From the NCBI RefSeq assembly GCF_014837055.1, contig NZ_JACSPQ010000010.1, positions 119,067 to 183,066 of the forward strand: a DNA stretch of 64,000 bases, written 5' to 3'. Made by a program: the position numbers and the translations under genes. Positions 1 through 64,000 of this stretch are shown in pieces (position 1 is the first letter of the stretch; each line of letters opens with the position of its first letter). The notes under the pieces are model-generated. The model saw only the letters and a program-made list of their open reading frames with translations, ran no database searches and was not told where the DNA came from. This stretch comes from Phocaeicola faecium. Lineage in GTDB: Bacteria > Bacteroidota > Bacteroidia > Bacteroidales > Bacteroidaceae.

Positions 1-70
1 GGGAACCGGGATTGAACCGGTGACCTCATGATTATGAATCATGCGCTCTAACCAGCTGAGCTATCCCGCC
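1..70 (-). tRNA. tRNA-Met (CAT), truncated by window edge
   Basis: The reverse strand gives a tRNA cloverleaf with anticodon loop TTCATAA, so the anticodon is CAT. The 5' end (G1) is at position 70, and the last bases of the acceptor 3' strand lie before the window. The sequence matches the complete copy at 128-201 throughout the visible part, offset by 131 bp. The anticodon stem lacks the three G-C pairs of an initiator. Elongator Met is favoured. A lysidine-modified Ile tRNA is the alternative. Confidence 0.9.
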
Positions 71-127
71 ATCGTTTTAAAAACCGCCGGGCGTGGAAGC
101 CACCCAACGGCAAAAATCGTTTCTTAG

Positions 128-201
128 TAGCGGGAACCGGGATTGAACCGGTGACCTCATGATTATGAATCATGCGCTCTAACCAGCTGAGCTATCCCGC
201 C
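128..201 (-). tRNA. tRNA-Met (CAT), elongator type
   Basis: This is a complete 74-nt tRNA on the minus strand. The acceptor arm pairs GGCGGGA with TCCCGCT, including a G1-U72 pair, and the discriminator base is A. The anticodon stem is CATGA/TCATG around loop TTCATAA, giving anticodon CAT. The CCA end is not encoded. It is the upstream member of a tandem pair with 1-70 and is probably co-transcribed with it from the promoter at 223-253. The anticodon stem is not initiator-like. An Ile tRNA with lysidine at position 34 cannot be excluded by eye. Confidence 0.93.
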
Positions 202-222
202 ATCGTTTCACGATTGCGGGTG

Positions 223-253
223 CAAAGGTAAGTCAACTTTTTGAATTACGCAA
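223..253 (-). promoter_or_regulatory. Bacteroidetes-type promoter of the tRNA-Met pair
   Basis: On the minus strand TTG (251-253) is followed after 20 nt by TACCTTTG (223-230), a match to the Bacteroidetes consensus (TTTG at -33, TAnnTTTG at -7). It lies 22 bp upstream of the tRNA 5' end at 201. Confidence 0.75.
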
Positions 254-651
254 CACCCTCGTTGCTTTTTTGCAAAGTTTTTTGAGTTTTGTTTGACGGC
301 GTGGCTGATTTAAGCCGATAAACCGGTAAGGCAAGTGTGAAAATGTTTCTTTGAAACACGTTTGGAAAACAGTCTTCTGAAAAAGAAAGGCAGGGTGATA
401 CGGATATTGTTTGGATGACAAAACCGGACCCGGTTTATGTCCGTTGTGAATATAATTCACAATTTTATACGAGAAGACTGATTTGCTTGTGGAATGGAGA
501 TTACCTTATCGGGGCATTAAAACAGGCTCTTGGCAGGCAGAAGTATGAAAAAAAAGGCAACAACGCAAAAAAATAGTTTTTTATATAGTGAGTAAGCGAA
601 AAAATCTTTTAATTTGCCGCCGTTACTTAATAATGCAAATGGAAAACAATT
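254..651. other. Spacer between tRNA promoter and START-like gene
   Basis: About 400 bp with no convincing gene. A 75-codon minus-strand frame at 233-460 overlaps the tRNA promoter and has no recognisable features. A poor -7-like TTAATTTG sits near 610, ahead of the gene at 652. Confidence 0.5.
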
Positions 652-1032
652 ATGAAACGTAAGATACGAATCGAATATCCGTTAAATCCTTCTTCGGGAA
701 CAATTATATGGTCGGCTATCAGTACTCCTGCCGGATTACAGCGTTGGTTCGCCGACGAAGTTTCTAAAAGCGGGAAAATATATACATTCCGATGGGGAAA
801 AAGTGAGGTTCGCAATGCTGAAATCATCAATATGCGTTATGAGTCGTTTATCCGTTTCCACTGGATGGATGATGAGCCCCGGACTTATTTTGAATTAAAA
901 ATGTATTATAACGAACTGACTACCGACCACTTGCTGGAAGTGACAGACTTTGCAGAGGCAGATGAAGAGGAAGATGTGCGTAATTTGTGGGATTCGCAAA
1001 TCGAGATGTTACGTCGCGTGTTTGGTTTATAA
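652..1032 (+). CDS. START-like domain protein (SRPBCC/AHSA1-type fold)
   Basis: A 126-aa cytosolic protein with no signal peptide. The pattern is that of the Bacteroidetes START-like family of the SRPBCC superfamily: a leading strand (KIRIEYPLN), an early helix with W and F residues (WSAISTPAGLQRWFAD), paired beta strands (FRWGKSEVRNAEII, FIRFHWM, YFELKMYY), an acidic linker and a long C-terminal helix (NLWDSQIEMLRRVFGL). Such folds bind hydrophobic ligands. No ligand or enzymatic role can be read from this sequence. It stands alone, 76 bp ahead of the LptF/G-type gene, which has its own promoter. The family assignment is fairly sure, and the function is unknown. Confidence 0.8.
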   Translation: MKRKIRIEYPLNPSSGTIIWSAISTPAGLQRWFADEVSKSGKIYTFRWGKSEVRNAEIINMRYESFIRFHWMDDEPRTYFELKMYYNELTTDHLLEVTDFAEADEEEDVRNLWDSQIEMLRRVFGL

Positions 1033-1077
1033 CTCTAAAAATATACAAAACATGCCTTTCCTCTCCGTTTTTTGTGC

Positions 1078-1085
1078 TACTTTTG
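1078..1085 (+). promoter_or_regulatory. -7 element upstream of the LptF/G-type gene
   Basis: TACTTTTG fits TAnnTTTG and lies 24 bp before the start codon at 1109. No clear TTG is seen at -33. It probably drives the permease, ribBA and Bax-inhibitor genes together. Confidence 0.5.
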
Positions 1086-1108
1086 CATCCTGATAATTAA
1101 ACAAAAGA

Positions 1109-3019
1109 ATGCTACGCATAAAAAAACTTGATATATTTGTCTTAAAGAGTTTCTTATTGCTCTTTGCCGGGACTTTTTTTATCTGTTTGTTTATCTTCAT
1201 GATGCAGTTTTTGTGGAGATATGTAGACGAGCTGGTAGGAAAAGGGTTGGAGATGGACGTACTTGCTCAGTTCTTTTTCCTCTCGGCACTGACATTGATT
1301 CCGCTGTCTCTGCCGTTGGCTATCTTGCTGGCGGCACTTATGACGTTTGGTAATTTTGGAGAGCGTTACGAATTGCTTTCCATGAAAGCGGCGGGTATTC
1401 CTTTGCTGCGCATCATGCGCCCTGTCGTGTTGTTTTGTGTCTTTTTAGGTGTTGTCTCTTTCTACTTCCAAAATATCATCGGTCCGAAGGCCCAGAAAGA
1501 CTTATGGACGCTGCTGGTTTCTATCAAGCAGGCCTCTCCTGAAGTTGACATACCGGAGGGGGTTTTTTACAGCGATATAGAAGGTTATAACATCTATGTG
1601 AAGCATAAAGACCGTGAGACGGGAATGCTGAAAGATATTTTGATATATAACTTCTCGGACGGATTTGAAAACGCTCATATTATTTGGGGCGAAGAAGGCA
1701 GCTTGGAGCTGACTGCCGATAAAAAGCACCTTTATCTGCATCTGTATAACGGCGAGCAGTTTGAAAACTTGCGTTCGCAGTCGGTTATCTCCCGAAATGT
1801 TCCTTACCGCCGTGAGTCGTTCCGCGAAAAGCATACGCTGATTGATTTTGATACGAACTTTGAAACGGTAGACGGAAATTTCCTGAACCAGCGTTCAGAC
1901 ATCAAAAACATGCGTGAAATTTCACAAGCTATCGACTCGCTGAGTACGTATGTAGACAGTGTGGGACGCGCCATGCACAAAGATATGATGCAAACCACTT
2001 ACAGGCAGCCTGTGATGAACCGTGTGGATTCTATTAAGGCGGAAAAAGCGAAGCTGACAATGATTAATACAGACAGTGTGTTTAATTCATTGCCTTCTGC
2101 CGAGAAGCTGAAGGTGCTGACCGATACGGAACGGCGTATTTCTTCTTTATTGTCTGAATGGAATATGAAAACGTTCATGACTCGTGATGCCGACAACAAT
2201 ATTCTTCGTCATAAATCTGATTGGCATAAAAAGATAACGCTTTCGCTGGCATGTATTATTTTCTTTTTTATTGGGGCTCCGTTGGGTGCAATTATCCGTA
2301 AAGGTGGATTGGGAATGCCGGTTGTAATATCTGTCCTGATATTCGTTCTTTATTACATTATTGACTCCGGAGCAACTCGTGTAGGGCGGAGCGGTGAGAT
2401 GAATGTGGTGTTGGGAACATGGATGAGTACCCTTGTGCTGGCACCTTTGGGAGCTTTCCTTACTTACAAGTCGAATAAAGATTCTGTCGTATTTAATATT
2501 GATGTATATGCCGCCTTCTTCCGTAAACTGTTGGGACTTCGCTTGTCGCGCCATTTGTTTAAGAAAGAAGTTATTATCCATACTCCTGATTATGCGAACG
2601 ACGTGCTTCTGCTTGATACGCTTATCGGAGAGTGTGAGGATTATGCCCGGACACACAAGCTGTTAGGGCCGCCCAATTATTTCCGTGTATTTACAAATAA
2701 CGAACACGACGATGTTATTGCCGGGATAAGTCAGCAGATGGAAGGGCTGGTAGAAGAACTTTCGAATACGAAAGACACCATTCTGCTGAATTACTTGAAC
2801 AATTATCCGTTCTTGTCGGTTAAAGCTCATAAGAGCTTGTTCGACAATCGCTGGCTGAACGCTTTGTGTGGCTTGGTTATTCCTGCCGGGTTGCTGATAT
2901 GGCTTAATATCTGGCGTTATCGTGTAAGGTTGGATAAAGACTTGAAAGTTATCGTGAAGACCAGTCGCGATGTACAGAACAGAATAAGAGACATATATGA
3001 TAATGATAAACAACAATAA
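1109..3019 (+). CDS. LptF/LptG (YjgP/YjgQ) family LPS-export permease
   Basis: A 636-aa inner-membrane protein of the YjgP/YjgQ family, the membrane half of the LptB2FG transporter that extracts lipopolysaccharide and passes it to the LptC/A bridge. Three N-terminal membrane segments (about residues 14-36, 53-80 and 104-122) are followed by a periplasmic beta-rich domain (about 125-365). A second membrane cluster starts at [21 protein letters not shown] and runs to about residue 455. The protein is far longer than the roughly 360-residue proteobacterial members. The extra C-terminal region ends with another hydrophobic segment (about 590-608), a known trait of Bacteroidetes homologues. Whether it acts as LptF, LptG or both cannot be told here. 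It is 21 bp upstream of ribBA and likely co-transcribed with it. Confidence 0.88.
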
Positions 3020-3040
3020 TAAAATAGAAGAACAGAAATT

Positions 3041-4255
3041 ATGGAAAAAGTCAAACTGAATACCATCGAAGAAGCTATCGAGGATTTTCGTAAAGGAGAA
3101 TTTGTAATCATAGTAGACGATGAAGATCGCGAAAATGAAGGAGACTTGGTGGTGGCAGCCGAACTGATCACTCCCGAAAAGGTCAACTTTATGCTGAAAC
3201 ATGCCCGGGGGGTACTCTGCGCTCCTATCACTCTTTCGCGTTGTGAAGAACTCGACCTGCCTCATCAGGTATCTAATAATACATCTGTGCTGGGAACTCC
3301 GTTTACGGTTACTGTGGATAAACTGGAAGGCTGTACTACCGGAGTTTCGGCTGCCGACCGTGCTGCAACCATTCGTGCGCTTGCTGACCCGGCTTCGACA
3401 CCTGAAACCTTTGGACGTCCCGGACACATCAATCCGCTGTATGCACAGGAAAAAGGGGTGCTTCGGCGCGCCGGACATACCGAAGCCTGCGTAGACATGG
3501 CTCGTTTGGCTGGGCTTTATCCGGCTGCGGCTCTGATGGAAGTGATGAACGAAGACGGTACGATGGCACGTTTGCCTGAATTGAGAAAGCTGGCAGACGA
3601 ATACGGACTTAAATTGATTTCGATTGCCGACCTGATAGCGTATCGGTTGAAACAAGAATCGCTGGTTGAACGTGGGGTAGAGGTTGACATGCCCACTGCT
3701 TACGGTCACTTCCGGTTGATTCCTTTCCGTCAGAAAAGCAATGGCTTGGAACACGTGGCGCTGATAAAAGGTACGTTCGAAGCAAATGAACCTGTATTGG
3801 TACGGGTACATTCTTCATGCGCAACCGGTGATATCTTCGGGTCAATGCGTTGCGATTGCGGCGAACAGCTTCACCGCGCCATGCAGCAGATAGAGCGTGA
3901 AGGAAAGGGAGCGGTAGTATATCTGAACCAAGAAGGAAGAGGCATCGGGCTGATGGAAAAAATGAAAGCCTATAAGTTGCAGGAAGAAGGGATGGACACG
4001 GTAGATGCCAACATCTGTTTGGGACATCAGGCAGACGAGCGAGATTACGGTGTAGGTGCTCAAATATTGCGCGAAATAGGCATTCATAAAATGCGCCTAT
4101 TAACCAATAACCCGGTGAAGCGCGTGGGACTGGAGGCTTACGGTTTGGAAATCGTGGAGAATGTTCCCATCGAAGTAACGCCTAATCCTTATAACGAACG
4201 TTATCTGCATACCAAGAAAGACCGTATGGGGCATACATTACATTTTAATAAATAA
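3041..4255 (+). CDS. ribBA: RibBA: DHBP synthase / GTP cyclohydrolase II
   Basis: A 404-aa bifunctional enzyme that starts both branches of riboflavin synthesis. The N-terminal half (about 1-205) makes 3,4-dihydroxy-2-butanone 4-phosphate from ribulose 5-phosphate and carries the acidic active-site loop [11 protein letters not shown] (26-36). The C-terminal half (about 208-404) is GTP cyclohydrolase II, with the zinc cysteines in the [17 protein letters not shown] region and the QEGRGIGL loop. Length and domain order are those of a normal RibBA fusion. No FMN riboswitch is possible in the 21-bp gap after the permease gene, so control probably comes from the shared upstream promoter. Identification is secure. 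Confidence 0.97.
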
Positions 4256-4266
4256 AACATCGCTTT

Positions 4267-4968
4267 ATGGAAACAAACAATTTAGTAAGAAATTATGCGG
4301 CAAAAGCGGCACAGACTGCTTTGTTTCGTAGCGTATATCTTTGGATGACTCTCGCGCTGGTTATTACCGGATTTGTGGCTATGTATGTGGCAAAATCGTA
4401 CGCGCTTATTTCGATGATAGCTCAAAACAGCATCATGTTTTGGGGAATCCTTATAGCCGAATTAGGGCTTGTGATGTATATGTCTGCACGCATCAACCGC
4501 ATCAGCTTTACTACGGCTACCCTGCTTTTCATCGCTTATTCGGTGTTAAACGGCGTAACCATGTCGATACTGTTCATGGTTTACACGCTTAGCTCTATCG
4601 CTACCACCTTCTTTGTTACGGCGGGAACCTTTGGTGCGATGGCGCTGTTTGGCTATGTAACGAAAAAAGACCTGACACGCATCGGAAGTCTTTGCATCAT
4701 GGGAGTCATCGGGCTTATCATCGCTTCGGTGGTGAATCTCTTTTTGCAGAACTCTATGATGGATATGATTATCTCTTATGTGGGCGTGTTGCTGTTTGTA
4801 GGACTTACAGCTTACGATTCGCAGAAAATCAAGCAATTGCTTGGTGGCGATGACATAGAGGTAAACGAAACGACACAGAAAATAGCCCTTATGGGAGCCT
4901 TGACTCTGTATCTCGATTTCATCAACCTGTTCATTTACTTGCTGCGTATTTTAGGCGACCGTAAATAA
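4267..4968 (+). CDS. Bax inhibitor-1/YccA family membrane protein
   Basis: A 233-aa protein with about seven hydrophobic segments and little else. It matches the bacterial Bax inhibitor-1 (YccA/YbhL) family, including the C-terminal stretch GLTAYDSQKIKQL typical of the family and a final helix pair DFINLFIYLLRILG. Family members form pH-sensitive calcium-leak channels or interact with the FtsH protease. The role in Bacteroidetes is not established. It begins 11 bp after ribBA and is followed by a strong terminator, so it is the last gene of the permease-ribBA unit. Confidence 0.93.
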   Translation: METNNLVRNYAAKAAQTALFRSVYLWMTLALVITGFVAMYVAKSYALISMIAQNSIMFWGILIAELGLVMYMSARINRISFTTATLLFIAYSVLNGVTMSILFMVYTLSSIATTFFVTAGTFGAMALFGYVTKKDLTRIGSLCIMGVIGLIIASVVNLFLQNSMMDMIISYVGVLLFVGLTAYDSQKIKQLLGGDDIEVNETTQKIALMGALTLYLDFINLFIYLLRILGDRK

Positions 4969-4984
4969 AGAATATTAATTCGGA

Positions 4985-5035
4985 CGGCTCTTATGTGTCA
5001 TCTGCTTGGAGATGTAGCATAAGAGCCGTTTTTTT
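4985..5035 (+). terminator. Intrinsic terminator after the ribBA operon
   Basis: An 11-bp stem (CGGCTCTTATG with CATAAGAGCCG) is followed by seven T. It closes the LptF/G, ribBA, BI-1 unit. Confidence 0.9.
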
Positions 5036-5149
5036 ATGCCTTGTCGGGAGGTGCTTGGAAGGAAAATGACAATTTTCTTAAAATGTTTTTATATGTGACA
5101 GAAAATGATTTCTTTTGCAGGAAATTAACAACCTAAACAAGCGAAAACA

Positions 5150-6343
5150 ATGAATCAACTTTCAGACCGTTTAAATAGCCTGTCGCCTTCGGCAACATTG
5201 GCTATGTCACAAAAGAGTAGTGAATTAAAAGCACAAGGTGTAGACGTCATTAATTTGAGTGTTGGCGAACCGGACTTCAATACGCCCGACCATATTAAAG
5301 AAGCTGCCAAAAAAGCTATCGACGAGAACTATTCGCGTTATTCGCCCGTGGCTGGATATCCTGCTTTGCGTAACGCTATCGTTGCAAAGCTGAAAAACGA
5401 AAACGGTTTGGAGTATACGGCTGCCCAAATCAGTTGTGCGAACGGTGCCAAACAGTCTGTATGCAATACGATAATGGCACTTGTCAATAAAGGCGACGAA
5501 GTTATCGTTCCCGCTCCTTATTGGGTAAGCTATCCTGAAATGGTGAAACTGGCAGAAGGTACTCCGGTTATTGTGCGTGCAGGTATCGACCAAGACTTCA
5601 AGATTACTCCTGCACAGTTGGAAGCAGCCATTACGCCGAAAACCCGTGCGCTGATATTGTGTTCTCCGTCTAACCCTACCGGCTCGGTTTATACGCAGGA
5701 AGAACTGAAAGGGCTTGCCGACGTGTTGGCTAAACACGAACGTGTCATTGTGATAGCCGATGAAATTTATGAACACATCAACTACATCGGAAAACACCAG
5801 AGCATCGCGCAGTTTGCTGAAATAAAAGACCGTGTGGTCATCGTAAACGGTGTGTCAAAAGCATACGCCATGACCGGATGGCGTATCGGATTCATCGCCG
5901 CTCCCGAATGGATTGTGAAAGGAGTAAACAAACTTCAGGGACAATATACCTCCGGCCCTTGCTCGGTATCACAAAAAGCAGCCGAAGCTGCCTATACGGG
6001 TACACAGGCTCCGGTAGAAGAAATGCGCAAGGCTTTCGAACGCCGCCGCGATTTGATTGTGAAGCTGGCAAAGGAAATTCCGGGATTTGAAGTAAACGTT
6101 CCGCAGGGAGCTTTCTACCTCTTCCCGAAATGCGATTCATTCTTTGGAAAGAAAGATGGCGACCGCGTAATTGCCAATGCCGATGATTTGGCTATGTACT
6201 TGCTTGAAGTAGGCCATGTGGCTTGTGTTGGAGGTACGTCCTTCGGTGCACCGGAGTGCATCCGTATGAGTTATGCCACTTCCGACGAGAATATCGTTGA
6301 GGCAATGCGCCGCATCAAAGAAACTTTGGCACGATTGAAATAA
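5150..6343 (+). CDS. Aspartate aminotransferase (class I PLP, AspC-type)
   Basis: A 397-aa fold-type I aminotransferase that interconverts aspartate and 2-oxoglutarate with oxaloacetate and glutamate. The PLP-binding lysine is K237 in the GVSKAYAMTGWRIGF motif, and the substrate-binding CSPSNPTG motif is at 171-178. The length and the N-terminal GEPDF motif fit the class I-gamma group common outside proteobacteria. The gene is single, with strong terminators on both sides. Its promoter is weak by consensus: TTCTTTTG near 5110 lacks the A of TAnnTTTG. Specificity for aspartate rather than aromatic substrates is inferred from family resemblance. Confidence 0.93.
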   Translation: MNQLSDRLNSLSPSATLAMSQKSSELKAQGVDVINLSVGEPDFNTPDHIKEAAKKAIDENYSRYSPVAGYPALRNAIVAKLKNENGLEYTAAQISCANGAKQSVCNTIMALVNKGDEVIVPAPYWVSYPEMVKLAEGTPVIVRAGIDQDFKITPAQLEAAITPKTRALILCSPSNPTGSVYTQEELKGLADVLAKHERVIVIADEIYEHINYIGKHQSIAQFAEIKDRVVIVNGVSKAYAMTGWRIGFIAAPEWIVKGVNKLQGQYTSGPCSVSQKAAEAAYTGTQAPVEEMRKAFERRRDLIVKLAKEIPGFEVNVPQGAFYLFPKCDSFFGKKDGDRVIANADDLAMYLLEVGHVACVGGTSFGAPECIRMSYATSDENIVEAMRRIKETLARLK

Positions 6344-6366
6344 AAATCCTGCACACTCAGGGCATG

Positions 6367-6423
6367 AAACAAGCCTTTAAATGTTTCCCGCAGGTTCGGG
6401 AAATGTTTAAAGGCTTGTTTTTT
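6367..6423 (+). terminator. Intrinsic terminator after the aspartate aminotransferase
   Basis: A long, nearly perfect hairpin: the arms AAACAAGCCTTTAAA and TTTAAAGGCTTGTTT enclose an inner TTTCCCG/CGGGAAA stem, and T residues follow. It is about 24 bp beyond the stop codon. Confidence 0.9.
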
Positions 6424-6456
6424 ATCCGTTTACATCCCGCCGATTACCCCGCCTGA

Positions 6457-6544
6457 ACGCTTCCGCATGTGTTGTCCGACGCATCCGCATGTGTTACTCA
6501 ACGCTTCCGCATGTTCTCATAAGCGCATCCGCATGTGTTTATGA
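6457..6544. repeat. Four-unit 22-nt tandem repeat array
   Basis: Four consecutive 22-nt units start at 6457, 6479, 6501 and 6523. Each opens with (A/G)CGC(T/A)TCCGCATGT (14 nt) and ends in a variable 8-nt tail. The period is exact over 88 bp. It lies between a terminator and the promoter at 6557. The same unit occurs at 14243, in register with the GCGGTAG/CTACCGC type of repeat, so it belongs to the dispersed family described in the findings. Confidence 0.85.
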
Positions 6545-6556
6545 AAACAAAACGGC

Positions 6557-6586
6557 TTGGATATTCGCGCAAAAAGATTAAATTTG
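6557..6586 (+). promoter_or_regulatory. Promoter of the aldose-epimerase-like gene
   Basis: TTG (6557-6559), a 19-nt spacer and TAAATTTG (6579-6586) make a full Bacteroidetes-type promoter 31 bp before the ATG at 6618. Confidence 0.75.
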
Positions 6587-6617
6587 TATCAGAAAACACA
6601 ACTTAAAAAGATTCGTT

Positions 6618-7490
6618 ATGAAGACATTATCCAATTCCCGTCTTACCATTCAGGTTTCTCCGCATGGCGCCGAACTGTGCAGCATTGTCTGTAACGGCAA
6701 AGAGTATCTTTGGCAGGCTGATCCGGCTTTCTGGAAACGCCATTCTCCGGTACTGTTTCCCATCGTGGGAAGTGTATGGCAGAATACTTATTCTGTAAAC
6801 AACCGCTCTTTTAATCTTACCCAGCATGGGTTTGCCCGCGACATGGATTTCGAGTTGATTTCCGAAACAGCCGATGAAATTCGTTTCCGCCTTTCCGATA
6901 ACGAGGAAACTCGTGAGAAATATCCCTATCCGTTCTGTCTGGAAATAGGTTACCGCTTGGAAGGAAACAGAATCCGGGTAATGTGGCAAGTAAGCAACCC
7001 CTCGGATGAAGATATTTATTTCCAGATAGGAGCGCATCCGGCGTTTTATTATCCGGGTTTCAACCCCACGGAAAATCGCAGAGGCTTTTTCGGTTTCGAC
7101 TGTAAAGAAAGTTTAAGATATTTGCTTATCGCCGAAAAAGGTTGTGCAGACACGTCGAAATCCTATCCGCTTATGCTTGATGCAGACGGGCTGCTTCCTA
7201 TTGACATACATACATTCGACCGCGATGCACTGATACTGGAAGACAGTCAGGTAAAAGAAGTGACGCTTTACGATAACGACAAGCAACCTTGCTTGAGCCT
7301 GTATTTCGATGCGCCGGTAGTCGGATTATGGTCTCCTCCCGGTAAAAATGCCCCGTTTGTTTGCATCGAACCGTGGTACGGTCGTTGCGACCGTCATGGA
7401 TATACGGGAGAGTTCAAAGATAAAGACTGGATACAACATCTTGCTCCCGGCGAGGTGTTCCGTGGCGGATATATCATTGAGATAAAATAA
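6618..7490 (+). CDS. Aldose 1-epimerase family protein (galactose mutarotase-like)
   Basis: A 290-aa cytosolic beta-sandwich protein of the aldose 1-epimerase/LacX-like family, which interconverts sugar anomers or binds hexose-6-phosphates. Family landmarks are the opening strand LTIQVSPHGAELCSI, the substrate histidine motif QIGAHPAFYYPG (around residue 139) and the C-terminal FVCIEPWYGRCDRHG segment with the catalytic glutamate. It has no signal peptide, so it would act on intracellular sugars. It is a single gene between its own promoter (6557-6586) and a hairpin (7497-7536). The exact sugar is unknown. Confidence 0.9.
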   Translation: MKTLSNSRLTIQVSPHGAELCSIVCNGKEYLWQADPAFWKRHSPVLFPIVGSVWQNTYSVNNRSFNLTQHGFARDMDFELISETADEIRFRLSDNEETREKYPYPFCLEIGYRLEGNRIRVMWQVSNPSDEDIYFQIGAHPAFYYPGFNPTENRRGFFGFDCKESLRYLLIAEKGCADTSKSYPLMLDADGLLPIDIHTFDRDALILEDSQVKEVTLYDNDKQPCLSLYFDAPVVGLWSPPGKNAPFVCIEPWYGRCDRHGYTGEFKDKDWIQHLAPGEVFRGGYIIEIK

Positions 7491-7496
7491 AGAACA

Positions 7497-7536
7497 AAGG
7501 CTGTTTTGAAATGAATGTTCATTTTCAGACAGCCTT
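7497..7536 (+). terminator. Hairpin after the aldose-epimerase-like gene
   Basis: The arms AAGGCTGT-TTGAAATGAA and TTCATTTTCAGACAGCCTT pair with one bulge directly after the stop codon. The T tract is poor, so termination may be partial. Confidence 0.6.
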
Positions 7537-7565
7537 CATTTGTATCCCTGAGTTCTATTGATTTT

Positions 7566-7744
7566 TTAGAGCCTGTTTAAATTTTCCGATTAAGTATTTT
7601 TATCCGCCCCTTTTTGAGTTTGTTTCCGGTCTGTTTCCCCGTTTTTACTCGTCAGATAGCCCGCTATCCTCCTCGTAAAAGCCGAAAAACATCCTCGAAA
7701 ACAATTCTCAAACTGAGGCAGAGCAAAATTTAAACAGGCTCTTA
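7566..7744. mobile_element. MITE-like palindromic element with 17-bp inverted ends
   Basis: Perfect 17-bp terminal inverted repeats (GAGCCTGTTTAAATTTT at 7569-7585, its complement at 7725-7741) bound a 173-bp element with no coding capacity. The interior is itself an imperfect palindrome (GATAGC-CC-GCTATC at the centre, TTTTAC/GTAAAA arms), so the element could fold into one long hairpin. It is flanked on both sides by TTA, as expected of a 3-bp target duplication. GAG ends and a TNA target are known for the IS1031 group of the IS5 family, so non-autonomous mobilisation by such a transposase is inferred. No transposase is in the window. Confidence 0.6.
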
Positions 7745-7763
7745 GAAAAAATACTCAAATTCG

Positions 7764-7794
7764 TTTTGTATATTCAAATAAAGCCGTATCTTTG
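7764..7794 (+). promoter_or_regulatory. Promoter of tRNA-Thr
   Basis: TTTTG (7764-7768) is followed 18 nt later by TATCTTTG (7787-7794), a consensus -7 box 24 bp before the tRNA 5' end. Confidence 0.75.
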
Positions 7795-7818
7795 CATCGC
7801 TTTTCAGAAGAAAAGATT

Positions 7819-7891
7819 GCCGAAATAACTCAGTTGGTAGAGTAACTCATTCGTAATGAGTAAGTCGCGGGTTCGAGTCCCGCTTTCGGCT
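7819..7891 (+). tRNA. tRNA-Thr (CGT)
   Basis: A 73-nt cloverleaf with acceptor GCCGAAA/TTTCGGC, anticodon stem ACTCA/TGAGT around TTCGTAA (anticodon CGT, reading ACG) and T arm GCGGG-TTCGAGT-CCCGC. The discriminator base is T, as in threonine tRNAs. CCA is not encoded. It has its own promoter and a terminator just downstream. Confidence 0.95.
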
Positions 7892-7895
7892 CGAC

Positions 7896-7919
7896 AAGCG
7901 CATTTATGCGCTTTTTTTA
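7896..7919 (+). terminator. Terminator of tRNA-Thr
   Basis: The short hairpin AAGCGCA-TT-TATGCGCTT is followed by a T run, 4 bp after the tRNA. Confidence 0.85.
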
Positions 7920-7952
7920 TTGCGATGAATATAAGTTAAAGATTAAGCAAAA

Positions 7953-7996
7953 GAAAGACTGTCATTTCAAAATCCTGAGATGACAGTCTTTTTTTA
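7953..7996 (-). terminator. Terminator downstream of ppx
   Basis: AAGACTGTCAT and ATGACAGTCTT form an 11-bp stem around a 14-nt loop. T-rich DNA on both sides makes it usable from either strand. It lies 19 bp beyond the ppx stop codon and also blocks read-through from the tRNA. Confidence 0.8.
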
Positions 7997-8014
7997 TCGT
8001 GGTATTGTAAGAAA

Positions 8015-8938
8015 CTATTCTGCTGTGAGTGTTGCTTTGTTGCGCGCATAGAGGTCGTCGATGATGCCATCAGACAAACCGATTACCGGGACGTAAATAT
8101 ACGTAGCCCCGATAATGTTGGCTATGGTCAGAAAGATTTCTCCTGCCGGAACGATTACGTCTGCACGGTCGGGTTTCAGGCTGTATTTTTCCATACGTTC
8201 TTCTACCGACAATGATTTCAGGTCTTCATGCAGGGCACTGAGCGTAGTCACCAACATGCGCAGTTGTTTCTTTTCTTTTTTTTCTGCCAAGCGGTACAGC
8301 TTGTTGATGTTTCCTCCTGAACCGATGATGTTGGTTTGCGGGTACGACTGCGCCAACTCTGCCATGTCTTTCTTCAGTCTTTCCCATTCTTTTTCTTTTA
8401 CCGCATTGTTCAGAATACGTACTGTACCGATGTTGTAAGAACGGCTGCACATCAGTTCACCTTGCGACAGCAGGTTGATTTCCGTACTGCCACCGCCCAC
8501 ATCTACATAAATGTAATTTCCCTTGCGGTCTTCCATGCACTCCAGATGGTTGTTATAGATAATCTTCGCTTCTTCTTGTCCGTCGATTATCTCTATTTGG
8601 ATGCCTGTTTTCTTCTCAATACGTTTTATAATGTCTTTTCCGTTTTGGGCATCACGCATGGCAGACGTGGCACATGCACGGCAGTATTTCACGCCGTAAA
8701 TCTCCATCAGGTTGCTATACGCTTTCATCAGGCGAATCATGTTTTTTTCTTTCTTTTCTGATATTTCGCCTTTCGCAAAAACATCAAATCCCAAGCGTAA
8801 CGGAACACGTAATAAAATTTCTTTTGAAGAGCGGATTTCTCCGTCTTTCTCTGACATTCGTTTTATCAGCAACCGGACAGCATTCGAACCGATGTCAATG
8901 GCTGCATACGTTGCTGAATCCTCTTTATCTTTTGCCAT
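8015..8938 (-). CDS. ppx: Exopolyphosphatase, Ppx/GppA family
   Basis: A 307-aa ASKHA-fold phosphatase that releases phosphate from the ends of polyphosphate, or removes the gamma-phosphate of pppGpp. Phosphate-binding motifs are AAIDIGSNAVRLLI near the start and the second loop YVDVGGGSTEI. It is the short form: the HD-like C-terminal domain of E. coli Ppx (513 aa) is absent. It follows ppk at 22 bp on the same strand. The ppk-ppx operon, with synthesis and breakdown together, supports the polyphosphatase assignment over a guanosine-pentaphosphatase role, which remains possible. Confidence 0.93.
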   Translation of the reverse strand: MAKDKEDSATYAAIDIGSNAVRLLIKRMSEKDGEIRSSKEILLRVPLRLGFDVFAKGEISEKKEKNMIRLMKAYSNLMEIYGVKYCRACATSAMRDAQNGKDIIKRIEKKTGIQIEIIDGQEEAKIIYNNHLECMEDRKGNYIYVDVGGGSTEINLLSQGELMCSRSYNIGTVRILNNAVKEKEWERLKKDMAELAQSYPQTNIIGSGGNINKLYRLAEKKEKKQLRMLVTTLSALHEDLKSLSVEERMEKYSLKPDRADVIVPAGEIFLTIANIIGATYIYVPVIGLSDGIIDDLYARNKATLTAE

Positions 8939-8960
8939 AATGTTTTGTAGTTTTATATGA

Positions 8961-11033
8961 TTATTCGCCTGTACCGGCGTTTTCTGCTAAATAATAATCG
9001 TATAATGCTTCTTGTGAACGGAACGGGGGATTCTCGCCGATGTCTTGGAATTGGTTTTCTCCTTTGCCGTCTACGATGCGTCCCTGAAGTGTATCGTTCA
9101 GCCCGTATTCTACGATTCGTTTCATTTCGCCCTTTATCGCCGGGTCGAATACCGGAGTTACCACCTCGATGCGGTGGTCTAAGTTCCGCGGCATCCAGTC
9201 TGCCGAGCCGATAAATATTTTCTCTTCACCTCCTGCCGCGAAGATGAAGATGCGCGAATGTTCCAAGTATCGGTCTATGATTCCCCGGATGCGAATGTGG
9301 TCGCTCACTCCTTCGATGCCCGTTACCAGCGAACAGTTGCCGCGTACCAACAAATCAATGTCTACCCCCGCCCGCGATGCTTCATATAGCTTTTCTACCA
9401 TGATAGGGTCGGTGATGTGGTTGATTTTTATTTTGATATATGCCGGTTTGCCTGCTTTTTTATTCTTTATTTCGTCGTTGATTAGCGCAATGAACTTCTT
9501 CTTCATTTCGTTGGGCGAAACAAGCAGGTTCTTAAAGCGTACCGGACTGTAAGGACGTTCGATGAAATCGAATACCGAATCTACTTCTCTTACTAATTGG
9601 GGGAGTGCGGTCATCAATACACAGTCGGTGTACATGCGCGCATTTCCTTCGTGGAAGTTTCCGGTACTGATGCAGGCTATGTCCGGACCTTTTTTCATGC
9701 CGATGTGGGTAATCTTTGAGTGGACTTTCAATCCCTCTACGCCGAAAATTACTTTGATACCTGCATCTTGCATCTTCTTAGACCAGTTGATGTTGGAAGC
9801 CTCGTCGAAGCGTGCCAACAGTTCGATGACAACCGTGACTTTCTTTCCGTTGCGTGCCGCAGCTATCAACGCCTTGACTACTTTCGATTCTTTAGCCAAC
9901 CGATACAGCGTTATCTTCACGCTTTGCACTTGTTTGCTTACAGCCGCCTCCTGAAGAACCCGGATGAAAGAGTCGAAATTATGGTAAGGCACGTGGATGA
10001 AACGGTCTTGCTGGCGAATCTTTTCTAAGATACTGTCCGGGCCGTCCAGCTCTTTCTTCAAGATAGGAGTCCACGCCGGATATTTCAAATCCGTATGTCC
10101 GCAGTCGGGGAAACGCATCAAGTCTTTATGGTTCTGATAACGTCCGCTTTCTAATACCGTGTCCAGCGTATCCAAATCTAATTTCTTCAATACACGTCTC
10201 AGCAGGTCTTTCGGCATCTCACTGTCGTATAATACACGCAGCGGTTCGCCCCGTTTGCGGCTCTTTACGCCTTTCGATATCTTCTGAAGCGTACCCGTGC
10301 GCAGGTCATTGTCGATTTCCATTTCCGCATCGCGTGTAAACTTAAAGGCGTAGGCTTCAAACTCGGTGTAGCCCAAGCCTTCGAATACTAACGGCAGGCA
10401 GCAGCGCACTACGTCATCCAAGTACATCAGGTAACTCTTTCCATCCGAATCCGGAAGCCGCACGAAGCGTCCGCATACGTTGACGGGAAGTTCCATAAAC
10501 GCATAGTCCGATTGAGCTTTAGGCGATTTCCGGCTAACTTTTACTGCCAGATAGATATTTTCATCGTTTTCACTGTCGAGCAGTTTGACCGCCGAAAACC
10601 ACACCGGAATCATCAGTCCGCTCAGGTTCTTTTTGTAGTACGAACGGATAAACTCCAACTGTTCGGGAGTAATCTCGCTATCTGTGATTTGGTAAATGTT
10701 TTCTTTCCGTAATTCCTGCGTAATCTGATGAACCGTGGCTTCATACTCTTTCATGTAGCCGGAGTTCAGCTTGTTGATTTGCTTGATGAGCTTCATCGCA
10801 TGTTCTCTTTCGTGCGAGGCCGCACGGTCGCCACATTCGGCTATGCGGTTTTGGGTAGCCATGCGTACTCTGAAAAATTCATCCAAGTTATTCGAGTAAA
10901 TGCCTAAAAAAGACATACGCTCCAATAAAGGCACGTGAGTGCGTGTGGCTTCCTGCAAAATACGTCGGTTGAAATACATCCAACTGATATCCCTTTCAAG
11001 GTAATAAGTCTCTTGTTTTTTCTTCTGTACCAT
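8961..11033 (-). CDS. ppk1: Polyphosphate kinase 1
   Basis: Polyphosphate kinase, which polymerises the gamma-phosphate of ATP into long polyphosphate chains. The protein has 690 aa from the chosen start and the four-domain PPK1 layout: the N-terminal helical domain opening YLERDISWMYFNRRILQEA, the head domain, and two phospholipase-D-like halves. The second of these carries the autophosphorylated histidine in LKVHSKITHIGMKK. The frame extends to 11066, but that upstream ATG would lie inside a promoter-like TTTCTTTG (11054-11061). The ATG at 11033 (VQKKKQETYYLERDISW) gives a normal N-terminus. ppx follows at once. Identification is secure. Confidence 0.95.
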   Translation of the reverse strand: MVQKKKQETYYLERDISWMYFNRRILQEATRTHVPLLERMSFLGIYSNNLDEFFRVRMATQNRIAECGDRAASHEREHAMKLIKQINKLNSGYMKEYEATVHQITQELRKENIYQITDSEITPEQLEFIRSYYKKNLSGLMIPVWFSAVKLLDSENDENIYLAVKVSRKSPKAQSDYAFMELPVNVCGRFVRLPDSDGKSYLMYLDDVVRCCLPLVFEGLGYTEFEAYAFKFTRDAEMEIDNDLRTGTLQKISKGVKSRKRGEPLRVLYDSEMPKDLLRRVLKKLDLDTLDTVLESGRYQNHKDLMRFPDCGHTDLKYPAWTPILKKELDGPDSILEKIRQQDRFIHVPYHNFDSFIRVLQEAAVSKQVQSVKITLYRLAKESKVVKALIAAARNGKKVTVVIELLARFDEASNINWSKKMQDAGIKVIFGVEGLKVHSKITHIGMKKGPDIACISTGNFHEGNARMYTDCVLMTALPQLVREVDSVFDFIERPYSPVRFKNLLVSPNEMKKKFIALINDEIKNKKAGKPAYIKIKINHITDPIMVEKLYEASRAGVDIDLLVRGNCSLVTGIEGVSDHIRIRGIIDRYLEHSRIFIFAAGGEEKIFIGSADWMPRNLDHRIEVVTPVFDPAIKGEMKRIVEYGLNDTLQGRIVDGKGENQFQDIGENPPFRSQEALYDYYLAENAGTGE

Positions 11034-11113
11034 AACAAATTCGTACTTTTTTGCAAAGAAAAGCATTTTATGTTACAAAAGGATTTCAAAATCTCCCTTT
11101 TTTCTGTTTTTAA

Positions 11114-11158
11114 GAGCCTGTTAAGCCTAAATCATTAGGTTTCGGGTTTAACAGGCTC
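11114..11158 (-). terminator. Hairpin after the four-TM protein gene
   Basis: The arms GAGCCTGTTAA and TTAACAGGCTC enclose a smaller CCTAAATCATTAGG hairpin. It lies between the minus-strand gene at 11180 and the ppk start. The T tract is weak. Confidence 0.65.
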
Positions 11159-11179
11159 TCATTCGTATGGTGTATTGTT

Positions 11180-11641
11180 TTAAGCATCTTCATCCCCATT
11201 GAAGAAAAGAACAAATCCGGCGATCAGCCATATCATGAATATCGTTGTTACGATTCCATGTAAAAGTTCCTCGTAAGGGCTGCCTTGATAATATAGGTAA
11301 AAAAGGATGGCAGGCATTACGGCGTAGAGCGACAAATAGTAGGTTACTTTCCAGCGTGCCAACGTTTTTTTCGTTTTGATGTAGCCTGTCGGTTCTGTTA
11401 CTTCTACCCACGGGGTTACTTTCCCGTAGAAAAGTTTGTCGTTTCGTACTTTTTGGGTTGCATAGATTATTAATAGTAAAAAACTGACTACAGTTGTGAA
11501 TATTATTGCATAGAAGAACATGTCGCTTTGGAATCCGTAGTCAACTCCGTCTACTAAGTCTATAACCCAAAATATGATAAATATGTTTTGAAACTCTGAT
11601 AGGTAACGCTGTTTGTAGATTTGAGTAATTCGATTATTCAT
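11180..11641 (-). CDS. Uncharacterised membrane protein, four predicted TM segments
   Basis: A 153-aa protein I do not recognise. Hydrophobic segments lie near residues 18-34, 43-62, 103-120 and 129-148. They are separated by a basic cytoplasmic-type loop (TQKVRNDKLFYGKVTPW and the KTKKTLARWK stretch), and the tail is acidic (NGDEDA). It has no signal peptide, no lipobox and no catalytic motif. The layout of two membrane hairpins around a charged loop resembles small conserved Bacteroidetes membrane proteins of unknown role. It is a single gene preceded by a leader of uncertain length and followed by a hairpin. The frame reads cleanly and is opposed by no better frame, so it is likely a real gene. 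Confidence 0.7.
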   Translation of the reverse strand: MNNRITQIYKQRYLSEFQNIFIIFWVIDLVDGVDYGFQSDMFFYAIIFTTVVSFLLLIIYATQKVRNDKLFYGKVTPWVEVTEPTGYIKTKKTLARWKVTYYLSLYAVMPAILFYLYYQGSPYEELLHGIVTTIFMIWLIAGFVLFFNGDEDA

Positions 11642-11879
11642 AGTGTTTTGATTAAGTGATTAATATCATTTGTTCGTGTTAGAAATAGGAGGATACCGTC
11701 ACGCTATCGGCAGATGCCGGCGGAAAGCGCACGAAAGTAGGCAACCGCTGCAACGGTTGGATAAACTGCCCGATGGGGGAGTGTCGGTTATCATCGTGTA
11801 TAACTTAAAGGTTGTTTCGTTTTGCAGGGCAATTTATGTAAAAAAAATCGGATTATGCAAATAATTTGTAATAAATTAA
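11642..11879. other. Spacer upstream of the four-TM gene
   Basis: No gene is supported here. Two small GC-rich hairpins are visible (CGGCAGATGCCG near 11708 and CAACCG-CTGCAA-CGGTTG near 11742), with a -7-like TACTTTCG on the minus strand beside the second. They may belong to the 5' leader of the gene ending at 11180, but no known RNA family is recognised. Confidence 0.4.
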
Positions 11880-11922
11880 GAGACTGTCTGATGCCGGCAG
11901 ATAAGCAGAATCAAACAGTCTC
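11880..11922 (-). terminator. Terminator of the glycosyltransferase operon
   Basis: GAGACTGTCTGAT and ATCAAACAGTCTC form a stem with one mismatch, 33 bp beyond the stop codon at 11956. Confidence 0.75.
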
Positions 11923-11955
11923 GGTTACAATGGTTGGTTATATGTTGGTGTGTGT

Positions 11956-13071
11956 TTATACGAAATCTTCTACCATATACATGTGGTGCGGCTGACTTTG
12001 AGGTAAGAAATATTCTAACTCATCTACGATTACATGTTCTGCCGATTTAGCCCAGCGCATGAAGTCGGGGTTGGGACGGTAAGTTTCAGAGAAAGCAAGC
12101 AAGCGTTCCAAGTTGAAATCTTCATCGGTTACTCCCGCTCCGTTTCTTACGGCATCGAACGCATTGCATTCTTGTTCGATGTGTGCCGGAACCATCAGGA
12201 TAGGTTTGCCTAAATACATCGCTTCGCAGATAGATTCGAAACCGGCGGTGCTGGCGTATGCTTTACATCCCGCCATGCGGCGCAGGAAGTCTACATCGTC
12301 TAACTGGTGGAAATACAGCGTATCGTCTATCTTCTTTACCGGATCGTTTTCCTCAAAATTGTCCCAAAAGAAGTGGAGGGGAACGTCGGGGTATTCCTTA
12401 TGCCAGCGGCGCACGCTTTGGGCAAAGCCCGCATTCAGCAGGTAGCCGTGGATATAGTTTCCCTCGGTGGCTTCTTGTATAAATACGTCTGACCGGAGCA
12501 GGGGAGGGATGACGCGGATGGTTCCGTCGTCTGCCATCGGATGGAACGACAACGCTAGTTTCCGTTTCGCGCCCAGCGCAGTAAGCCGTGTAAAAAGATT
12601 GAGCAGAAACATGCTCCAACGTTTTTGTTTGGGCAGCCCGAAATCGCGGTGAAGGAACAGGTACTGATGTCCGATACATACCTGCGGAACCGACGGGCGG
12701 AAGAAGAAGTAAGTCAGCCCCGTAAGCAGTTCGTAGAAATTAATTACCAAGTCAGCTTTGCTCTCTTTTATCCGCCGATGGATGAAGTAAACGCTTTCGG
12801 CGTATTCGGGCAGCTTGAACAGGTTATAAACCACGCTGCGCGGCAGGTTGGCGCGACAGTTTGCCTGCGTGGGCAGGAAATTGGGACTGGTGAACTGCTT
12901 GATGGGTGCGTGAACGCTGCGCACGAAGAACCCCGGCAACCGCCGTGCTTCGCTTTTCCCCACCAGAATCTCGACCACGTCGTGCCCGTTGTCGCGTAAC
13001 AGTTTTTCTAACGAAATGGCTTGGGTCAGATGTCCCCGCCCTTCGCCCTGAACGATGAATAATATTTTCAT
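11956..13071 (-). CDS. GT-B glycosyltransferase, MurG/MGD-like
   Basis: A 371-aa cytosolic or membrane-associated glycosyltransferase. It opens with the GT-B nucleotide-sugar fold motif KILFIVQGEGRGHLTQAISL, like the GxGGH loop of MurG and diacylglycerol glucosyltransferases. The C-terminal donor-binding half has the pattern STAGFESICEAMYLGKPILMVP (split here by position) with the glutamate that contacts the donor sugar. There is no signal peptide. The start codon overlaps the stop of the LpxH-like gene (ATGA, 13068-13071), so the two are translationally coupled. That points to a lipid or envelope-glycan acceptor, but donor and acceptor are unknown. Confidence 0.82.
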   Translation of the reverse strand: MKILFIVQGEGRGHLTQAISLEKLLRDNGHDVVEILVGKSEARRLPGFFVRSVHAPIKQFTSPNFLPTQANCRANLPRSVVYNLFKLPEYAESVYFIHRRIKESKADLVINFYELLTGLTYFFFRPSVPQVCIGHQYLFLHRDFGLPKQKRWSMFLLNLFTRLTALGAKRKLALSFHPMADDGTIRVIPPLLRSDVFIQEATEGNYIHGYLLNAGFAQSVRRWHKEYPDVPLHFFWDNFEENDPVKKIDDTLYFHQLDDVDFLRRMAGCKAYASTAGFESICEAMYLGKPILMVPAHIEQECNAFDAVRNGAGVTDEDFNLERLLAFSETYRPNPDFMRWAKSAEHVIVDELEYFLPQSQPHHMYMVEDFV

Positions 13072-13865
13072 GATGCTATATTTAGAGCCAATACGTTGGA
13101 ACCGGATTCGCGCAGGGCAAAATCGGAGTAATACATCACCTGCCAGTTGCCCTCATTATCTTCGGTCAGTGCCGAAAGCGTTTCTACCCAGTCGCCCGAA
13201 TTCAGATAGTGAATGCCGTCTATCATGCTGTTCTCCGGATGATGGATGTGTCCGCAGATAACGCCGTCGCATTCCCGTGCGCGGGCGAAAGACACAAGCA
13301 CACGCTCAAAGTCGGAAATATACGATACGGCAGTTTTCACCTTCTGCTTGATGGCTTGCGAGAGTGAGTAGTAAGGCTTTCCGTGTTTCACCCGGTAACG
13401 GTTATACAGTCCGTTGAGCCACAGCAGCAGCGTATATCCGATGTCGCCCAACTTGGCAAGCCATTTCATTTCCGTCGTCACGCGGTCGAACACGTCGCCG
13501 TGGGTTACAAAGTAATAACGTCCGTTGCTCTCCAGCATGTAGTCTTTCACTATCTGGATGTTTCCGAAACGCAGCGGAACCAGACTGTCCAGAAAATCAT
13601 CGTGGTTTCCCCGCACGTAGATAACCTCTGTTCCGTGTTTCTCCATCATGTTCATAATGATTTTAAAGAAGCGCGTATGCTCCGGCTTCCACTTCTTTAC
13701 GCCCGACTTCTGTAAGTTCCATCCGTCGATGATGTCGCCGTTCAGTATCAGACGCTCACAGTCTACGCTGCTTAAAAAGTCGCTCGCTTCGTTTACTTTC
13801 GAGTGGGTTGTTCCCAAATGGATGTCCGATAAAACCACCGTTCGGTAATAAGGTCTTTGTTCCAT
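13068..13865 (-). CDS. LpxH-like metallophosphoesterase (UDP-2,3-diacylglucosamine hydrolase family)
   Basis: A 265-aa calcineurin-type phosphoesterase with the full metal-ligand set: SDIHLG, GDIIDGW, RGNHDD, THGD and CGHIHHP. This order and spacing match the LpxH-like subgroup annotated as UDP-2,3-diacylglucosamine diphosphatase, which makes lipid X during lipid A synthesis. The protein is peripheral, with no signal peptide. It is the first gene of a two-gene unit with the glycosyltransferase at 11956. Bacteroidetes often carry more than one LpxH-like protein, so this copy may instead hydrolyse another nucleotide-linked or lipid phosphate. The fold is certain and the substrate is inferred. 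Confidence 0.85.
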   Translation of the reverse strand: MEQRPYYRTVVLSDIHLGTTHSKVNEASDFLSSVDCERLILNGDIIDGWNLQKSGVKKWKPEHTRFFKIIMNMMEKHGTEVIYVRGNHDDFLDSLVPLRFGNIQIVKDYMLESNGRYYFVTHGDVFDRVTTEMKWLAKLGDIGYTLLLWLNGLYNRYRVKHGKPYYSLSQAIKQKVKTAVSYISDFERVLVSFARARECDGVICGHIHHPENSMIDGIHYLNSGDWVETLSALTEDNEGNWQVMYYSDFALRESGSNVLALNIAS

Positions 13866-13889
13866 AGTTTTACAGATTAAGAAACCGCA

Positions 13890-14081
13890 TTATGCCATGT
13901 CTTCAAGCGTGTACATCGAAGAGATTTCGTACAGAAATTCTTCTGCCATCAGCTCTACGTTTTCGATGGCATCTTCCACCGTTTCGCCGTAAGCAAAACA
14001 CTGTTCATGCTCCAGCAGGTAAGCGTAATACTCTCCTCCGGGCAAACATTCTACTACGTATTTTCCAGCAATAACTTCCAT
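13890..14081 (-). CDS. Small HicB-like protein
   Basis: A 63-aa acidic protein: EVIAGKYVVECLPGGEYYAY followed by a helix rich in E and A (ETVEDAIENVELMAEEFLYE). The strand-strand-helix layout with the TVEDAIENV helix recalls the partial RNase H fold of HicB antitoxins and related UPF0150 proteins. No HicA-type toxin (a small basic dsRNA-binding protein) is next to it, so it is probably not a toxin-antitoxin pair. It lies 24 bp upstream of the LpxH-like gene on the same strand and could be co-transcribed with it. Confidence 0.6.
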   Translation of the reverse strand: MEVIAGKYVVECLPGGEYYAYLLEHEQCFAYGETVEDAIENVELMAEEFLYEISSMYTLEDMA

Positions 14082-14166
14082 AGCTATACATGTTGAATTT
14101 AAATCTGCCCAAAGGTCATCAATTTGTGTTTCAAATCCGTGTATTCGTTATTACGTTTCTATGAAA

Positions 14167-14203
14167 AAGGCTTCGGAAGACGAATCATGCCCTCCAAAGC
14201 CTT
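14167..14203 (-). terminator. Terminator after the beta-barrel gene
   Basis: On the minus strand AAGGCTTTGGAGG pairs with CTTCCGAAGCCTT and is followed by TTT. It is about 140 bp beyond the barrel gene's stop codon, with the repeat array in between. Confidence 0.6.
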
Positions 14204-14220
14204 CTGATTATAAGTAAAAA

Positions 14221-14297
14221 ACACATGCGGATGTTTTCATTAACGCATCCGCATGTGTTCGGTAACGCATACGGTAGAGTTACCTGTCTTTACCGCT
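14221..14297. repeat. 22-nt phased repeat array with a 13-bp hairpin
   Basis: Units at 14243 (ACGCATCCGCATGT), 14265 (ACGCATACGGTAG) and 14287 (TCTTTACCGC) are spaced exactly 22 nt apart. This joins the two motif types of the dispersed family in one array. ACACATGCGGATG at 14221-14233 is a perfect inverted copy of CATCCGCATGTGT at 14246-14258, with a 12-nt loop. Confidence 0.8.
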
Positions 14298-14344
14298 TAT
14301 GTTTTTGCATAAACTCAATGTGTCTTTTTTTGCCGTCTCAACGG

Positions 14345-14947
14345 TCAGAATCTATATCCTACACCGATTGCAAAGTTCATGTTACGGGGTTTGTCACCAT
14401 CGTAATCGTTGTCAAAGTGATACGGTGTGATAAATCCGTTTTGTCCGGTGATGTTTATCAGGTAGTGTTCGCCCAGTTCTACGCCTACACCCCACTGGAT
14501 ACCCAAGTCGAAGCGTTTCCAGTTCATTCCGTCGTCGGCAAACATTTTGTTGCTTTTCGCATTGTCAATGTGCAGTTTCGATTTGCCGCCTACCCCGATA
14601 CCTAAATAAGGACCGGCATTAACAACAAATTTCACATCATCTGTAATGGGGAATTTGTAGGCAGCCGTTAAAGGGATATCCAAGTAAATCGGCCGGGCTG
14701 TAAACTTCTCTCCCTCAAATTTGTATTTGAAACCTTTAGAGGTAACCATCAGCCCCGGCTGAAAAGCCCAATGTTCGTTAAACTCATAATCCATACCTAT
14801 ACCCGCTGTAAATCCGGGCAATACTTTTGAGTTGTCCAACTTGGTCATGTTCCCAAAGTTCATGCCGAACTTCACGTCCCATCTCAGCTGTGAGAAGCCT
14901 GCTACCGCAAACATTCCCATAATCAATGTCAGTAATACCTTTTTCAT
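14345..14947 (-). CDS. Outer-membrane beta-barrel protein
   Basis: A 200-aa protein with a Sec signal peptide (KKVLLTLIMGMFAVAGFSQ, cleavage about residue 19). Alternating-polarity strands rich in G, Y and F follow, and the protein ends YRF, the terminal aromatic expected for recognition by the BAM insertion machinery. It resembles the small eight-stranded OmpA/OmpX-type barrels annotated as porin-family proteins in Bacteroidetes. It has no peptidoglycan-binding domain. The promoter -7 box at 15066-15073 implies a 5' leader of about 115 nt. The role is unknown. Such proteins often act as membrane stabilisers or adhesins. Confidence 0.88.
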   Translation of the reverse strand: MKKVLLTLIMGMFAVAGFSQLRWDVKFGMNFGNMTKLDNSKVLPGFTAGIGMDYEFNEHWAFQPGLMVTSKGFKYKFEGEKFTARPIYLDIPLTAAYKFPITDDVKFVVNAGPYLGIGVGGKSKLHIDNAKSNKMFADDGMNWKRFDLGIQWGVGVELGEHYLINITGQNGFITPYHFDNDYDGDKPRNMNFAIGVGYRF

Positions 14948-15065
14948 TTTTGTTTGTTTTAGTTTCAGTCCTTCCCCGGTAGACTTATTGTTTTTTATTT
15001 GCGCGAAACGCAGGGGCTACCTTTCTGTTGTTTTTGAAAGGTTCGTTTCTATTTTTTGCTAACAA

Positions 15066-15073
15066 CAAAAGTA
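15066..15073 (-). promoter_or_regulatory. -7 element of the beta-barrel gene
   Basis: TACTTTTG on the minus strand fits TAnnTTTG. It lies about 120 bp before the start codon, leaving a long untranslated leader. No -33 TTG is seen. Confidence 0.5.
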
Positions 15074-15159
15074 GCGAATTGTTTGATAGCTTGATTAATA
15101 AATGTATTAAAAGAACAAATTTACATAAAAACGGCACACCGGACGGCAGGATAAAAAAC

Positions 15160-15195
15160 AAGGCACGAACTGCATTTTTCTGCCGCTCGTGCCTT
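15160..15195 (-). terminator. Terminator of purT
   Basis: On the minus strand AAGGCACGA and TCGTGCCTT form the stem and a run of T (TTGTTTTTTAT) follows. It is 34 bp past the purT stop. Confidence 0.85.
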
Positions 15196-15228
15196 TCTGT
15201 CTTAATAAAAGAAGGACAATATCCGGGT

Positions 15229-16398
15229 TTAATAGACTTCTATCTTCGAAGCCAGCTTTTTACATTTTTCGCGCAATGCGTTGAGGTCGCCATCGTTCTT
15301 GTCGTAACAAACTACCACACCCATGCGGCGGTTCAGTTTGGTAAACGGTTTGCCGAAGATACGCAAATACGTGTTGGGTTGCGAACAAACCAGCTCTTCG
15401 CCACGGTAGCGCGGCGTTTCCTTGCTTGCTATCGGCGACAGGATGACAGCGCTTGCCCCGATGTGTTCTTGGGTAATGCCCGGAATGGGTAAGCCCAATA
15501 CGGCGTAAAGATGTAGTTCAAACTCATTTAAGTTTTGTGTATTGGCAAGCGTAACCATGCCGGTGTCGTGCGGACGCGGAGAGAGTTCAGAGAAGTAAAC
15601 ACCCTTATCGTGGCTCAGGAAAAACTCTACGCCCCACAGCCCGTATCCCGTCAGTGCCTCGGTTACTTTGGCAGCCATGCGCTGTGCCTCCGCCAAATGT
15701 TCGGGGGCAATGTGTGCAGGCTGGAAACTTTCGCGGTAATCGCCACCCTTCTGAACGTGACCGATAGGAGGGCAGAACAGCGTAGGCCCGTTTTTCTGAG
15801 TAACAGTAAGCAATGTAATTTCACTGTCGAACTGGATAAACTCTTCGATAATCAGTTCCTTGATGTCGCCACGGCTACCGCTGCATCCGTAATCCCATGA
15901 GTATTGCAGGTCTTCGGGTCCTTTGGCTACCGACTGCCCTTTTCCCGATGAAGACATCAGCGGCTTGATTACACACGGATAGCCAATCTTTTCAGCCGCT
16001 TCTTTCAGCTCTTCCAACGAAGTGGCATAAAAATATTTTGCCGTTTTCAGTCCCAGCTCTTTGGCAGCCAAATCACGGATAGCCTTGCGGTTCATGGTGA
16101 AATTAACGGCACGCGCACTCGGCACTACCTGAATTCCCTCTTTTTCCAAATGGTAAAGCCGTTCGGTGCGTATGGCTTCGATTTCGGGGACTATGATGTC
16201 CGGATGGTATTTTTCTACAACGCGGTCGAGCGCTTCGCCGTCTAACATATTGAACACCTCGCAAGCGTCTGCCACCTGCATGGCAGGAGCGCCCGCGTAT
16301 GAATCACAAGCTACGATGTATTGCCCCAAACGTTGTGCGGCAATGGTAAATTCCTTTCCTAACTCGCCGGAACCCAGCAAAAGTATTTTCTTAGTCAT
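15229..16398 (-). CDS. purT: Formate-dependent GAR transformylase
   Basis: A 389-aa ATP-grasp enzyme for the third step of purine synthesis: glycinamide ribonucleotide plus formate plus ATP gives formyl-GAR. It opens with the Rossmann-like [20 protein letters not shown], then the ATP-grasp domain with [14 protein letters not shown] and the metal-binding GVEFFLS and [11 protein letters not shown] motifs. The length equals E. coli PurT (392 aa). It is a single gene with its own promoter (16422-16451) and terminator. Assignment is secure. Confidence 0.97.
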
Positions 16399-16421
16399 AT
16401 TCGTTTTTAGTTTGGTATTGG

Positions 16422-16451
16422 CAAAGATAACCTTTTAAATTGAAAGCATCA
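16422..16451 (-). promoter_or_regulatory. Promoter of purT
   Basis: On the minus strand TTG (16449-16451), 19 nt, then TATCTTTG (16422-16429), 23 bp before the purT start. The -33 box overlaps the end of the upstream pspC gene. Confidence 0.75.
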
Positions 16452-17498
16452 AGTGAATAGGGCGGGGAAATAAGAATATTCGAAAAACGGAGCTTGAAGC
16501 AAGAATATTATTCCCACCGCCATCGCTATAAACCAAAGCAGGATAAGGATAATCTTTGTTGAGGTAGACATGGGTTTCCACTTGCCGAAACCTTGCAGGA
16601 TGAGTTGCAGCAGTCCTACCACCGGGATACCGATAGCCAGCAGTCCGCAAACAGCTATGGTGATGGCGATAGTCGGCGAGTTGCCAATCAGATTCCAGTC
16701 GATATAAGGCAGGGTGTTATAAAAAGCTGCCGGGATGCTTACCAGTATGCCTGTAGCAGCCATAAGCAGTGCGAACAAAACAATCAGCCCTACCAACAAT
16801 GCCGGGGCGCAACAAATGGCTACGAGTATCAGGAACAGCTTCAGCAAGAATCCGATGACCGCCACAAAAGCATTGCCCAAGCGGTGGAGAAACGAGCGTG
16901 GCTTTTCGGAATGTGCAAACTCGTTGGCGCGTTCAAATCCGTTCGTCACCGTCTTGCCGATGTTGGTTACATTGATCGGTTCGCCGCGCATCTGCAACTT
17001 CTCGGTAGCCGTCTGCGCCATCGGGATGACAATCCAAGCTATCAGGTAAGCCAGTATCAGTCCGTGAACGAAGCATCCGAACACAATGAGTATGATACGC
17101 ACCCACGTGGGGTCCCATCCGAAGTAAGCCGAGATACCCGAAATCACACCTCCCAGTATGCGGTCGTCCGGATTACGGAACAGCCGGCGCGATATGTTTT
17201 TGTCGGTATCCTTCTTCTCTTGTTCCTCGTCCGCCTCATCATTTAAATCTTCCGGTTTACCCATGCGGGCTATCACGCTCTCCACTATCTCTATCGTTAT
17301 CACCTGCTTCCCGTCGCGGATACATTCGTTAAACAGTTCGGCGATGCGTGTTTCTATGTCGCGCACAATTTCATCCGCCCCTTCCTGCTTGCGGAAATGA
17401 TAGCGCAGGTTATTCAGGTAATTATCCAGTAAAACATAGGCATCCTCATCTATGTTATAAACGGTTCCGCCCAAATTGATTGTCAGTGTCTTTTTCAT
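16449..17498 (-). CDS. PspC domain membrane protein
   Basis: A 349-aa protein. Residues 1-100 are a soluble charged region. A PspC domain follows at about 105-165, with RRLFRNPDDRILGGVISGIS and the membrane segment IILIVFGCFVHGLILAYLIAWIVIPM. Four or more further hydrophobic segments extend to the C-terminus (for example LLKLFLILVAICCAPALLVGL). E. coli PspC senses envelope stress. Bacteroidetes versions are longer and less understood. Its start overlaps the padR stop by 4 bp (ATGA, 17495-17498), so the regulator and PspC protein form a coupled pair. A link to envelope or membrane stress is inferred. Confidence 0.88.
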   Translation of the reverse strand: MKKTLTINLGGTVYNIDEDAYVLLDNYLNNLRYHFRKQEGADEIVRDIETRIAELFNECIRDGKQVITIEIVESVIARMGKPEDLNDEADEEQEKKDTDKNISRRLFRNPDDRILGGVISGISAYFGWDPTWVRIILIVFGCFVHGLILAYLIAWIVIPMAQTATEKLQMRGEPINVTNIGKTVTNGFERANEFAHSEKPRSFLHRLGNAFVAVIGFLLKLFLILVAICCAPALLVGLIVLFALLMAATGILVSIPAAFYNTLPYIDWNLIGNSPTIAITIAVCGLLAIGIPVVGLLQLILQGFGKWKPMSTSTKIILILLWFIAMAVGIIFLLQAPFFEYSYFPALFT

Positions 17499-17842
17499 AA
17501 TATGTTAGCTGTTAGAAGTTTTTGTCTTAAGTGATTTACAGTATCCGAAAGGTCATCCCAAGCAGTTTCCAGTTCGGAGAGAAATTCTTCGCCTTGTTTC
17601 GTCAGTTGGTAGTACTTGCGGGGAGGCCCCTGTGTCGATTCCACCCACTCGTACGACAAGAGTCCATCGTTTTTTAACCGGGTGAGCAGCGGATAAAGCG
17701 TACCCTCTACCACAATCAGCTTGGCTTCTTTCAGCTTCATGATGATATCCGAAGCGTAGGATGCCTCCCGGTGTAACAGTAAAAGAATGCAGTATTCTAA
17801 CATCCCTTTACGCATCTGTGATTTTACATTGTCTACATTCAT
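17495..17842 (-). CDS. PadR family transcriptional regulator
   Basis: A 115-aa winged-helix repressor with the PadR core: QMRKGMLEYCILLLLHR, then GTLYPLLTRLKNDGLLSYEW (the recognition helix and wing, listed in part), then QGPPRKYYQLT and a C-terminal dimerisation helix. An open frame runs on to 17953 through a TTG codon, but the ATG at 17842 gives the family's usual N-terminus and lies 29 bp after a consensus -7 box. It is coupled to pspC by an ATGA overlap. PadR-PspC pairs usually regulate their own operon, so autoregulation is likely. Confidence 0.9.
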   Translation of the reverse strand: MNVDNVKSQMRKGMLEYCILLLLHREASYASDIIMKLKEAKLIVVEGTLYPLLTRLKNDGLLSYEWVESTQGPPRKYYQLTKQGEEFLSELETAWDDLSDTVNHLRQKLLTANIL

Positions 17843-17870
17843 TTGTATTTCAATAATTGTTTGTATGGCA

Positions 17871-17878
17871 CAAATATA
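17871..17878 (-). promoter_or_regulatory. -7 element of the padR-pspC operon
   Basis: TATATTTG on the minus strand, 29 bp upstream of the padR ATG at 17842. It supports that start over the TTG at 17953. Confidence 0.55.
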
Positions 17879-18043
17879 TGCTTTATTTAAATACCTTGTA
17901 TTACATAATACTTTATTTTTGATGTTTTTAACAAAAAAAGCTGCAAGGAGCAAGCCTTTGTGCGCACGAAATCGTATATTTGTACGCAGTACGAACTAAC
18001 AGCCTGTTTTAATGTTGCTTAGCTTGGTTTTGAAACCTGAAAA

Positions 18044-18123
18044 ATTCTACCCGTAGCGTTAACCAACGCTATGGGAAGAAAGGAGGAACTTATCCGCATG
18101 GGATGAGGGTTTCTTGCGGTAGT
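18044..18123. repeat. Copy of the 22-nt phased repeat family
   Basis: CTACCCG at 18047 and CTATGGG at 18069 are 22 nt apart. TATCCGCATGGG near 18091 and GCGGTAG at 18116 follow, with less exact spacing. It lies in the divergent spacer between padR and the TPR gene. Confidence 0.6.
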
Positions 18124-18211
18124 GTTTTGCAAGGCAAAATCACAGCCGGTTTCACGGTATGGCAAACGGGTGGAGGGCAATGCTTGAACAGACTATAAAT
18201 ACTTCATTATT

Positions 18212-19147
18212 ATGGGTTTATTATCATCCCTGTTCGGGGGAAGCAAAACAGATGGAAATCAGACCGGACAAGACGAGAAAAATTTTGAAATACTAAAATA
18301 CGATGGGATTCGCGCACGGAACATGGGGCAACTTGCCTACGCCATTAAATGTTTCGAGAGTGCCGTTGCGCTGAACGACGAACCGGAAACTCTGGGGCTG
18401 CTGGCAAACGCCTATTTGCAGACGGGACATTTGGAAGACGCCCGCCACACGTTGGAGCGGCTGACTGTAAAAGACGCTACGAACCTGAGTGCATGGCTGG
18501 CGCTTGCCAACGTATGTTATATGCAGGAAGACTATGCAACCATGAACGATGTTTGCCAGAAAGCGCTTGCCTTAGACGACAAAAACGCCACCGTGTATTA
18601 CCAGTCGGCACGTGCCGCTAAAGGATTGAAAAACGACTTGCAGGCAGTTGTGCTGCTGACCAAAGCCCTCGTGCAGGATGACGGGTTTATCAACGCCTAC
18701 CTGCTGCGCGCCGAAATCTTGTGGGAGATGCGTCAGGCGAAAGATGCGAAAGAAGACATACAGAAAGTGCTGCAACTGAGCCCCGACAGTGAAGAAGCTC
18801 TGTTGCTGAACGGAAAAATAGACGCGGCGTTGGGTAATGTGGAGGCGGCATTGCAAGGCATCGACCACGTAATATCGCTGAATCCTTTCCACGAAGAAGG
18901 TTACTTGCTGAAGGCAGGGATATTCCTCTTGCAAAAAGACTTTGACAAGGCGATTGATACGTATACCGAAGCGATGGAACTGATGGAAGATAACGCTCGC
19001 CTGTATCAGGAGCGCGGACGTGTTTATTTGCTGAAAGGCGATAAGGAAAAAGCCGCTGCCGACCTGAAGCGAGCCATCGAGCTGAACCCCGAAAGCGAAA
19101 ACCTGATAACGGGGAATTTTAAGAATTACGAAGCCAAGAACGGCTGA
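18212..19147 (+). CDS. Tetratricopeptide repeat protein
   Basis: A 311-aa soluble protein made almost entirely of TPR units, about seven, from residue 28 to the end. Examples of the repeat pattern are GQLAYAIKCFESAVALNDEP, DFDKAIDTYTEAMELMEDN and GDKEKAAADLKRAIELNPES. There is no signal peptide or lipobox. The N-terminal MGLLSSLFGGSK is short and basic. TPR stacks bind other proteins or peptides. The partner is unknown. It is a single gene 74 bp before hisH, which has its own promoter, so the two are not necessarily linked. Confidence 0.9.
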   Translation: MGLLSSLFGGSKTDGNQTGQDEKNFEILKYDGIRARNMGQLAYAIKCFESAVALNDEPETLGLLANAYLQTGHLEDARHTLERLTVKDATNLSAWLALANVCYMQEDYATMNDVCQKALALDDKNATVYYQSARAAKGLKNDLQAVVLLTKALVQDDGFINAYLLRAEILWEMRQAKDAKEDIQKVLQLSPDSEEALLLNGKIDAALGNVEAALQGIDHVISLNPFHEEGYLLKAGIFLLQKDFDKAIDTYTEAMELMEDNARLYQERGRVYLLKGDKEKAAADLKRAIELNPESENLITGNFKNYEAKNG

Positions 19148-19171
19148 AAGGAAACTTTTTGTTACAGATTC

Positions 19172-19201
19172 TTGGTGTGAACGTATAATTCGTTATTTTT
19201 G
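19172..19201 (+). promoter_or_regulatory. Promoter of the hisHAF-IE gene group
   Basis: TTG (19172-19174), a 19-nt spacer and TATTTTTG (19194-19201), 19 bp ahead of the hisH ATG. There is no room for a leader-peptide attenuator here. Confidence 0.75.
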
Positions 19202-19220
19202 CAAAAAATGAATTGACGGA

Positions 19221-19811
19221 ATGCAAGTAGCTATTATCAAATATAACGCCGGCAACCTTTTTTCGGTTGACTATGCGTTGAGGCGGCTCGGAGTGGAGCC
19301 TGTCATTACATCGGACAAGGAACTGTTGCTGAAGGCTGACAAGATTATTTTTCCCGGAGTGGGCGAGGCGGAAACCACCATGAACCACTTGCGGGCAAAC
19401 GGACTTGACCTTTTTATAAAAGACTTGAAACAACCCGTACTGGGCATCTGTTTGGGGATGCAGCTCATGTGCCGCCATTCGGAAGAGGGAGATACCGACT
19501 GTCTGGGTATTTTCGATACCGATGTGTGCCGTTTCCTCCCGAAGAAGCATGAGGATAAAGTGCCTCACATGGGATGGAACACGATAGGGCAGACATGCAG
19601 CCCGCTGTTTCGGGGGTTCGGGAAAGAAGAGTTCGTTTATTTCGTACACAGTTACTACGTTCCGGTGAATGTCCATACGGCAGCCGTAACCGATTATATC
19701 CTGCCTTTCAGCGCAGCGTTGCATAAAGATAATTTCTATGCCACGCAGTTTCATCCCGAAAAGAGCGGGAAGGTAGGCGAACGCATCCTTTCTAATTTTT
19801 TAAATCTCTAA
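19221..19811 (+). CDS. hisH: Imidazole glycerol phosphate synthase, glutaminase subunit
   Basis: A 196-aa class I glutamine amidotransferase that supplies ammonia to HisF for closure of the imidazole ring in histidine synthesis. The nucleophile cysteine is in PVLGICLGMQLM (about residue 81), and the His-Glu pair is in TQFHPEKSGKVG near the C-terminus. Length and motifs are standard. It is first in the run hisH-hisA-hisF-hisIE, with gaps of 12, 4 and 27 bp. Other his genes (G, D, C, B) are not in the window. Confidence 0.97.
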   Translation: MQVAIIKYNAGNLFSVDYALRRLGVEPVITSDKELLLKADKIIFPGVGEAETTMNHLRANGLDLFIKDLKQPVLGICLGMQLMCRHSEEGDTDCLGIFDTDVCRFLPKKHEDKVPHMGWNTIGQTCSPLFRGFGKEEFVYFVHSYYVPVNVHTAAVTDYILPFSAALHKDNFYATQFHPEKSGKVGERILSNFLNL

Positions 19812-19823
19812 ACCGATAACACT

Positions 19824-20543
19824 ATGATAGAACTGATTCCGGCTATCGACCTGATTGATGGAAAATGTGTCCGTCTGTCGCAGGGCGATTACGATACCAA
19901 ACAAATATATAATGAAAATCCGGTAGAGGTGGCGAAAGAATTTGAAGCGTACGGCATCCAGCGCCTGCATGTGGTCGATTTGGATGGTGCGGCTTCGCAG
20001 CACGTGGTAAACTATCGGGTGCTTGACCGTATAGCCGGGCAGACTTCGCTGAAAATTGATTTCGGCGGGGGCATCAAGAGCGATGAAGATTTGGTAATTG
20101 CTTTCGACAACGGGGCGCAGATGGTTACGCTGGGCAGTGTGGCGGTTAAACACCCGGAACTGTTCGACAAATGGCTCGGCATGTACGGAAGCGAGAAAAT
20201 CATCTTGGGTGCCGATACGAAGAACGGCAAAATAGCCGTGAACGGCTGGAAGGAAGAAAGTACGCAAGAATTGATGCCTTTTTTGGCAGACTATATAAAT
20301 AAAGGTGTAAAGAAGGTACTCTGTACAGACATCAGTCGCGACGGTATGCTGGAAGGACCTTCCGTAAACCTGTATAAGCAAATCATGGAGGCGCATCCGG
20401 AGCTGCACCTGATAGCCAGCGGCGGAGTAAGCCGGCTGGATGATATATTGGCTTTGGAAGCGGCGGGAATCCCGGCTGTGGTTTTCGGCAAAGCCCTCTA
20501 CGAAGGTCGTATCACGTTGAAAGAACTCAGCTCATTAATATAA
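19824..20543 (+). CDS. hisA: HisA ProFAR isomerase
   Basis: A 239-aa TIM-barrel enzyme that isomerises ProFAR to PRFAR, the substrate of HisH/HisF. It starts with [20 protein letters not shown], whose Asp is the catalytic base, and has the phosphate-binding loops DFGGGIKSD and [10 protein letters not shown]. The second catalytic Asp is in [10 protein letters not shown]. The protein is of usual length and sits 12 bp after hisH and 4 bp before hisF. Confidence 0.97.
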
Positions 20544-20547
20544 ATAT

Positions 20548-21300
20548 ATGTTAGCGAAACGAATTATCCCCTGTCTGGATATAAAAGACGGACAGACGGT
20601 GAAAGGAACAAACTTTGTCAATCTCCGCGAGGCAGGCGACCCCGTGGAGCTGGGCAAGATGTACAGCGAACAAGGAGCCGATGAACTGGTTTATTTAGAT
20701 ATAACCGCCAGCCACGAAGGACGCAAAACGTTTACCGACTTGGTACGCCGTATTGCCGCCGAAATCAATATACCTTTTACGGTAGGCGGAGGAATAGGCG
20801 AGCTGGCAGATGTCGATCGCCTGCTGAATGCAGGTGCAGATAAAGTTTCGGTCAATTCAGCGGCAATCCGTAATCCGCAGTTGGTGAATGATATAGCCAA
20901 ACATTTCGGCTCGCAGGTCTGTGTGGTGGCTATTGATGCACGCCAAACTCCGCAAGGATGGAAATGCTATCTGAACGGCGGACGTCTGGAAACCGACCGT
21001 TACCTGATGGATTGGGCAAAAGAAGTAAACGACAGAGGAGCGGGAGAAATTCTGTTTACCAGCATGGATCATGACGGCGTGAAAAACGGATATGCCAATG
21101 CTGCTTTGGCTGAATTGAGTGAAAGCCTTACCATCCCTGTAATCGCTTCGGGCGGCGCCGGGAAGAAAGAACATTTCCGCGACGCATTCTTGGAGGGCAA
21201 GGCGGATGCTGCACTGGCTGCCAGCGTCTTCCATTTCGGGGAAATACCCATCCCTGAATTAAAGGCTTACCTGCGCAGCGAAGGAATTAATATACGATAA
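20548..21300 (+). CDS. hisF: Imidazole glycerol phosphate synthase, cyclase subunit
   Basis: A 250-aa TIM barrel that closes the imidazole ring, releasing IGP and AICAR with ammonia from HisH. Landmarks are [19 protein letters not shown] (catalytic Asp), [10 protein letters not shown], and [12 protein letters not shown] with the second catalytic Asp. [11 protein letters not shown] near the C-terminus is the phosphate site. Family-standard length. It is part of the his run and 4 bp downstream of hisA. Confidence 0.97.
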
Positions 21301-21327
21301 TATGATGTAAAGCAATATAAAGAGAAT

Positions 21328-21939
21328 ATGGAACTTGATTTTGAAAAAATGAACGGACTTGTTCCGGCGATAATCCAAGATAATTATACCCAGAAAGTAT
21401 TGATGCTGGGGTTTATGAACAAAGAAGCGTATGACAAGACGGTAGAAACAGGTAAGGTAACCTTCTTCAGCCGCACAAAAAACAGATTGTGGACGAAGGG
21501 CGAAGAAAGCGGGAACTTCCTGCACGTGGTTTCGATTCAGGCAGACTGCGATAAGGATACCTTGTTGATAAAGGTACATCCCGAAGGTCCGGTCTGTCAT
21601 ACGGGAACAGATACTTGTTGGGGAGAGAAAAACGAGCAAGACATCATGTTCTTGAAAGAACTGCAAGACTTCATCGACAAACGCCACGCCGAGATGCCCG
21701 AAAAGTCGTATACCACCAGCCTGTTTAAGTCGGGGGTAAACAAAATGGCACAGAAGGTTGGCGAAGAAGCCGTAGAAACCATCATAGAAGCTTGTAACGG
21801 AACCGATGAACGGTTGATTTACGAAGGAGCGGATTTACTTTACCATCTGATTGTGCTGCTGACATCGAAGGGGTATCGCATTGAAGATTTGGCGCGCGAG
21901 CTGAAAGAACGCCATAGCGAAAACTGGAAAAAACACTGA
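21328..21939 (+). CDS. hisIE: HisIE: PR-AMP cyclohydrolase / PR-ATP pyrophosphatase
   Basis: A 203-aa fusion for the second and third steps of histidine synthesis. Residues 1-110 are HisI, with SRTKNRLWTKGEESGN and the zinc-binding CHTGTDTCW. Residues 115-203 are HisE, an all-helical MazG-like domain with KVGEEAVETIIEACN as its metal-binding helix. The fused arrangement is common in Bacteroidetes and enterics. It is the last his gene of the run and is 6 bp before the ATPase gene at 21946. Confidence 0.96.
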   Translation: MELDFEKMNGLVPAIIQDNYTQKVLMLGFMNKEAYDKTVETGKVTFFSRTKNRLWTKGEESGNFLHVVSIQADCDKDTLLIKVHPEGPVCHTGTDTCWGEKNEQDIMFLKELQDFIDKRHAEMPEKSYTTSLFKSGVNKMAQKVGEEAVETIIEACNGTDERLIYEGADLLYHLIVLLTSKGYRIEDLARELKERHSENWKKH

Positions 21940-21945
21940 TAACGC

Positions 21946-22623
21946 ATGGAAGAACAACCGTTAGTCTCCTATAAAAATGTGTCGATTAATCAGCAGGGCT
22001 TGGGAATCCTGTGCGATATAGATTTCGAACTGCACAAAGGCGAATTTGTTTACATAATCGGGAAAGTGGGAAGCGGAAAATCCACTTTCCTGAAAACCAT
22101 TTATGGCGAATTGGACGTATGCGAAGGTGAAGCATGGGTTTTGGGGTATAACATGCGTACCATTAAATATAAGAACATAGCGCCTTTGCGCCGTAAGCTG
22201 GGAATCGTTTTCCAAGACTTCCAGTTGCTTACTGACCGAACCGTATACGAGAACCTTGCATTTGTGTTGAAAGCAACCGGATGGAAAAACCGCGCCGAAA
22301 TCGATGAAAGAATCAACGAGGTGCTGGAACAGGTAGGCATGAGCAATAAAGGATATAAAATGCCCAACGAACTTTCGGGAGGTGAACAGCAACGAATCGT
22401 GATTGCGCGCGCTATTTTGAACAAGCCTGAAATTATACTGGCAGACGAACCGACCGGCAATTTGGACGTAGAAACCGGATGCCGGATTGTGGAATTGCTG
22501 CGTGAGATATGCAGTCAAGGGTCTGCCATCATCATGACAACCCATAATTTGAATCTGCTTTCAGAATACCCCGGCGAGGTATTCCGTTGTGAAAATCATC
22601 GAATGGTAAAGATCAGTTCCTAA
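21946..22623 (+). CDS. FtsE-like ABC transporter ATPase
   Basis: A 225-aa ABC ATPase with Walker A GKVGSGKST (about 40-48), signature LSGGEQQR, Walker B IILADEPTGNLD and the switch histidine in TTHN. It is closest in pattern to FtsE and the LolD/MacB-type subgroup. FtsE works with the membrane protein FtsX to activate septal peptidoglycan hydrolases. No FtsX-like gene is adjacent: hisIE is 6 bp upstream and pncB 11 bp downstream. The partner is therefore elsewhere, and the cell-division label rests on similarity only. Confidence 0.85.
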   Translation: MEEQPLVSYKNVSINQQGLGILCDIDFELHKGEFVYIIGKVGSGKSTFLKTIYGELDVCEGEAWVLGYNMRTIKYKNIAPLRRKLGIVFQDFQLLTDRTVYENLAFVLKATGWKNRAEIDERINEVLEQVGMSNKGYKMPNELSGGEQQRIVIARAILNKPEIILADEPTGNLDVETGCRIVELLREICSQGSAIIMTTHNLNLLSEYPGEVFRCENHRMVKISS

Positions 22624-22634
22624 TAGAAATATTT

Positions 22635-23807
22635 ATGGTAATAAAAACTATTTTAGATACAGATTTATATAAGTTTACCACTTCGTATGCTTATATCAAA
22701 TTGTTTCCGTATGCGGTAGGAACGTTTTCTTTTAAAGACCGCGATGAAACCGAATATACGGAAGGCTTTCTGAATGCTTTGAGAAATGAAATTCAGAACC
22801 TGAAGTTGGTGGCGTTGACAGAGGAAGAATTGGAATACATGTGCAGCCATTGCCGTTTTTTGCCTCGTGTGTATTGGGAGTGGCTTTCTTCGTTCCGCTT
22901 CGATCCGCAGAAAATTGAGGTCTATTTGGACGAAAACCGCCATCTGCACATGGAGGTAACCGACTATCTGTATAAAGTAACCCTTTATGAAGTTCCTTTG
23001 CTGGCTATCATATCCGAAATAAAGAATCAATTCCTGAATAGGATACCGGATAAGAACAGTATCTTGGAAAAATTGGAAGGGAAGATTGCTTTGTCGAACA
23101 ATCATGGAATGCTCTTTTCTGAATTTGGAACACGCCGTCGTTTTTCGTTTGAGGTACACGATATCGTTGTTGCCTATTTGAAGGAACACGCCCGTTTCTG
23201 TACGGGGACTTCAAACTGTTACTTTGCCATGAAGTACGATATGAAACCGATGGGGACGCATCCGCACGAGTGGTTTATGTTCCACGGAGCGCAATTCGGG
23301 TATAAACATGCCAATTATATGGCTTTGGAAAACTGGGTGAATGTTTACGATGGTGATTTAGGTACGGCACTGTCGGACACTTATACTTCAGACTCTTTTT
23401 TGAGTAACTTTAGCAGGAAACAGGCAAAGCTGTTCGACGGTGTCCGCTGTGATTCCGGCGATGAATTTGAGTTTATCGAACGCCTGATAGCACGTTATAA
23501 AGAGCTGGGCATTGACCCTACCACAAAGACTATCATCTTCAGCAATGCGCTTGATTTTGAAAAAGCATTGAGCATCTATGAATATTGTAAAGGAAAAATA
23601 CGCTGCTCATTTGGTATCGGTACCAACCTGACGAACGATACCGGTTATCAGCCTTCAAATATCGTGATGAAACTGTCGCGCTGTAAGATGAATCTGAACC
23701 AAGAATGGCGTGAATGTGTTAAATTGTCAGACGATATGGGTAAACACATGGGAAGTATCAGTGAAGTGGAAGCCTGTTTGCACGAATTAAGGATAGAAGG
23801 CGAATAA
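22635..23807 (+). CDS. pncB: Nicotinate phosphoribosyltransferase
   Basis: A 390-aa enzyme of NAD salvage that joins nicotinate and PRPP to make nicotinate mononucleotide. Typical PncB features are the start IKTILDTDLYKFTTSYAY, the phosphorylated-histidine motif MGTHPHEWFMFHGA, and the phosphate loop LFDGVRCDSGDEFEF. SFGIGTNLTNDTG near the C-terminus also fits. The length equals the E. coli enzyme (400 aa). It lies 11 bp after the FtsE-like gene and is probably the last gene of the his-ftsE-pncB unit. Confidence 0.96.
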   Translation: MVIKTILDTDLYKFTTSYAYIKLFPYAVGTFSFKDRDETEYTEGFLNALRNEIQNLKLVALTEEELEYMCSHCRFLPRVYWEWLSSFRFDPQKIEVYLDENRHLHMEVTDYLYKVTLYEVPLLAIISEIKNQFLNRIPDKNSILEKLEGKIALSNNHGMLFSEFGTRRRFSFEVHDIVVAYLKEHARFCTGTSNCYFAMKYDMKPMGTHPHEWFMFHGAQFGYKHANYMALENWVNVYDGDLGTALSDTYTSDSFLSNFSRKQAKLFDGVRCDSGDEFEFIERLIARYKELGIDPTTKTIIFSNALDFEKALSIYEYCKGKIRCSFGIGTNLTNDTGYQPSNIVMKLSRCKMNLNQEWRECVKLSDDMGKHMGSISEVEACLHELRIEGE

Positions 23808-23881
23808 AATGTCGAATAATTCCAATCAACGGCGTTGTTATGTGAATTTGTAGTTAAATCGGATAAAAAACTTTCATTTTA

Positions 23882-23912
23882 TTTGATTGTATCGAAAGAA
23901 TGTTTACCTTTG
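23882..23912 (+). promoter_or_regulatory. Promoter of the leu operon leader
   Basis: TTTG (23882-23885), 19 nt, then TACCTTTG (23905-23912). Transcription would start near 23918, about 20 nt before the leader-peptide ATG at 23937. Confidence 0.8.
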
Positions 23913-23936
23913 CAGCGTTAAAATAAAAAAGAAGAG

Positions 23937-24029
23937 ATGAATAGATTGTTTTTACATATTTTGCTATGCGGTTTGATTAATCTACTGGAAACCCCGGTGG
24001 GAAGTGAGTCGTGTGCATATAATTGTTAG
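23937..24029 (+). CDS. leuL: Leucine-rich leader peptide of the leu operon
   Basis: A 30-codon ORF starting ATG AAT AGA and ending TGT TAG. The first half is MNRLFLHILLCGLINLLETP: seven of 30 residues are Leu (positions 4, 6, 9, 10, 13, 16, 17), encoded by TTG, TTA, CTA and CTG codons, with two Ile. It begins 20 nt after the predicted transcription start and is followed by a terminator at 24052-24089 ahead of leuA. GGAAGTGAG (24000-24008, in the leader) is complementary to CTCACTTCC (24060-24068, in the terminator). This is the layout of leader-peptide attenuation: stalling at Leu codons when leucine is scarce would free the antiterminator. The upstream A-rich tract (AAAAAAGAAGAG) is only a weak ribosome site. 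The symbol is used by analogy. Confidence 0.8.
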   Translation: MNRLFLHILLCGLINLLETPVGSESCAYNC

Positions 24030-24051
24030 ATGTAAAAACAAAAATGATATA

Positions 24052-24089
24052 AAGCCTTTCTCACTTCCTTGTGCGAAAGGCTTTTTTTT
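24052..24089 (+). terminator. Attenuator terminator of the leu operon
   Basis: AAGCCTTTC/GAAAGGCTT pairs, extended by CAC/GTG across one mismatch, with loop TTCCTT and eight T. It sits 39 bp before leuA and after the operon promoter, so it must be conditionally bypassed. Confidence 0.88.
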
Positions 24090-24127
24090 GAAGTAACAAA
24101 TGATAAAAAGATAAAAGCAATCAGACT

Positions 24128-25624
24128 ATGAGTGACAGATTATTTATTTTCGACACTACGCTTCGCGATGGGGAACAGGTTCCCGGTTGTCAGTTGAATA
24201 CCGTAGAAAAGATTCAGGTAGCGAAACAACTGGAAGCGTTGGGAGTGGACGTTATTGAAGCAGGATTTCCGGTTTCAAGTCCGGGAGATTTTAATTCGGT
24301 GATTGAAATATCAAAGGCAGTAACATGGCCTACTATTTGTGCATTGACCCGTGCCGTTCAAAAAGATATCGATGTAGCTGCCGATGCTTTGAAATATGCC
24401 AAACACAAACGCATCCATACAGGTATCGGAACTTCCGACCCGCATATCAAATACAAGTTTAATTCCACCCGCGAGGAAATCATCGAACGTGCGGTGGCGG
24501 CTGTAAAATATGCCCGTAAATATGTAGACGATGTAGAGTTTTATGCCGAAGATGCTGGACGTACTGAAAATGAATATCTGGCTCGTGTGGTCGAAGCTGT
24601 GATCAAGGCGGGAGCTACCGTGGTGAATATTCCCGATACTACGGGCTATTGCTTGCCGGATGAATACGGTGCCAAGATAAAATATCTGATGGAGCATGTA
24701 GACGGCATTGACAAAGCGATAATCTCTACCCACTGTCATAACGATTTGGGTATGGCTACGGCCAATACCATCAACGGAGTGTTGAACGGTGCGCGTCAGG
24801 TAGAAGTTACAATAAACGGAATTGGTGAGCGTGCGGGAAATACTTCGCTGGAAGAGGTGGCAATGATATTACGTTGTCATAAAGACATTCATATTGATAC
24901 GAATATCAATACCCAGAAGATTTATCCTACCAGCCGAATGGTTTCCAGTCTGATGAACATGCCGGTTCAGCCCAATAAGGCAATCGTAGGACGCAATGCG
25001 TTTGCCCACTCTTCGGGTATTCACCAAGACGGTGTGTTGAAGAATGTACAGACTTATGAAATTATCAACCCGAAAGATGTGGGTATTGATGATAACGCCA
25101 TCGTACTGACGGCACGTAGCGGACGTGCAGCATTGAAACATCGTCTGCATGTGCTGGGGGTTGAAATGACTCAGGAGAAACTGGATAAGGTGTACGAAGA
25201 CTTCTTGAAACTTGCCGACAAGAAAAAAGATATTACCGACGATGATATTCTGGTTCTGGCGGGAGCAGACCGTAACGTAAACCATCATATTAAGTTAGAG
25301 TATCTTCAGGTGACGAGTGGGGTAGGAGTTCGTTCGGTTGCCAGCTTGGGATTGAATATTTCTGGAGAACATTTTGAAGCGGCAGCCACAGGAAACGGTC
25401 CGGTAGACGCTGCCATCAAAGCGGTGAAGCAGATTATAAAACGCCAGATGACGCTGAAAGAATTTACCATTCAGGCTATCAGCAAAGGAAGTGACGATGT
25501 AGGTAAAGTTCACATGCAGGTAGAGTATGACGGACAGATGTATTACGGCTTCGGTGCAAATACCGACATCATAGCCGCTTCGGTAGAGGCTTACATTGAT
25601 TGTATCAACAAATTCAGAAAATAA
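24128..25624 (+). CDS. leuA: 2-isopropylmalate synthase
   Basis: A 498-aa enzyme for the first committed step of leucine synthesis, condensing acetyl-CoA with 2-oxoisovalerate. The N-terminal TIM barrel opens [17 protein letters not shown] and includes the metal ligands in [15 protein letters not shown]. The linker and C-terminal LeuA dimer domain (about 390-498) bind leucine for feedback inhibition, so control operates at enzyme level as well as through the leader at 23937. It is the first structural gene of leuA-leuC-leuD-cimA-like-leuB. Length and domain order are standard. Confidence 0.96.
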
Positions 25625-25638
25625 CGAAACGAGAAAAA

Positions 25639-27036
25639 ATGGCTAACACATTATTTGACAAGATTTGGGATGCACATGTAGTGCAGGAGGTGAAAGAAGG
25701 ACCTACACAATTATATATAGACAGACTTTACTGTCATGAAGTAACCAGTCCGCAGGCTTTTGCCGGATTGCGTGCGAGGGGGTTGAAGTGTTTCCGTCCG
25801 GAGCGTATCTATTGTATGCCCGACCACAATACGCCTACTCATGACCAAGATAAACCTATTGAAGACCCCGTATCGAAAGCGCAGGTAGACGCTTTGGCGA
25901 AAAATGCCGCCGATTTCGGCCTGACACACTTCGGGATGATGAACAAGAAAAACGGTATTATCCACGTAGTAGGTCCGGAACGCGGGCTGACTTTGCCGGG
26001 CATGACCATTGTTTGCGGTGACTCGCATACCTCTACTCACGGGGCAATGGGAGCGATTGCTTTCGGTATCGGAACCAGCGAGGTTGAGATGGTAATGGCT
26101 TCGCAATGTATCTTGCAGTCTCGCCCGAAAACGATGCGTATCACGATTGACGGCACGCTGGGGAAAGGGGTAACGGCTAAAGACGTGGCCTTGTATATGA
26201 TGTCGAAGATGACCACCAGTGGTGCTACGGGATACTTCGTAGAGTATGCCGGAGAAGCAATCCGCAGCCTGACGATGGAAGGACGCCTTACGCTGTGTAA
26301 CCTGTCTATCGAAATGGGAGCGCGTGGCGGTATGATTGCTCCCGATGAGGTGACTTTCGAATACATTAAGGGGCGTGAATATGCTCCGAAAGGCGAAGAA
26401 TGGGACAAGGCGCTTGCTTACTGGAAAACATTGAAGAGCGATGACGATGCCGTATTCGATAAAGAAGTGCGTTACGATGCAGCCGATATCCAGCCGATGA
26501 TTACGTATGGCACGAATCCGGGTATGGGCATGGCAGTTACGGCGCATATCCCTACTACCGAAGGAATGAGTGATGTAGAAAAAGGTTCGTTTGAAAAATC
26601 AATGAAATACATGGGCTTTGAGCCGGGTGAATCGTTGTTGGGCAAGAAGGTTGATTACGTATTCCTCGGTGCATGTACCAACGGACGTATCGAAGACTTC
26701 CGTGCTTTCGCTTCCATCGTAAAAGGACGGAAGAAAGCCGATAACATCATCGCATGGTTGGTTCCCGGCTCATGGATGGTCGACGAACAGATTCGCGAGG
26801 AAGGGTTAGACAAGGTGTTGGAAGCTGCCGGTTTTGAAATCCGTCAGCCCGGATGCTCGGCTTGTCTGGCAATGAACGACGATAAGATTCCGGCAGGCAA
26901 ATACGCTGTATCGACGAGTAACCGTAATTTCGAAGGACGTCAGGGACCGGGTTCTCGTACCCTGCTGGCAAGTCCGCTGACTGCTGCCGCTGCCGCTGTA
27001 ACAGGTGTGATTACCGACCCCAGAACATTAATGTAA
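25639..27036 (+). CDS. leuC: 3-isopropylmalate dehydratase, large subunit
   Basis: A 465-aa aconitase-family protein that with LeuD isomerises 2- to 3-isopropylmalate using a 4Fe-4S cluster. Cluster cysteines are in [14 protein letters not shown] and in [12 protein letters not shown]. The substrate-binding region [20 protein letters not shown] is also present. The open frame reaches back to 25600 inside leuA, but the ATG at 25639, 14 bp after the leuA stop, gives the family N-terminus [14 protein letters not shown]. LeuD follows 15 bp downstream. Confidence 0.97.
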
Positions 27037-27051
27037 TTTTATCATGACATT

Positions 27052-27648
27052 ATGAAACAGAAATTTAATATCATAACAAGCACTTGTGTGCCTTTGCCTT
27101 TAGAGAATGTAGATACAGACCAAATCATCCCGGCTCGTTTCCTGAAAGCCACTACACGCGATGAGAAGTTTTTCGGCGATAATCTGTTCCGCGACTGGCG
27201 TTATAATCCCGATGGTTCGTTGAATAAGGATTTTGTATTGAACAATCCTACTTACAGCGGTGAAATTTTAGTGGCAGGAAAAAACTTCGGTAGCGGTTCC
27301 AGCCGCGAACATGCAGCGTGGGCGATTGCCGGTTACGGTTTCCGCGTGGTGGTTTCAAGTTTTTTTGCCGACATCCATAAAAATAACGAGTTGAATAACT
27401 TTGTGCTTCCGGTAGTAGTGAGCGAAGGATTTCTGAAAGAATTGTTCGATTCGATTTATTCCGACCCTAAAACAGAGGTTGAAGTAAATCTGCCTGAGCA
27501 GACCATAACGAACAAGGCAACCGGAAAATCGGAGACCTTCGAAATCAATGCCTATAAGAAGCATTGTTTGATGAACGGACTGGACGACATTGATTTTCTG
27601 GTAGAGAATAAAAGTAAAATAGAAGCCTTCGAAGAGGCACGTAAATAA
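27052..27648 (+). CDS. leuD: 3-isopropylmalate dehydratase, small subunit
   Basis: A 198-aa swivel domain that completes the LeuCD isomerase active site. The family signatures are PLPLENVDTDQIIPARFLK near the N-terminus and GKNFGSGSSREHAAWAI (about residue 77), whose arginine and serine bind substrate. Length is standard. It sits 15 bp after leuC and 9 bp before the citramalate-synthase-like gene. Confidence 0.97.
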   Translation: MKQKFNIITSTCVPLPLENVDTDQIIPARFLKATTRDEKFFGDNLFRDWRYNPDGSLNKDFVLNNPTYSGEILVAGKNFGSGSSREHAAWAIAGYGFRVVVSSFFADIHKNNELNNFVLPVVVSEGFLKELFDSIYSDPKTEVEVNLPEQTITNKATGKSETFEINAYKKHCLMNGLDDIDFLVENKSKIEAFEEARK

Positions 27649-27657
27649 ACTGCTTAT

Positions 27658-29184
27658 ATGGAGAATCATCCGAGAATAGAAATCATGGACACGACGTTGC
27701 GCGACGGTGAACAGACCAGCGGCGTTTCGTTCGTGCCCCATGAAAAGTTAATGATAGCCCGCTTGTTGCTCGAAGATTTGAAAGTCGACCGTATCGAAGT
27801 GGCTTCAGCACGTGTGTCTGAAGGAGAGTTTGGTGCGGTGAAGATGATATGCGACTGGGCGGCACGACGTAACATGCTGCCTCGGGTGGAAGTGTTGGGA
27901 TTTGTCGACGGCAAGGTGTCGGTCGATTGGATACACGATGCGGGATGCCGCGTCATTAATTTGCTCACGAAGGGTTCGGAAAAGCACTGTAAGTACCAAC
28001 TGCAAAAGACGCTGGACGAACACATCGAAGACATACGCAGCGTGGTTGCCTATGCTCATGAGCGCGATATGGACGTAAATGTCTATTTAGAGGATTGGAG
28101 TAACGGCATTAAGGATTCGCCCGATTATGTGTTCGGGTTGGTAGACGGACTGCGGGATACGGGAATCAAGCGCTTCATGCTGCCCGATACGTTGGGCATA
28201 CTGAACCCATTGCAAGTCATTGAGTTCATGCGCAAGATGAAAAAGCGTTATCCTGATTTGCATTTCGATTTCCATGCCCATAATGATTATGATTTGGCAG
28301 TAAGCAATGTGTTGGCTGCCGTGTTGAGCGGCGTAAAGGGACTGCATACCACCATCAACGGATTGGGGGAACGCGCCGGTAACGCCCCTCTCGCCAGCGT
28401 ACAGGCTATCTTGAAAGACCATTTCCATGCCATAACGAATATCGACGAGAGCCGCTTGAACGACGTTAGCCGCGTAGTAGAGTCGTATTCCGGCGTAACG
28501 ATTCCTGCCAACAAGCCCATCGTGGGCGAGAGCGTGTTTACGCAGGTGGCGGGAGTACATGCCGATGGCGACAATAAAAACAACCTGTATTGTAACGACC
28601 TGCTGCCCGAACGTTTCGGCAGGGTGCGTGAGTATGCGTTGGGAAAGACTTCGGGGAAAGCAAACATCCGCAAGAACTTGGAGAGTCTGGGGCTGGAGCT
28701 TGACGAGGATTCGATGCGGAAAGTAACCGAACGTATCATCGAACTGGGCGACCGCAAGGAATTGGTGACGCAAGAAGACCTGCCCTACATCATTAGCGAT
28801 GTGTTGAAACACGATGGGGCGCAGAACAAGGTAAAGCTGTTGAGCTACTTCGTTACGCTGGCTCAAGGACTGAAACCGATGGCTACCCTGAGTATCGAAA
28901 TCAACGGAAAGGTGTATCAGGAAAGTTCTTCCGGCGACGGACAGTACGACGCTTTCGTGCGTGCGCTCCGTAAGATTTATAAGGGAACGCTCAACCGCAA
29001 ATTCCCCATGCTTACCAATTATGCCGTGACGATTCCGCCCGGCGGACGCACCGATGCGTTTGTGCAAACCGTTATCACGTGGAATTACGATAACCGTGAG
29101 TTCCGTACCCGTGGGCTGGATGCCGACCAGACCGAAGCGGCAATCAAGGCAACCATTAAGATGTTGAATATAATAGAAGAGTAA
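27658..29184 (+). CDS. LeuA-family synthase, probable (R)-citramalate synthase
   Basis: A 508-aa second HMGL-type synthase in the leu operon. It has [17 protein letters not shown], the metal site [15 protein letters not shown] and the [14 protein letters not shown] segment, followed by a C-terminal LeuA-type regulatory domain (about 390-508). It differs clearly from LeuA upstream. Its location beside leuC, leuD and leuB suits citramalate synthase: acetyl-CoA plus pyruvate gives citramalate, which LeuCD and LeuB convert to 2-oxobutyrate for isoleucine. That role is inferred. A second isopropylmalate synthase or homocitrate-type enzyme is possible. leuB starts 35 bp downstream. Confidence 0.78.
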
Positions 29185-29219
29185 GCCTACTCGATAAGAA
29201 CCTAAAACGAAGAAAAAAC

Positions 29220-30281
29220 ATGGATTTTAAAATTGCAGTATTAGCCGGCGATGGCATCGGACCTGAAATTTCGGTTCAGGGCGTAGATGTGATGACTGCC
29301 GTTTGTGAGAAGTTTAACCATACAGTTAGTTATAAATACGCACTTTGCGGCGCACATGCCATCGACGAGGTGGGCGACCCGTTCCCTGAAGATACTTACC
29401 GTATCTGTAAGGAGGCTGATGCCGTGCTGTTTTCGGCGGTAGGCGACCCGAAGTTCGATAATGACCCTACGGCGAAAGTACGTCCCGAACAGGGATTGCT
29501 GGCGATGCGTAAAAAGTTGGGATTGTTTGCCAACATCCGTCCGGTACAAACCTTTAAATGCCTGCTTCATAAGTCTCCGCTTCGTGCCGAACTGGTAGAG
29601 GGAGCCGATTTTCTCTGCATACGCGAACTGACCGGAGGCATGTACTTCGGCGAGAAATACCAAGACAACGATAAGGCGTACGACACGAATTATTACACCC
29701 GCCCGGAGATAGAACGCATCCTGAAAGTAGGATTCGAATACGCCATGAAACGCCGCAAACACCTCACCGTGGTTGATAAGGCAAACGTATTGGCTTCTTC
29801 TCGGTTGTGGCGTCAGATTGCACAGGAGATGGCTCCCAAATATCCCGAAGTCACCACCGACTACATGTTCGTCGATAACGCTGCGATGCGCATGATTCAA
29901 GAACCCACCTTCTTCGATGTCATGGTAACCGAAAATACCTTCGGCGACATCCTGACCGACGAAGGCTCTTGCATCAGCGGTTCGATGGGACTGCTTCCCT
30001 CGGCATCTACCGGAGAAAGCACGCCGGTGTTCGAGCCCATCCACGGCTCATGGCCGCAGGCTAAGGGACTGAACATCGCCAATCCGCTGGCACAAATCCT
30101 TTCCGTAGCCATGCTGTTCGAGTATTTCGACTGCAAAGAAGAAGGTGCACTGATTCGTCGTGCCGTTGATGCCTCGTTGGATGCTTGCGTACGTACTCCT
30201 GAAATCCAAGTAGAAGGCGGAGCGAAATACGGAACAAAAGAAGTAGGTGCTTGGATTGTAGACTACATCAAGAAAGCATAA
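29220..30281 (+). CDS. leuB: 3-isopropylmalate dehydrogenase
   Basis: A 353-aa NAD-dependent beta-decarboxylating dehydrogenase giving 2-oxoisocaproate, the last LeuABCD-pathway step before transamination. Motifs are [13 protein letters not shown] at the start, the substrate arginines in [13 protein letters not shown], and the metal aspartates in the VDNAAMRMI and [10 protein letters not shown] regions. Length is normal. It is the final gene of the leu operon and is followed by a strong terminator. Confidence 0.97.
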
Positions 30282-30306
30282 TACATACCCCGTATATACA
30301 CTGAGG

Positions 30307-30371
30307 CTGCTGTCTATTTCTACCCAAAATTAACCCGTTGATTAACAAGTAGAAAAGACAGCAGTTTTTTT
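30307..30371 (+). terminator. Terminator of the leu operon
   Basis: CTGCTGTC-ATTTCTAC pairs with GTAGAAAAGACAGCAG and seven T follow, 26 bp after the leuB stop. Confidence 0.9.
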
Positions 30372-30377
30372 ATTAAA

Positions 30378-30459
30378 ACGCAAGCGGTAGCGTTGCCTGT
30401 TTCTATTCGAACAACTCACCCTTTCTACCGCAAGGGATGAGTCGTCTTTGCGGTAGCGT
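30378..30459. repeat. Copy of the 22-nt phased repeat family
   Basis: GCGGTAG at 30384 and 30450 are 66 nt (3 x 22) apart. CTATTCG at 30403 and CTACCGC at 30425 are 22 nt apart. It lies between the leu terminator and the purF-car promoter. Confidence 0.8.
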
Positions 30460-30514
30460 TTATTCTGCGATAAATTATTTTTGAGAAACATTTTCTTGTG
30501 TCTGCCAAAACTAT

Positions 30515-30522
30515 TATCTTTG
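30515..30522 (+). promoter_or_regulatory. -7 element of the purF-carAB operon
   Basis: TATCTTTG fits TAnnTTTG exactly. A TTT-type -33 lies about 20 nt upstream (30491-30494). Transcription would start near 30529 and run through the leader ORF and attenuator. Confidence 0.7.
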
Positions 30523-30546
30523 CATCCCGAATTATAGGAAGACGCA

Positions 30547-30591
30547 ATGTGTAGTTTTTTTTATAAATATAGGGAATTGGATAAGAATTAA
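30547..30591 (+). CDS. Putative leader ORF of purF-carAB with a T8 run
   Basis: A 14-codon ORF (MCSFFYKYRELDKN) with an AGGAAG purine tract 9 nt upstream of its ATG. It starts about 18 nt after the predicted transcription start and ends with TAA directly against the terminator hairpin at 30592. Codons 3-6 are AGT TTT TTT TAT, so the message has eight consecutive U. The arrangement recalls the E. coli pyrBI leader, where UTP-sensitive pausing at U tracts lets a translating ribosome block the terminator. No amino acid relevant to the pathway is enriched. This is a hypothesis, and the ORF could be chance. Confidence 0.5.
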   Translation: MCSFFYKYRELDKN

Positions 30592-30632
30592 TACCTGAAA
30601 TTACTTTTCAGTAATTCAGGTATTTTTTTTAT
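30592..30632 (+). terminator. Attenuator terminator of the purF-carAB operon
   Basis: TACCTGAAATTAC pairs with GTAATTCAGGTA (one bulge), loop TTTTCA, then eight T. It sits between the promoter at 30515 and purF, so transcription into the operon must pass it. Confidence 0.85.
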
Positions 30633-30667
30633 TTATGAAGAGGCAAACTAAACGATAAGACGAAATT

Positions 30668-32551
30668 ATGGAACCACTGAAACATGAATGCGGGGTCGTG
30701 CTGATACGTCTGCTGAAACCTTTGGAGTATTATCAGGAAAAGTACGGCACGTGGATGTATGGACTAAACAAGCTGTATCTGATGATGGAAAAACAGCATA
30801 ACCGCGGACAGGAAGCGGCAGGGCTGGCTTGCGTGAAATTACAGGCAAATCCGGGAGAGGAATATATGTTCCGCGAGCGTGCGTTGGGCGCGGGGGCGAT
30901 AACCGAAATCTTCAGCACCGTGCATTCGCAATTCCGCGATCTGACACCCGAACAGATGAGCGATGCCGAATATGCCAAGACATGCCTTCCGTTTGCGGGA
31001 GAACTTTATATGGGGCATTTGCGCTATTCTACTACGGGAAAGAGCGGAATATCGTACGTCCATCCGTTTTTGCGCCGCAATAATTGGCGGGCGAAAAACC
31101 TTGCGCTGTGCGGCAATTTCAATCTGACCAATGTCGACGAGATTTTTGCAGACATTACAGCTTTCGGTCAGCATCCGCGCAAGTATGCCGATACGTATAT
31201 CATGTTGGAGCAGGTGGGGCATCGCCTCGACCGCGAAGTGGAACGGTTATATAATGAATGTAAGGCGGAGGGACTGGAAGGCATGGCTATTACCCATGCG
31301 ATAGAAGACCGCATCGACCTGACCAATGTACTGAAAACCTCTACTCCGAAGTGGGACGGGGGATATGTTATCTGCGGACTGACCGGCAGCGGAGAAACCT
31401 TTGCCGTGAGAGACCCGTGGGGCATCCGTCCGGGCTTTTGGTATATGGACGATGAGATTATGGTGTTGGCATCGGAGCGTCCGGTTATCCAGACGGCGCT
31501 GAATGTTCCTGTCGACAGCATCCATGAGTTACAGCCGGGGCAGGCTATCCTTGTTAATAAAAAAGGAGAGATGCACCTTGCACAGATAAACGAGCCGAAG
31601 GTGAAAAAGGCTTGCTCGTTTGAGCGCATCTATTTCAGCCGGGGCAGCGACATTGATATTTACCGCGAACGGAAGCTGTTGGGGAAAAAGCTGGTAGAGC
31701 CGATACTGAAAGCTGTTGATTATGACGTGGTTCATACCGTGTTCTCGTTTATTCCCAATACGGCGGAAGTAGCCTTTTACGGCATGTTGGAGGGCTTTGA
31801 CAACTATTTGAACCAGTTGAAAGTACAGCGCATCGAGGCTTTGGGGCATAAGCCCAGCCATACAGAGCTGGAGCAAATTCTTTCGCAGCGTATCCGCAGC
31901 GAGAAGGTGGCTATAAAAGACATTAAGCTGCGTACATTCATCGCCGAAGGAAACACCCGCAACGACCTTGCCGCCCATGTATATGATATTACGTACGGAA
32001 GTCTGATTCCTTACGAAGACAATCTGGTGATTATCGACGACAGCATCGTGCGCGGTACTACCCTGAAGCAAAGTATCATCAGCATCCTCGACCGTTTGCA
32101 TCCGAAGAAAATCGTCATCGTATCCTCTTCTCCGCAAGTGCGTTACCCCGATTATTATGGAATAGACATGGCAAGCATGGAGCAGTTTATCGCTTTCCGT
32201 GCAGCCATCGCCCTGCTGGAAGAGCGGGGGATGCGTGATACCATCGAGTCGGCATACCGCAAATCGAAAGCCCAACTGGGTTTGCCGAAAGAACAGATGG
32301 TAAACTATGTGAAAGAAATCTATGCACCGTTTACCGACGAAGAAGTTTCTGCCAAGATGGTAGAACTGCTCACCCCTGCCGGAACACAGGCGAAAGTAGA
32401 GATAGTCTACCAAACACTGGATGGATTGCATGAAGCATGTCCGTCGCACGAAGGCGACTGGTACTTTAGCGGTGATTATCCCACTCCGGGCGGCGTGAAG
32501 TTGGTTAATCAGGCATTTATCGACTATATAGAACAGAACTACACGTTTTGA
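30668..32551 (+). CDS. purF: Amidophosphoribosyltransferase
   Basis: A 627-aa Bacteroidetes-type glutamine PRPP amidotransferase for the first step of purine synthesis. The short leader MEPLKHE precedes C8 (CGVVLIRL), the nucleophile exposed when the propeptide is removed. The N-terminal Ntn glutaminase domain contains YMGHLRYSTTG and LCGNFNLTN. The C-terminal phosphoribosyltransferase domain has the PRPP loop VIIDDSIVRGTT. The protein is about 120 residues longer than E. coli PurF (505 aa), with insertions and a C-terminal extension after residue 530. It is followed by carA and carB, so purine and pyrimidine/arginine entry steps share one promoter and attenuator. Confidence 0.93.
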   Translation: MEPLKHECGVVLIRLLKPLEYYQEKYGTWMYGLNKLYLMMEKQHNRGQEAAGLACVKLQANPGEEYMFRERALGAGAITEIFSTVHSQFRDLTPEQMSDAEYAKTCLPFAGELYMGHLRYSTTGKSGISYVHPFLRRNNWRAKNLALCGNFNLTNVDEIFADITAFGQHPRKYADTYIMLEQVGHRLDREVERLYNECKAEGLEGMAITHAIEDRIDLTNVLKTSTPKWDGGYVICGLTGSGETFAVRDPWGIRPGFWYMDDEIMVLASERPVIQTALNVPVDSIHELQPGQAILVNKKGEMHLAQINEPKVKKACSFERIYFSRGSDIDIYRERKLLGKKLVEPILKAVDYDVVHTVFSFIPNTAEVAFYGMLEGFDNYLNQLKVQRIEALGHKPSHTELEQILSQRIRSEKVAIKDIKLRTFIAEGNTRNDLAAHVYDITYGSLIPYEDNLVIIDDSIVRGTTLKQSIISILDRLHPKKIVIVSSSPQVRYPDYYGIDMASMEQFIAFRAAIALLEERGMRDTIESAYRKSKAQLGLPKEQMVNYVKEIYAPFTDEEVSAKMVELLTPAGTQAKVEIVYQTLDGLHEACPSHEGDWYFSGDYPTPGGVKLVNQAFIDYIEQNYTF

Positions 32552-32604
32552 CTTCCGATGATATTTATAAAAAGATAACAACAACATACTAACAGAACGA
32601 ATTA

Positions 32605-33681
32605 ATGAGAAACGTAACCCTTATCCTTGACGACGGGAGCCGATTCAGCGGCAAGTCGTTCGGCTACGAAAAGCCCGTAGCGGGCGAGGTTGTGTTTAAT
32701 ACAGCCATGACCGGATATCCCGAAAGCCTTACAGACCCCTCGTATGCAGGACAGTTGATGACGCTTACTTATCCGCTTGTAGGAAACTATGGTGTACCTC
32801 CGTTTACCATCGAGGCCAACGGACTGCCTACTTTTATGGAGAGTGAAAAAATTCATGCAGAGGCAATTATCGTGAGCGATTACAGCGAGAAGTATAATCA
32901 CTGGAACGCGGTAGAAAGTCTTGCCGACTGGTTGAAAAGAGAGCAGATACCGGGTATTACGGGTATAGACACGCGCGAGCTGACAAAGGTATTGCGCGAG
33001 CATGGCGTAATGATGGGGAAAATTGTTTTCGACGATGAGCCGGATAACATCCCCGAAGCTACTTATGCGGGTGTGAATTATGTCGATAAGGTGTCATGTA
33101 AAGAGGTGATTCGGTATAACGAAGGAGAAGGCAAGAAGAAAGTGGTGCTTGTTGACTGTGGCGTGAAAGCGAATATCATCCGCTGTCTGCTGAAGCGCGA
33201 CGTAGAGATTATCCGTGTTCCGTGGAACTATGATTTCAACGGACTGGAATTCGACGGACTGTTCATCTCAAACGGTCCCGGTGATCCGGACACCTGCGAT
33301 GAGGCTGTGCAGAATATCCGTAAGGCTATGCAGAATGAAAAGTTGCCTATCTTCGGTATCTGTATGGGAAACCAGCTTTTGTCGAAAGCAGGGGGAGCCA
33401 AGATTTATAAGTTGAAGTACGGTCACCGCAGCCACAATCAGCCGGTGCGTATGGTGGGTACGGAAAAATGTTTCATCACCAGTCAGAATCACGGTTACGC
33501 CGTAGACAACAATACGCTGGGGGCAGACTGGGAACCGCTTTTCATCAATATGAACGACGGGTCGAACGAAGGAATCCGTCACAAACAGAATCCGTGGTTC
33601 TCGGCGCAGTTCCATCCCGAAGCAGCCAGCGGTCCTACGGATACCGAGTTTTTGTTTGATGAGTTCGTGAAACTTCTCTAA
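32605..33681 (+). CDS. carA: Carbamoyl phosphate synthase, small subunit
   Basis: A 358-aa glutaminase subunit that feeds ammonia to CarB. The N-terminal CPSase small-chain domain opens TLILDDGSRFSGKSFG. The C-terminal class I amidotransferase has the nucleophile cysteine in PIFGICMGNQLL and the His-Glu pair in SAQFHPEAASGP. The length is near the E. coli value (382 aa). It lies 53 bp after purF and 46 bp before carB with no terminator between. Confidence 0.97.
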   Translation: MRNVTLILDDGSRFSGKSFGYEKPVAGEVVFNTAMTGYPESLTDPSYAGQLMTLTYPLVGNYGVPPFTIEANGLPTFMESEKIHAEAIIVSDYSEKYNHWNAVESLADWLKREQIPGITGIDTRELTKVLREHGVMMGKIVFDDEPDNIPEATYAGVNYVDKVSCKEVIRYNEGEGKKKVVLVDCGVKANIIRCLLKRDVEIIRVPWNYDFNGLEFDGLFISNGPGDPDTCDEAVQNIRKAMQNEKLPIFGICMGNQLLSKAGGAKIYKLKYGHRSHNQPVRMVGTEKCFITSQNHGYAVDNNTLGADWEPLFINMNDGSNEGIRHKQNPWFSAQFHPEAASGPTDTEFLFDEFVKLL

Positions 33682-33727
33682 CCGTTATCCACAGTTTATT
33701 AATTCTCATACTTTAACGAAAGCTATT

Positions 33728-36700
33728 ATGAAAGAAAATATAAAGAAAGTATTGTTGTTAGGTTCCGGAGCCTTGAAAATCGGAGAGGCAGGTGAGTTTG
33801 ATTACTCCGGCTCGCAGGCGCTCAAGGCGTTGAAAGAAGAAGGTATTCAAACCGTTCTTATCAATCCTAATATCGCCACGGTGCAGACTTCGGAAGGGGT
33901 TGCCGACCGTATCTATTTCCTTCCCGTTACTCCGTATTTCGTAGAGAAGGTGATTGCAAAAGAACGTCCCGACGGCGTGTTGTTGTCGTTCGGAGGACAG
34001 ACAGCGCTTAACTGCGGTGTGGAGCTGTATCGTGCAGGCGTATTCGAGAAGTACGATGTGCAGGTACTCGGTACGCCCGTTCAGGCTATCATGGATACCG
34101 AAGACCGTGAGTTATTTGTAAAGAAACTCGATGAGATAAATGTCAAAACCATAAAGAGCGAGGCTTGCGAGAACATCGAACAGGCACGTCAGGCTGCCCG
34201 TGATTTGGGCTATCCCGTTATCATCCGTGCGGCTTATGCGCTGGGCGGACTCGGTAGTGGTTTTTGCGACAATGAAGACGAGCTGAACGTACTTGCCGAA
34301 AAAGCATTCTCGTTTTCTCCGCAAGTATTGGTGGAAAAGAGCTTGAAAGGATGGAAGGAAGTGGAATACGAAGTGGTGCGCGACCGTTTCGACAACTGTA
34401 TCACGGTCTGCAACATGGAGAACTTCGACCCGCTGGGAATCCACACGGGTGAAAGTATCGTTATCGCTCCGAGCCAGACGTTGACAAACAGCGAATACCA
34501 TAAGTTGCGTGAGCTTGCCATCCGCATCATCCGTCACATCGGTATCGTAGGAGAATGTAACGTGCAGTATGCTTTCGACCCCGAATCAGAAGATTACCGC
34601 GTAATCGAAGTCAACGCACGTCTGTCTCGTTCGTCTGCGCTTGCTTCTAAAGCCACGGGTTATCCGTTGGCATTCGTGGCTGCGAAGTTAGGTTTGGGTT
34701 ACGGACTGTTCGACCTGAAGAACTCGGTTACTAAGACCACTTCGGCATTCTTCGAACCGGCATTAGACTACGTGGTTTGTAAGATTCCGCGTTGGGACTT
34801 GGGTAAATTCCACGGCGTAGACCGCGAATTGGGTTCAAGTATGAAGTCTGTGGGCGAGGTGATGGCTATCGGACGCACGTTTGAAGAAGCCATTCAGAAA
34901 GGTTTGCGCATGATTGGTCAGGGAATGCACGGCTTTGTAGAGAACAAAGAACTGGTTATCGCTGACATCGACAAGGCGTTGCGCGAGCCGACCGACAAAC
35001 GTATCTTTGTAATCTCAAAGGCTATGCGTGCGGGATATACCGTTGACCAGATTCACGAGTTGACCAAGATTGACAAGTGGTTCCTCTATAAGTTGGAAAA
35101 CATCATGCAGACTTCAAAAGAGCTGAACGATTGGGGAAACAATCACAACCAAATTGCCCAGCTCCCGCAAGACCTGCTGTATAAAGCAAAACGTCAGGGA
35201 TTCTCCGATTTCCAAGTAGCCCGTGCGATAGGTTATCAAGGCGATATGGAAGACGGCATTCTTGAGGTGCGTCGTTACCGCAAGAGCGTAGGCATTGTTC
35301 CGGTGGTGAAACAGATTGATACGCTGGCTGCGGAATATCCGGCACAGACAAACTATCTGTATCTTACTTACAGCGGCGTGGCTAACGATGTTCATTATTT
35401 AGGCGATCATAAGAGTATTGTGGTACTGGGTTCGGGAGCTTATCGCATCGGTTCGTCGGTAGAATTCGACTGGTGCGGCGTGCAGGCGCTGAACACCATC
35501 CGTAAGGAAGGATACCGCTCGGTTATGATTAACTACAACCCCGAAACCGTTTCTACGGACTACGATATGTGCGACCGTCTGTACTTCGACGAGCTGACTT
35601 TCGAGCGTGTGATGGATATCCTCGACTTGGAGAACCCGCATGGCGTAATCGTTTCTACGGGTGGTCAGATTCCGAACAACCTTGCTCTTCGTCTGGATGC
35701 TCAGAAAGTAAACATCCTCGGTACGTCTGCCAAGAGCATCGACAATGCGGAAGACCGTGACAAGTTCTCGGCAATGCTCGACCGTATCGGTGTCGACCAG
35801 CCTGAATGGAGCGCGTTGACTTCGATGGAAGATATCAATGCCTTTATCGAAAAGGTAGGATTCCCTGTGCTGGTTCGTCCGTCGTACGTGTTGTCGGGAG
35901 CGGCTATGAATGTATGCTCCAACCAAGAAGAGCTGGAACGTTTCCTTCAGTTGGCAGCCAACGTATCGAAGAAACACCCGGTTGTGGTGAGCCAGTTTAT
36001 CGAACATGCAAAGGAAGTGGAAATGGACGCAGTGGCTCAAAACGGCGAAATCGTGGCATACGCAATTTCCGAGCATATCGAGTTTGCCGGCGTACATTCC
36101 GGAGACGCAACCATCCAGTTCCCGCCCCAAAAGCTGTATGTTGAAACGGTGCGCCGCATCAAGCGTATTTCCCGTCAGATAGCCAAAGAACTGAACATCT
36201 CCGGACCGTTCAATATCCAGTTCCTTGCCCGTGAAAACGACATCAAGGTTATTGAGTGTAACTTGCGTGCCAGCCGTTCATTCCCGTTCGTAAGCAAAGT
36301 GCTGAAGATAAACTTCATCGAGCTTGCCACGAAAGTGATGCTGGGTATTCCGGTAGAGAAGCCCGAAAAGAACTTGTTCGAATTGGATTACGTGGGAATC
36401 AAAGCCAGCCAGTTCTCATTCAACCGTTTGCAGAAAGCCGACCCGGTTTTGGGCGTGGATATGGCTTCGACAGGCGAGGTAGGATGTATCGGCGAAGACA
36501 CCTCATGCGCTGTTCTGAAAGCCATGTTGTCTGTCGGTTACCGCATCCCGCAGAAAAACATTCTCATGTCTACCGGTGCGCCCAAGCAGAAAGTGGATAT
36601 GCTGCAAGCGGCTCAAGCATTGAAGGCTAAAGGGTATAACATTTTCGCTACGGGCGGTACGTCTAAATTCCTGACCGAAAACGGCGTGGAAAATACGCGC

Positions 36701-36955
36701 GTGTTCTGGCCCAGCGAAGAAGGTCATCCGCAAGCGTTGGAAATGTTGCATAACAAAGAGATAGACATGGTGGTGAACATCCCGCGCGACTTGTCGGCAG
36801 GAGAGCTGGATAACGGTTACAAGATTCGCCGTGCAGCCATCGACTTGAATATTCCTTTGATAACCAACGCCCGTCTTGCCAGTGCGTTTATCAATGCGTT
36901 CTGCACCATGACGATTGACGATATCGCCATCAAAGGTTGGGATGAATATAAATAA
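33728..36955 (+). CDS. carB: Carbamoyl phosphate synthase, large subunit
   Basis: A 1075-aa protein with two homologous ATP-grasp halves that make carbamoyl phosphate from bicarbonate, ammonia and two ATP, for pyrimidines and arginine. Each half opens with a matching Rossmann-like motif: VLLLGSGALKIGEAGEFDYS near residue 8 and VVLGSGAYRIGSSVEFDW near 565. Halves are joined by the oligomerisation region, and a C-terminal MGS-like allosteric domain (about 940-1075, with TGGTSKFL) binds UMP or ornithine in homologues. Length matches E. coli CarB (1073). A terminator follows. Confidence 0.98.
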   Translation: MKENIKKVLLLGSGALKIGEAGEFDYSGSQALKALKEEGIQTVLINPNIATVQTSEGVADRIYFLPVTPYFVEKVIAKERPDGVLLSFGGQTALNCGVELYRAGVFEKYDVQVLGTPVQAIMDTEDRELFVKKLDEINVKTIKSEACENIEQARQAARDLGYPVIIRAAYALGGLGSGFCDNEDELNVLAEKAFSFSPQVLVEKSLKGWKEVEYEVVRDRFDNCITVCNMENFDPLGIHTGESIVIAPSQTLTNSEYHKLRELAIRIIRHIGIVGECNVQYAFDPESEDYRVIEVNARLSRSSALASKATGYPLAFVAAKLGLGYGLFDLKNSVTKTTSAFFEPALDYVVCKIPRWDLGKFHGVDRELGSSMKSVGEVMAIGRTFEEAIQKGLRMIGQGMHGFVENKELVIADIDKALREPTDKRIFVISKAMRAGYTVDQIHELTKIDKWFLYKLENIMQTSKELNDWGNNHNQIAQLPQDLLYKAKRQGFSDFQVARAIGYQGDMEDGILEVRRYRKSVGIVPVVKQIDTLAAEYPAQTNYLYLTYSGVANDVHYLGDHKSIVVLGSGAYRIGSSVEFDWCGVQALNTIRKEGYRSVMINYNPETVSTDYDMCDRLYFDELTFERVMDILDLENPHGVIVSTGGQIPNNLALRLDAQKVNILGTSAKSIDNAEDRDKFSAMLDRIGVDQPEWSALTSMEDINAFIEKVGFPVLVRPSYVLSGAAMNVCSNQEELERFLQLAANVSKKHPVVVSQFIEHAKEVEMDAVAQNGEIVAYAISEHIEFAGVHSGDATIQFPPQKLYVETVRRIKRISRQIAKELNISGPFNIQFLARENDIKVIECNLRASRSFPFVSKVLKINFIELATKVMLGIPVEKPEKNLFELDYVGIKASQFSFNRLQKADPVLGVDMASTGEVGCIGEDTSCAVLKAMLSVGYRIPQKNILMSTGAPKQKVDMLQAAQALKAKGYNIFATGGTSKFLTENGVENTRVFWPSEEGHPQALEMLHNKEIDMVVNIPRDLSAGELDNGYKIRRAAIDLNIPLITNARLASAFINAFCTMTIDDIAIKGWDEYK

Positions 36956-36991
36956 TTCCGTCGGGTAAGACATCTCGTTCAATTATATAGT

Positions 36992-37058
36992 AACACGGTT
37001 GATACGGACAGATGCGGTACAAACAAAGCCGCACTGCCTGTATCAGCCGTGTTTTTTT
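36992..37058 (+). terminator. Terminator of the purF-carAB operon
   Basis: AACACGG-TGATAC-CAG-GCGGT pairs with the complementary arm ending CCGTGTT, then seven T. The stem has small internal loops. Confidence 0.85.
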
Positions 37059-37098
37059 GCGTTAAAGGCAGATGATTATATTATTTCACATAAAAAGA

Positions 37099-37144
37099 TT
37101 TGTTTTATTACGAAAAAATCGTAGATTTGCGAAAAGTTCGTAAT
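37099..37144 (+). promoter_or_regulatory. Promoter with a dyad operator centred on the -7 box
   Basis: TTTG (37099-37102), 19 nt, TAGATTTG (37122-37129). The 8-bp inverted repeat ATTACGAA (37107-37114) / TTCGTAAT (37137-37144) is centred at 37125.5, exactly the centre of the -7 box. It is the natural candidate operator for the BlaI-type repressor encoded next. Confidence 0.7.
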
Positions 37145-37159
37145 TAACTTATATATAGC

Positions 37160-37525
37160 ATGGAACGATTAACAATACAAGAAGAAGAAGTAATGCGCTA
37201 CATCTGGCGGATAGGGGCATGTTTTATAAAAGATATAGTAAATCAATATGCCGAACCCCGTCCGCCTTATACAACGGTAGCGTCTATTGTCAACAACCTG
37301 AAGCGGAAAGGCTTTGTGGAAGCAAAGCGGTATGGAAATACATACCAGTACACCCCGCTGGTTCTTCAGAGCGAGTATAAAAAAACATCGGTAGGCACTT
37401 TCGTGCAGAATTATTTCGCCGATTCGTATAAAGAAATGGTTTCTTTTTTCGCCAAAGAACAGAAAGTATCGGTCGACGATTTGAAAGAAATCATCAACCT
37501 GATAGAGAAAGGAAAAGAAAAATAA
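37160..37525 (+). CDS. BlaI/MecI family transcriptional repressor
   Basis: A 121-aa winged-helix protein of the BlaI/MecI/CopY family: LTIQEEEVMRYIWRIGACFI (first helices), PPYTTVASIVNNLKRKGFV (recognition helix and wing) and a C-terminal dimerisation helix. In staphylococci such repressors are cleaved when the BlaR1 sensor detects a beta-lactam. The next gene, 21 bp downstream, encodes a BlaR1-like metalloprotease, completing the pair. A symmetric operator over its own promoter suggests autorepression. No beta-lactamase gene is nearby, so the inducing signal need not be an antibiotic. Confidence 0.92.
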   Translation: MERLTIQEEEVMRYIWRIGACFIKDIVNQYAEPRPPYTTVASIVNNLKRKGFVEAKRYGNTYQYTPLVLQSEYKKTSVGTFVQNYFADSYKEMVSFFAKEQKVSVDDLKEIINLIEKGKEK

Positions 37526-37546
37526 CCGTACTAATTTACACCCGAT

Positions 37547-38908
37547 ATGGCTACTGAGTTTATCTATCTGCTCCAAGTAAATGCAGGCATAGCGCTGTTT
37601 TATGCGTTTTATAAATTGTTCTGCTGCCGCGATACCTTTTTGGTGTGGCGCAGGGTAGTGTTGCTCTTGTTACCTGTACTTTCTTTCCTGCTCCCGTGGG
37701 TGGGTATGAGCGACTGGATGCAGGGGCAGACGGCAGTTACCCGGGTGGCAGATTACTACGAAACACTGGCTCTGCCGGAGGTGTTGGTAACTCCTCTGAA
37801 CTCTATGGGAAGAACGGTAGGATTCTACCGCTTGTGTTTCCTCGTCCTATGGGTAGGAATGGTGTGTCTTTGCGGTAGAATTTTAATCCAGTTAATCAGC
37901 CTTTTCCGGCTTGCCCGAATAAGCCCCTCAGGGGTTCTGGAAGGGGTGCGGGTGCGTTACCTGCAAGAGCCTTCCGGTGCGTTTTCTTTCTTTGGATGGA
38001 TATTCGTCTGCAAAGACTCGGTGAAGCCCGATGAAGTAAAAGAAGTACTGACACACGAGTTGGCACACGTCCGCCAATGGCATTCGGTAGATATCCTGCT
38101 GATGGAGGCGCTGACCGCTATTTGTTGGTGGAATCCTTTCGCGTGGTTAGTAAGGCAGGAGGTGCGCCGCAATCTGGAGTACCTTGCCGACCGCAGCGTC
38201 ATTGCGTCGGGCGTTGCTCCCCGCCATTATCAATACCATCTGTTACAGGCGGTATGCAGTTTTCCTGAAATCGGATTGTCGAATCATTTCAATTTCACTC
38301 ACCTTAAAGAACGTATTATCATGATGAACAAAAAGCAAACCAACGGCGCGGCGCATCTGAAGTATGTGCTGTTCGCCCTCCCGACTTTCGCCCTGCTGGT
38401 AGCCGGAAACGTATCGTGTACTTCCGAAACCAAGCCGGCAGATGAGGCTGTTCAGGAAAATCCGGAAAAAGTTGCGGTTGAGGCTGAGCCGGGTAAAGAG
38501 CAACCTGTACCTTCGGAATCTTCCAACGTGACAGTGTCTGTGGCTGAAGTAGGGGAAGGGCAGGCTATACCGGAAGCATCTTCAGCGGAAGAGGACATAC
38601 TGGAGGTGGCAGAAGTAATGCCGGAATTTCCCGGCGGATATAAAGCTCTGTTAGAATTCATATCGAAAAATGTCAGTTATCCGGAGGAAGCCATGAAAAA
38701 CGCATGGCAAGGACGGGTTGTCCTGCAATTTGTTATAGAGAAAGACGGAGCGGTGAGCAACATAAAGGTGCTTCGCAGCGTGAATGAAACTTTAGACAAC
38801 GAAGCCATGCGGGTTATTCGGGAAATGCCTAAATGGACTCCGGGTAAAGACAAGGGGAAAGAGGTACGTTGTAAGTATACTATCCCAATCGTTTTTGCAC
38901 TTAAATAA
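37547..38908 (+). CDS. BlaR1-type M56 metallopeptidase fused to a TonB C-terminal domain
   Basis: A 453-aa membrane protein. N-terminal membrane segments (about 10-25, 34-52, 95-119) lead to a gluzincin protease domain with HELAH at 170-174 and the third zinc ligand in EYLAD (211-215). A further membrane segment at about 272-290 is followed by a Pro/Glu-rich linker (295-345). Residues 350-453 form a TonB C-terminal domain (MPEFPGGYKALLEF, YPEEAMKNAWQGRVVLQFVI, MPKWTPGKDKGKEV). The penicillin-binding sensor domain of true BlaR1 is missing and replaced by TonB. The pairing with BlaI suggests signal-triggered cleavage of the repressor. What the TonB domain senses is unknown. Confidence 0.88.
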   Translation: MATEFIYLLQVNAGIALFYAFYKLFCCRDTFLVWRRVVLLLLPVLSFLLPWVGMSDWMQGQTAVTRVADYYETLALPEVLVTPLNSMGRTVGFYRLCFLVLWVGMVCLCGRILIQLISLFRLARISPSGVLEGVRVRYLQEPSGAFSFFGWIFVCKDSVKPDEVKEVLTHELAHVRQWHSVDILLMEALTAICWWNPFAWLVRQEVRRNLEYLADRSVIASGVAPRHYQYHLLQAVCSFPEIGLSNHFNFTHLKERIIMMNKKQTNGAAHLKYVLFALPTFALLVAGNVSCTSETKPADEAVQENPEKVAVEAEPGKEQPVPSESSNVTVSVAEVGEGQAIPEASSAEEDILEVAEVMPEFPGGYKALLEFISKNVSYPEEAMKNAWQGRVVLQFVIEKDGAVSNIKVLRSVNETLDNEAMRVIREMPKWTPGKDKGKEVRCKYTIPIVFALK

Positions 38909-38920
38909 ACAGAAACAATA

Positions 38921-38944
38921 CAGGCACGCTTTCTGGCGTGCCTG
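38921..38944. terminator. Hairpin between convergent genes
   Basis: CAGGCACGC and GCGTGCCTG form a 9-bp stem between the BlaR1-TonB gene and the minus-strand aminotransferase. It lacks a T run on the plus strand, so it may serve either direction weakly. Confidence 0.6.
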
Positions 38945-38956
38945 CGTATGTACTGA

Positions 38957-40132
38957 TCAAGAATCCAAGCCTTCGTAAGCTGTTCGGAGTTGCTTCATCG
39001 CCTGCTCCAGCACCGAGCGCGGGCAACCTGCGTTCAGCCGCATGAAGCCAGCCCCTTCCTTGCCGAACATCTCCCCGTCGTTCAGTGCCAATCCGGCCTT
39101 CGAAACGAAGAAATCATTCAGTTCGTCGTGCGTCAATCCCAATTCGCGGCAGTCTAACCATACTAAATAAGAAGCCTGCGGACGCATAGCCTTTATCTTC
39201 GGCGTATGCGTCTTGAGGAAATTGTCGATGTAATCAATGTTTCCCTGAATGTATGCCAGACACTGCTCCAACCACTCTTCGCCCTGTGTGTAAGCCGCTT
39301 CTACTGCCGGATATGCCAATACGTGCCCCATATCCAGCTCGCCCGCATCCAAATAAGTACGGAACTGCCGGCGCAGACTGTCGTTATATATAATGGTATG
39401 CGAAGCCGCCATCCCCGGCATGTTGAACGCCTTGCTGGGAGCCATGAACGTAACCGAATTGTTTCTGGCGCGTTCCGAAATCATGGCGAACGGACGATGC
39501 CGGTAAGGAGGAAGCGTTAGGTCGGCATGGATTTCGTCGGAGAACACAATCACGTGATGCTCGGCACAAATGTCGGCTACGGCGTTCAGTTCTTCTTCCG
39601 TCCATACCACTCCTCCGGGATTATGCGGATTACAGAGGATGAATACACGCACCCCCTCGATGTTGCGGCGGAAAGCCTCTAAGTCCATACGGTAATGACC
39701 GTCGGTAAGTTGCAGCGGGCATTCCACCAAACGGCGGTTGTTCCGTTTTACTAACCACGCGAAAGGATGATACACCGGAGGCATAATCATGACCTTCTCT
39801 TCCGGGCGGGTGAAACAGTTCAGCGCCATGCCCAGCCCCGGTACGATACCCGGCACATAGTTCAGGTGTTTCGTTTCAATTTCCATGCCGTAACGTCGCT
39901 TTACCCAGTCGGTAATCGCCCGGTAATAACTTTCAGGTTTGGCGGTATAACCTAAAATAGGATGTTCGCAACGTTTGCGGATGGCGTTGATGACATACGG
40001 CGGCGTGGCAAAATCCATGTCTGCCACCCAGAGCGGTATCAAGTCCGTCCGTCCCCAAATCTCTTTCATGCCGTCTACTTTTTCTGCGCTTGTTCCGGCT
40101 CGGTTTATCACTTCATCGAAATTATACTTCAT
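38957..40132 (-). CDS. MalY/PatB family PLP enzyme (cystathionine beta-lyase/aminotransferase)
   Basis: A 391-aa fold-type I PLP enzyme. It opens FDEVINRAGTSAEKVDGMKE, shared by the MalY/PatB group, with LWVADMDFATPP next. The PLP lysine is in MAPSKAFNMPG, and the NPHNPGG loop matches the group. Members cleave cystathionine or cysteine conjugates (C-S lyase). E. coli MalY is also a regulator of the maltose system. The gene stands alone on the minus strand between the BlaR1-TonB gene and the phe operon, with no genes of sulfur metabolism nearby, so the physiological substrate is uncertain. Confidence 0.9.
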   Translation of the reverse strand: MKYNFDEVINRAGTSAEKVDGMKEIWGRTDLIPLWVADMDFATPPYVINAIRKRCEHPILGYTAKPESYYRAITDWVKRRYGMEIETKHLNYVPGIVPGLGMALNCFTRPEEKVMIMPPVYHPFAWLVKRNNRRLVECPLQLTDGHYRMDLEAFRRNIEGVRVFILCNPHNPGGVVWTEEELNAVADICAEHHVIVFSDEIHADLTLPPYRHRPFAMISERARNNSVTFMAPSKAFNMPGMAASHTIIYNDSLRRQFRTYLDAGELDMGHVLAYPAVEAAYTQGEEWLEQCLAYIQGNIDYIDNFLKTHTPKIKAMRPQASYLVWLDCRELGLTHDELNDFFVSKAGLALNDGEMFGKEGAGFMRLNAGCPRSVLEQAMKQLRTAYEGLDS

Positions 40133-40297
40133 TGTAAAATCAGTAATTATTGGTTTATTGAATTGTCGGATTTATTTCTCACTTCCGGATTGATGGAACA
40201 TACGTCTGTACGGACGTAAATCGAAGGATAAAGGTAATACAAAAAAGAAGAAGTCTGTTTGAGTCGAAAAAAAATATGAGAAAAAGTTTGCAAAATA

Positions 40298-40327
40298 TTT
40301 GTTTGTTCAAGAAAATTATTACTTTTG
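40298..40327 (+). promoter_or_regulatory. Promoter of the phe/tyr operon leader
   Basis: TTTG (40298-40301), 18 nt, TACTTTTG (40320-40327). The leader-peptide ATG follows at 40356. Confidence 0.75.
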
Positions 40328-40355
40328 CAACGTAAACCATAACAAAATAACAACA

Positions 40356-40442
40356 ATGAAAATAATTGCGACTTACTTCTTCTTTTCCTTTTATTACTTT
40401 TACTTTAGCAATGAAGTGAAGCGGGAGTTTGTGCGTGTATAA
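40356..40442 (+). CDS. pheL: Phe/Tyr-rich leader peptide of the aromatic operon
   Basis: A 28-codon ORF whose residues 7-17 are YFFFSFYYFYF: ten of eleven are Phe or Tyr. It starts about 20-25 nt after the predicted transcription start, with an A-rich region and no Shine-Dalgarno site before the ATG. It ends at TAA 34 nt before a terminator. Leader bases 40419-40430 (AAGCGGGAGTTT) can pair with the terminator's left arm (AAAGTCCCGCTT, 40476-40487) over 11 of 12 positions. Stalling at Phe/Tyr codons would leave this segment free and prevent termination, while translation to the stop would cover it. The downstream genes make Phe and Tyr. The symbol is by analogy. Confidence 0.85.
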   Translation: MKIIATYFFFSFYYFYFSNEVKREFVRV

Positions 40443-40475
40443 TTGAATAAAATTGTAATACGATAGATAGATTTC

Positions 40476-40512
40476 AAAGTCCCGCTTCCGTAAGAAAGCG
40501 GGACTTTTTTTT
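40476..40512 (+). terminator. Attenuator terminator of the phe/tyr operon
   Basis: AAAGTCCCGCTT and AAGCGGGACTTT form a perfect 12-bp stem with an 8-nt loop and eight T (six beyond the stem), 18 bp before pheA. Confidence 0.92.
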
Positions 40513-40529
40513 AACGTTAAGAAAGCATT

Positions 40530-41378
40530 ATGAAAATGAAGAGAGTAGCGATACAAGGCGTTCCGGGTTCGTATCACGACATTGCAGCCCATAAATATTT
40601 CAAAGACGAAGAAATAGAGCTGATTTGTTGTAATACGTTCGAGGAGGTGTTCGAACAGATGCGCAAAGACAGTAACGTATTGGGTTTGATAGCCATCGAA
40701 AATACCATTGCAGGAAGCCTGCTCCATAATTATGAATTGTTGCGCGAAAGTGGTGCAACGATTATCGGAGAGCATAAACTCCGTATCAGTCACAGCATTA
40801 TGTGTTTGCCCGGTGAAGAGTGGGGGACACTGACCGAGGTGAATTCCCACCCGGTGGCGTTGGCGCAATGTCGTGACTTCTTGCAACACCATCCGCAGTT
40901 GAAGGTGGTAGAAACCGAAGATACTGCAGCAAGCGCACGTGATATAAAAGAGAAAGGACTGAAAGGACATGCTGCCATTTGTTCGAAATATGCTGCCCAA
41001 CTGTATGGCATGAAAATTTTGCAGGAAGGCATTGAGACAAACAAGCATAATTTTACCCGTTTTCTGGTGATTTGTGACCCGTGGCTGGCAGACGAACTGA
41101 AAGACCGTTCGAAGGTAAACAAGGCGAATATCGTATTTTCATTACCTCACAGCGAAGGCAGTTTGTCGCAAGTATTGTCTATCTTTTCGTTCTATAAAAT
41201 AAACCTGACCAAAATCCAGTCGTTGCCCATCATCGGACGCGAATGGGAATATATGTTTTACGTCGATGTGATGTTTAACGACTATTTGCGCTATAAACAG
41301 TCTATCGACGCCGTAACCCCATTGACTAAAGCACTTAAAATATTAGGAGAATATGCAGAAGGAGAATCAACCATATAA
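40530..41378 (+). CDS. pheA: Prephenate dehydratase
   Basis: A 282-aa monofunctional enzyme converting prephenate to phenylpyruvate. The N-terminal catalytic domain starts RVAIQGVPGSYHDIAAHKYF and includes the ENTIAGSLLHNYELL segment. The key threonine is in the KHNFTRFLVI motif. The C-terminal ACT domain (about 195-280, FSLPHSEGSLSQVLSIFSF) binds phenylalanine for feedback inhibition. Chorismate mutase is not fused here as in E. coli but sits on the DAHP synthase two genes on. It is the first structural gene after the leader, and its end overlaps the next gene by 26 bp. Confidence 0.96.
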   Translation: MKMKRVAIQGVPGSYHDIAAHKYFKDEEIELICCNTFEEVFEQMRKDSNVLGLIAIENTIAGSLLHNYELLRESGATIIGEHKLRISHSIMCLPGEEWGTLTEVNSHPVALAQCRDFLQHHPQLKVVETEDTAASARDIKEKGLKGHAAICSKYAAQLYGMKILQEGIETNKHNFTRFLVICDPWLADELKDRSKVNKANIVFSLPHSEGSLSQVLSIFSFYKINLTKIQSLPIIGREWEYMFYVDVMFNDYLRYKQSIDAVTPLTKALKILGEYAEGESTI

Positions 41379-42540
41379 TATACAGCCTGCCGACCGTTTG
41401 GCAAGCGTAAGCGAATATTATTTCAGCCGCAAGCTGAAAGAAGTGGCAAAGATGAATGCCGAAGGTAAAGACGTGATCAGTCTGGGTATCGGAAGTCCCG
41501 ACCTGCCGCCTTCGCCCGAAACCATCGATGTATTGTGTGAAAATGCCCGTAAGCCCGACGCCCACGGGTATCAGCCCACGGTGGGGATACCCGAACTGCG
41601 CAAAGCGATGGCAGACTGGTATAAACGCTGGTACGATGTAGACCTTGACCCGGCTACGGAAATCCAACCGCTTATCGGTTCGAAGGAAGGAATACTTCAC
41701 GTGACACTGGCACTGGTAAATCCCGGCGACCAAGTATTGGTTCCTAATCCGGGATATCCTACCTATACCTCGCTAAACAAAATTTTAGGCAGTGAGATAG
41801 TGAACTATAACCTGCGTGAAGACAATCACTGGCAACCGGACTTTGAGGAACTGGAGCGTATGGATTTGAGCCGCGTGAAAATCATGTGGACCAACTATCC
41901 GAATATGCCTACGGGAGCCAATGCTACGATGGAGCTTTACGAGCGTTTGGTGGATTTTGCCCGCCGTCATAGCATCGTTATTGTCAACGATAATCCGTAC
42001 AGCTTTATCCTGAACCGCAAGCCGATTAGTATTCTGAATGTTCCGGGAGCAAAAGAATGTTGTATCGAGTTTAACTCAATGAGTAAGAGCCACAATATGC
42101 CCGGTTGGCGTGTAGGGCTTCTGGCTACCAATGCCACCTTCGTACAATGGATATTGAAGATAAAGAGCAATATTGACTCCGGTACATTCCGCCCCATGCA
42201 GTTGGCTGCTGCCCAAGCCTACCATAACAGTGCCGAGTGGCATGAAGAAGCAAACTACGAAGTGTACAGTCGCCGTCGCCGGCTGGCAGAAGAAATCATG
42301 ACCACGTTGGGTTGTACGTTCGACCCCGAACAGGTGGGCATGTTCTTGTGGGGACGCATTCCCGACAGCTATGCCGATGTAGAAGAACTTACAGAAAAAG
42401 TTTTGCATGAGGCTCGCGTTTTCATTACGCCGGGATTTATTTTCGGCAGCAACGGAAAACGCTACATCCGCATCTCGCTCTGTGCAAAGGAAGATAAGCT
42501 GGCAGAGGCATTGAACCGTATTAAAAAGATTATGGACTGA
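41353..42540 (+). CDS. Class I/II aminotransferase, probably aromatic
   Basis: A 395-aa fold-type I PLP enzyme resembling the LL-diaminopimelate/aspartate aminotransferase subgroup. Landmarks are ISLGIGSPDLPPSP, PNPGYPTYTS, NYPNMPTGA and the PLP lysine in NSMSKSHNMPGWRVG. The start codon lies inside pheA (26-bp overlap), implying translational coupling. Its position between prephenate dehydratase and DAHP synthase suggests transamination of phenylpyruvate and 4-hydroxyphenylpyruvate to Phe and Tyr. That substrate choice is inferred from context only. Confidence 0.87.
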   Translation: MQKENQPYNIQPADRLASVSEYYFSRKLKEVAKMNAEGKDVISLGIGSPDLPPSPETIDVLCENARKPDAHGYQPTVGIPELRKAMADWYKRWYDVDLDPATEIQPLIGSKEGILHVTLALVNPGDQVLVPNPGYPTYTSLNKILGSEIVNYNLREDNHWQPDFEELERMDLSRVKIMWTNYPNMPTGANATMELYERLVDFARRHSIVIVNDNPYSFILNRKPISILNVPGAKECCIEFNSMSKSHNMPGWRVGLLATNATFVQWILKIKSNIDSGTFRPMQLAAAQAYHNSAEWHEEANYEVYSRRRRLAEEIMTTLGCTFDPEQVGMFLWGRIPDSYADVEELTEKVLHEARVFITPGFIFGSNGKRYIRISLCAKEDKLAEALNRIKKIMD

Positions 42541-42586
42541 CGAAAGTTTTGTCCTCTGAATGTGAATACTTAAAAACTTTAAAGAT

Positions 42587-43654
42587 ATGGAACTTGATTT
42601 ACAACCTATCGAACTGGAAGGCGTATCTAAAGAACGTCCGTTGGTAATAGCAGGACCTTGCAGCGCCGAAACTGAAGAACAAGTGATGTCTACCGCCAAG
42701 CAGTTGGCAGACAAAGGTATCAAAATATTCCGTGCCGGAATCTGGAAACCCCGTACAAAACCGGGAGGTTTCGAAGGGATCGGCGTAGAGGGATTGGCTT
42801 GGCTGAAAGAAGTGAAGAAAGAAACCGGTATGTATGTTACCACAGAGGTTGCCACTGCCAAACACGTGTACGAATGTCTGAAAGCAGGTATCGACCTGTT
42901 GTGGATAGGTGCGCGTACTACTGCAAACCCCTTTGCCGTACAGGAAATAGCCGATGCACTGAAAGGCGTAGACATTCCTATATTGATAAAGAATCCCGTG
43001 AACCCTGATTTGGAACTGTGGATTGGAGCATTGGAACGTATCAATAATGCCGGACTGAAACGTATTGGAGCCATTCATCGCGGATTCTCGTCTTACGACA
43101 AGAAAATATACCGTAACCTTCCGCAATGGCATATTCCGATAGAATTGCGCCGCCGCATCCCGAATCTGCCGATATTGTGCGACCCCAGCCACATCGGAGG
43201 AAAACGTGAACTGATTGCTCCGCTTTGCCAGCAGGCTATGGACTTGGGATTTGACGGATTGATTGTAGAATCTCATTGTAACCCCGACGGAGCATGGAGT
43301 GACGCTTCTCAGCAGGTTACTCCCGACGTATTAGATTACATCTTAAACCTGTTGGTTATCCGCAGCGAGCACCAGTCTACCGAAAACCTGAACGAACTGC
43401 GCCGGCAGATAGACGAATGTGATAACGACCTGATGGAAGTGCTTGCAAAACGTATGCGTGTATGCCGCGAAATCGGTACTTTCAAGAAAGAACATAACAT
43501 GACCATCCTTCAAACTGGACGTTACAATGAAATATTAGACAAGCGCGGTGCGCAAGGTTCGTTGTGTGGCATGGATGCTAATTTTGTAAAGCAAGTCTTT
43601 GAACTGATTCACGAAGAAAGTGTTCGTCAGCAAATGGAAATCATTAACAAATAA
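42587..43654 (+). CDS. DAHP synthase / chorismate mutase fusion
   Basis: A 355-aa bifunctional enzyme. Residues 1-260 are a type I (AroG-beta/KdsA-like) 3-deoxy-7-phosphoheptulonate synthase with VIAGPCSAETEEQV, FRAGIWKPRTKPGGFEG and CDPSHIGGKRELI. Residues 265-355 are an AroQ-type all-helical chorismate mutase (ELRRQIDECDNDLMEVLAKR). The order is DAHPS first and mutase last, as known in other Bacteroidetes. The mutase domain can also act as a prephenate- or chorismate-sensing regulator in such fusions. It joins the first shikimate step to the Phe/Tyr branch point in one operon. Confidence 0.94.
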   Translation: MELDLQPIELEGVSKERPLVIAGPCSAETEEQVMSTAKQLADKGIKIFRAGIWKPRTKPGGFEGIGVEGLAWLKEVKKETGMYVTTEVATAKHVYECLKAGIDLLWIGARTTANPFAVQEIADALKGVDIPILIKNPVNPDLELWIGALERINNAGLKRIGAIHRGFSSYDKKIYRNLPQWHIPIELRRRIPNLPILCDPSHIGGKRELIAPLCQQAMDLGFDGLIVESHCNPDGAWSDASQQVTPDVLDYILNLLVIRSEHQSTENLNELRRQIDECDNDLMEVLAKRMRVCREIGTFKKEHNMTILQTGRYNEILDKRGAQGSLCGMDANFVKQVFELIHEESVRQQMEIINK

Positions 43655-43680
43655 ACCATAAATATATAAATCAAGAATAA

Positions 43681-44454
43681 ATGCGAATATTGATATTGGG
43701 AGCCGGAAAAATGGGTTCCTTCTTTACCGACATATTGAGTTTCGAGCACGAAACGGCTGTTTACGATGTAAATCCCCAACGCTTGCGGTTTATGTATAAC
43801 TGCTATCGGTTTACTTCGTTGGAAGAAATCGCTGAGTTTAAACCGGAACTGGTGATTAACGCCGCCACAGTGAAATATACGCTCGATGCTTTTCATCAGG
43901 TACTTCCGGTTCTTCCGAAAGACTGTATCATCAGCGATATAGCTTCGGTTAAAACCGGATTAAAGGAATTTTACGATACGTGCGGCTTCCGTTACGTGTC
44001 TACCCACCCGATGTTCGGCCCTACGTTTGCCAATCTTGATAAGCTGAGTACCGAAAACGCCATCATCATTAAAGAAGGCGACCATTTAGGGAAAATCTTT
44101 TTCAAAGACCTCTATCAGCGTTTGGGATTAAATATCTTTGAATACACGTTTAAGGAACACGACGAAACGGTGGCATACTCGCTTTCCATTCCTTTCGTGT
44201 CTACCTTTGTCTTCGCTGCCGTAATGAAGCATCAGGACGCTCCGGGTACTACTTTCAAGCGTCACATGGACATAGCCAAAGGCGTGTTGAGTGAAGACGA
44301 TTACTTGTTGCAAGAGATATTGTTTAACCCGCATACCCCCGAACAGGTAGAAGGCATCCGCACAGAGCTTAACGAACTGCTGGATATTATCAGCCGGAAA
44401 GATGCTGAGGGGATGCACGCCTATCTTAGCAAGATTCGGGAAAAGATTAAGTAA
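43681..44454 (+). CDS. tyrA: Prephenate dehydrogenase
   Basis: A 257-aa NAD(P)-dependent oxidative decarboxylase producing 4-hydroxyphenylpyruvate. It opens with the dinucleotide fold MRILILGAGKMGSFFTDIL, and the catalytic histidine region is YVSTHPMFGPTFANL. The helical dimerisation domain fills the C-terminal half (FVSTFVFAAVMKHQD). It has no ACT or mutase domain, so feedback probably depends on the operon attenuator and the DAHP synthase fusion. It is the last aromatic gene, and GH84 starts 35 bp later without a visible terminator between. Confidence 0.95.
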   Translation: MRILILGAGKMGSFFTDILSFEHETAVYDVNPQRLRFMYNCYRFTSLEEIAEFKPELVINAATVKYTLDAFHQVLPVLPKDCIISDIASVKTGLKEFYDTCGFRYVSTHPMFGPTFANLDKLSTENAIIIKEGDHLGKIFFKDLYQRLGLNIFEYTFKEHDETVAYSLSIPFVSTFVFAAVMKHQDAPGTTFKRHMDIAKGVLSEDDYLLQEILFNPHTPEQVEGIRTELNELLDIISRKDAEGMHAYLSKIREKIK

Positions 44455-44489
44455 ATTATAAATTTAGTGTATATTTAAATTTTGGGAGT

Positions 44490-47051
44490 ATGTATTTAAG
44501 TCGTAACAAATCGATGATAGCTGCGGTTGCTTGCGCGATGGCGTGTGGCACTTTGGCAGCTCAAGAGGCGGAGTTTGACCTGTCGTCTCAGCGATCGGAA
44601 GTGCAGAACGTTTTGCCGGTCACGGGTAAGAAATTAGACCATCAGGGTCTCATTGTCAATCCGATGCCGCACCGGATGACGGTCGACAGAGCCAATGTAT
44701 GGAACGTTTCTGAAGGGTTTGCTTTGAAAGACAAGCAGAATAAGTTTGCCAATGCCTTTGGCTTTACTACCCTCGACAAGAAAGGCGTTAAGCTGAATGT
44801 TGATTTCGGCGGCAAAGCTGCTGCAAAGGCTGGAGTGAAAGAAGTGTCGGGCGCATACATGCTGCGTATCGACAAAAAAGGTGTTACCATCGTTGGTTAC
44901 GACGAGCGGGGAGCTTTTTATGGTATTCAAACTCTTCGCCAGTTGTTGGAAAGCCCGGCAGTGAAAGACGGTGAGTTGCCGTATATGGATATCAATGATT
45001 ATCCCGACTTGCCCAACCGCGGAGTGGTAGAAGGATTTTACGGTACGCCGTGGTCGCACGCCGTGCGTCTGTCGCTGATTGATTTCTACGGCAAGTTTAA
45101 AATGAACACTTACCTTTACGGACCGAAAGATGACCCGTATCACAGTTGTCCGAACTGGCGTCTGCCTTATCCTGAAAAAGAAGCTCAAAACATCAAAGAG
45201 CTGATAGAGGCTTGTAACCGTAATTATGTGGATTTTGTTTGGGCAATCCATCCGGGACAGGACATCAAGTGGAACGAAGAAGACTATAACAATCTGGTCA
45301 ATAAGTTTAATCTGATGTACGACTTGGGCGTGCGTCATTTTGCTATTTTCTTTGATGACATTTCAGGCGAGGGAACCAATCCTTACAAGCAAACCGAGTT
45401 GCTGAACCGCCTGACCGATGAGTTCGTGAAAGAAAAAGGAGACGTTAGTCCGCTTACCGTTTGTCCTACCGACTACTCTAAGTTGTGGGCAAACCCCACG
45501 CCGAAAGGCAGTCTTGCCATTTACGGTAATACGATGAATCCGGAAATCAAAGTGTTCTGGACGGGTGATGTGGTTTGTAGCGACCTGACTCCGGAGACAT
45601 TGGAATTTGTGGATTCACGTATCAAGCGTCCGGCTTACTATTGGTGGAACTATCCTGTAACCGACTATGCACGCAATTTCCTTCTTCAAGGACCGGTGTA
45701 CGGACTGGATACTTCGCTTACCGACAAAGAAACGTGCGGTGTGGTAAGTAACCCGATGGAGCATGGTGAAGCATCGAAACTTGCGTTGTATGGCGTGGCA
45801 GACTATACGTGGAACGTGGCTGCCTATAACCCGATAGATAACTGGGAAAGAGGACTTGGCGAGCTGGCTCCCGACGCACGCGAAGCGTACCGGACTTTTG
45901 CCATCCACTCGTGTGACACGGAAACGGGATACCGCCGCGATGAATCGTGGGAAACGAAAACTTTCCGGTTGGCTGATTGGTCAGACCAAGCGGCTCAGGC
46001 TTTGGAAGACGAATTTGAACGCATCGAGAAAGTGCCTGCACAGATGGAGCAGGGATGTTCCAATAACTTGCTGAAAGGCGAGTTACGTCCGTGGCTGGTA
46101 GAGTTCGGCAAATTAGGTACGCGCGGCAAGCAGGCGATAGAGCTGGCACGCATTTACCGTGCCGGTAACGACGATGCCGGTTTCTGGAACAAATACGTTC
46201 AGAACCTGATGGATGCCGATGACCGCAAGGCATTCGAAGAACACAAGTCGGGTACGCTGAAGCTGCAACCTTTCTACCTGAACATCATGGATGACATGGC
46301 GTTCGGATTCCTCAAAAAACTGACGGGCGAAACTCCGAAACAGTATAAGGGAATCGGCTCGTTCAGCAACTCGACAACCGTGCTCAGCAAACTGATGCTT
46401 GATAATGATCTGAATACTCATTATACTTCGGGTATCGGTCAGAAGCCGAACGACTGGATTGGCGTAGACTTGAGAGACGTACGCGATGTAAATGCGGTTA
46501 CGATTATACAGGGTAGAAACTCGGTAGATGATGTGGATTATTTCGACCACGCTGTGGTGCAGTATTCGGCCGATGGAAAGACATGGAAACCGCTTACCGA
46601 AGAACTGACCAAACAGTACGACATCAACTGGAAGGGCGATGCTGTGAAAGCGCGTTACATCCGCTTGCTCCGTTTGGATTCCGACCGTAAGAACTACGCT
46701 TCCGTACGTTCGTTCGAGGTAAATCCGCTTACTCCCGATAATTTGGGATTCGCAGTCAAGGCAGAGGAACCCGCCAAAGCGGTGTTTGCATTCGACCAGA
46801 ATCTGGAAACCTCTTACCTGAGCAAAGGTACGCTGACGTTTGAAGTTTCTCAAGGCGTGAAAGGTTACGTACTGTTGATGAACAAACTGTCAGCTCCCAT
46901 AACCTGCAAACAGTTGGATAAAGACGGCAAAGTGGTTTCGGAAACCATGCTCAACACCGCCTTCGCAAAGGTAGAAATAGCAAGCGACAAGGTTGTTTCG
47001 CTGAGCCTTGAAGGTACAGCCGAAATCTTCGAAGTGGTGACCAAGAAATAA
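44490..47051 (+). CDS. GH84 beta-N-acetylglucosaminidase (O-GlcNAcase type)
   Basis: An 853-aa secreted enzyme with signal peptide (about 1-24, ending GTLAAQ). The N-terminal GH20b-like domain (about 30-150) precedes the GH84 catalytic barrel (about 160-440), whose paired catalytic aspartates are in HFAIFFDDISGEG. NRGVVEGFYGTPWSH is the family signature. A helical bundle domain follows (to about 600), and the C-terminal half contains an F5/8-type carbohydrate-binding beta sandwich. Bacteroides thetaiotaomicron has a well-studied homologue that removes GlcNAc from glycoproteins. The enzyme likely acts in the periplasm on host or mucin glycans. It may be read from the aromatic operon or from an unseen promoter. 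Confidence 0.94.
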   Translation: MYLSRNKSMIAAVACAMACGTLAAQEAEFDLSSQRSEVQNVLPVTGKKLDHQGLIVNPMPHRMTVDRANVWNVSEGFALKDKQNKFANAFGFTTLDKKGVKLNVDFGGKAAAKAGVKEVSGAYMLRIDKKGVTIVGYDERGAFYGIQTLRQLLESPAVKDGELPYMDINDYPDLPNRGVVEGFYGTPWSHAVRLSLIDFYGKFKMNTYLYGPKDDPYHSCPNWRLPYPEKEAQNIKELIEACNRNYVDFVWAIHPGQDIKWNEEDYNNLVNKFNLMYDLGVRHFAIFFDDISGEGTNPYKQTELLNRLTDEFVKEKGDVSPLTVCPTDYSKLWANPTPKGSLAIYGNTMNPEIKVFWTGDVVCSDLTPETLEFVDSRIKRPAYYWWNYPVTDYARNFLLQGPVYGLDTSLTDKETCGVVSNPMEHGEASKLALYGVADYTWNVAAYNPIDNWERGLGELAPDAREAYRTFAIHSCDTETGYRRDESWETKTFRLADWSDQAAQALEDEFERIEKVPAQMEQGCSNNLLKGELRPWLVEFGKLGTRGKQAIELARIYRAGNDDAGFWNKYVQNLMDADDRKAFEEHKSGTLKLQPFYLNIMDDMAFGFLKKLTGETPKQYKGIGSFSNSTTVLSKLMLDNDLNTHYTSGIGQKPNDWIGVDLRDVRDVNAVTIIQGRNSVDDVDYFDHAVVQYSADGKTWKPLTEELTKQYDINWKGDAVKARYIRLLRLDSDRKNYASVRSFEVNPLTPDNLGFAVKAEEPAKAVFAFDQNLETSYLSKGTLTFEVSQGVKGYVLLMNKLSAPITCKQLDKDGKVVSETMLNTAFAKVEIASDKVVSLSLEGTAEIFEVVTKK

Positions 47052-47095
47052 CGGCGAGGGAGTATACAGCTTCCTGACCGATTGATTATAAAAGA

Positions 47096-47145
47096 AATCC
47101 CGAAGCGGTTCAAGCAACATTCGAACACGCTTCGGGATTCTTTTT
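47096..47145 (+). terminator. Terminator after GH84
   Basis: AATCCCGAAGCG and CGCTTCGGGATT form a 12-bp stem followed by CTTTTT. Confidence 0.88.
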
Positions 47146-47160
47146 ATGCCCTCTTAATTT

Positions 47161-47239
47161 CATGCGGTAGAGCGGTCAATTCCTTCCCATAGAGTTGCCT
47201 GTTTCTATGGGTAGAAGCCAACTGTTCTACCGCTTGCGT
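47161..47239. repeat. Copy of the 22-nt phased repeat family
   Basis: TAG ends at 47170 (GCGGTAG), 47192 (CCCATAG) and 47214 (GGGTAG), a perfect 22-nt phase. TTCTAT at 47203 and TTCTAC (of CTACCGC) at 47225 keep the same step. It sits between convergent GH84 and metH. Confidence 0.8.
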
Positions 47240-49975
47240 TTAGTCCCATAAATTGAGTTTGTTTTCTTGCGCTTCCTTCAGCGAAACCGTTTTCACCGTG
47301 CGCGTACGGTTCTTTTCGCGCAGCTCTTGGTATTCTTTTTCCAACTCTTCGGTAAACGCATTGCGCTGGTCGGGATTTAACAGCTTTGCCGCCACTAAAG
47401 CGTTTTGCGAAGCATCTTTCATATAAACCACGGGCGCATGGTAGACGGGCGATATTTTCAATGCCGTGTGAAGCTTCGAGGTAGTGGCGCCGCCTATCAT
47501 CACCGGAATGTCAAGCCCGGCGCGTTGCAATTCCGTTACCACGTGAACCATCTCTTCCAGCGAAGGCGTAATCAGTCCGCTCAGTCCTACAATGTCTACT
47601 TTCTCTTTGATAGCCGTCTCTACAATCTTTTCGGCGGGCACCATCACACCGAGGTCGATAATCTCGTAACCGTTACATGCCATGACTACCGAAACAATGT
47701 TCTTTCCGATGTCGTGTACGTCGCCCTTCACCGTTGCCACCAATACCTTTCCGGCACTTTTTGTCCCCTCCTGTTTTTCGGCTTCGATGTAAGGCTGAAG
47801 GATGGCAACCGCCTTCTTCATGGTGCGTGCGGTTTTTACCACTTGCGGCAGGAACATTTTTCCCGACCCGAACAGCTCGCCCACGTAATTCATGCCCGCC
47901 ATCAGCGGTCCTTCGATAATGCTTACGGCGTTGGGATAAGTTTGTAGTGCTTCGTGCAAATCTTCTTCCAGATGGTCGCCTATACCCTTGACCAATGCGT
48001 ATTGCAAACGCTCTTCCACTGTCTGTCCGGCAGCAGGTGTGGTGTCGGACGTTTTTCCGGTTGAGGCTTCGTTTTGGCTTTTCAACATTTCGGCAGTCTC
48101 AATCAGTCGCTCGGCTGCGTCGGGCCGGCGGTTTAGAATCACATCCTCAATGCGTTCCAAGATGTCGGCGGGAATGTCTGTGTAAAGCACCGATGTACCG
48201 GGGTTTACGATGCCCATGTCCATGCCTTCGCGGATGGCGTGGTAAAGGAATACGGCGTGCATCGCTTCACGGATGTAATTGTTCCCCCGGAACGAGAAAG
48301 AAAGGTTGCTTACCCCGCCGCTGACATGGGCACCCGGCAGGTTGCGCCGAATCCAGCCGGTAGCTTTTATAAAGTCGACGGCATAATTGTTATGTTCTTC
48401 CATACCCGTGGCAACGGCAAGTACGTTGGGGTCGAATATGATGTCTTGCGGCTTGAATCCCACCCGTTCGGTCAGGATACGGTATGCACGCTCGCAGACT
48501 TCGATTTTCCGTTCGAATGTGTCTGCCTGACCCTTCTCGTCGAATGCCATGACGATAACCGCCGCTCCGTATTGTTTTACCGTGCGGGCGTGGTTGATAA
48601 ATGCCTCTTCCCCCTCTTTCAGCGAGATGGAATTGACAATGCTTTTCCCCTGCGTACATTTTAATCCGGCAAGAATAACGTCCCACTTCGAGGAGTCAAT
48701 CATGATCGGCACGCGGGCTATCTCCGGTTCCGAGGCAACGAGATTAAGAAAAGTTGTCATCTCTTCGGCAGCGTCCAGCAGTCCGTCGTCCATGTTTACG
48801 TCGATAATCTGCGCTCCGTCCTCCACCTGTTTGCGGGCGATAGACAAGGCTTCTTCGTACTTCTTCTCGTTTATCAGTCGCAGAAACTTGCGCGAACCCG
48901 CTACGTTACAACGTTCGCCCACGTTTACGAAGTTTATTTCGGGCGATACTTCTAACAACTCCAGTCCCGACAGCCACAGATACTGCGGACATTCGGCCGG
49001 AACGTGCGGTTTCTTTCCCTTCGCCAGCTCGCAGAACTTGGCGATATATGCTTCGGTAGTTCCGCAACATCCGCCTATGATGTTTACCAGCCCTTCATCA
49101 ATGTATTCTTTCACCTCGTCTGCCATCTCTTCCGGCGTCTGGTCATATTCGCCGAGGCTGTTGGGAAGTCCGGCATTCGGGTAGGCACTGATGCGGTAGG
49201 GCGCACGCTTAGCCAACTGTTCCAAGAAAGGTTTTAATTGTTTGGCTCCGAATGAGCAGTTCAGCCCTATCGAGAAAATGTCTGCATGTTGAACCGAAGC
49301 GAGGAATGCGTCAAGCGTCTGTCCGGATAGGGTTCTCCCTGCCACGTCCGATACGGTGACCGACAGCATCAGCGGCACGCGGCGTCCGGTTTTCGCCATC
49401 GAAAGTTCAGCGGCACGGATAGCTGCTTTGGCATTTAGCGTATCGAAAATCGTTTCTATCAGCAGTGCGTCTACGCCTCCCTGTAAGAGCGCTTCCATCT
49501 GTTCGCAATAAGCATCCTGCAATTCGTCGAACGTGAGGGCACGGAAAGCGGGATTGTTTACATCGGGACTCATGGAACAGGTTTTGTTGGTCGGTCCTAC
49601 CGAGCCGGCTACAAACCGCGGTTTTTCCGGTGTGGCATATCTGTCCGCCATGCGTCGTGCCAGTTCAGCACCCGCAAGGTTGATTTCGCGGCAATACTCC
49701 TGTATGTGGTAATCCGCCATCGAGATGGAAGTGGCGTTGAATGTATTGGTTTCGATGATGTCTGCGCCCGCTTCCAGATATTTCCGGTGAATATCTTCGA
49801 TAACATCGGGGCGCGTCAGGTTGAGTAAGTCGTTGCATCCTTTCAGTTGCCCCGCGATGTCTTTAAAACGTTCTCCGCGAAAGTCTGTTTCCGAAAGGCG
49901 ATACCGTTGAATCATTGTCCCCATCGCTCCGTCAAGGATGAGGATGCGTTGGTCTGTCAGTTGTTGTATTGTCAT
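47240..49975 (-). CDS. metH: Cobalamin-dependent methionine synthase without activation domain
   Basis: A 911-aa enzyme that transfers a methyl group from methyltetrahydrofolate through cobalamin to homocysteine. Homocysteine domain: [13 protein letters not shown] and zinc cysteines in GLNCSFG and GGCCGTT. Pterin domain: [20 protein letters not shown]. Cap and cobalamin domain: GDVHDIGKN with the cobalt-ligand histidine at residue 754. The protein stops at KLNLWD, about where E. coli MetH (1227 aa) enters its AdoMet-binding reactivation domain, which is absent and not encoded next door. It is the last gene of a yip1-smpB-metH run. No B12 riboswitch is seen in the 64-bp gap before it. Confidence 0.95.
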
Positions 49976-50039
49976 GGTTCGAAGAGTTGAGTATAGGAAA
50001 AGTTAAAGGAAGAAAAACACATTAATGCCGTTTGCAGCA

Positions 50040-50501
50040 TTATCTTTTAAACATTCTGTCCATCATGCGCTTATCTTCTTTTTCCTTCAGCGTTTGTCGT
50101 TTATCGTATTGCTTCTTACCTTTCGCTAATGCGATAACAACTTTCGCCAATCCTTTTTCGTTGATGTACATGCGTACGGGTACGATGGTAAATCCCGGTT
50201 CGTCTGATGTGCGTTCCAGTTTGCGCAGTTCTTTTTTGGTAAGCAGCAGCTTGCGGTCACGCCGTGCAGCATGATTGTTGTACGAACCGTAAAAATATTC
50301 GGCGATGTGCATGTTTTTCACCCACAGTTCGCCTCTTGAGAAGAAACAATACGTATCTACCAAACTCGCCTTACCCTGACGGATGGATTTGATTTCCGTT
50401 CCGGTGAGTACGATTCCGGCAGTGTATGTATCAATAAATTCATAGTCGAAAGACGCTCGTTTGTTTTTTATATTGATATTATTGTTAGCGGTAGTTTTCA
50501 T
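50040..50501 (-). CDS. smpB: SsrA-binding protein SmpB
   Basis: A 153-aa RNA-binding partner of tmRNA in rescue of stalled ribosomes. Landmarks are [39 protein letters not shown] and the basic tail [20 protein letters not shown], which folds in the ribosomal mRNA channel. Family-standard length. Its ATG shares one base with the stop of the Yip1-family gene (TGATG), so the two are coupled. ssrA itself is not in the window. Confidence 0.97.
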
Positions 50502-51070
50502 CAGTTCAAAATAACAGAGAGTTTATTAAATATAAATTCAATCAATGCCGGCGACAGCAAGATGAGTATGGTAGCCACGAGGGTGTACGACGTGAGTTTG
50601 GTGTCTTTGACGTCCAGATAGCGGCGTGCGCCTTCAAAAACAATGAAAAGCGTATATAACTGTAACAGCCAGCGTAATATGGCTATCGGGAAAAACGGGC
50701 AAATGGTATCGAGTACGAAGATAACTACCATCGAGTAACCCGTAAAGGCTTGCATCCTTTCGCGGGAGCACGACAAGCCGAACCATCGTTGTCCCATCCG
50801 TTCAAGCAGGTAGGAGGCAAGGAAAAAACCGCCGAATAAAGCCACGGCTACGGCGCAACAACTCTGTAAGGCATACTGGAACACATCGGGCGAGATGCCT
50901 CGTTCGATGAATGTTCCTGCAAATTCTGCCAGCCCGCAAACTCCGATGAGAGGGTAGACAAATCCGGTCAGTATGTTGTTTCTTTCGTTCTCAGTACAAA
51001 TTTCCTCCCACGCCTTTCCCGGAGCAGAAAGCAAACCCAGTATTTTATGGAATAACTCTTTATAATTCAT
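50501..51070 (-). CDS. Yip1-family membrane protein
   Basis: A 189-aa integral membrane protein with about five hydrophobic segments. It opens [20 protein letters not shown], the typical short amphipathic lead of bacterial Yip1-domain (YIPF-like) proteins. No catalytic motifs are visible. The function of bacterial Yip1 proteins is unknown. It is the first gene of a unit with smpB and metH. The -7 element TACATTTG at 51102-51109 lies 32 bp upstream. Confidence 0.82.
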
Positions 51071-51101
51071 CTTTTCTTCATTCTTTGGTTAGAACGAAAC
51101 G

Positions 51102-51109
51102 CAAATGTA
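51102..51109 (-). promoter_or_regulatory. -7 element of the yip1-smpB-metH unit
   Basis: TACATTTG on the minus strand, 32 bp before the Yip1-family ATG. It sits immediately next to the terminator of the upstream NigD-like gene. Confidence 0.6.
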
Positions 51110-51113
51110 TAAA

Positions 51114-51146
51114 AAAAGGAGACATTATCGGCATGTCTCCTTTTTG
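51114..51146 (-). terminator. Terminator of the NigD-like gene
   Basis: GGAGACA and TGTCTCC with flanking A and T runs form a hairpin usable on either strand, 19 bp past the minus-strand stop at 51165. Confidence 0.88.
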
Positions 51147-51164
51147 TTTATTATAAATTAAGCA

Positions 51165-52019
51165 TTAGTTATTCGTACTGCTGTTGCTGTCTTCAGCGAA
51201 ATATCGTTGGTAAGGTATTTGCAGCGGGTTGGTAGCATCCTTTGCATTGGCATAATCCAACAGCTTTTCATAGTCGGTTCCTCCCATTGAAGTATCCGGA
51301 GTTTTGTATTTGATTACAATCTGGTCGGGCAATTCACCGTTTTTGCTTTGGTAAGCGGCAACGGCGCTGCTGATGTCGAAATGCAGATATTTGCTGGTAA
51401 ATTGCGTACGCTCTTTGTTAAGGTTTGTATCGGTTACGTGGTGATACAGCGTCATTACCAAGTCGTCTGAATACATCGCTTCCGGTTCAGCATTTGCATC
51501 ATAGTAAAGACCGAATGTATGGTTGGTGCTCGCTTCGTCAAGGTCGCCGTCTGAATCAAGTTTGGCATAGTATGCGGCTAAAATGAAAAGCGTGTTCTTA
51601 TCGAAGTAAGGAGCTGCATAAGAGTCTACACCTACGGCATAGAACGGAGCGTTGGCGAAACTGGTTACTTCACTTTCGTTGTAAAGATTACGGTACGTTT
51701 CTACCGGAGCTAATCCTGTAACAGTGATGTCTACTGTGTGGGTTACATTATTTATCGAATCCGGATTATACTGGTAGCTCATCACTGCATACCGTGCGCT
51801 TCCAAAATTGACTTTCGATAAATCTCCCTGATTGGTCGGGGTAAGGGTATATCCGCTGGCGTTGCGGAAAGAATAATAACCGATTGAGCTGGTTATTTGT
51901 ACATACTCATATCCCGGATAGTTAGAGTTATCGTCATCGCTATTCAAGCAAGAGGTAAATCCCAACATCGCCACAGCTGCGGCAAACATTGCCGCCCATT
52001 TCATTTTCTTCATATTCAA
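51165..52019 (-). CDS. NigD-like lipoprotein
   Basis: A 284-aa predicted lipoprotein: signal peptide with lipobox MLGFTSC (C24) followed by the acidic LNSDDD typical of surface-exported Bacteroidetes lipoproteins. The body is beta-rich (YYSFRNASGYTLTPTNQG, HTVDITVTGLAPVET, YLHFDISSAVAAYQS). It resembles the NigD-like family of the Bacteroides fragilis group, two beta domains of unknown role. No polysaccharide-utilisation or bacteriocin genes are next to it. The tail is low-complexity (EDSNSSTNN). The family call is moderate, and the lipoprotein call is strong. Confidence 0.75.
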   Translation of the reverse strand: MNMKKMKWAAMFAAAVAMLGFTSCLNSDDDNSNYPGYEYVQITSSIGYYSFRNASGYTLTPTNQGDLSKVNFGSARYAVMSYQYNPDSINNVTHTVDITVTGLAPVETYRNLYNESEVTSFANAPFYAVGVDSYAAPYFDKNTLFILAAYYAKLDSDGDLDEASTNHTFGLYYDANAEPEAMYSDDLVMTLYHHVTDTNLNKERTQFTSKYLHFDISSAVAAYQSKNGELPDQIVIKYKTPDTSMGGTDYEKLLDYANAKDATNPLQIPYQRYFAEDSNSSTNN

Positions 52020-52110
52020 TTAATTTTTTGGTTTCTAAATGTTTTTCAGTATTTCTGTGCTAAATAAATGGTTTCTTAACGAATATACTGCACGTGTCTG
52101 CATGATTTAA

Positions 52111-52118
52111 CAAATATA
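52111..52118 (-). promoter_or_regulatory. -7 element of the NigD-like gene
   Basis: TATATTTG on the minus strand, leaving a leader of about 85 nt before the ATG at 52019. No -33 TTG was found. Confidence 0.45.
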
Positions 52119-52257
52119 AACAGAACATCGGGCGTAACTTGAGGCAGGGAGGTAAGAATGCGGCGGAATTTTGACCTCTTTTACGCAAGGAAGGGAGAAG
52201 TTCCGTGGCAAGCATACAGGGGAATTAGGGCGTGTTTTATACCTCGTCTGAAAGCTG

Positions 52258-52320
52258 GAAAATTCTACCCGAAAGCCCCGTAAGTCTTCCGAATAGAAAC
52301 GATGAATCCTTCCGCAAGAA
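52258..52320. repeat. Degenerate copy of the phased repeat family
   Basis: TTCTACCCG (52263), CTTCCGAATAG (52286) and CCTTCCGCAAG (52308) share the family motifs with spacings of about 22-23 nt. It is the least regular copy. Confidence 0.5.
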
Positions 52321-52394
52321 ATTAAATTTCTAACCGTAATGTTTTTAGAGGTGTACAGACCGGGAATCCGGGCTTGAGGGGGAAAGTTTAAAAT

Positions 52395-52440
52395 CGGATT
52401 TAGAGCCTGCATAACAGCTGTATAGCAGGCTCTGAATCCG
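52395..52440 (-). terminator. Terminator of the ygiQ-like gene
   Basis: CGGATT-AGAGCCTGC pairs with GCAGGCTCT-AATCCG over about 15 bp with one mismatch, directly after the minus-strand stop codon at 52446. Confidence 0.75.
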
Positions 52441-52445
52441 GTCAG

Positions 52446-54275
52446 TTATCTTTTGTAAAGTTTGTCGATAAGGTCGTTTCTGCCCATGCGTTTAAGCTCA
52501 TTGATAATATTCCGCCGTTCTTCGGGTTTATACCAGAAGAAAAACATGCGTTGGGCTAATTTCTCTCGTTGGGTCTTGGCAGAATAAACCGGTTCAAGGG
52601 TGTAAGGGTGAAAACCTGTATACCAAGCTTCGGTGGCAACGGTCATCGGCGTGGGAGTGAAGTCTTGAACCTGCTCTAAATGGAAATCCAACTTTTTAGT
52701 GATAGCCGCCAGTTCTGCCATGTCCTCTTCGGTACATCCGGGGTGGCTGCTGATAAAGTAAGGGATAATCTGCTGGCGAAGGTTCAGTTCACGGTTCAGC
52801 GTGTCGAAGATGCGTTTGAACCGGTAGAACTGCTCGAACGGAGGCTTGCGCATCAGGTAAAGCACGCGGTCGCTGGTGTGTTCGGGAGCCACTTTCAGCC
52901 GTCCGCTCACGTGGCGCACGATAAGCTCTCGCGTGTACTCGGCTGCGGCGCGGTTCGTCGCCTCGTCTTTGCTCTCGTGAAGCAACAGGTCGTAACGCAC
53001 TCCGCTCCCGATGAAGCTCTTCTTGATACCCGGCAAGGCATCGACCGCCCGATAAATATCCAACAGCGGGCGATGGTCGGTATTCAGATTCGGACACACT
53101 TTGGGATGAATGCACGACGGACGCTTGCACCGCCGGCAAAGCGTTTCGTCTTTTCCACCCATGCGATACATGTTGGCAGACGGCCCGCCGAGGTCGCTTA
53201 GGTATCCCTTGAAGTCGGGCATTTCGGTAATAGCCTTCACCTCGCGCAAGATACTCTCTTTGCTTCGGCTTACGATGAACTTGCCTTGATGGGCAGAAAT
53301 GGTGCAGAACGCGCATCCTCCGAAACATCCGCGGTGAATGTTGACCGAGAATTTAATCATCTCGTAGGCAGGAATCCGTTTCCCTTTGTATTTGGGATGA
53401 GGAAGTCGCGTATAAGGAAGGTCGAACGAACGGTCAAGTTCGCCTTGTGTCATGGGCGGATAGGGCGGATTAACCACCACGGTACGTCCCTCAACGGTTT
53501 GCAGGATACGTGCCGCCGCATATTTGTTTGATTCTTCTTCAATGTGACGGAAGTTTTGCGCCTGCTTGCGCTTGTCTTTCAGGCATTCCTCGTGCGAGAA
53601 CAACGTCAAGTCTTCCCACCCCCCGGTGGCGGAAATCGTTTCATTGCGCCGGGTCAGGTAAGCAGTCTGCGGGATGTCGTGAGGAATGTCAGCCGAAATC
53701 TTCATGCGCCGGCAAAGTTCCGTAATCGGTTTCTCGCCCATGCCGTAAATCAGCAAATCGGCTCCCGATTCCAATAAAATAGACGGACGCACCTTGTCTT
53801 GCCAGTAATCATAATGCGTCAGCCGGCGTAAAGAAGCCTCGATGCCCCCTATGATGACGGGGACATCGGGAAAAAGTCTTTTTAATATCTGGGAATAAAC
53901 GATGGTGGGATACTCCGGACGCATGTCATGACGCCCATCGGGAGTATAAGCATCCTCGCTGCGGAGCCGTTTGTTTGCCGTATATTTGTTTACCATGCTG
54001 TCCATGCATCCGGCAGATACACCGAAAAACAGGCGCGGGCGACCCAATTTCTTGAAATCGCGCAAGTCATCGCGCCAATTCGGTTGGGGAACAATCGCCA
54101 CTTTCAGCCCCTGCGCCTCCAGCATACGCCCGATGACAGCCGCCCCGAACGACGGATGGTCTACATAAGCATCGCCACTGAACAGAACGACATCCAGTTC
54201 GTCCCATCCTCTTAATTCTACTTCTTTTTTGGTTGTAGGCAACCAATCAGTCAGGTTATTCTGTTTCTTTATCAC
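52446..54275 (-). CDS. YgiQ family radical SAM protein
   Basis: A 609-aa radical SAM protein of the YgiQ (UPF0313) family. It starts with LTDWLPTTKKEVELRGWDEL, and an N-terminal cobalamin-like fold is suggested by FSGDAYVDHPSFGAAVIGRM. The 4Fe-4S motif is CFGGCAFCTISAHQGK. A second cysteine cluster is CRRCKRPSCIHPKVCPN, a family trait. It is cytosolic. The reaction is unknown. YgiQ proteins have been grouped with methylthiotransferase-like enzymes but lack an established substrate. It overlaps the upstream small gene by 20 bp. Confidence 0.92.
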   Translation of the reverse strand: MIKKQNNLTDWLPTTKKEVELRGWDELDVVLFSGDAYVDHPSFGAAVIGRMLEAQGLKVAIVPQPNWRDDLRDFKKLGRPRLFFGVSAGCMDSMVNKYTANKRLRSEDAYTPDGRHDMRPEYPTIVYSQILKRLFPDVPVIIGGIEASLRRLTHYDYWQDKVRPSILLESGADLLIYGMGEKPITELCRRMKISADIPHDIPQTAYLTRRNETISATGGWEDLTLFSHEECLKDKRKQAQNFRHIEEESNKYAAARILQTVEGRTVVVNPPYPPMTQGELDRSFDLPYTRLPHPKYKGKRIPAYEMIKFSVNIHRGCFGGCAFCTISAHQGKFIVSRSKESILREVKAITEMPDFKGYLSDLGGPSANMYRMGGKDETLCRRCKRPSCIHPKVCPNLNTDHRPLLDIYRAVDALPGIKKSFIGSGVRYDLLLHESKDEATNRAAAEYTRELIVRHVSGRLKVAPEHTSDRVLYLMRKPPFEQFYRFKRIFDTLNRELNLRQQIIPYFISSHPGCTEEDMAELAAITKKLDFHLEQVQDFTPTPMTVATEAWYTGFHPYTLEPVYSAKTQREKLAQRMFFFWYKPEERRNIINELKRMGRNDLIDKLYKR

Positions 54276-54570
54276 GTTTCCAGTTGATGTAAAGCAAAAT
54301 GAGCTGATGCAGCCCGAAGGCTTTCATGTTATTATGATAAATCACATCGATGCAGAGGTCGAGCAAGTCTTTGCTGTTTTCTTCCATCGAAGCAATCAGC
54401 GAACGGACGTTCAGCTTCAGTTTGTCGAGTACGCTCTCGTCTACGATTCCGTTGCTGTCTATTAATCCTTGAAAGAGCGCATATTTATCAATTGTTTCCA
54501 GATGTGTTTCCGAGATTTCCATGCTTCGGGTTCCCGAAGGGTTTGTCTGTATTGTGTACATAGTCGTCAA
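54256..54570 (-). CDS. Small helical protein of unknown function upstream of ygiQ
   Basis: A 104-aa protein I do not recognise. It is mainly helical and acidic in the middle (ETHLETIDKYALFQGLIDSN, VLDKLKLNVRSLIASMEENS). The C-terminus is HQLILLYINWKRDKETE. It has no signal peptide or membrane segment. It overlaps the start of the YgiQ gene by 20 bp, suggesting translational coupling. No better frame competes here, so it is probably real, but the evidence is only coding character and position. Confidence 0.6.
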   Translation of the reverse strand: MTTMYTIQTNPSGTRSMEISETHLETIDKYALFQGLIDSNGIVDESVLDKLKLNVRSLIASMEENSKDLLDLCIDVIYHNNMKAFGLHQLILLYINWKRDKETE

Positions 54571-54641
54571 ATTTTAGAGTTTCATACAGACAAAGTTATA
54601 CCTTTTTCCCGAATAACATCTGTTTTCTGTCTTTATTTTCG

Positions 54642-55538
54642 TTATAAAGTTTGCGGATGCAGGTTGCTTGTGTGGATTATTTTCCAGACATCTTCTTCCG
54701 TGCCGGAGAACGGTCCCGACTTTTCGAGCTTGATGGTTGACATGGCAGCGGCGAAACATCCGGCTTCTTCATACGATGCCCCTTTGTTACGCATATATAA
54801 GTATCCCAATACATACGTGTCGCCACATCCCGTTGCGTCTACTACCTCATGGGGAGGGTAGGCAGGAATCTTGTGGAACTTCCCTTCAGCGTAAATCAGC
54901 GAACCGAGGCTGCCTAACGTAAGCAACACTTCTTTTACGCCCCAAGCAGCCAGTTGCAGCGCAGCCTGTTTCGGGTCTTTGAAACCCGTCAATACCTCGG
55001 CTTCGTGTTCGTTTACTTTCAAAATGTCGATGTACTTCAGCGCTTCTTTTTTGTCTTTCCAATCAATGGGGTAAACTTTTTCACCTCTCACCTCGCGAAG
55101 ATAGCCTTGTGCATCAACGGCAAGGATTCCTTTGTCGGAAAGCATCTTTACTACGTCCAGCGAGAAATCGTCCGACAGCAGGCTGCCCAAATGAAAGATG
55201 TGAGCTTTTTCGTCTTTCAGCTCGTCTACCGTAAACGGATCGGCTTTGGCAAGCACTCGCTGCGTGCGGTTATCTTGGTTTTCTCCGTACGTATTTTCAA
55301 AATAAACGGTTTTCCGGCTGGGCAATACCTTTACCCGGATGCCTTCTTTGCGCATGTCTTCTACTGCTTTGTATTCGCTGGGTGCAAGCGCTGTGATGAG
55401 CTTGTAGTTTCGAGTGTCTTTCAGATGGCGCATACCATGTGAAAAATAATAAGACGTACCTCCCGGCAGGTAAGTGGTTTGTTTCGGGGTTACGATTTTG
55501 TCTAAAGTGATATGTCCTATGCAACAAATATCATTCAT
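54642..55538 (-). CDS. PfkB family sugar/nucleoside kinase
   Basis: A 298-aa ribokinase-fold kinase. It starts NDICCIGHITLDKIVTPKQT, has the substrate-lid GG motif TYLPGGTSYYFSHGM, and the C-terminal signature VVDATGCGDTYVLGYL with the catalytic Asp of the DATGCGD anion hole. The frame is open to 55646, but that upstream ATG lies before the promoter -7 box TATCTTTG (55566-55573). The ATG at 55538, 27 bp after that box, is chosen. It diverges from the inositol-phosphate synthase gene. The substrate is unknown, and an inositol or sugar kinase would fit the context loosely. Confidence 0.87.
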   Translation of the reverse strand: MNDICCIGHITLDKIVTPKQTTYLPGGTSYYFSHGMRHLKDTRNYKLITALAPSEYKAVEDMRKEGIRVKVLPSRKTVYFENTYGENQDNRTQRVLAKADPFTVDELKDEKAHIFHLGSLLSDDFSLDVVKMLSDKGILAVDAQGYLREVRGEKVYPIDWKDKKEALKYIDILKVNEHEAEVLTGFKDPKQAALQLAAWGVKEVLLTLGSLGSLIYAEGKFHKIPAYPPHEVVDATGCGDTYVLGYLYMRNKGASYEEAGCFAAAMSTIKLEKSGPFSGTEEDVWKIIHTSNLHPQTL

Positions 55539-55565
55539 CTTTCTTACTGTTCTAAGATTCGGGCG

Positions 55566-55573
55566 CAAAGATA
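55566..55573 (-). promoter_or_regulatory. -7 element of the PfkB kinase gene
   Basis: TATCTTTG on the minus strand, 27 bp before the chosen ATG. It decides the start site against the longer frame. Confidence 0.65.
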
Positions 55574-55704
55574 CATATATTTTTCTTATGTTCTTCTTTT
55601 CTTGGAAATTAAACAAATGTTCCTTTTCTCTGATTTTATGGCACATATTTACCGATATACAAATAAAATGCTCCCCGAAAAGTGGTTTTATTTAAACAAA
55701 ACCG

Positions 55705-55712
55705 TAACTTTG
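55705..55712 (+). promoter_or_regulatory. -7 element of the inositol-phosphate synthase gene
   Basis: TAACTTTG, a consensus match, 63 bp ahead of the ATG at 55776. It rules out the upstream in-frame starts of the open frame that begins at 55512. Confidence 0.6.
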
Positions 55713-55775
55713 GGCACTTGTTTTGTCTATAAAGCAAAAAATATTGTTTATAAAAAGGAAAAAAGGAATTTAGAA

Positions 55776-57083
55776 ATGAAAAACATGAATGTAAAACCGG
55801 CTGACGGAAAGCTGGGCGTATTGTGCGTGGGGCTGGGCGCTGTGGCCACAACCTTTATAACTGGAGTGTTAATGGTTCGTAAAGGACTGGCAAAACCGGT
55901 GGGTTCGATGACCCAATACGATAAAATCCGCGTAGGAAGGGGAGCTGAAAAGAAATACTTGCATTATGGCGACATCGTTCCGATGGCTCAGTTGAGCGAC
56001 ATCGTGTTTGGTGCATGGGATGTATATCCTGCCAATGCTTACGAATCTGCCATCAACTGCGAGGTGCTGAAAGAAAAAGACATCAATCCGGTTAAAGACG
56101 AACTGGAAAAGATTGTTCCGATGAAAGCGGCTTTCGACCACAACTATGCAAAACGTTTGGATGGAAACAATGTGAAAGACTGTGCTACGCGCTGGGAGAT
56201 GGTGGAACAGCTTCGCCAAGACATCCGCAACTTCAAGGAAGCAAACGGATGCAGCCGTATCGTAGTGCTTTGGGCGGCTTCTACCGAAATTTATGTTCCG
56301 GTGTGCGAAGAGGTACACGGCACGCTGGCTGCCCTTGAACAGGCTATGAAGAACGACGACCGCGAGCATGTGGCTCCGTCTATGTGTTACGCTTATGCCG
56401 CACTTGCCGAAGGTGCTCCTTTCATTATGGGTGCGCCTAATACCACAGTTGACATTCCGGCGATGTGGGAAATGGCTGAAAAGACCCAAATGCCGATTGC
56501 CGGCAAAGACTTCAAAACCGGACAGACTTTGGTTAAATCGGGTTTCGCACCGATTATCGGGACACGCTGCTTAGGTTTGTCGGGATGGTTCTCTACCAAT
56601 ATCTTGGGTAACCGCGACGGCTTGGTGCTCGACGAACCTGCCAACTTCCATACCAAAGAGGTAAGCAAACTTTCTACGTTGGAGTCTATTTTGGTGCCCG
56701 AAAATCAGCCTGACCTTTATACTGATTACTATCACAAGGTACGTATCAACTACTATCCGCCGCGTAACGATAACAAAGAGGGGTGGGATAACATCGACAT
56801 CTTCGGCTGGATGGGATACCCGATGCAGATTAAGATTAACTTCCTTTGCCGCGACTCTATTTTGGCAGCTCCGCTGTGTCTCGACCTTGTTTTGTTGAGC
56901 GATTTGGCTGCTCGCGCCGGACGTTATGGCATCCAGCGTTTCTTGAGCTTCTTCCTCAAGAGCCCGATGCACGATTATACCGAAAACGAAATCCCCGTAA
57001 ACCACCTGTTCCAGCAATACGTGATGCTGAAAAACGCCATCCGCGAAATGGGCGGTTACGAAGCCGATGAAGAAATCGACTGA
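55776..57083 (+). CDS. Myo-inositol-1-phosphate synthase
   Basis: A 435-aa NAD-dependent enzyme that cyclises glucose 6-phosphate to inositol phosphate, the precursor of inositol lipids. The N-terminal Rossmann motif is GVLCVGLGAVATTFITGV, and the family core around the catalytic lysine is in AGKDFKTGQTLVKSG. Length fits bacterial MIPS. The start MKNMNVKPADGKLG is chosen because the promoter box (55705-55712) lies inside the longer frame. A terminator follows directly, so the phospholipid-head-group genes found beside MIPS in some Bacteroides are not linked here. Confidence 0.95.
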   Translation: MKNMNVKPADGKLGVLCVGLGAVATTFITGVLMVRKGLAKPVGSMTQYDKIRVGRGAEKKYLHYGDIVPMAQLSDIVFGAWDVYPANAYESAINCEVLKEKDINPVKDELEKIVPMKAAFDHNYAKRLDGNNVKDCATRWEMVEQLRQDIRNFKEANGCSRIVVLWAASTEIYVPVCEEVHGTLAALEQAMKNDDREHVAPSMCYAYAALAEGAPFIMGAPNTTVDIPAMWEMAEKTQMPIAGKDFKTGQTLVKSGFAPIIGTRCLGLSGWFSTNILGNRDGLVLDEPANFHTKEVSKLSTLESILVPENQPDLYTDYYHKVRINYYPPRNDNKEGWDNIDIFGWMGYPMQIKINFLCRDSILAAPLCLDLVLLSDLAARAGRYGIQRFLSFFLKSPMHDYTENEIPVNHLFQQYVMLKNAIREMGGYEADEEID

Positions 57084-57113
57084 TAGTTAGACTTAGTTTC
57101 ATTACATTTGGTT

Positions 57114-57159
57114 GCGTGCAGACTTGTCGGAGAAATCCCCAAGCCTGCACGCTTTTTTT
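57114..57159 (+). terminator. Terminator after the inositol-phosphate synthase gene
   Basis: GCGTGCAG and CTGCACGC pair, extended by CTTG/CAAG across a one-base mismatch, then seven T. Confidence 0.88.
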
Positions 57160-57203
57160 ATCTGAACCCAACTGCTTTGCCAACCATTTAAAATACCCTC
57201 AAA

Positions 57204-57285
57204 ACGTTACCGTTAGTGTTGGTCAGTCCATGCGGTAGAGTTGACCAATTCTATTCGGAAGACTGCCCTGCGCTACCGCTAAGGT
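57204..57285. repeat. Copy of the 22-nt phased repeat family
   Basis: TAG ends at 57216 (CGTTAG) and 57238 (GCGGTAG). CTATTCG at 57251 and CTACCGC at 57273. Each pair is exactly 22 nt apart, as in the copies at 30378 and 47161. Confidence 0.8.
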
Positions 57286-57377
57286 TTTTCAACTTCTTTG
57301 CATGGGTGTAAAGTGCTTAAAATTAGTGTATTGCTATTCTGGTCGCTTCCTTTCTTGTCCTTTAAAAGAGGACATCG

Positions 57378-57428
57378 TAAAAATATTTCCGATAAGTTTG
57401 TTTCGTTTCTCAATAGTTTTTATCTTTA
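57378..57428 (+). promoter_or_regulatory. Promoter of the NVEALA gene with a remnant of a propeller-gene 3' end
   Basis: TTTG (57397-57400), 20 nt, TATCTTTA (57421-57428). The stretch CCGATAAGTTTGTTTCGTTT (57389-57408) is identical to 58995-59014, which spans the stop codon of the propeller gene and the next promoter. In the matching frame this copy reads Lys-Tyr-Phe-Arg-stop, against Lys-Tyr-Pro-Arg-stop in the intact gene. Confidence 0.7.
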
Positions 57429-57504
57429 TTCGCAAATCGGGGATTTGCAGCTTTGTAAGAGAAAAGTAAACCAAAGAAACGAATAACAAACAACAAATTA
57501 TTTT

Positions 57505-57771
57505 ATGAAAAATACGATTTTAAAAATTGCTTTTGCGGCTGCTTTAGCTGTGGTAGCCGGTATTACAGCTTATAATGCACAAAATAAAGAAGAATTGTCA
57601 GATTTGGCTTTGGAGAATATAGAAGCATTGGCAGGTAATGAAAGTGGAACAAATACAAGCTGGTCATGTAGGGGTAGTGTAAATAGGTGTCATGCAAAAT
57701 GTGGATTATGTGGGACTGAAATAGGACCATCTAAAGGGACTTTAACAGGTAGCCATTCTTGTTCCATGTAA
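57505..57771 (+). CDS. NVEALA-family secreted cysteine-rich small protein
   Basis: An 88-aa protein with an N-terminal hydrophobic leader (KNTILKIAFAAALAVVAGITA) and the family motif as NIEALA (38-43) in LALENIEALAGNE. The mature part is short, Gly/Ser-rich and holds five cysteines (55, 62, 66, 69, 86). The NVEALA family is known only from Bacteroidetes and lacks a proven function. The motif sits where a leader-cleavage site would be expected. The gene pairs with the propeller lipoprotein 144 bp downstream, a frequent partner of such peptides. Local DNA is more AT-rich than the neighbouring metabolic genes. Confidence 0.82.
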   Translation: MKNTILKIAFAAALAVVAGITAYNAQNKEELSDLALENIEALAGNESGTNTSWSCRGSVNRCHAKCGLCGTEIGPSKGTLTGSHSCSM

Positions 57772-57856
57772 TTAAAAATGTGAGAGTTCTTGAATGTGCT
57801 AAAATGTGAAAAAGACTCGTCATAGAGAAGTGATAAATCAATTTTTATTTAGTGTG

Positions 57857-57864
57857 TATTTTTG
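57857..57864 (+). promoter_or_regulatory. -7-like element upstream of the propeller lipoprotein gene
   Basis: TATTTTTG fits TAnnTTTG, 51 bp before the ATG at 57916. No clear -33 TTG is present, so the gene may also be read from the NVEALA promoter. Confidence 0.4.
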
Positions 57865-57915
57865 ACATGATGGCACATTCATTTAAGATGTACTATTTTG
57901 ATAAAAGTATAAAGG

Positions 57916-59001
57916 ATGAAGAACTCAATTATTTATTTGCTATTATTTGTAAGCTGGTTGATTGTAGGATGTTCCGGAAGTAGCAAGTCAGATTATTATT
58001 CCAATGGGATTAACTCGGAAAATGTTTATGATGTACAGGTGCAAATCTTGAATGACTCTTCTTTATGGCATTTCCCCTTGCAGATGGAATATACGGATTC
58101 CCTGCTTGTGGTATTGGATTATATGGATGATTATTACTTTCATGTATATACATTGAAGGGAGAACCTATTGGGCATTTTGCACGTAAGGGACAAGGACCG
58201 GGCGAACTTTTGTCTGCCAATCAGTTCCATCTGTCAGAAGACAGAGATTCGTTATATGTTTATGATGGCGTATCGCGTAAAATAGTGATGTATAAATTGA
58301 ATGGAGATTACGTAAAGGATTTGCTTTTCCAAGAATATAAAATAGATTACACGCTGCTTCCCCCGTCGGATATTCCTTATATCCTATACGATATGCTTCC
58401 GGTGAAGGATGAGGTGTTTTTGGTTAAGGCTAATCAACCCAAGCTGCGTTATGGCAAATTGGATTTGGCAAAAGGTGAAATAACATCTGTTTATGGTGAT
58501 TTTCCTACTGGTTGTGTAGCCGGCAAAGCTGAAGAAGTATGGTCGGTGTTTAGCAGCGATACGCGCACTTGCTTAAAGCCTGATTGTTCAAAGATGTTAA
58601 ACGCTACTTATATAGGCGGGATATTGGAATACTTTAGTGTGCAGCCGGATTTAGGACTGTGTGCAGACACTACATTATATATCTATGAACCTGTCTACGG
58701 ATTGGCAGAAGGAGCAGTGCCATCGTATGTTGTAGGTAATGAAAATACGCAGTTGGGGTTTGAAGATGTTTATGCGACAGATCAGTTTGTTTATGCGCTG
58801 TTGCACGAGAAAGGCGATGCTGCGGAGCCTCAATCGGTAATGGTATTCGACTGGCAGGGAAAAGCCCTCCGGAAGATAAACGTTAAGCAACGTTTGCTGC
58901 GCTTGTGTGTAGATGAGGCACGGAATATGATTTACGCAATGGCTGCTGACGAAGTGAATGGTTACAAGTTGGTAAGCATCCCGTTAAAATATCCCCGATA
59001 A
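57916..59001 (+). CDS. TolB-like 6-bladed beta-propeller lipoprotein
   Basis: A 361-aa lipoprotein: signal peptide with lipobox LIVGCS (C19), then repeated beta-blade motifs. HVYTLKGEPIGHFARKGQGP is the typical blade of the BF3164/TolB-like (6-bladed propeller) family, followed by LYVYDGVSRKIVMYKLNGDY and MVFDWQGKALRKINVKQR. Such proteins are frequent in Bacteroidetes next to NVEALA peptides, and their role is unknown. The gene ends KYPR-stop. The DNA at its stop codon recurs upstream of the NVEALA gene. The coding region is AT-richer than flanking core genes. Confidence 0.83.
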   Translation: MKNSIIYLLLFVSWLIVGCSGSSKSDYYSNGINSENVYDVQVQILNDSSLWHFPLQMEYTDSLLVVLDYMDDYYFHVYTLKGEPIGHFARKGQGPGELLSANQFHLSEDRDSLYVYDGVSRKIVMYKLNGDYVKDLLFQEYKIDYTLLPPSDIPYILYDMLPVKDEVFLVKANQPKLRYGKLDLAKGEITSVYGDFPTGCVAGKAEEVWSVFSSDTRTCLKPDCSKMLNATYIGGILEYFSVQPDLGLCADTTLYIYEPVYGLAEGAVPSYVVGNENTQLGFEDVYATDQFVYALLHEKGDAAEPQSVMVFDWQGKALRKINVKQRLLRLCVDEARNMIYAMAADEVNGYKLVSIPLKYPR

Positions 59002-59034
59002 GTTTGTTTCGTTTTCGGCTAACCTCTATCTTTG
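58995..59034 (+). promoter_or_regulatory. Promoter of GH35, second copy of the gene-end repeat
   Basis: TTTG (59003-59006), 20 nt, TATCTTTG (59027-59034). The first 20 bp (58995-59014) are identical to 57389-57408. The -33 box lies one base after the propeller gene's stop codon. Confidence 0.8.
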
Positions 59035-59106
59035 TGTTTGGAACGGCTGTTTGTCAGCTCGGCTTATTACACATAACACATTTTATCATTAAAACTAAAT
59101 CTTATC

Positions 59107-60987
59107 ATGAAAACGAACCTTATTTGTGTGTTGCTGATGTTATTTTCTTCGTTAGGGTTTGCAGCCTCAAAGAAAACAACTTTCGAAATTAAAGACGGTC
59201 ATTTTTATCGGAACGGCGAGGTGGTGTCAATCCATGCAGGAGAGATGCACTACGCCCGTATTCCGCATCAATACTGGCGTCATCGTTTGCAGATGATGAA
59301 AGGAATGGGACTGAACACGGTGGCTACATACGTGTTTTGGAATCTGCATGAAACCGAACCCGGAAAATGGGATTTTTCGGGCGATAAGAACCTTGCCGAG
59401 TATATCCGTATTGCCGGCGAAGAAGGCATGATGGTGATACTTCGTCCCGGTCCGTATGTATGTGCCGAATGGGAATACGGAGGCTATCCGTGGTGGCTTC
59501 AGAATATCCCCGGCATGGAAATCCGTCGCGATAACCCGGCTTTCTTGGAACGTACGAAATCCTACATTGAACGTCTGTATCAGGAAGTGGGCGACTTGCA
59601 GTGTACGAAGGGAGGCCCTATCGTTATGGTGCAGTGCGAAAACGAGTTCGGCTCGTATGTAGCTCAGCGGAAAGATATTCCGTTGGAAGAACACCGCGCT
59701 TACAATGCCAAGATTAAGCAGCAGCTTGCCGATGCCGGTTTCAATGTCCCGCTGTTTACGTCCGACGGAAGCTGGCTGTTTGAAGGCGGAACTACCGAAG
59801 GCGCACTGCCCACGGCAAACGGTGAAAGCGACATCGAAAACCTGAAAAAAGTAGTCGACCAGTATCACGGCGGCAAAGGCCCGTACATGGTGGCGGAATT
59901 TTACCCCGGATGGTTGTCTCACTGGGCGGAACCTTTCCCGCAGGTAAGTGCGTCGGAAATCGCCCGCCAGACGGAAGCCTACTTGAAGAACGACGTGTCT
60001 TTCAACTTCTATATGGTACACGGAGGTACTAACTTCGGATTTACCAGCGGAGCCAACTACGACAAGAGACGTGACATTCAGCCCGACATGACCAGTTACG
60101 ATTACGATGCACCCATCAGCGAAGCAGGCTGGGTTACTCCCAAGTACGACTCCATCCGTAACGTGATGAAACGCTACGTGAAATACGCCATCCCCGATGC
60201 CCCCGCTCCTAATCCGGTTATCGAGATACCTTCTATCAAGTTGACCAAAGTGGCAGATGTGCTTGCCCTGACCGAATCGACTACTCCCGTAACGAATAAT
60301 GACCCCCAGACTTTCGAGCAACTGAATCAGGGTTACGGCTACGTATTATACACTCGTCACTTCAATCAGCCCATCAGTGGCACGCTGGAGATTCCGGGCT
60401 TGCGCGATTACGCCGTGGTGTATGTCGATGGCGAAAAGGTGGGTGTACTGAACCGTAATACGCAAACCTACTCAATGGAAATCGATGTTCCCTTTAACGC
60501 CACATTGGAAATATTGGTAGAAAACATGGGACGCATCAATTACGGCAGCGAAATCGTACACAATACGAAAGGAATCATCAGTCCCGTAACCATTGCCGGC
60601 AAAGAAATCACCGGCGGATGGAACATGTACCGCCTGCCCATGAGCGAAGCTCCCGATTTGCAGACGTTGAAGAGAAATGTGTACACAATCGGATCTACCC
60701 AAGCCAACAAATTGAAAGACTGTCCGGCTATTTACGAAGGAACTTTCACGCTCGACCAAACCGGCGACACCTTCATCGACATGGAAGCATGGGGAAAAGG
60801 AATTATCTTCATCAACGGAATCAACATCGGTCGTTACTGGCAGGTAGGTCCTCAGCAAACACTGTACATTCCCGGTGTTTGGTTGAAGAAAGGCGAAAAC
60901 AAAATCACGATTTTCGAGCAACTGAATGAAACCGTTCAGTCGGAAGTCAGCACTGTGAAACAGCCTGTATTGATGAAGCTGAAGTAG
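59107..60987 (+). CDS. GH35 beta-galactosidase
   Basis: A 626-aa secreted glycoside hydrolase with signal peptide (about 1-20, ending LGFAAS). The catalytic TIM barrel has the family start FYRNGEVVSIHAGEMHYARI, the acid/base glutamate in MVQCENEFGS and the nucleophile glutamate in VAEFYPGW. Two C-terminal beta-sandwich domains (about 390-626) complete the usual GH35 layout, with NGINIGRYWQVGPQQTLYIP near the end. It probably removes terminal beta-galactose from host or plant glycans in the periplasm. It has its own promoter and a terminator, and no SusC/D pair is in the window. Confidence 0.94.
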   Translation: MKTNLICVLLMLFSSLGFAASKKTTFEIKDGHFYRNGEVVSIHAGEMHYARIPHQYWRHRLQMMKGMGLNTVATYVFWNLHETEPGKWDFSGDKNLAEYIRIAGEEGMMVILRPGPYVCAEWEYGGYPWWLQNIPGMEIRRDNPAFLERTKSYIERLYQEVGDLQCTKGGPIVMVQCENEFGSYVAQRKDIPLEEHRAYNAKIKQQLADAGFNVPLFTSDGSWLFEGGTTEGALPTANGESDIENLKKVVDQYHGGKGPYMVAEFYPGWLSHWAEPFPQVSASEIARQTEAYLKNDVSFNFYMVHGGTNFGFTSGANYDKRRDIQPDMTSYDYDAPISEAGWVTPKYDSIRNVMKRYVKYAIPDAPAPNPVIEIPSIKLTKVADVLALTESTTPVTNNDPQTFEQLNQGYGYVLYTRHFNQPISGTLEIPGLRDYAVVYVDGEKVGVLNRNTQTYSMEIDVPFNATLEILVENMGRINYGSEIVHNTKGIISPVTIAGKEITGGWNMYRLPMSEAPDLQTLKRNVYTIGSTQANKLKDCPAIYEGTFTLDQTGDTFIDMEAWGKGIIFINGINIGRYWQVGPQQTLYIPGVWLKKGENKITIFEQLNETVQSEVSTVKQPVLMKLK

Positions 60988-61033
60988 CCAAACAGAACGG
61001 ATAGCCTGAATATAGGGCCTCATTCATAGCAGA

Positions 61034-61078
61034 AAAGGCTGTTTGCGAGTATGATGTTTTTACTCGCAGGCAGCCTTT
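61034..61078. terminator. Terminator between convergent GH35 and ung
   Basis: AAAGGCTG-TTGCGAGTA pairs with TACTCGC-AGGCAGCCTTT. An A or T tract on each side lets it serve both genes. Confidence 0.85.
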
Positions 61079-61103
61079 CCTCTTTTTATGCCGTTGAAAA
61101 GTA

Positions 61104-61766
61104 TTACCAATTAATCGGCGTTTCCCCATGCTCCACCAAGTACGCATTGGCACGGCTGAAATGTTTGTTCCCGAAAAAGCCGTTGTAGGCAGAGAGGGGA
61201 GAGGGATGGACGGAAGTCAGTACCAAATGTTTGGTGCGGTCGATGAACGCCCCTTTCTTTTGTGCATACGACCCCCACAGGATGAACACCAAATGTTCGC
61301 GGTTTTCGGCGAGTGCGCGGATGGCGGCATCGGTAAACTCCTCCCATCCTTTGCGCTGGTGTGAACCGGCTTGGTGCGCTCGCACGGTCAGCGTGGCGTT
61401 AAGCATCAACACCCCCTGTTCCGCCCAGCGCGTCAGGTTTCCGGTAGTAGGAATCGGAGTGCCTAAATCGTCATGGATTTCCTTGAATATATTTTGAAGG
61501 GAAGGAGGGAAAGGGATTCCGTCGTTCACCGAAAAGCAAAGCCCATGCGCCTGTCCCGGACCGTGGTAGGGGTCTTGCCCGATAATGACCACCTTTACCT
61601 TATTATAAGGGCAGAGGTTGAATGCGTTGAATATTAACCGCCCCGGAGGATAGACCGTGGTGGTGCGGTATTCCTGACGGACAAAATCGGTCAGCTTGAC
61701 GAAATAATCTTTTTCAAATTCCGGAGCGAGGACCTGTTTCCAACTTTCTTCTATCTGTACGTTCAT
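61104..61766 (-). CDS. ung: Uracil-DNA glycosylase
   Basis: A 220-aa family-1 enzyme that excises uracil from DNA. The water-activating Asp is in IIGQDPYHGPGQAHGL, and the minor-groove loop is HPSPLSAYNGFFGNKHF with the catalytic histidine. Length is standard. The frame also allows a start two codons earlier (61772). The ATG at 61766 gives MNVQIEESWKQVL, the usual N-terminus, and a -7-like TACCTTTA lies at 61792-61799. It is a single gene. Confidence 0.97.
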   Translation of the reverse strand: MNVQIEESWKQVLAPEFEKDYFVKLTDFVRQEYRTTTVYPPGRLIFNAFNLCPYNKVKVVIIGQDPYHGPGQAHGLCFSVNDGIPFPPSLQNIFKEIHDDLGTPIPTTGNLTRWAEQGVLMLNATLTVRAHQAGSHQRKGWEEFTDAAIRALAENREHLVFILWGSYAQKKGAFIDRTKHLVLTSVHPSPLSAYNGFFGNKHFSRANAYLVEHGETPINW

Positions 61767-61791
61767 AAGCATTGCGATTTGTTTGAGGATG

Positions 61792-61799
61792 TAAAGGTA
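61792..61799 (-). promoter_or_regulatory. -7-like element of ung
   Basis: TACCTTTA on the minus strand, 25 bp before the chosen ATG. The last base differs from consensus G, as in the NVEALA promoter. Confidence 0.45.
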
Positions 61800-61908
61800 A
61801 TCTTTTTTTGTGAAAACTGCGGTGGATAGCTATGATATGTGAAACTAAATTGTTATATTTACAGCGAGAGTTGTTACCTTAGAGTTTAAATGTAATTTAT
61901 AGACAAAG

Positions 61909-62430
61909 ATGCGTTTTATAAAAATCTTTTCTTTCATGTTTGCTCTTTTCTGTTTATGTGTCAGTTGTAAAACACAGCAGATAACACCGGAGCAGAAATC
62001 GGAACATCAGGAAGCCCTTTTGGCATTACGCAACGGGTGTTTCATCGTGCAGCTGGATGCCCTCTACCCCTCGTCCGCCAGTCCGCTTACGCCTGCCCTC
62101 ACCGAATACAAAGAGATGAGGGAAAGCTATCTGAAAGCAAACGGTGGGGACTTTTCTTACTACATATCCCCCAATGACGGCATGAGGCTGCATATTGGTT
62201 TCCCTGCCGATCGGAAAGAGAACCTGCGGGCAGAAGTGTCGGAAGGCAAGAAGAAACGCAACGGCGAATGTCGCTTCCATATCAAAGTGCGCGGCGAAGG
62301 CATCGTAGACGACAGGGATGTCGTTATCCTGCTCCGCCCGCATTCAAACCGGTGTACGGTGAAAGTAACACAGCCCGGAAGAGTGTCGCAAATCAGCATG
62401 GAAGGTCGTGTTTTTCCGCTGGCGGATTGA
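61909..62430 (+). CDS. Small lipoprotein, possibly DUF4251-like
   Basis: A 173-aa predicted lipoprotein: signal peptide with lipobox LCVSC (C20) followed by KTQQITPEQKSEH. The body has an early strand FIVQLDALYPS, a central YLKANGGDFSYYISP and later beta segments (CRFHIKVRGEGI, CTVKVTQPGRVSQISMEGR). The layout resembles DUF4251-type Bacteroidetes lipoproteins, but I am not sure of the family. No catalytic residues stand out. It is a single gene diverging from ung. Confidence 0.65.
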   Translation: MRFIKIFSFMFALFCLCVSCKTQQITPEQKSEHQEALLALRNGCFIVQLDALYPSSASPLTPALTEYKEMRESYLKANGGDFSYYISPNDGMRLHIGFPADRKENLRAEVSEGKKKRNGECRFHIKVRGEGIVDDRDVVILLRPHSNRCTVKVTQPGRVSQISMEGRVFPLAD

Positions 62431-62562
62431 AAAAGAACAAGCCTTACATTCCCTATTGCAAACTCGACTTTGCTTTTTCTGCGTTTTTTGCATCTCTTCA
62501 TACCTCAAAATGGGTATTTCCCCGCATTTTGAGAGCGTAATGTCAAAAAAAAAAGGCATTCG

Positions 62563-62593
62563 TTGGAATGGTTGCGCTTTTTTTCTACTTTTG
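62563..62593 (+). promoter_or_regulatory. Promoter of the biotin carboxylase gene
   Basis: TTG (62563-62565), 20 nt, TACTTTTG (62586-62593). Transcription would start near 62600, giving a leader of about 75 nt that contains an 8-codon ORF. Confidence 0.8.
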
Positions 62594-62644
62594 CACAGTT
62601 TCTGGGTTCTTGTGCCGAAACGAAAGGTTCTCCCGGAAAAGAGT

Positions 62645-62671
62645 ATGAAAAAGATTATAATTAAATCCTAA
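62645..62671 (+). CDS. Eight-codon ORF in the biotin carboxylase leader
   Basis: ATG AAA AAG ATT ATA ATT AAA TCC TAA encodes MKKIIIKS and stops 3 bp before the biotin carboxylase ATG. It may affect translation by reinitiation. No terminator hairpin accompanies it, so it is not an attenuator of the kind seen at 23937 and 40356. It may be chance. Confidence 0.3.
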   Translation: MKKIIIKS

Positions 62672-62674
62672 AGC

Positions 62675-64000
62675 ATGATACACAAAGTATTAATCGCTAA
62701 CCGTGGTGAAATAGCTGTACGTGTAATGCGCTCTTGTCGTGAGATGGGCATCCGCACGGTGGCAGTCTTTTCGGAAGCCGACAGAACGGCTCGCCACGTT
62801 CTTTATGCCGATGAGGCTTGTTTGATAGGTCCGGCTGCCTCGCGTGAGAGTTATTTGAATATTGATAAAATTATCATGGCAGCAAAACGTCATGGAGCGG
62901 ATGCCATCCATCCGGGATATGGCTTTTTGTCTGAAAACTCGGAGTTCGCACGCCGTTGCCGCGAGGAAGGAATTATCTTTATCGGTCCCGACCCGGAAAC
63001 AATGGATGCGATGGGCGATAAAATCTCTGCCCGCAAACACATGATTGCAGCCGGTGTGCCGGTAGTGCCGGGTACGGAACAGCCCTTGCAGAGTGTAGAA
63101 GAAGCAAAAGAAATCTGTAACCGCATAGGCTACCCCGTGATGCTGAAAGCCTCTATGGGTGGCGGCGGAAAGGGGATGCGCCTGATTCATAGTGAAGACG
63201 AAGTGGAAGAAGCCTATAATACGGCTCGTTCGGAATCAATGTCTTCGTTCGGCGACGACACGGTTTACTTGGAAAAATTCGTAGAAGAACCCCACCATAT
63301 CGAGTTTCAGATTTTAGGCGATAATTACGGAAACGCCGTTCACTTGTTTGAGCGCGAATGTTCCATCCAGCGCCGTAACCAGAAAATAGTAGAAGAAACC
63401 CCGTCGCCGTTCGTAACTCCTGAGTTGCGTAAGAAAATGGGTGAGGCGGCTGTGGCAGCAGCCAAAGCTGTGAACTACAAGGGTGCGGGAACCATTGAAT
63501 TCTTGGTGGACAAGCATCGCAACTTCTACTTCCTCGAAATGAATACCCGTCTTCAGGTAGAACATCCGATTACGGAAGAGGTAGTAGGCGTTGACTTGGT
63601 GAAAGAACAGCTCCGTATAGCCAATAACGAACCGCTGCATTTCAAACAGGAAGAACTCATTCAGCGCGGACACGCAATCGAATGCCGTATCTGTGCCGAA
63701 GATTCGGAAAATAACTTCATGCCTTCTCCGGGTATCATCCGTCAGTTGATTGAACCGAACGGCATTGGCGTACGCATCGACAGCTATGTATATGAAAGCT
63801 ACGAAATTCCTATTTACTACGACCCGATGATAGGTAAGTTGATTGTATGGGCTACCACCCGCCAGTTTGCCATCGAGCGTATGCGCCGTGTGTTATACGA
63901 ATATAAGATTACAGGATTGAAGACCAATATCGCTTACTTGCGCCATATAATGAATGTACCTGACTTCGTGGAAGGACATTATAACACGCTCTTCATCCCG
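62675..64000 (+). CDS. Biotin carboxylase subunit (AccC type), cut by window end
   Basis: The first 442 codons of an ATP-grasp biotin carboxylase, the subunit that carboxylates biotin on a carrier protein in acetyl- or propionyl-CoA carboxylase. Visible motifs are MIHKVLIANRGEIAVRVMRS, ADAIHPGYGFLSEN, the ATP lid MLKASMGGGGKGMR, MNTRLQVEHPITEEV and the C-terminal YYDPMIGKLIVWA. AccC proteins run about 450-500 aa, so little is missing if it is a stand-alone subunit. In Bacteroides such genes often head a propionyl-CoA/methylmalonyl carboxylase operon, so the partners should lie just beyond the window. Confidence 0.95.
   Translation, partial: MIHKVLIANRGEIAVRVMRSCREMGIRTVAVFSEADRTARHVLYADEACLIGPAASRESYLNIDKIIMAAKRHGADAIHPGYGFLSENSEFARRCREEGIIFIGPDPETMDAMGDKISARKHMIAAGVPVVPGTEQPLQSVEEAKEICNRIGYPVMLKASMGGGGKGMRLIHSEDEVEEAYNTARSESMSSFGDDTVYLEKFVEEPHHIEFQILGDNYGNAVHLFERECSIQRRNQKIVEETPSPFVTPELRKKMGEAAVAAAKAVNYKGAGTIEFLVDKHRNFYFLEMNTRLQVEHPITEEVVGVDLVKEQLRIANNEPLHFKQEELIQRGHAIECRICAEDSENNFMPSPGIIRQLIEPNGIGVRIDSYVYESYEIPIYYDPMIGKLIVWATTRQFAIERMRRVLYEYKITGLKTNIAYLRHIMNVPDFVEGHYNTLFIP

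Follow-up and report, generated by a model that had tools for sequence, protein, structure and literature searches.

Known attenuators and comparison with the leader before purF-carAB

In Escherichia coli, the leader gene of pyrBI is named pyrL, and in the rph-pyrE attenuator the reading frame of the upstream gene itself serves as the leader, ending next to the terminator. The pyrBI terminator lies within the leader gene, which is 135 bp long (PMC4824070). In Bacteroidetes, the -7 box of which has the consensus TAnnTTTG, small ORFs in the long 5′ UTRs of B. thetaiotaomicron have been described as reminiscent of leader peptides (PMC7366714), and a flavobacterial study reported indications of attenuation by leader peptides ahead of amino-acid operons (PMC9723704). 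In the open-access journal articles searched, neither a pyrBI-like or otherwise UTP-sensing attenuator of Bacteroidetes nor a leader ahead of purF-carAB was seen to be reported.

The leader described here was found in a 64-kb stretch of Phocaeicola faecium DNA, referred to as the window. Like that of pyrBI, it has a leader ORF placed before a pyrimidine-pathway operon and would need no regulatory protein; in many relatives with long leaders, the terminator lies inside the ORF and a U-rich stretch precedes it, as in pyrBI. It differs from pyrBI in having a Bacteroidales promoter and no classical Shine-Dalgarno sequence, in preceding a purF-like-carA-carB operon with an apparently glmS-derived leader and, in the window, in a 14-codon ORF that stops at the hairpin edge with no usable pause tract. 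As in rph-pyrE, the reading frame of an upstream gene appears to act as leader and ends by the terminator, but here only a glmS remnant is left, which cannot be the enzyme.

Organization of the window leader

The following features were identified in the leader:
30515..30522, + strand: -7 promoter box of the Bacteroidetes type, TATCTTTG (sequence)
30547..30591, + strand: leader ORF of 14 codons, MCSFFYKYRELDKN followed by a stop (translation; relatives)
30555..30562, + strand: T8 run in codons 3-6 of the leader ORF (sequence)
30592..30622, + strand: terminator hairpin (sequence, folding; covariation in relatives)
30623..30630, + strand: terminator U8 tract, T8 in the DNA (sequence)

The original prediction had named the box, the 14-codon ORF, the T8 run, a stop codon touching the terminator and the downstream genes, all of which were confirmed by direct reading. 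The ORF starts with ATG at 30547 and ends with TAA at 30589-30591, and the left arm of the hairpin, TACCTGAAATTACT-TTTC-AGTAATTCAGGTA with a single unpaired A, begins right after this stop codon. Judged from the box, transcription would start at about 30529, approximately 18 nt 5′ of the ATG. The box is followed by GCATCCCGAA, which is present in the same or a close form ahead of many leader ORFs of the genus, and TATCTTTGCATCCCGAA occurred once in the 64 kb at ≤2 mismatches versus 0 expected; the box and its spacing were also found in the leaders of relatives. The leader RNA folded with a z score of -4.21 relative to shuffled sequences, none of 200 being as good. Simple automated scans found no sigma-70 promoter and missed the window hairpin, in our opinion owing to the bulged A. 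Identity with an Rfam riboswitch or leader RNA was rejected, as nothing within 30280-30680 matched an Rfam model at E ≤ 1. Within 464 kb of the window genome, the order box-hairpin-gene was observed for 7 of 373 CDS, and in 3 of the 373, the window locus among them, a leader ORF extends to the hairpin as well; the layout alone is thus unusual, not unique. Inverted repeats GCGGTAG/CTACCGC, terminator-like on the + strand, are located at 30377-30456 between leuB and the purF promoter.

The window holds one more leader of interest:
23937-24095: Leu-type attenuator before leuA, with leader MNRLFLHILLCGLINLLETPVGSESCAYNC followed by a stop and a terminator with T8 (sequence)

In this leader, a possible antiterminator is formed by GGAAGTGAG with CTCACTTCC (duplex, -16.6 kcal), and the stretch as a whole folds to the terminator form (z -1.67). 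The leuA and purF leaders, both from the same genome, share a leader ORF, a terminator and the promoter type, whereas the leuA leader differs in its leucine-rich peptide, its possible antiterminator, and a stop codon situated >20 nt before the terminator. Since it resembles an ordinary Leu-type attenuator, the anatomy of leader-peptide attenuation exists in the window genome.

Genes downstream of the leader

Three genes follow the leader:
30668..32551, + strand: purF-like gene for a class II glutamine amidotransferase of 627 aa (profile searches)
32605..33681, + strand: carA, carbamoyl-phosphate synthase small subunit (TIGR01368, 456 bits, passing the NCBIfam cut-off)
33728..36955, + strand: carB, carbamoyl-phosphate synthase large subunit (TIGR01369, 1573 bits, passing the NCBIfam cut-off)

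Assignment of the operon as purF-carA-carB thus stood for carA and carB, by which genes of pyrimidine biosynthesis lie behind the leader, and only in part for purF. The 627-aa protein scored 133 bits against TIGR01134, below the cut-off of 350, and a second PurF-like protein of 471 aa, encoded at G000:C1:199466-200851, scored 176.5 bits, also below it; therefore, purF is to be read here as purF-like. Either of the two proteins may be the phosphoribosylamine maker. The carA gene is immediately 3′ of purF in 24 of the 27 leader loci long enough to test; it is about 1.4-1.6 kb beyond purF in L008 and L009, and in L070 the contig ends. A 348-aa gene lies between purF and carA in L009 (with L259), and L008 (with L260) has a similar gap.

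Leaders in related genomes

In the genus Phocaeicola, 53 of 61 genomes carry the purF-like gene at E ≤ 1e-100. The 55 genus matches provided 50 upstream regions that were read, five having been left out because of contig ends or partial matches, and removal of the duplicate L116 gave 49 distinct regions. A hairpin plus leader ORF precedes purF in 26 of these and is absent from 23; two Mediterranea MAGs (L044 and L070) also carry the element, making 28 leaders in total. Long ORFs of 53-113 codons are present in 22 leaders and short ORFs of 10-17 codons in six, namely those of the window, L002, L006, L008, L009 and L070, and in all 28 the stop codon is located at -15 to +147 nt relative to the hairpin start. 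The starts of the leaders were selected visually from the ATGs on the list. The automatic scan overlooked the hairpins of L010 and L017, both with poor U tracts behind them, as well as the L008 ORF, all of which were added on inspection. L030 and L115, flagged by the scan, were left uncounted (no fitting box or weak fold). L077, also uncounted, may be a further case, with a box and with an ORF that runs across its hairpin. In the named loci L036-L110, the other terminators before purF mostly trail upstream genes. In L009, a tRNA-Thr is situated between the box and the leader ORF; visual inspection suggests the same for L002 and L008.

A wider search of the family covered 23 further loci (of 128 genomes with a match), two of which (L237 and L238) were genus loci already covered, and a clear leader attenuator was seen in none of them; by sequence pattern, 11 of the 23 have a glmS end before purF.

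Conservation of the hairpin and of open frames across it

In 12 sequences hand-picked from the 28 leaders, six of the 12 hairpin pairs had changed on both sides (16 cells), a result reached by none of 500 shuffles, and slid versions gave 0-2 pairs. The long ORFs, eight of which come from one close clade among the 22, contain no in-frame stop between the ATG and a position 30 nt beyond the hairpin start in 21 cases, the exception being L017, which ends at the hairpin edge, while stops are present beyond codon 9 in the other two frames in 37 of 44 cases. The frame in which these ORFs cross the hairpin differs among species. In the L012-L020 group, with eight members, a one-base indel at codon 8 produces two frames (L012, L014 and L016 versus the rest), yet each of the eight has its own frame open to beyond the hairpin, three frames in all being used to cross it. 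Since the frame changes and openness is retained, it is openness that is kept and not the peptide. Six of the eight have stops in the sister frame, which in L014 and L016 is stop-free beyond codon 9, so that openness is in part a by-product of T-rich DNA. Selection for reading across the hairpin is favored by these observations, and a functional peptide is disfavored, although stops are scarce in T-rich DNA. In L003, the purF ATG follows the T run at a distance of 17 nt, which leaves no space for a promoter, and transcription must therefore read through. A combined P of 4.6e-12, calculated from 11 hand-picked lineages, was given no weight because these lineages share descent.

U-richness of the long leaders and the case for UTP sensing

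In the last 80 nt before the hairpin, the long leaders have a mean T fraction of 0.44, compared with 0.25 over the 60 nt that follow the ATG, 0.24 after the hairpin and 37% in pre-promoter DNA; the window genome, from which alone the composition controls were drawn, has 0.31 in intergenic regions and 0.25 in CDS. For distal T, 13 of the 22 long leaders ranked among the highest 5% of intergenic windows, and the 40-nt pyrimidine tract was matched by ≤2.7% of intergenic controls in eight of the 22 and was unexceptional in 14. As pre-promoter DNA has a T excess of its own (37% T, with enriched T5+ runs), the U excess of the leaders is moderate. Compared with shuffled sequences, T5+ runs numbered 50 versus 12.9 in pre-promoter DNA and 54 versus 15.8 in leaders, and the T-run count was dropped as evidence because this control was equally enriched. 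The triplet TTT was about equally frequent in the three frames of the leaders (100/91/110), indicating that U is enriched and not Phe codons. An extra hairpin is often found ahead of the U-rich stretch, only weakly beyond chance (mean z -1.25), and it showed no both-sided change in the L012-L020 group, so that no covariation is claimed for it.

In a toy kinetic model with assumed parameters, the long leaders L014 and L003 rose at low UTP under all nine parameter sets; under one parameter set, L003, L004, L010, L011, L014 and L022 responded, and L017, with its long ORF ending at the hairpin, hardly did. By these tests, many long leaders possess the anatomy of pyrBI, and UTP sensing by them is plausible, in which case RNA polymerase would be slowed at U when UTP is low and the ribosome would catch up. 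A general pyrimidine regulon controlled by attenuation was rejected, since pyrB lacks the attenuator: none was present at 30 pyrB loci of the same genus, one of which had a terminator-like hairpin located before its box.

The short leader of the window

The T8 run had been predicted to be the UTP sensor of the window copy. This part was not supported, as the run begins 5 nt after the ATG, is not conserved in the other short leaders and had no clear effect in the model; a polymerase paused there would, by reasoning, still cover the start codon. Among the other five short leaders, L002, L006 and L009 have TTT, T4 and T5 are present in L008, and L070 lacks any such run; conservation of a T run in relatives, which had been suggested as a check, thus failed for the exact T8 and was found in the form of U-rich leaders in general. 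The window leader lacks a pyrimidine tract, having 18 pyrimidines in its best 40 nt, for which the 160-nt controls are an unfair match to the only 46 nt between ATG and hairpin, and it contains no U-rich pause tract far enough from the AUG for ribosome loading. Without this defining feature, the window copy is not filed as a pyrBI-type member. In the toy model, removal of the T8 was without clear effect under nine parameter sets, and a response to UTP, weak and irrespective of the T8, was seen chiefly when ribosomes were slow to be released from the stop codon.

In purF trees, the window is placed beside the long-leader loci L003 and L007 (support of 98 in one tree, 83/73 in another), and the short form therefore looks derived; the window hairpin and start resemble those of L002, L004, L005, L006 and L009 more than those of L003/L007. 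The window copy can be regarded as a reduced form of the attenuator, which likely works by coupling between ribosome and hairpin, and for which UTP sensing by the proposed T8 route is doubtful.

Probable origin of the leader from glmS

The glmS gene is usually needed for cell-wall precursors. An intact copy is located directly before purF in four genomes of the genus (G008, G026, G027 and G060), where its start sequence is TATCTTTGCAG(T/C)C(G/A)AAT, located some 40 nt ahead of the ATG. This start sequence resembles the TATCTTTGCATCCCGAAT of the leader; TATCTTTGCA is also present ahead of the tRNA in L002, L008 and L009, and hence only the tail and the spacing are specific to the likeness with glmS. 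Fragments of the GlmS N-terminus were detected 150-380 nt before purF in G041, G018 and G011, corresponding to TIGR01135 residues 2-47, 1-43 and 1-38 with E values of 4.8e-8, 2.7e-6 and 6.7e-6, respectively. In an ungapped comparison with the GlmS N-terminus, nine of 32 leader starts matched at P < 0.01; by this comparison, likeness was clear in L022, L027, L123 and L005, was absent from the L012-L020 group, and was weak for the 14 residues of the window leader (P 0.03). Likeness to GlmS was also clear in L111, L114 and L118. L114 and L118 have a glmS fragment and no terminator. The window genome has an intact glmS elsewhere (G000:C5:86084-87922), and a full-length glmS match was missing in several near-complete Phocaeicola genomes (G002, G011, G018, G057 and others). 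In L248, from another genus of the family, an apparent decayed 3′ end of glmS is seen just before purF. Most likely, there was once a glmS-purF-carA-carB operon of whose first gene only the 5′ end remains, as the leader ORF and its promoter, and the 14-codon ORF of the window is probably a reduced leader of this origin.

Proposed mechanism and alternative explanations

The comparison of relatives lends good support to a ribosome-coupled attenuator before purF-carAB. This component of the original prediction stood, on the basis of ORF placement in 28 of 28 leaders, hairpin covariation and the anatomy of the long leaders, and UTP sensing through the T8 did not. As a whole, the reading that we prefer, and hold to be probable if by no means secure, is that of a ribosome-coupled transcription attenuator derived from glmS, with the logic of pyrBI in the long-leader relatives and a shortened derivative in the window. 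Transcription would begin just 5′ of the leader ORF. RNA polymerase arriving at the hairpin at a time when no ribosome is translating the end of the ORF would be stopped before purF-carAB by hairpin formation, whereas a ribosome positioned over the left arm would allow the polymerase to pass. In the long-leader relatives, the U-/pyrimidine-rich stretch would slow the polymerase when UTP, and CTP derived from it, are scarce, such that the ribosome catches up. The window copy would have kept the coupling through its stop codon at the hairpin edge and lost the pyrimidine tract; it probably reports leader translation, with at most a weak response to UTP.

A related possibility, rather unlikely in our estimate, is that the element is a translation-status attenuator or a fixed partial terminator without nucleotide sensing, the leader ribosome setting a constant or growth-dependent read-through. 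The short leaders, which end near the hairpin edge without a pyrimidine tract, agree with it, as does the finding that in E. coli termination fell from ~90% to <10% once the distance between stop codon and terminator had been shortened from 28 to 5 bp (PMC4824070), but the U-/pyrimidine-rich distal leaders of many long-leader relatives would be left unexplained. Less likely still is UTP sensing by the window leader itself, in which a polymerase pausing at the T8 would give the leader ribosome time to arrive at the hairpin: T8, ORF and hairpin are all in place and the long-leader relatives are U-rich, but a polymerase at the T8, 5 nt past the ATG, would leave the start codon hidden, no T8 is present in the other five short leaders, and its removal had no clear effect under any of the nine parameter sets, any response depending mainly on slow release from the stop codon.

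Only a slight chance is given to the view that a decaying glmS remnant is followed by the terminator of the upstream operon, with the purF promoter after the hairpin. Remnants of glmS do decay at these loci, and TATTTATG at 30630-30637 is one mismatch off TAnnTTTG; against this, the hairpin covaries, ORFs are open across it in several frames, L003 has no room for a promoter, and the upstream leu operon has an apparent terminator of its own at ~30305-30373 (seen by eye and absent from the automated scan). Amino-acid attenuation, or an arrest peptide, is the most improbable of all. A leader ORF is present and the leuA leader of the window exemplifies that type in the same genome, but the peptides are not conserved and change frame, and TTT shows no frame bias, on which grounds amino-acid attenuation was rejected; the terminator touches or overlaps the ORF, while amino-acid attenuators keep >20 bp (PMC4824070), and no antiterminator was seen in a search that was not systematic. 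The remark made at the outset that the peptide is not enriched in an amino acid of the pathway proved correct, with no Gln and one Arg in MCSFFYKYRELDKN.

Implications for Phocaeicola and the Bacteroidales

Returning to the glmS-derived, ribosome-coupled attenuator, a more far-reaching proposal, to which we give slightly less than even credence, is that Phocaeicola, independently of the enterobacteria, made a protein-free pyrimidine sensor for the purF-like-carAB genes out of what survived at the 5′ end of a decayed glmS, its promoter and start codon having given rise to a leader ORF that stays open across the terminator in any frame and a U-/pyrimidine-rich tract serving as the sensor, and that some species, including that of the window, later trimmed it to the short form, with the signal changed or lost. 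If working as proposed, the element would represent an independent invention of the pyrBI logic and would imply a working transcription-translation coupling in Bacteroidales. The natural series from intact glmS through fragment and long leader to short leader would then depict a dead gene becoming a regulator.
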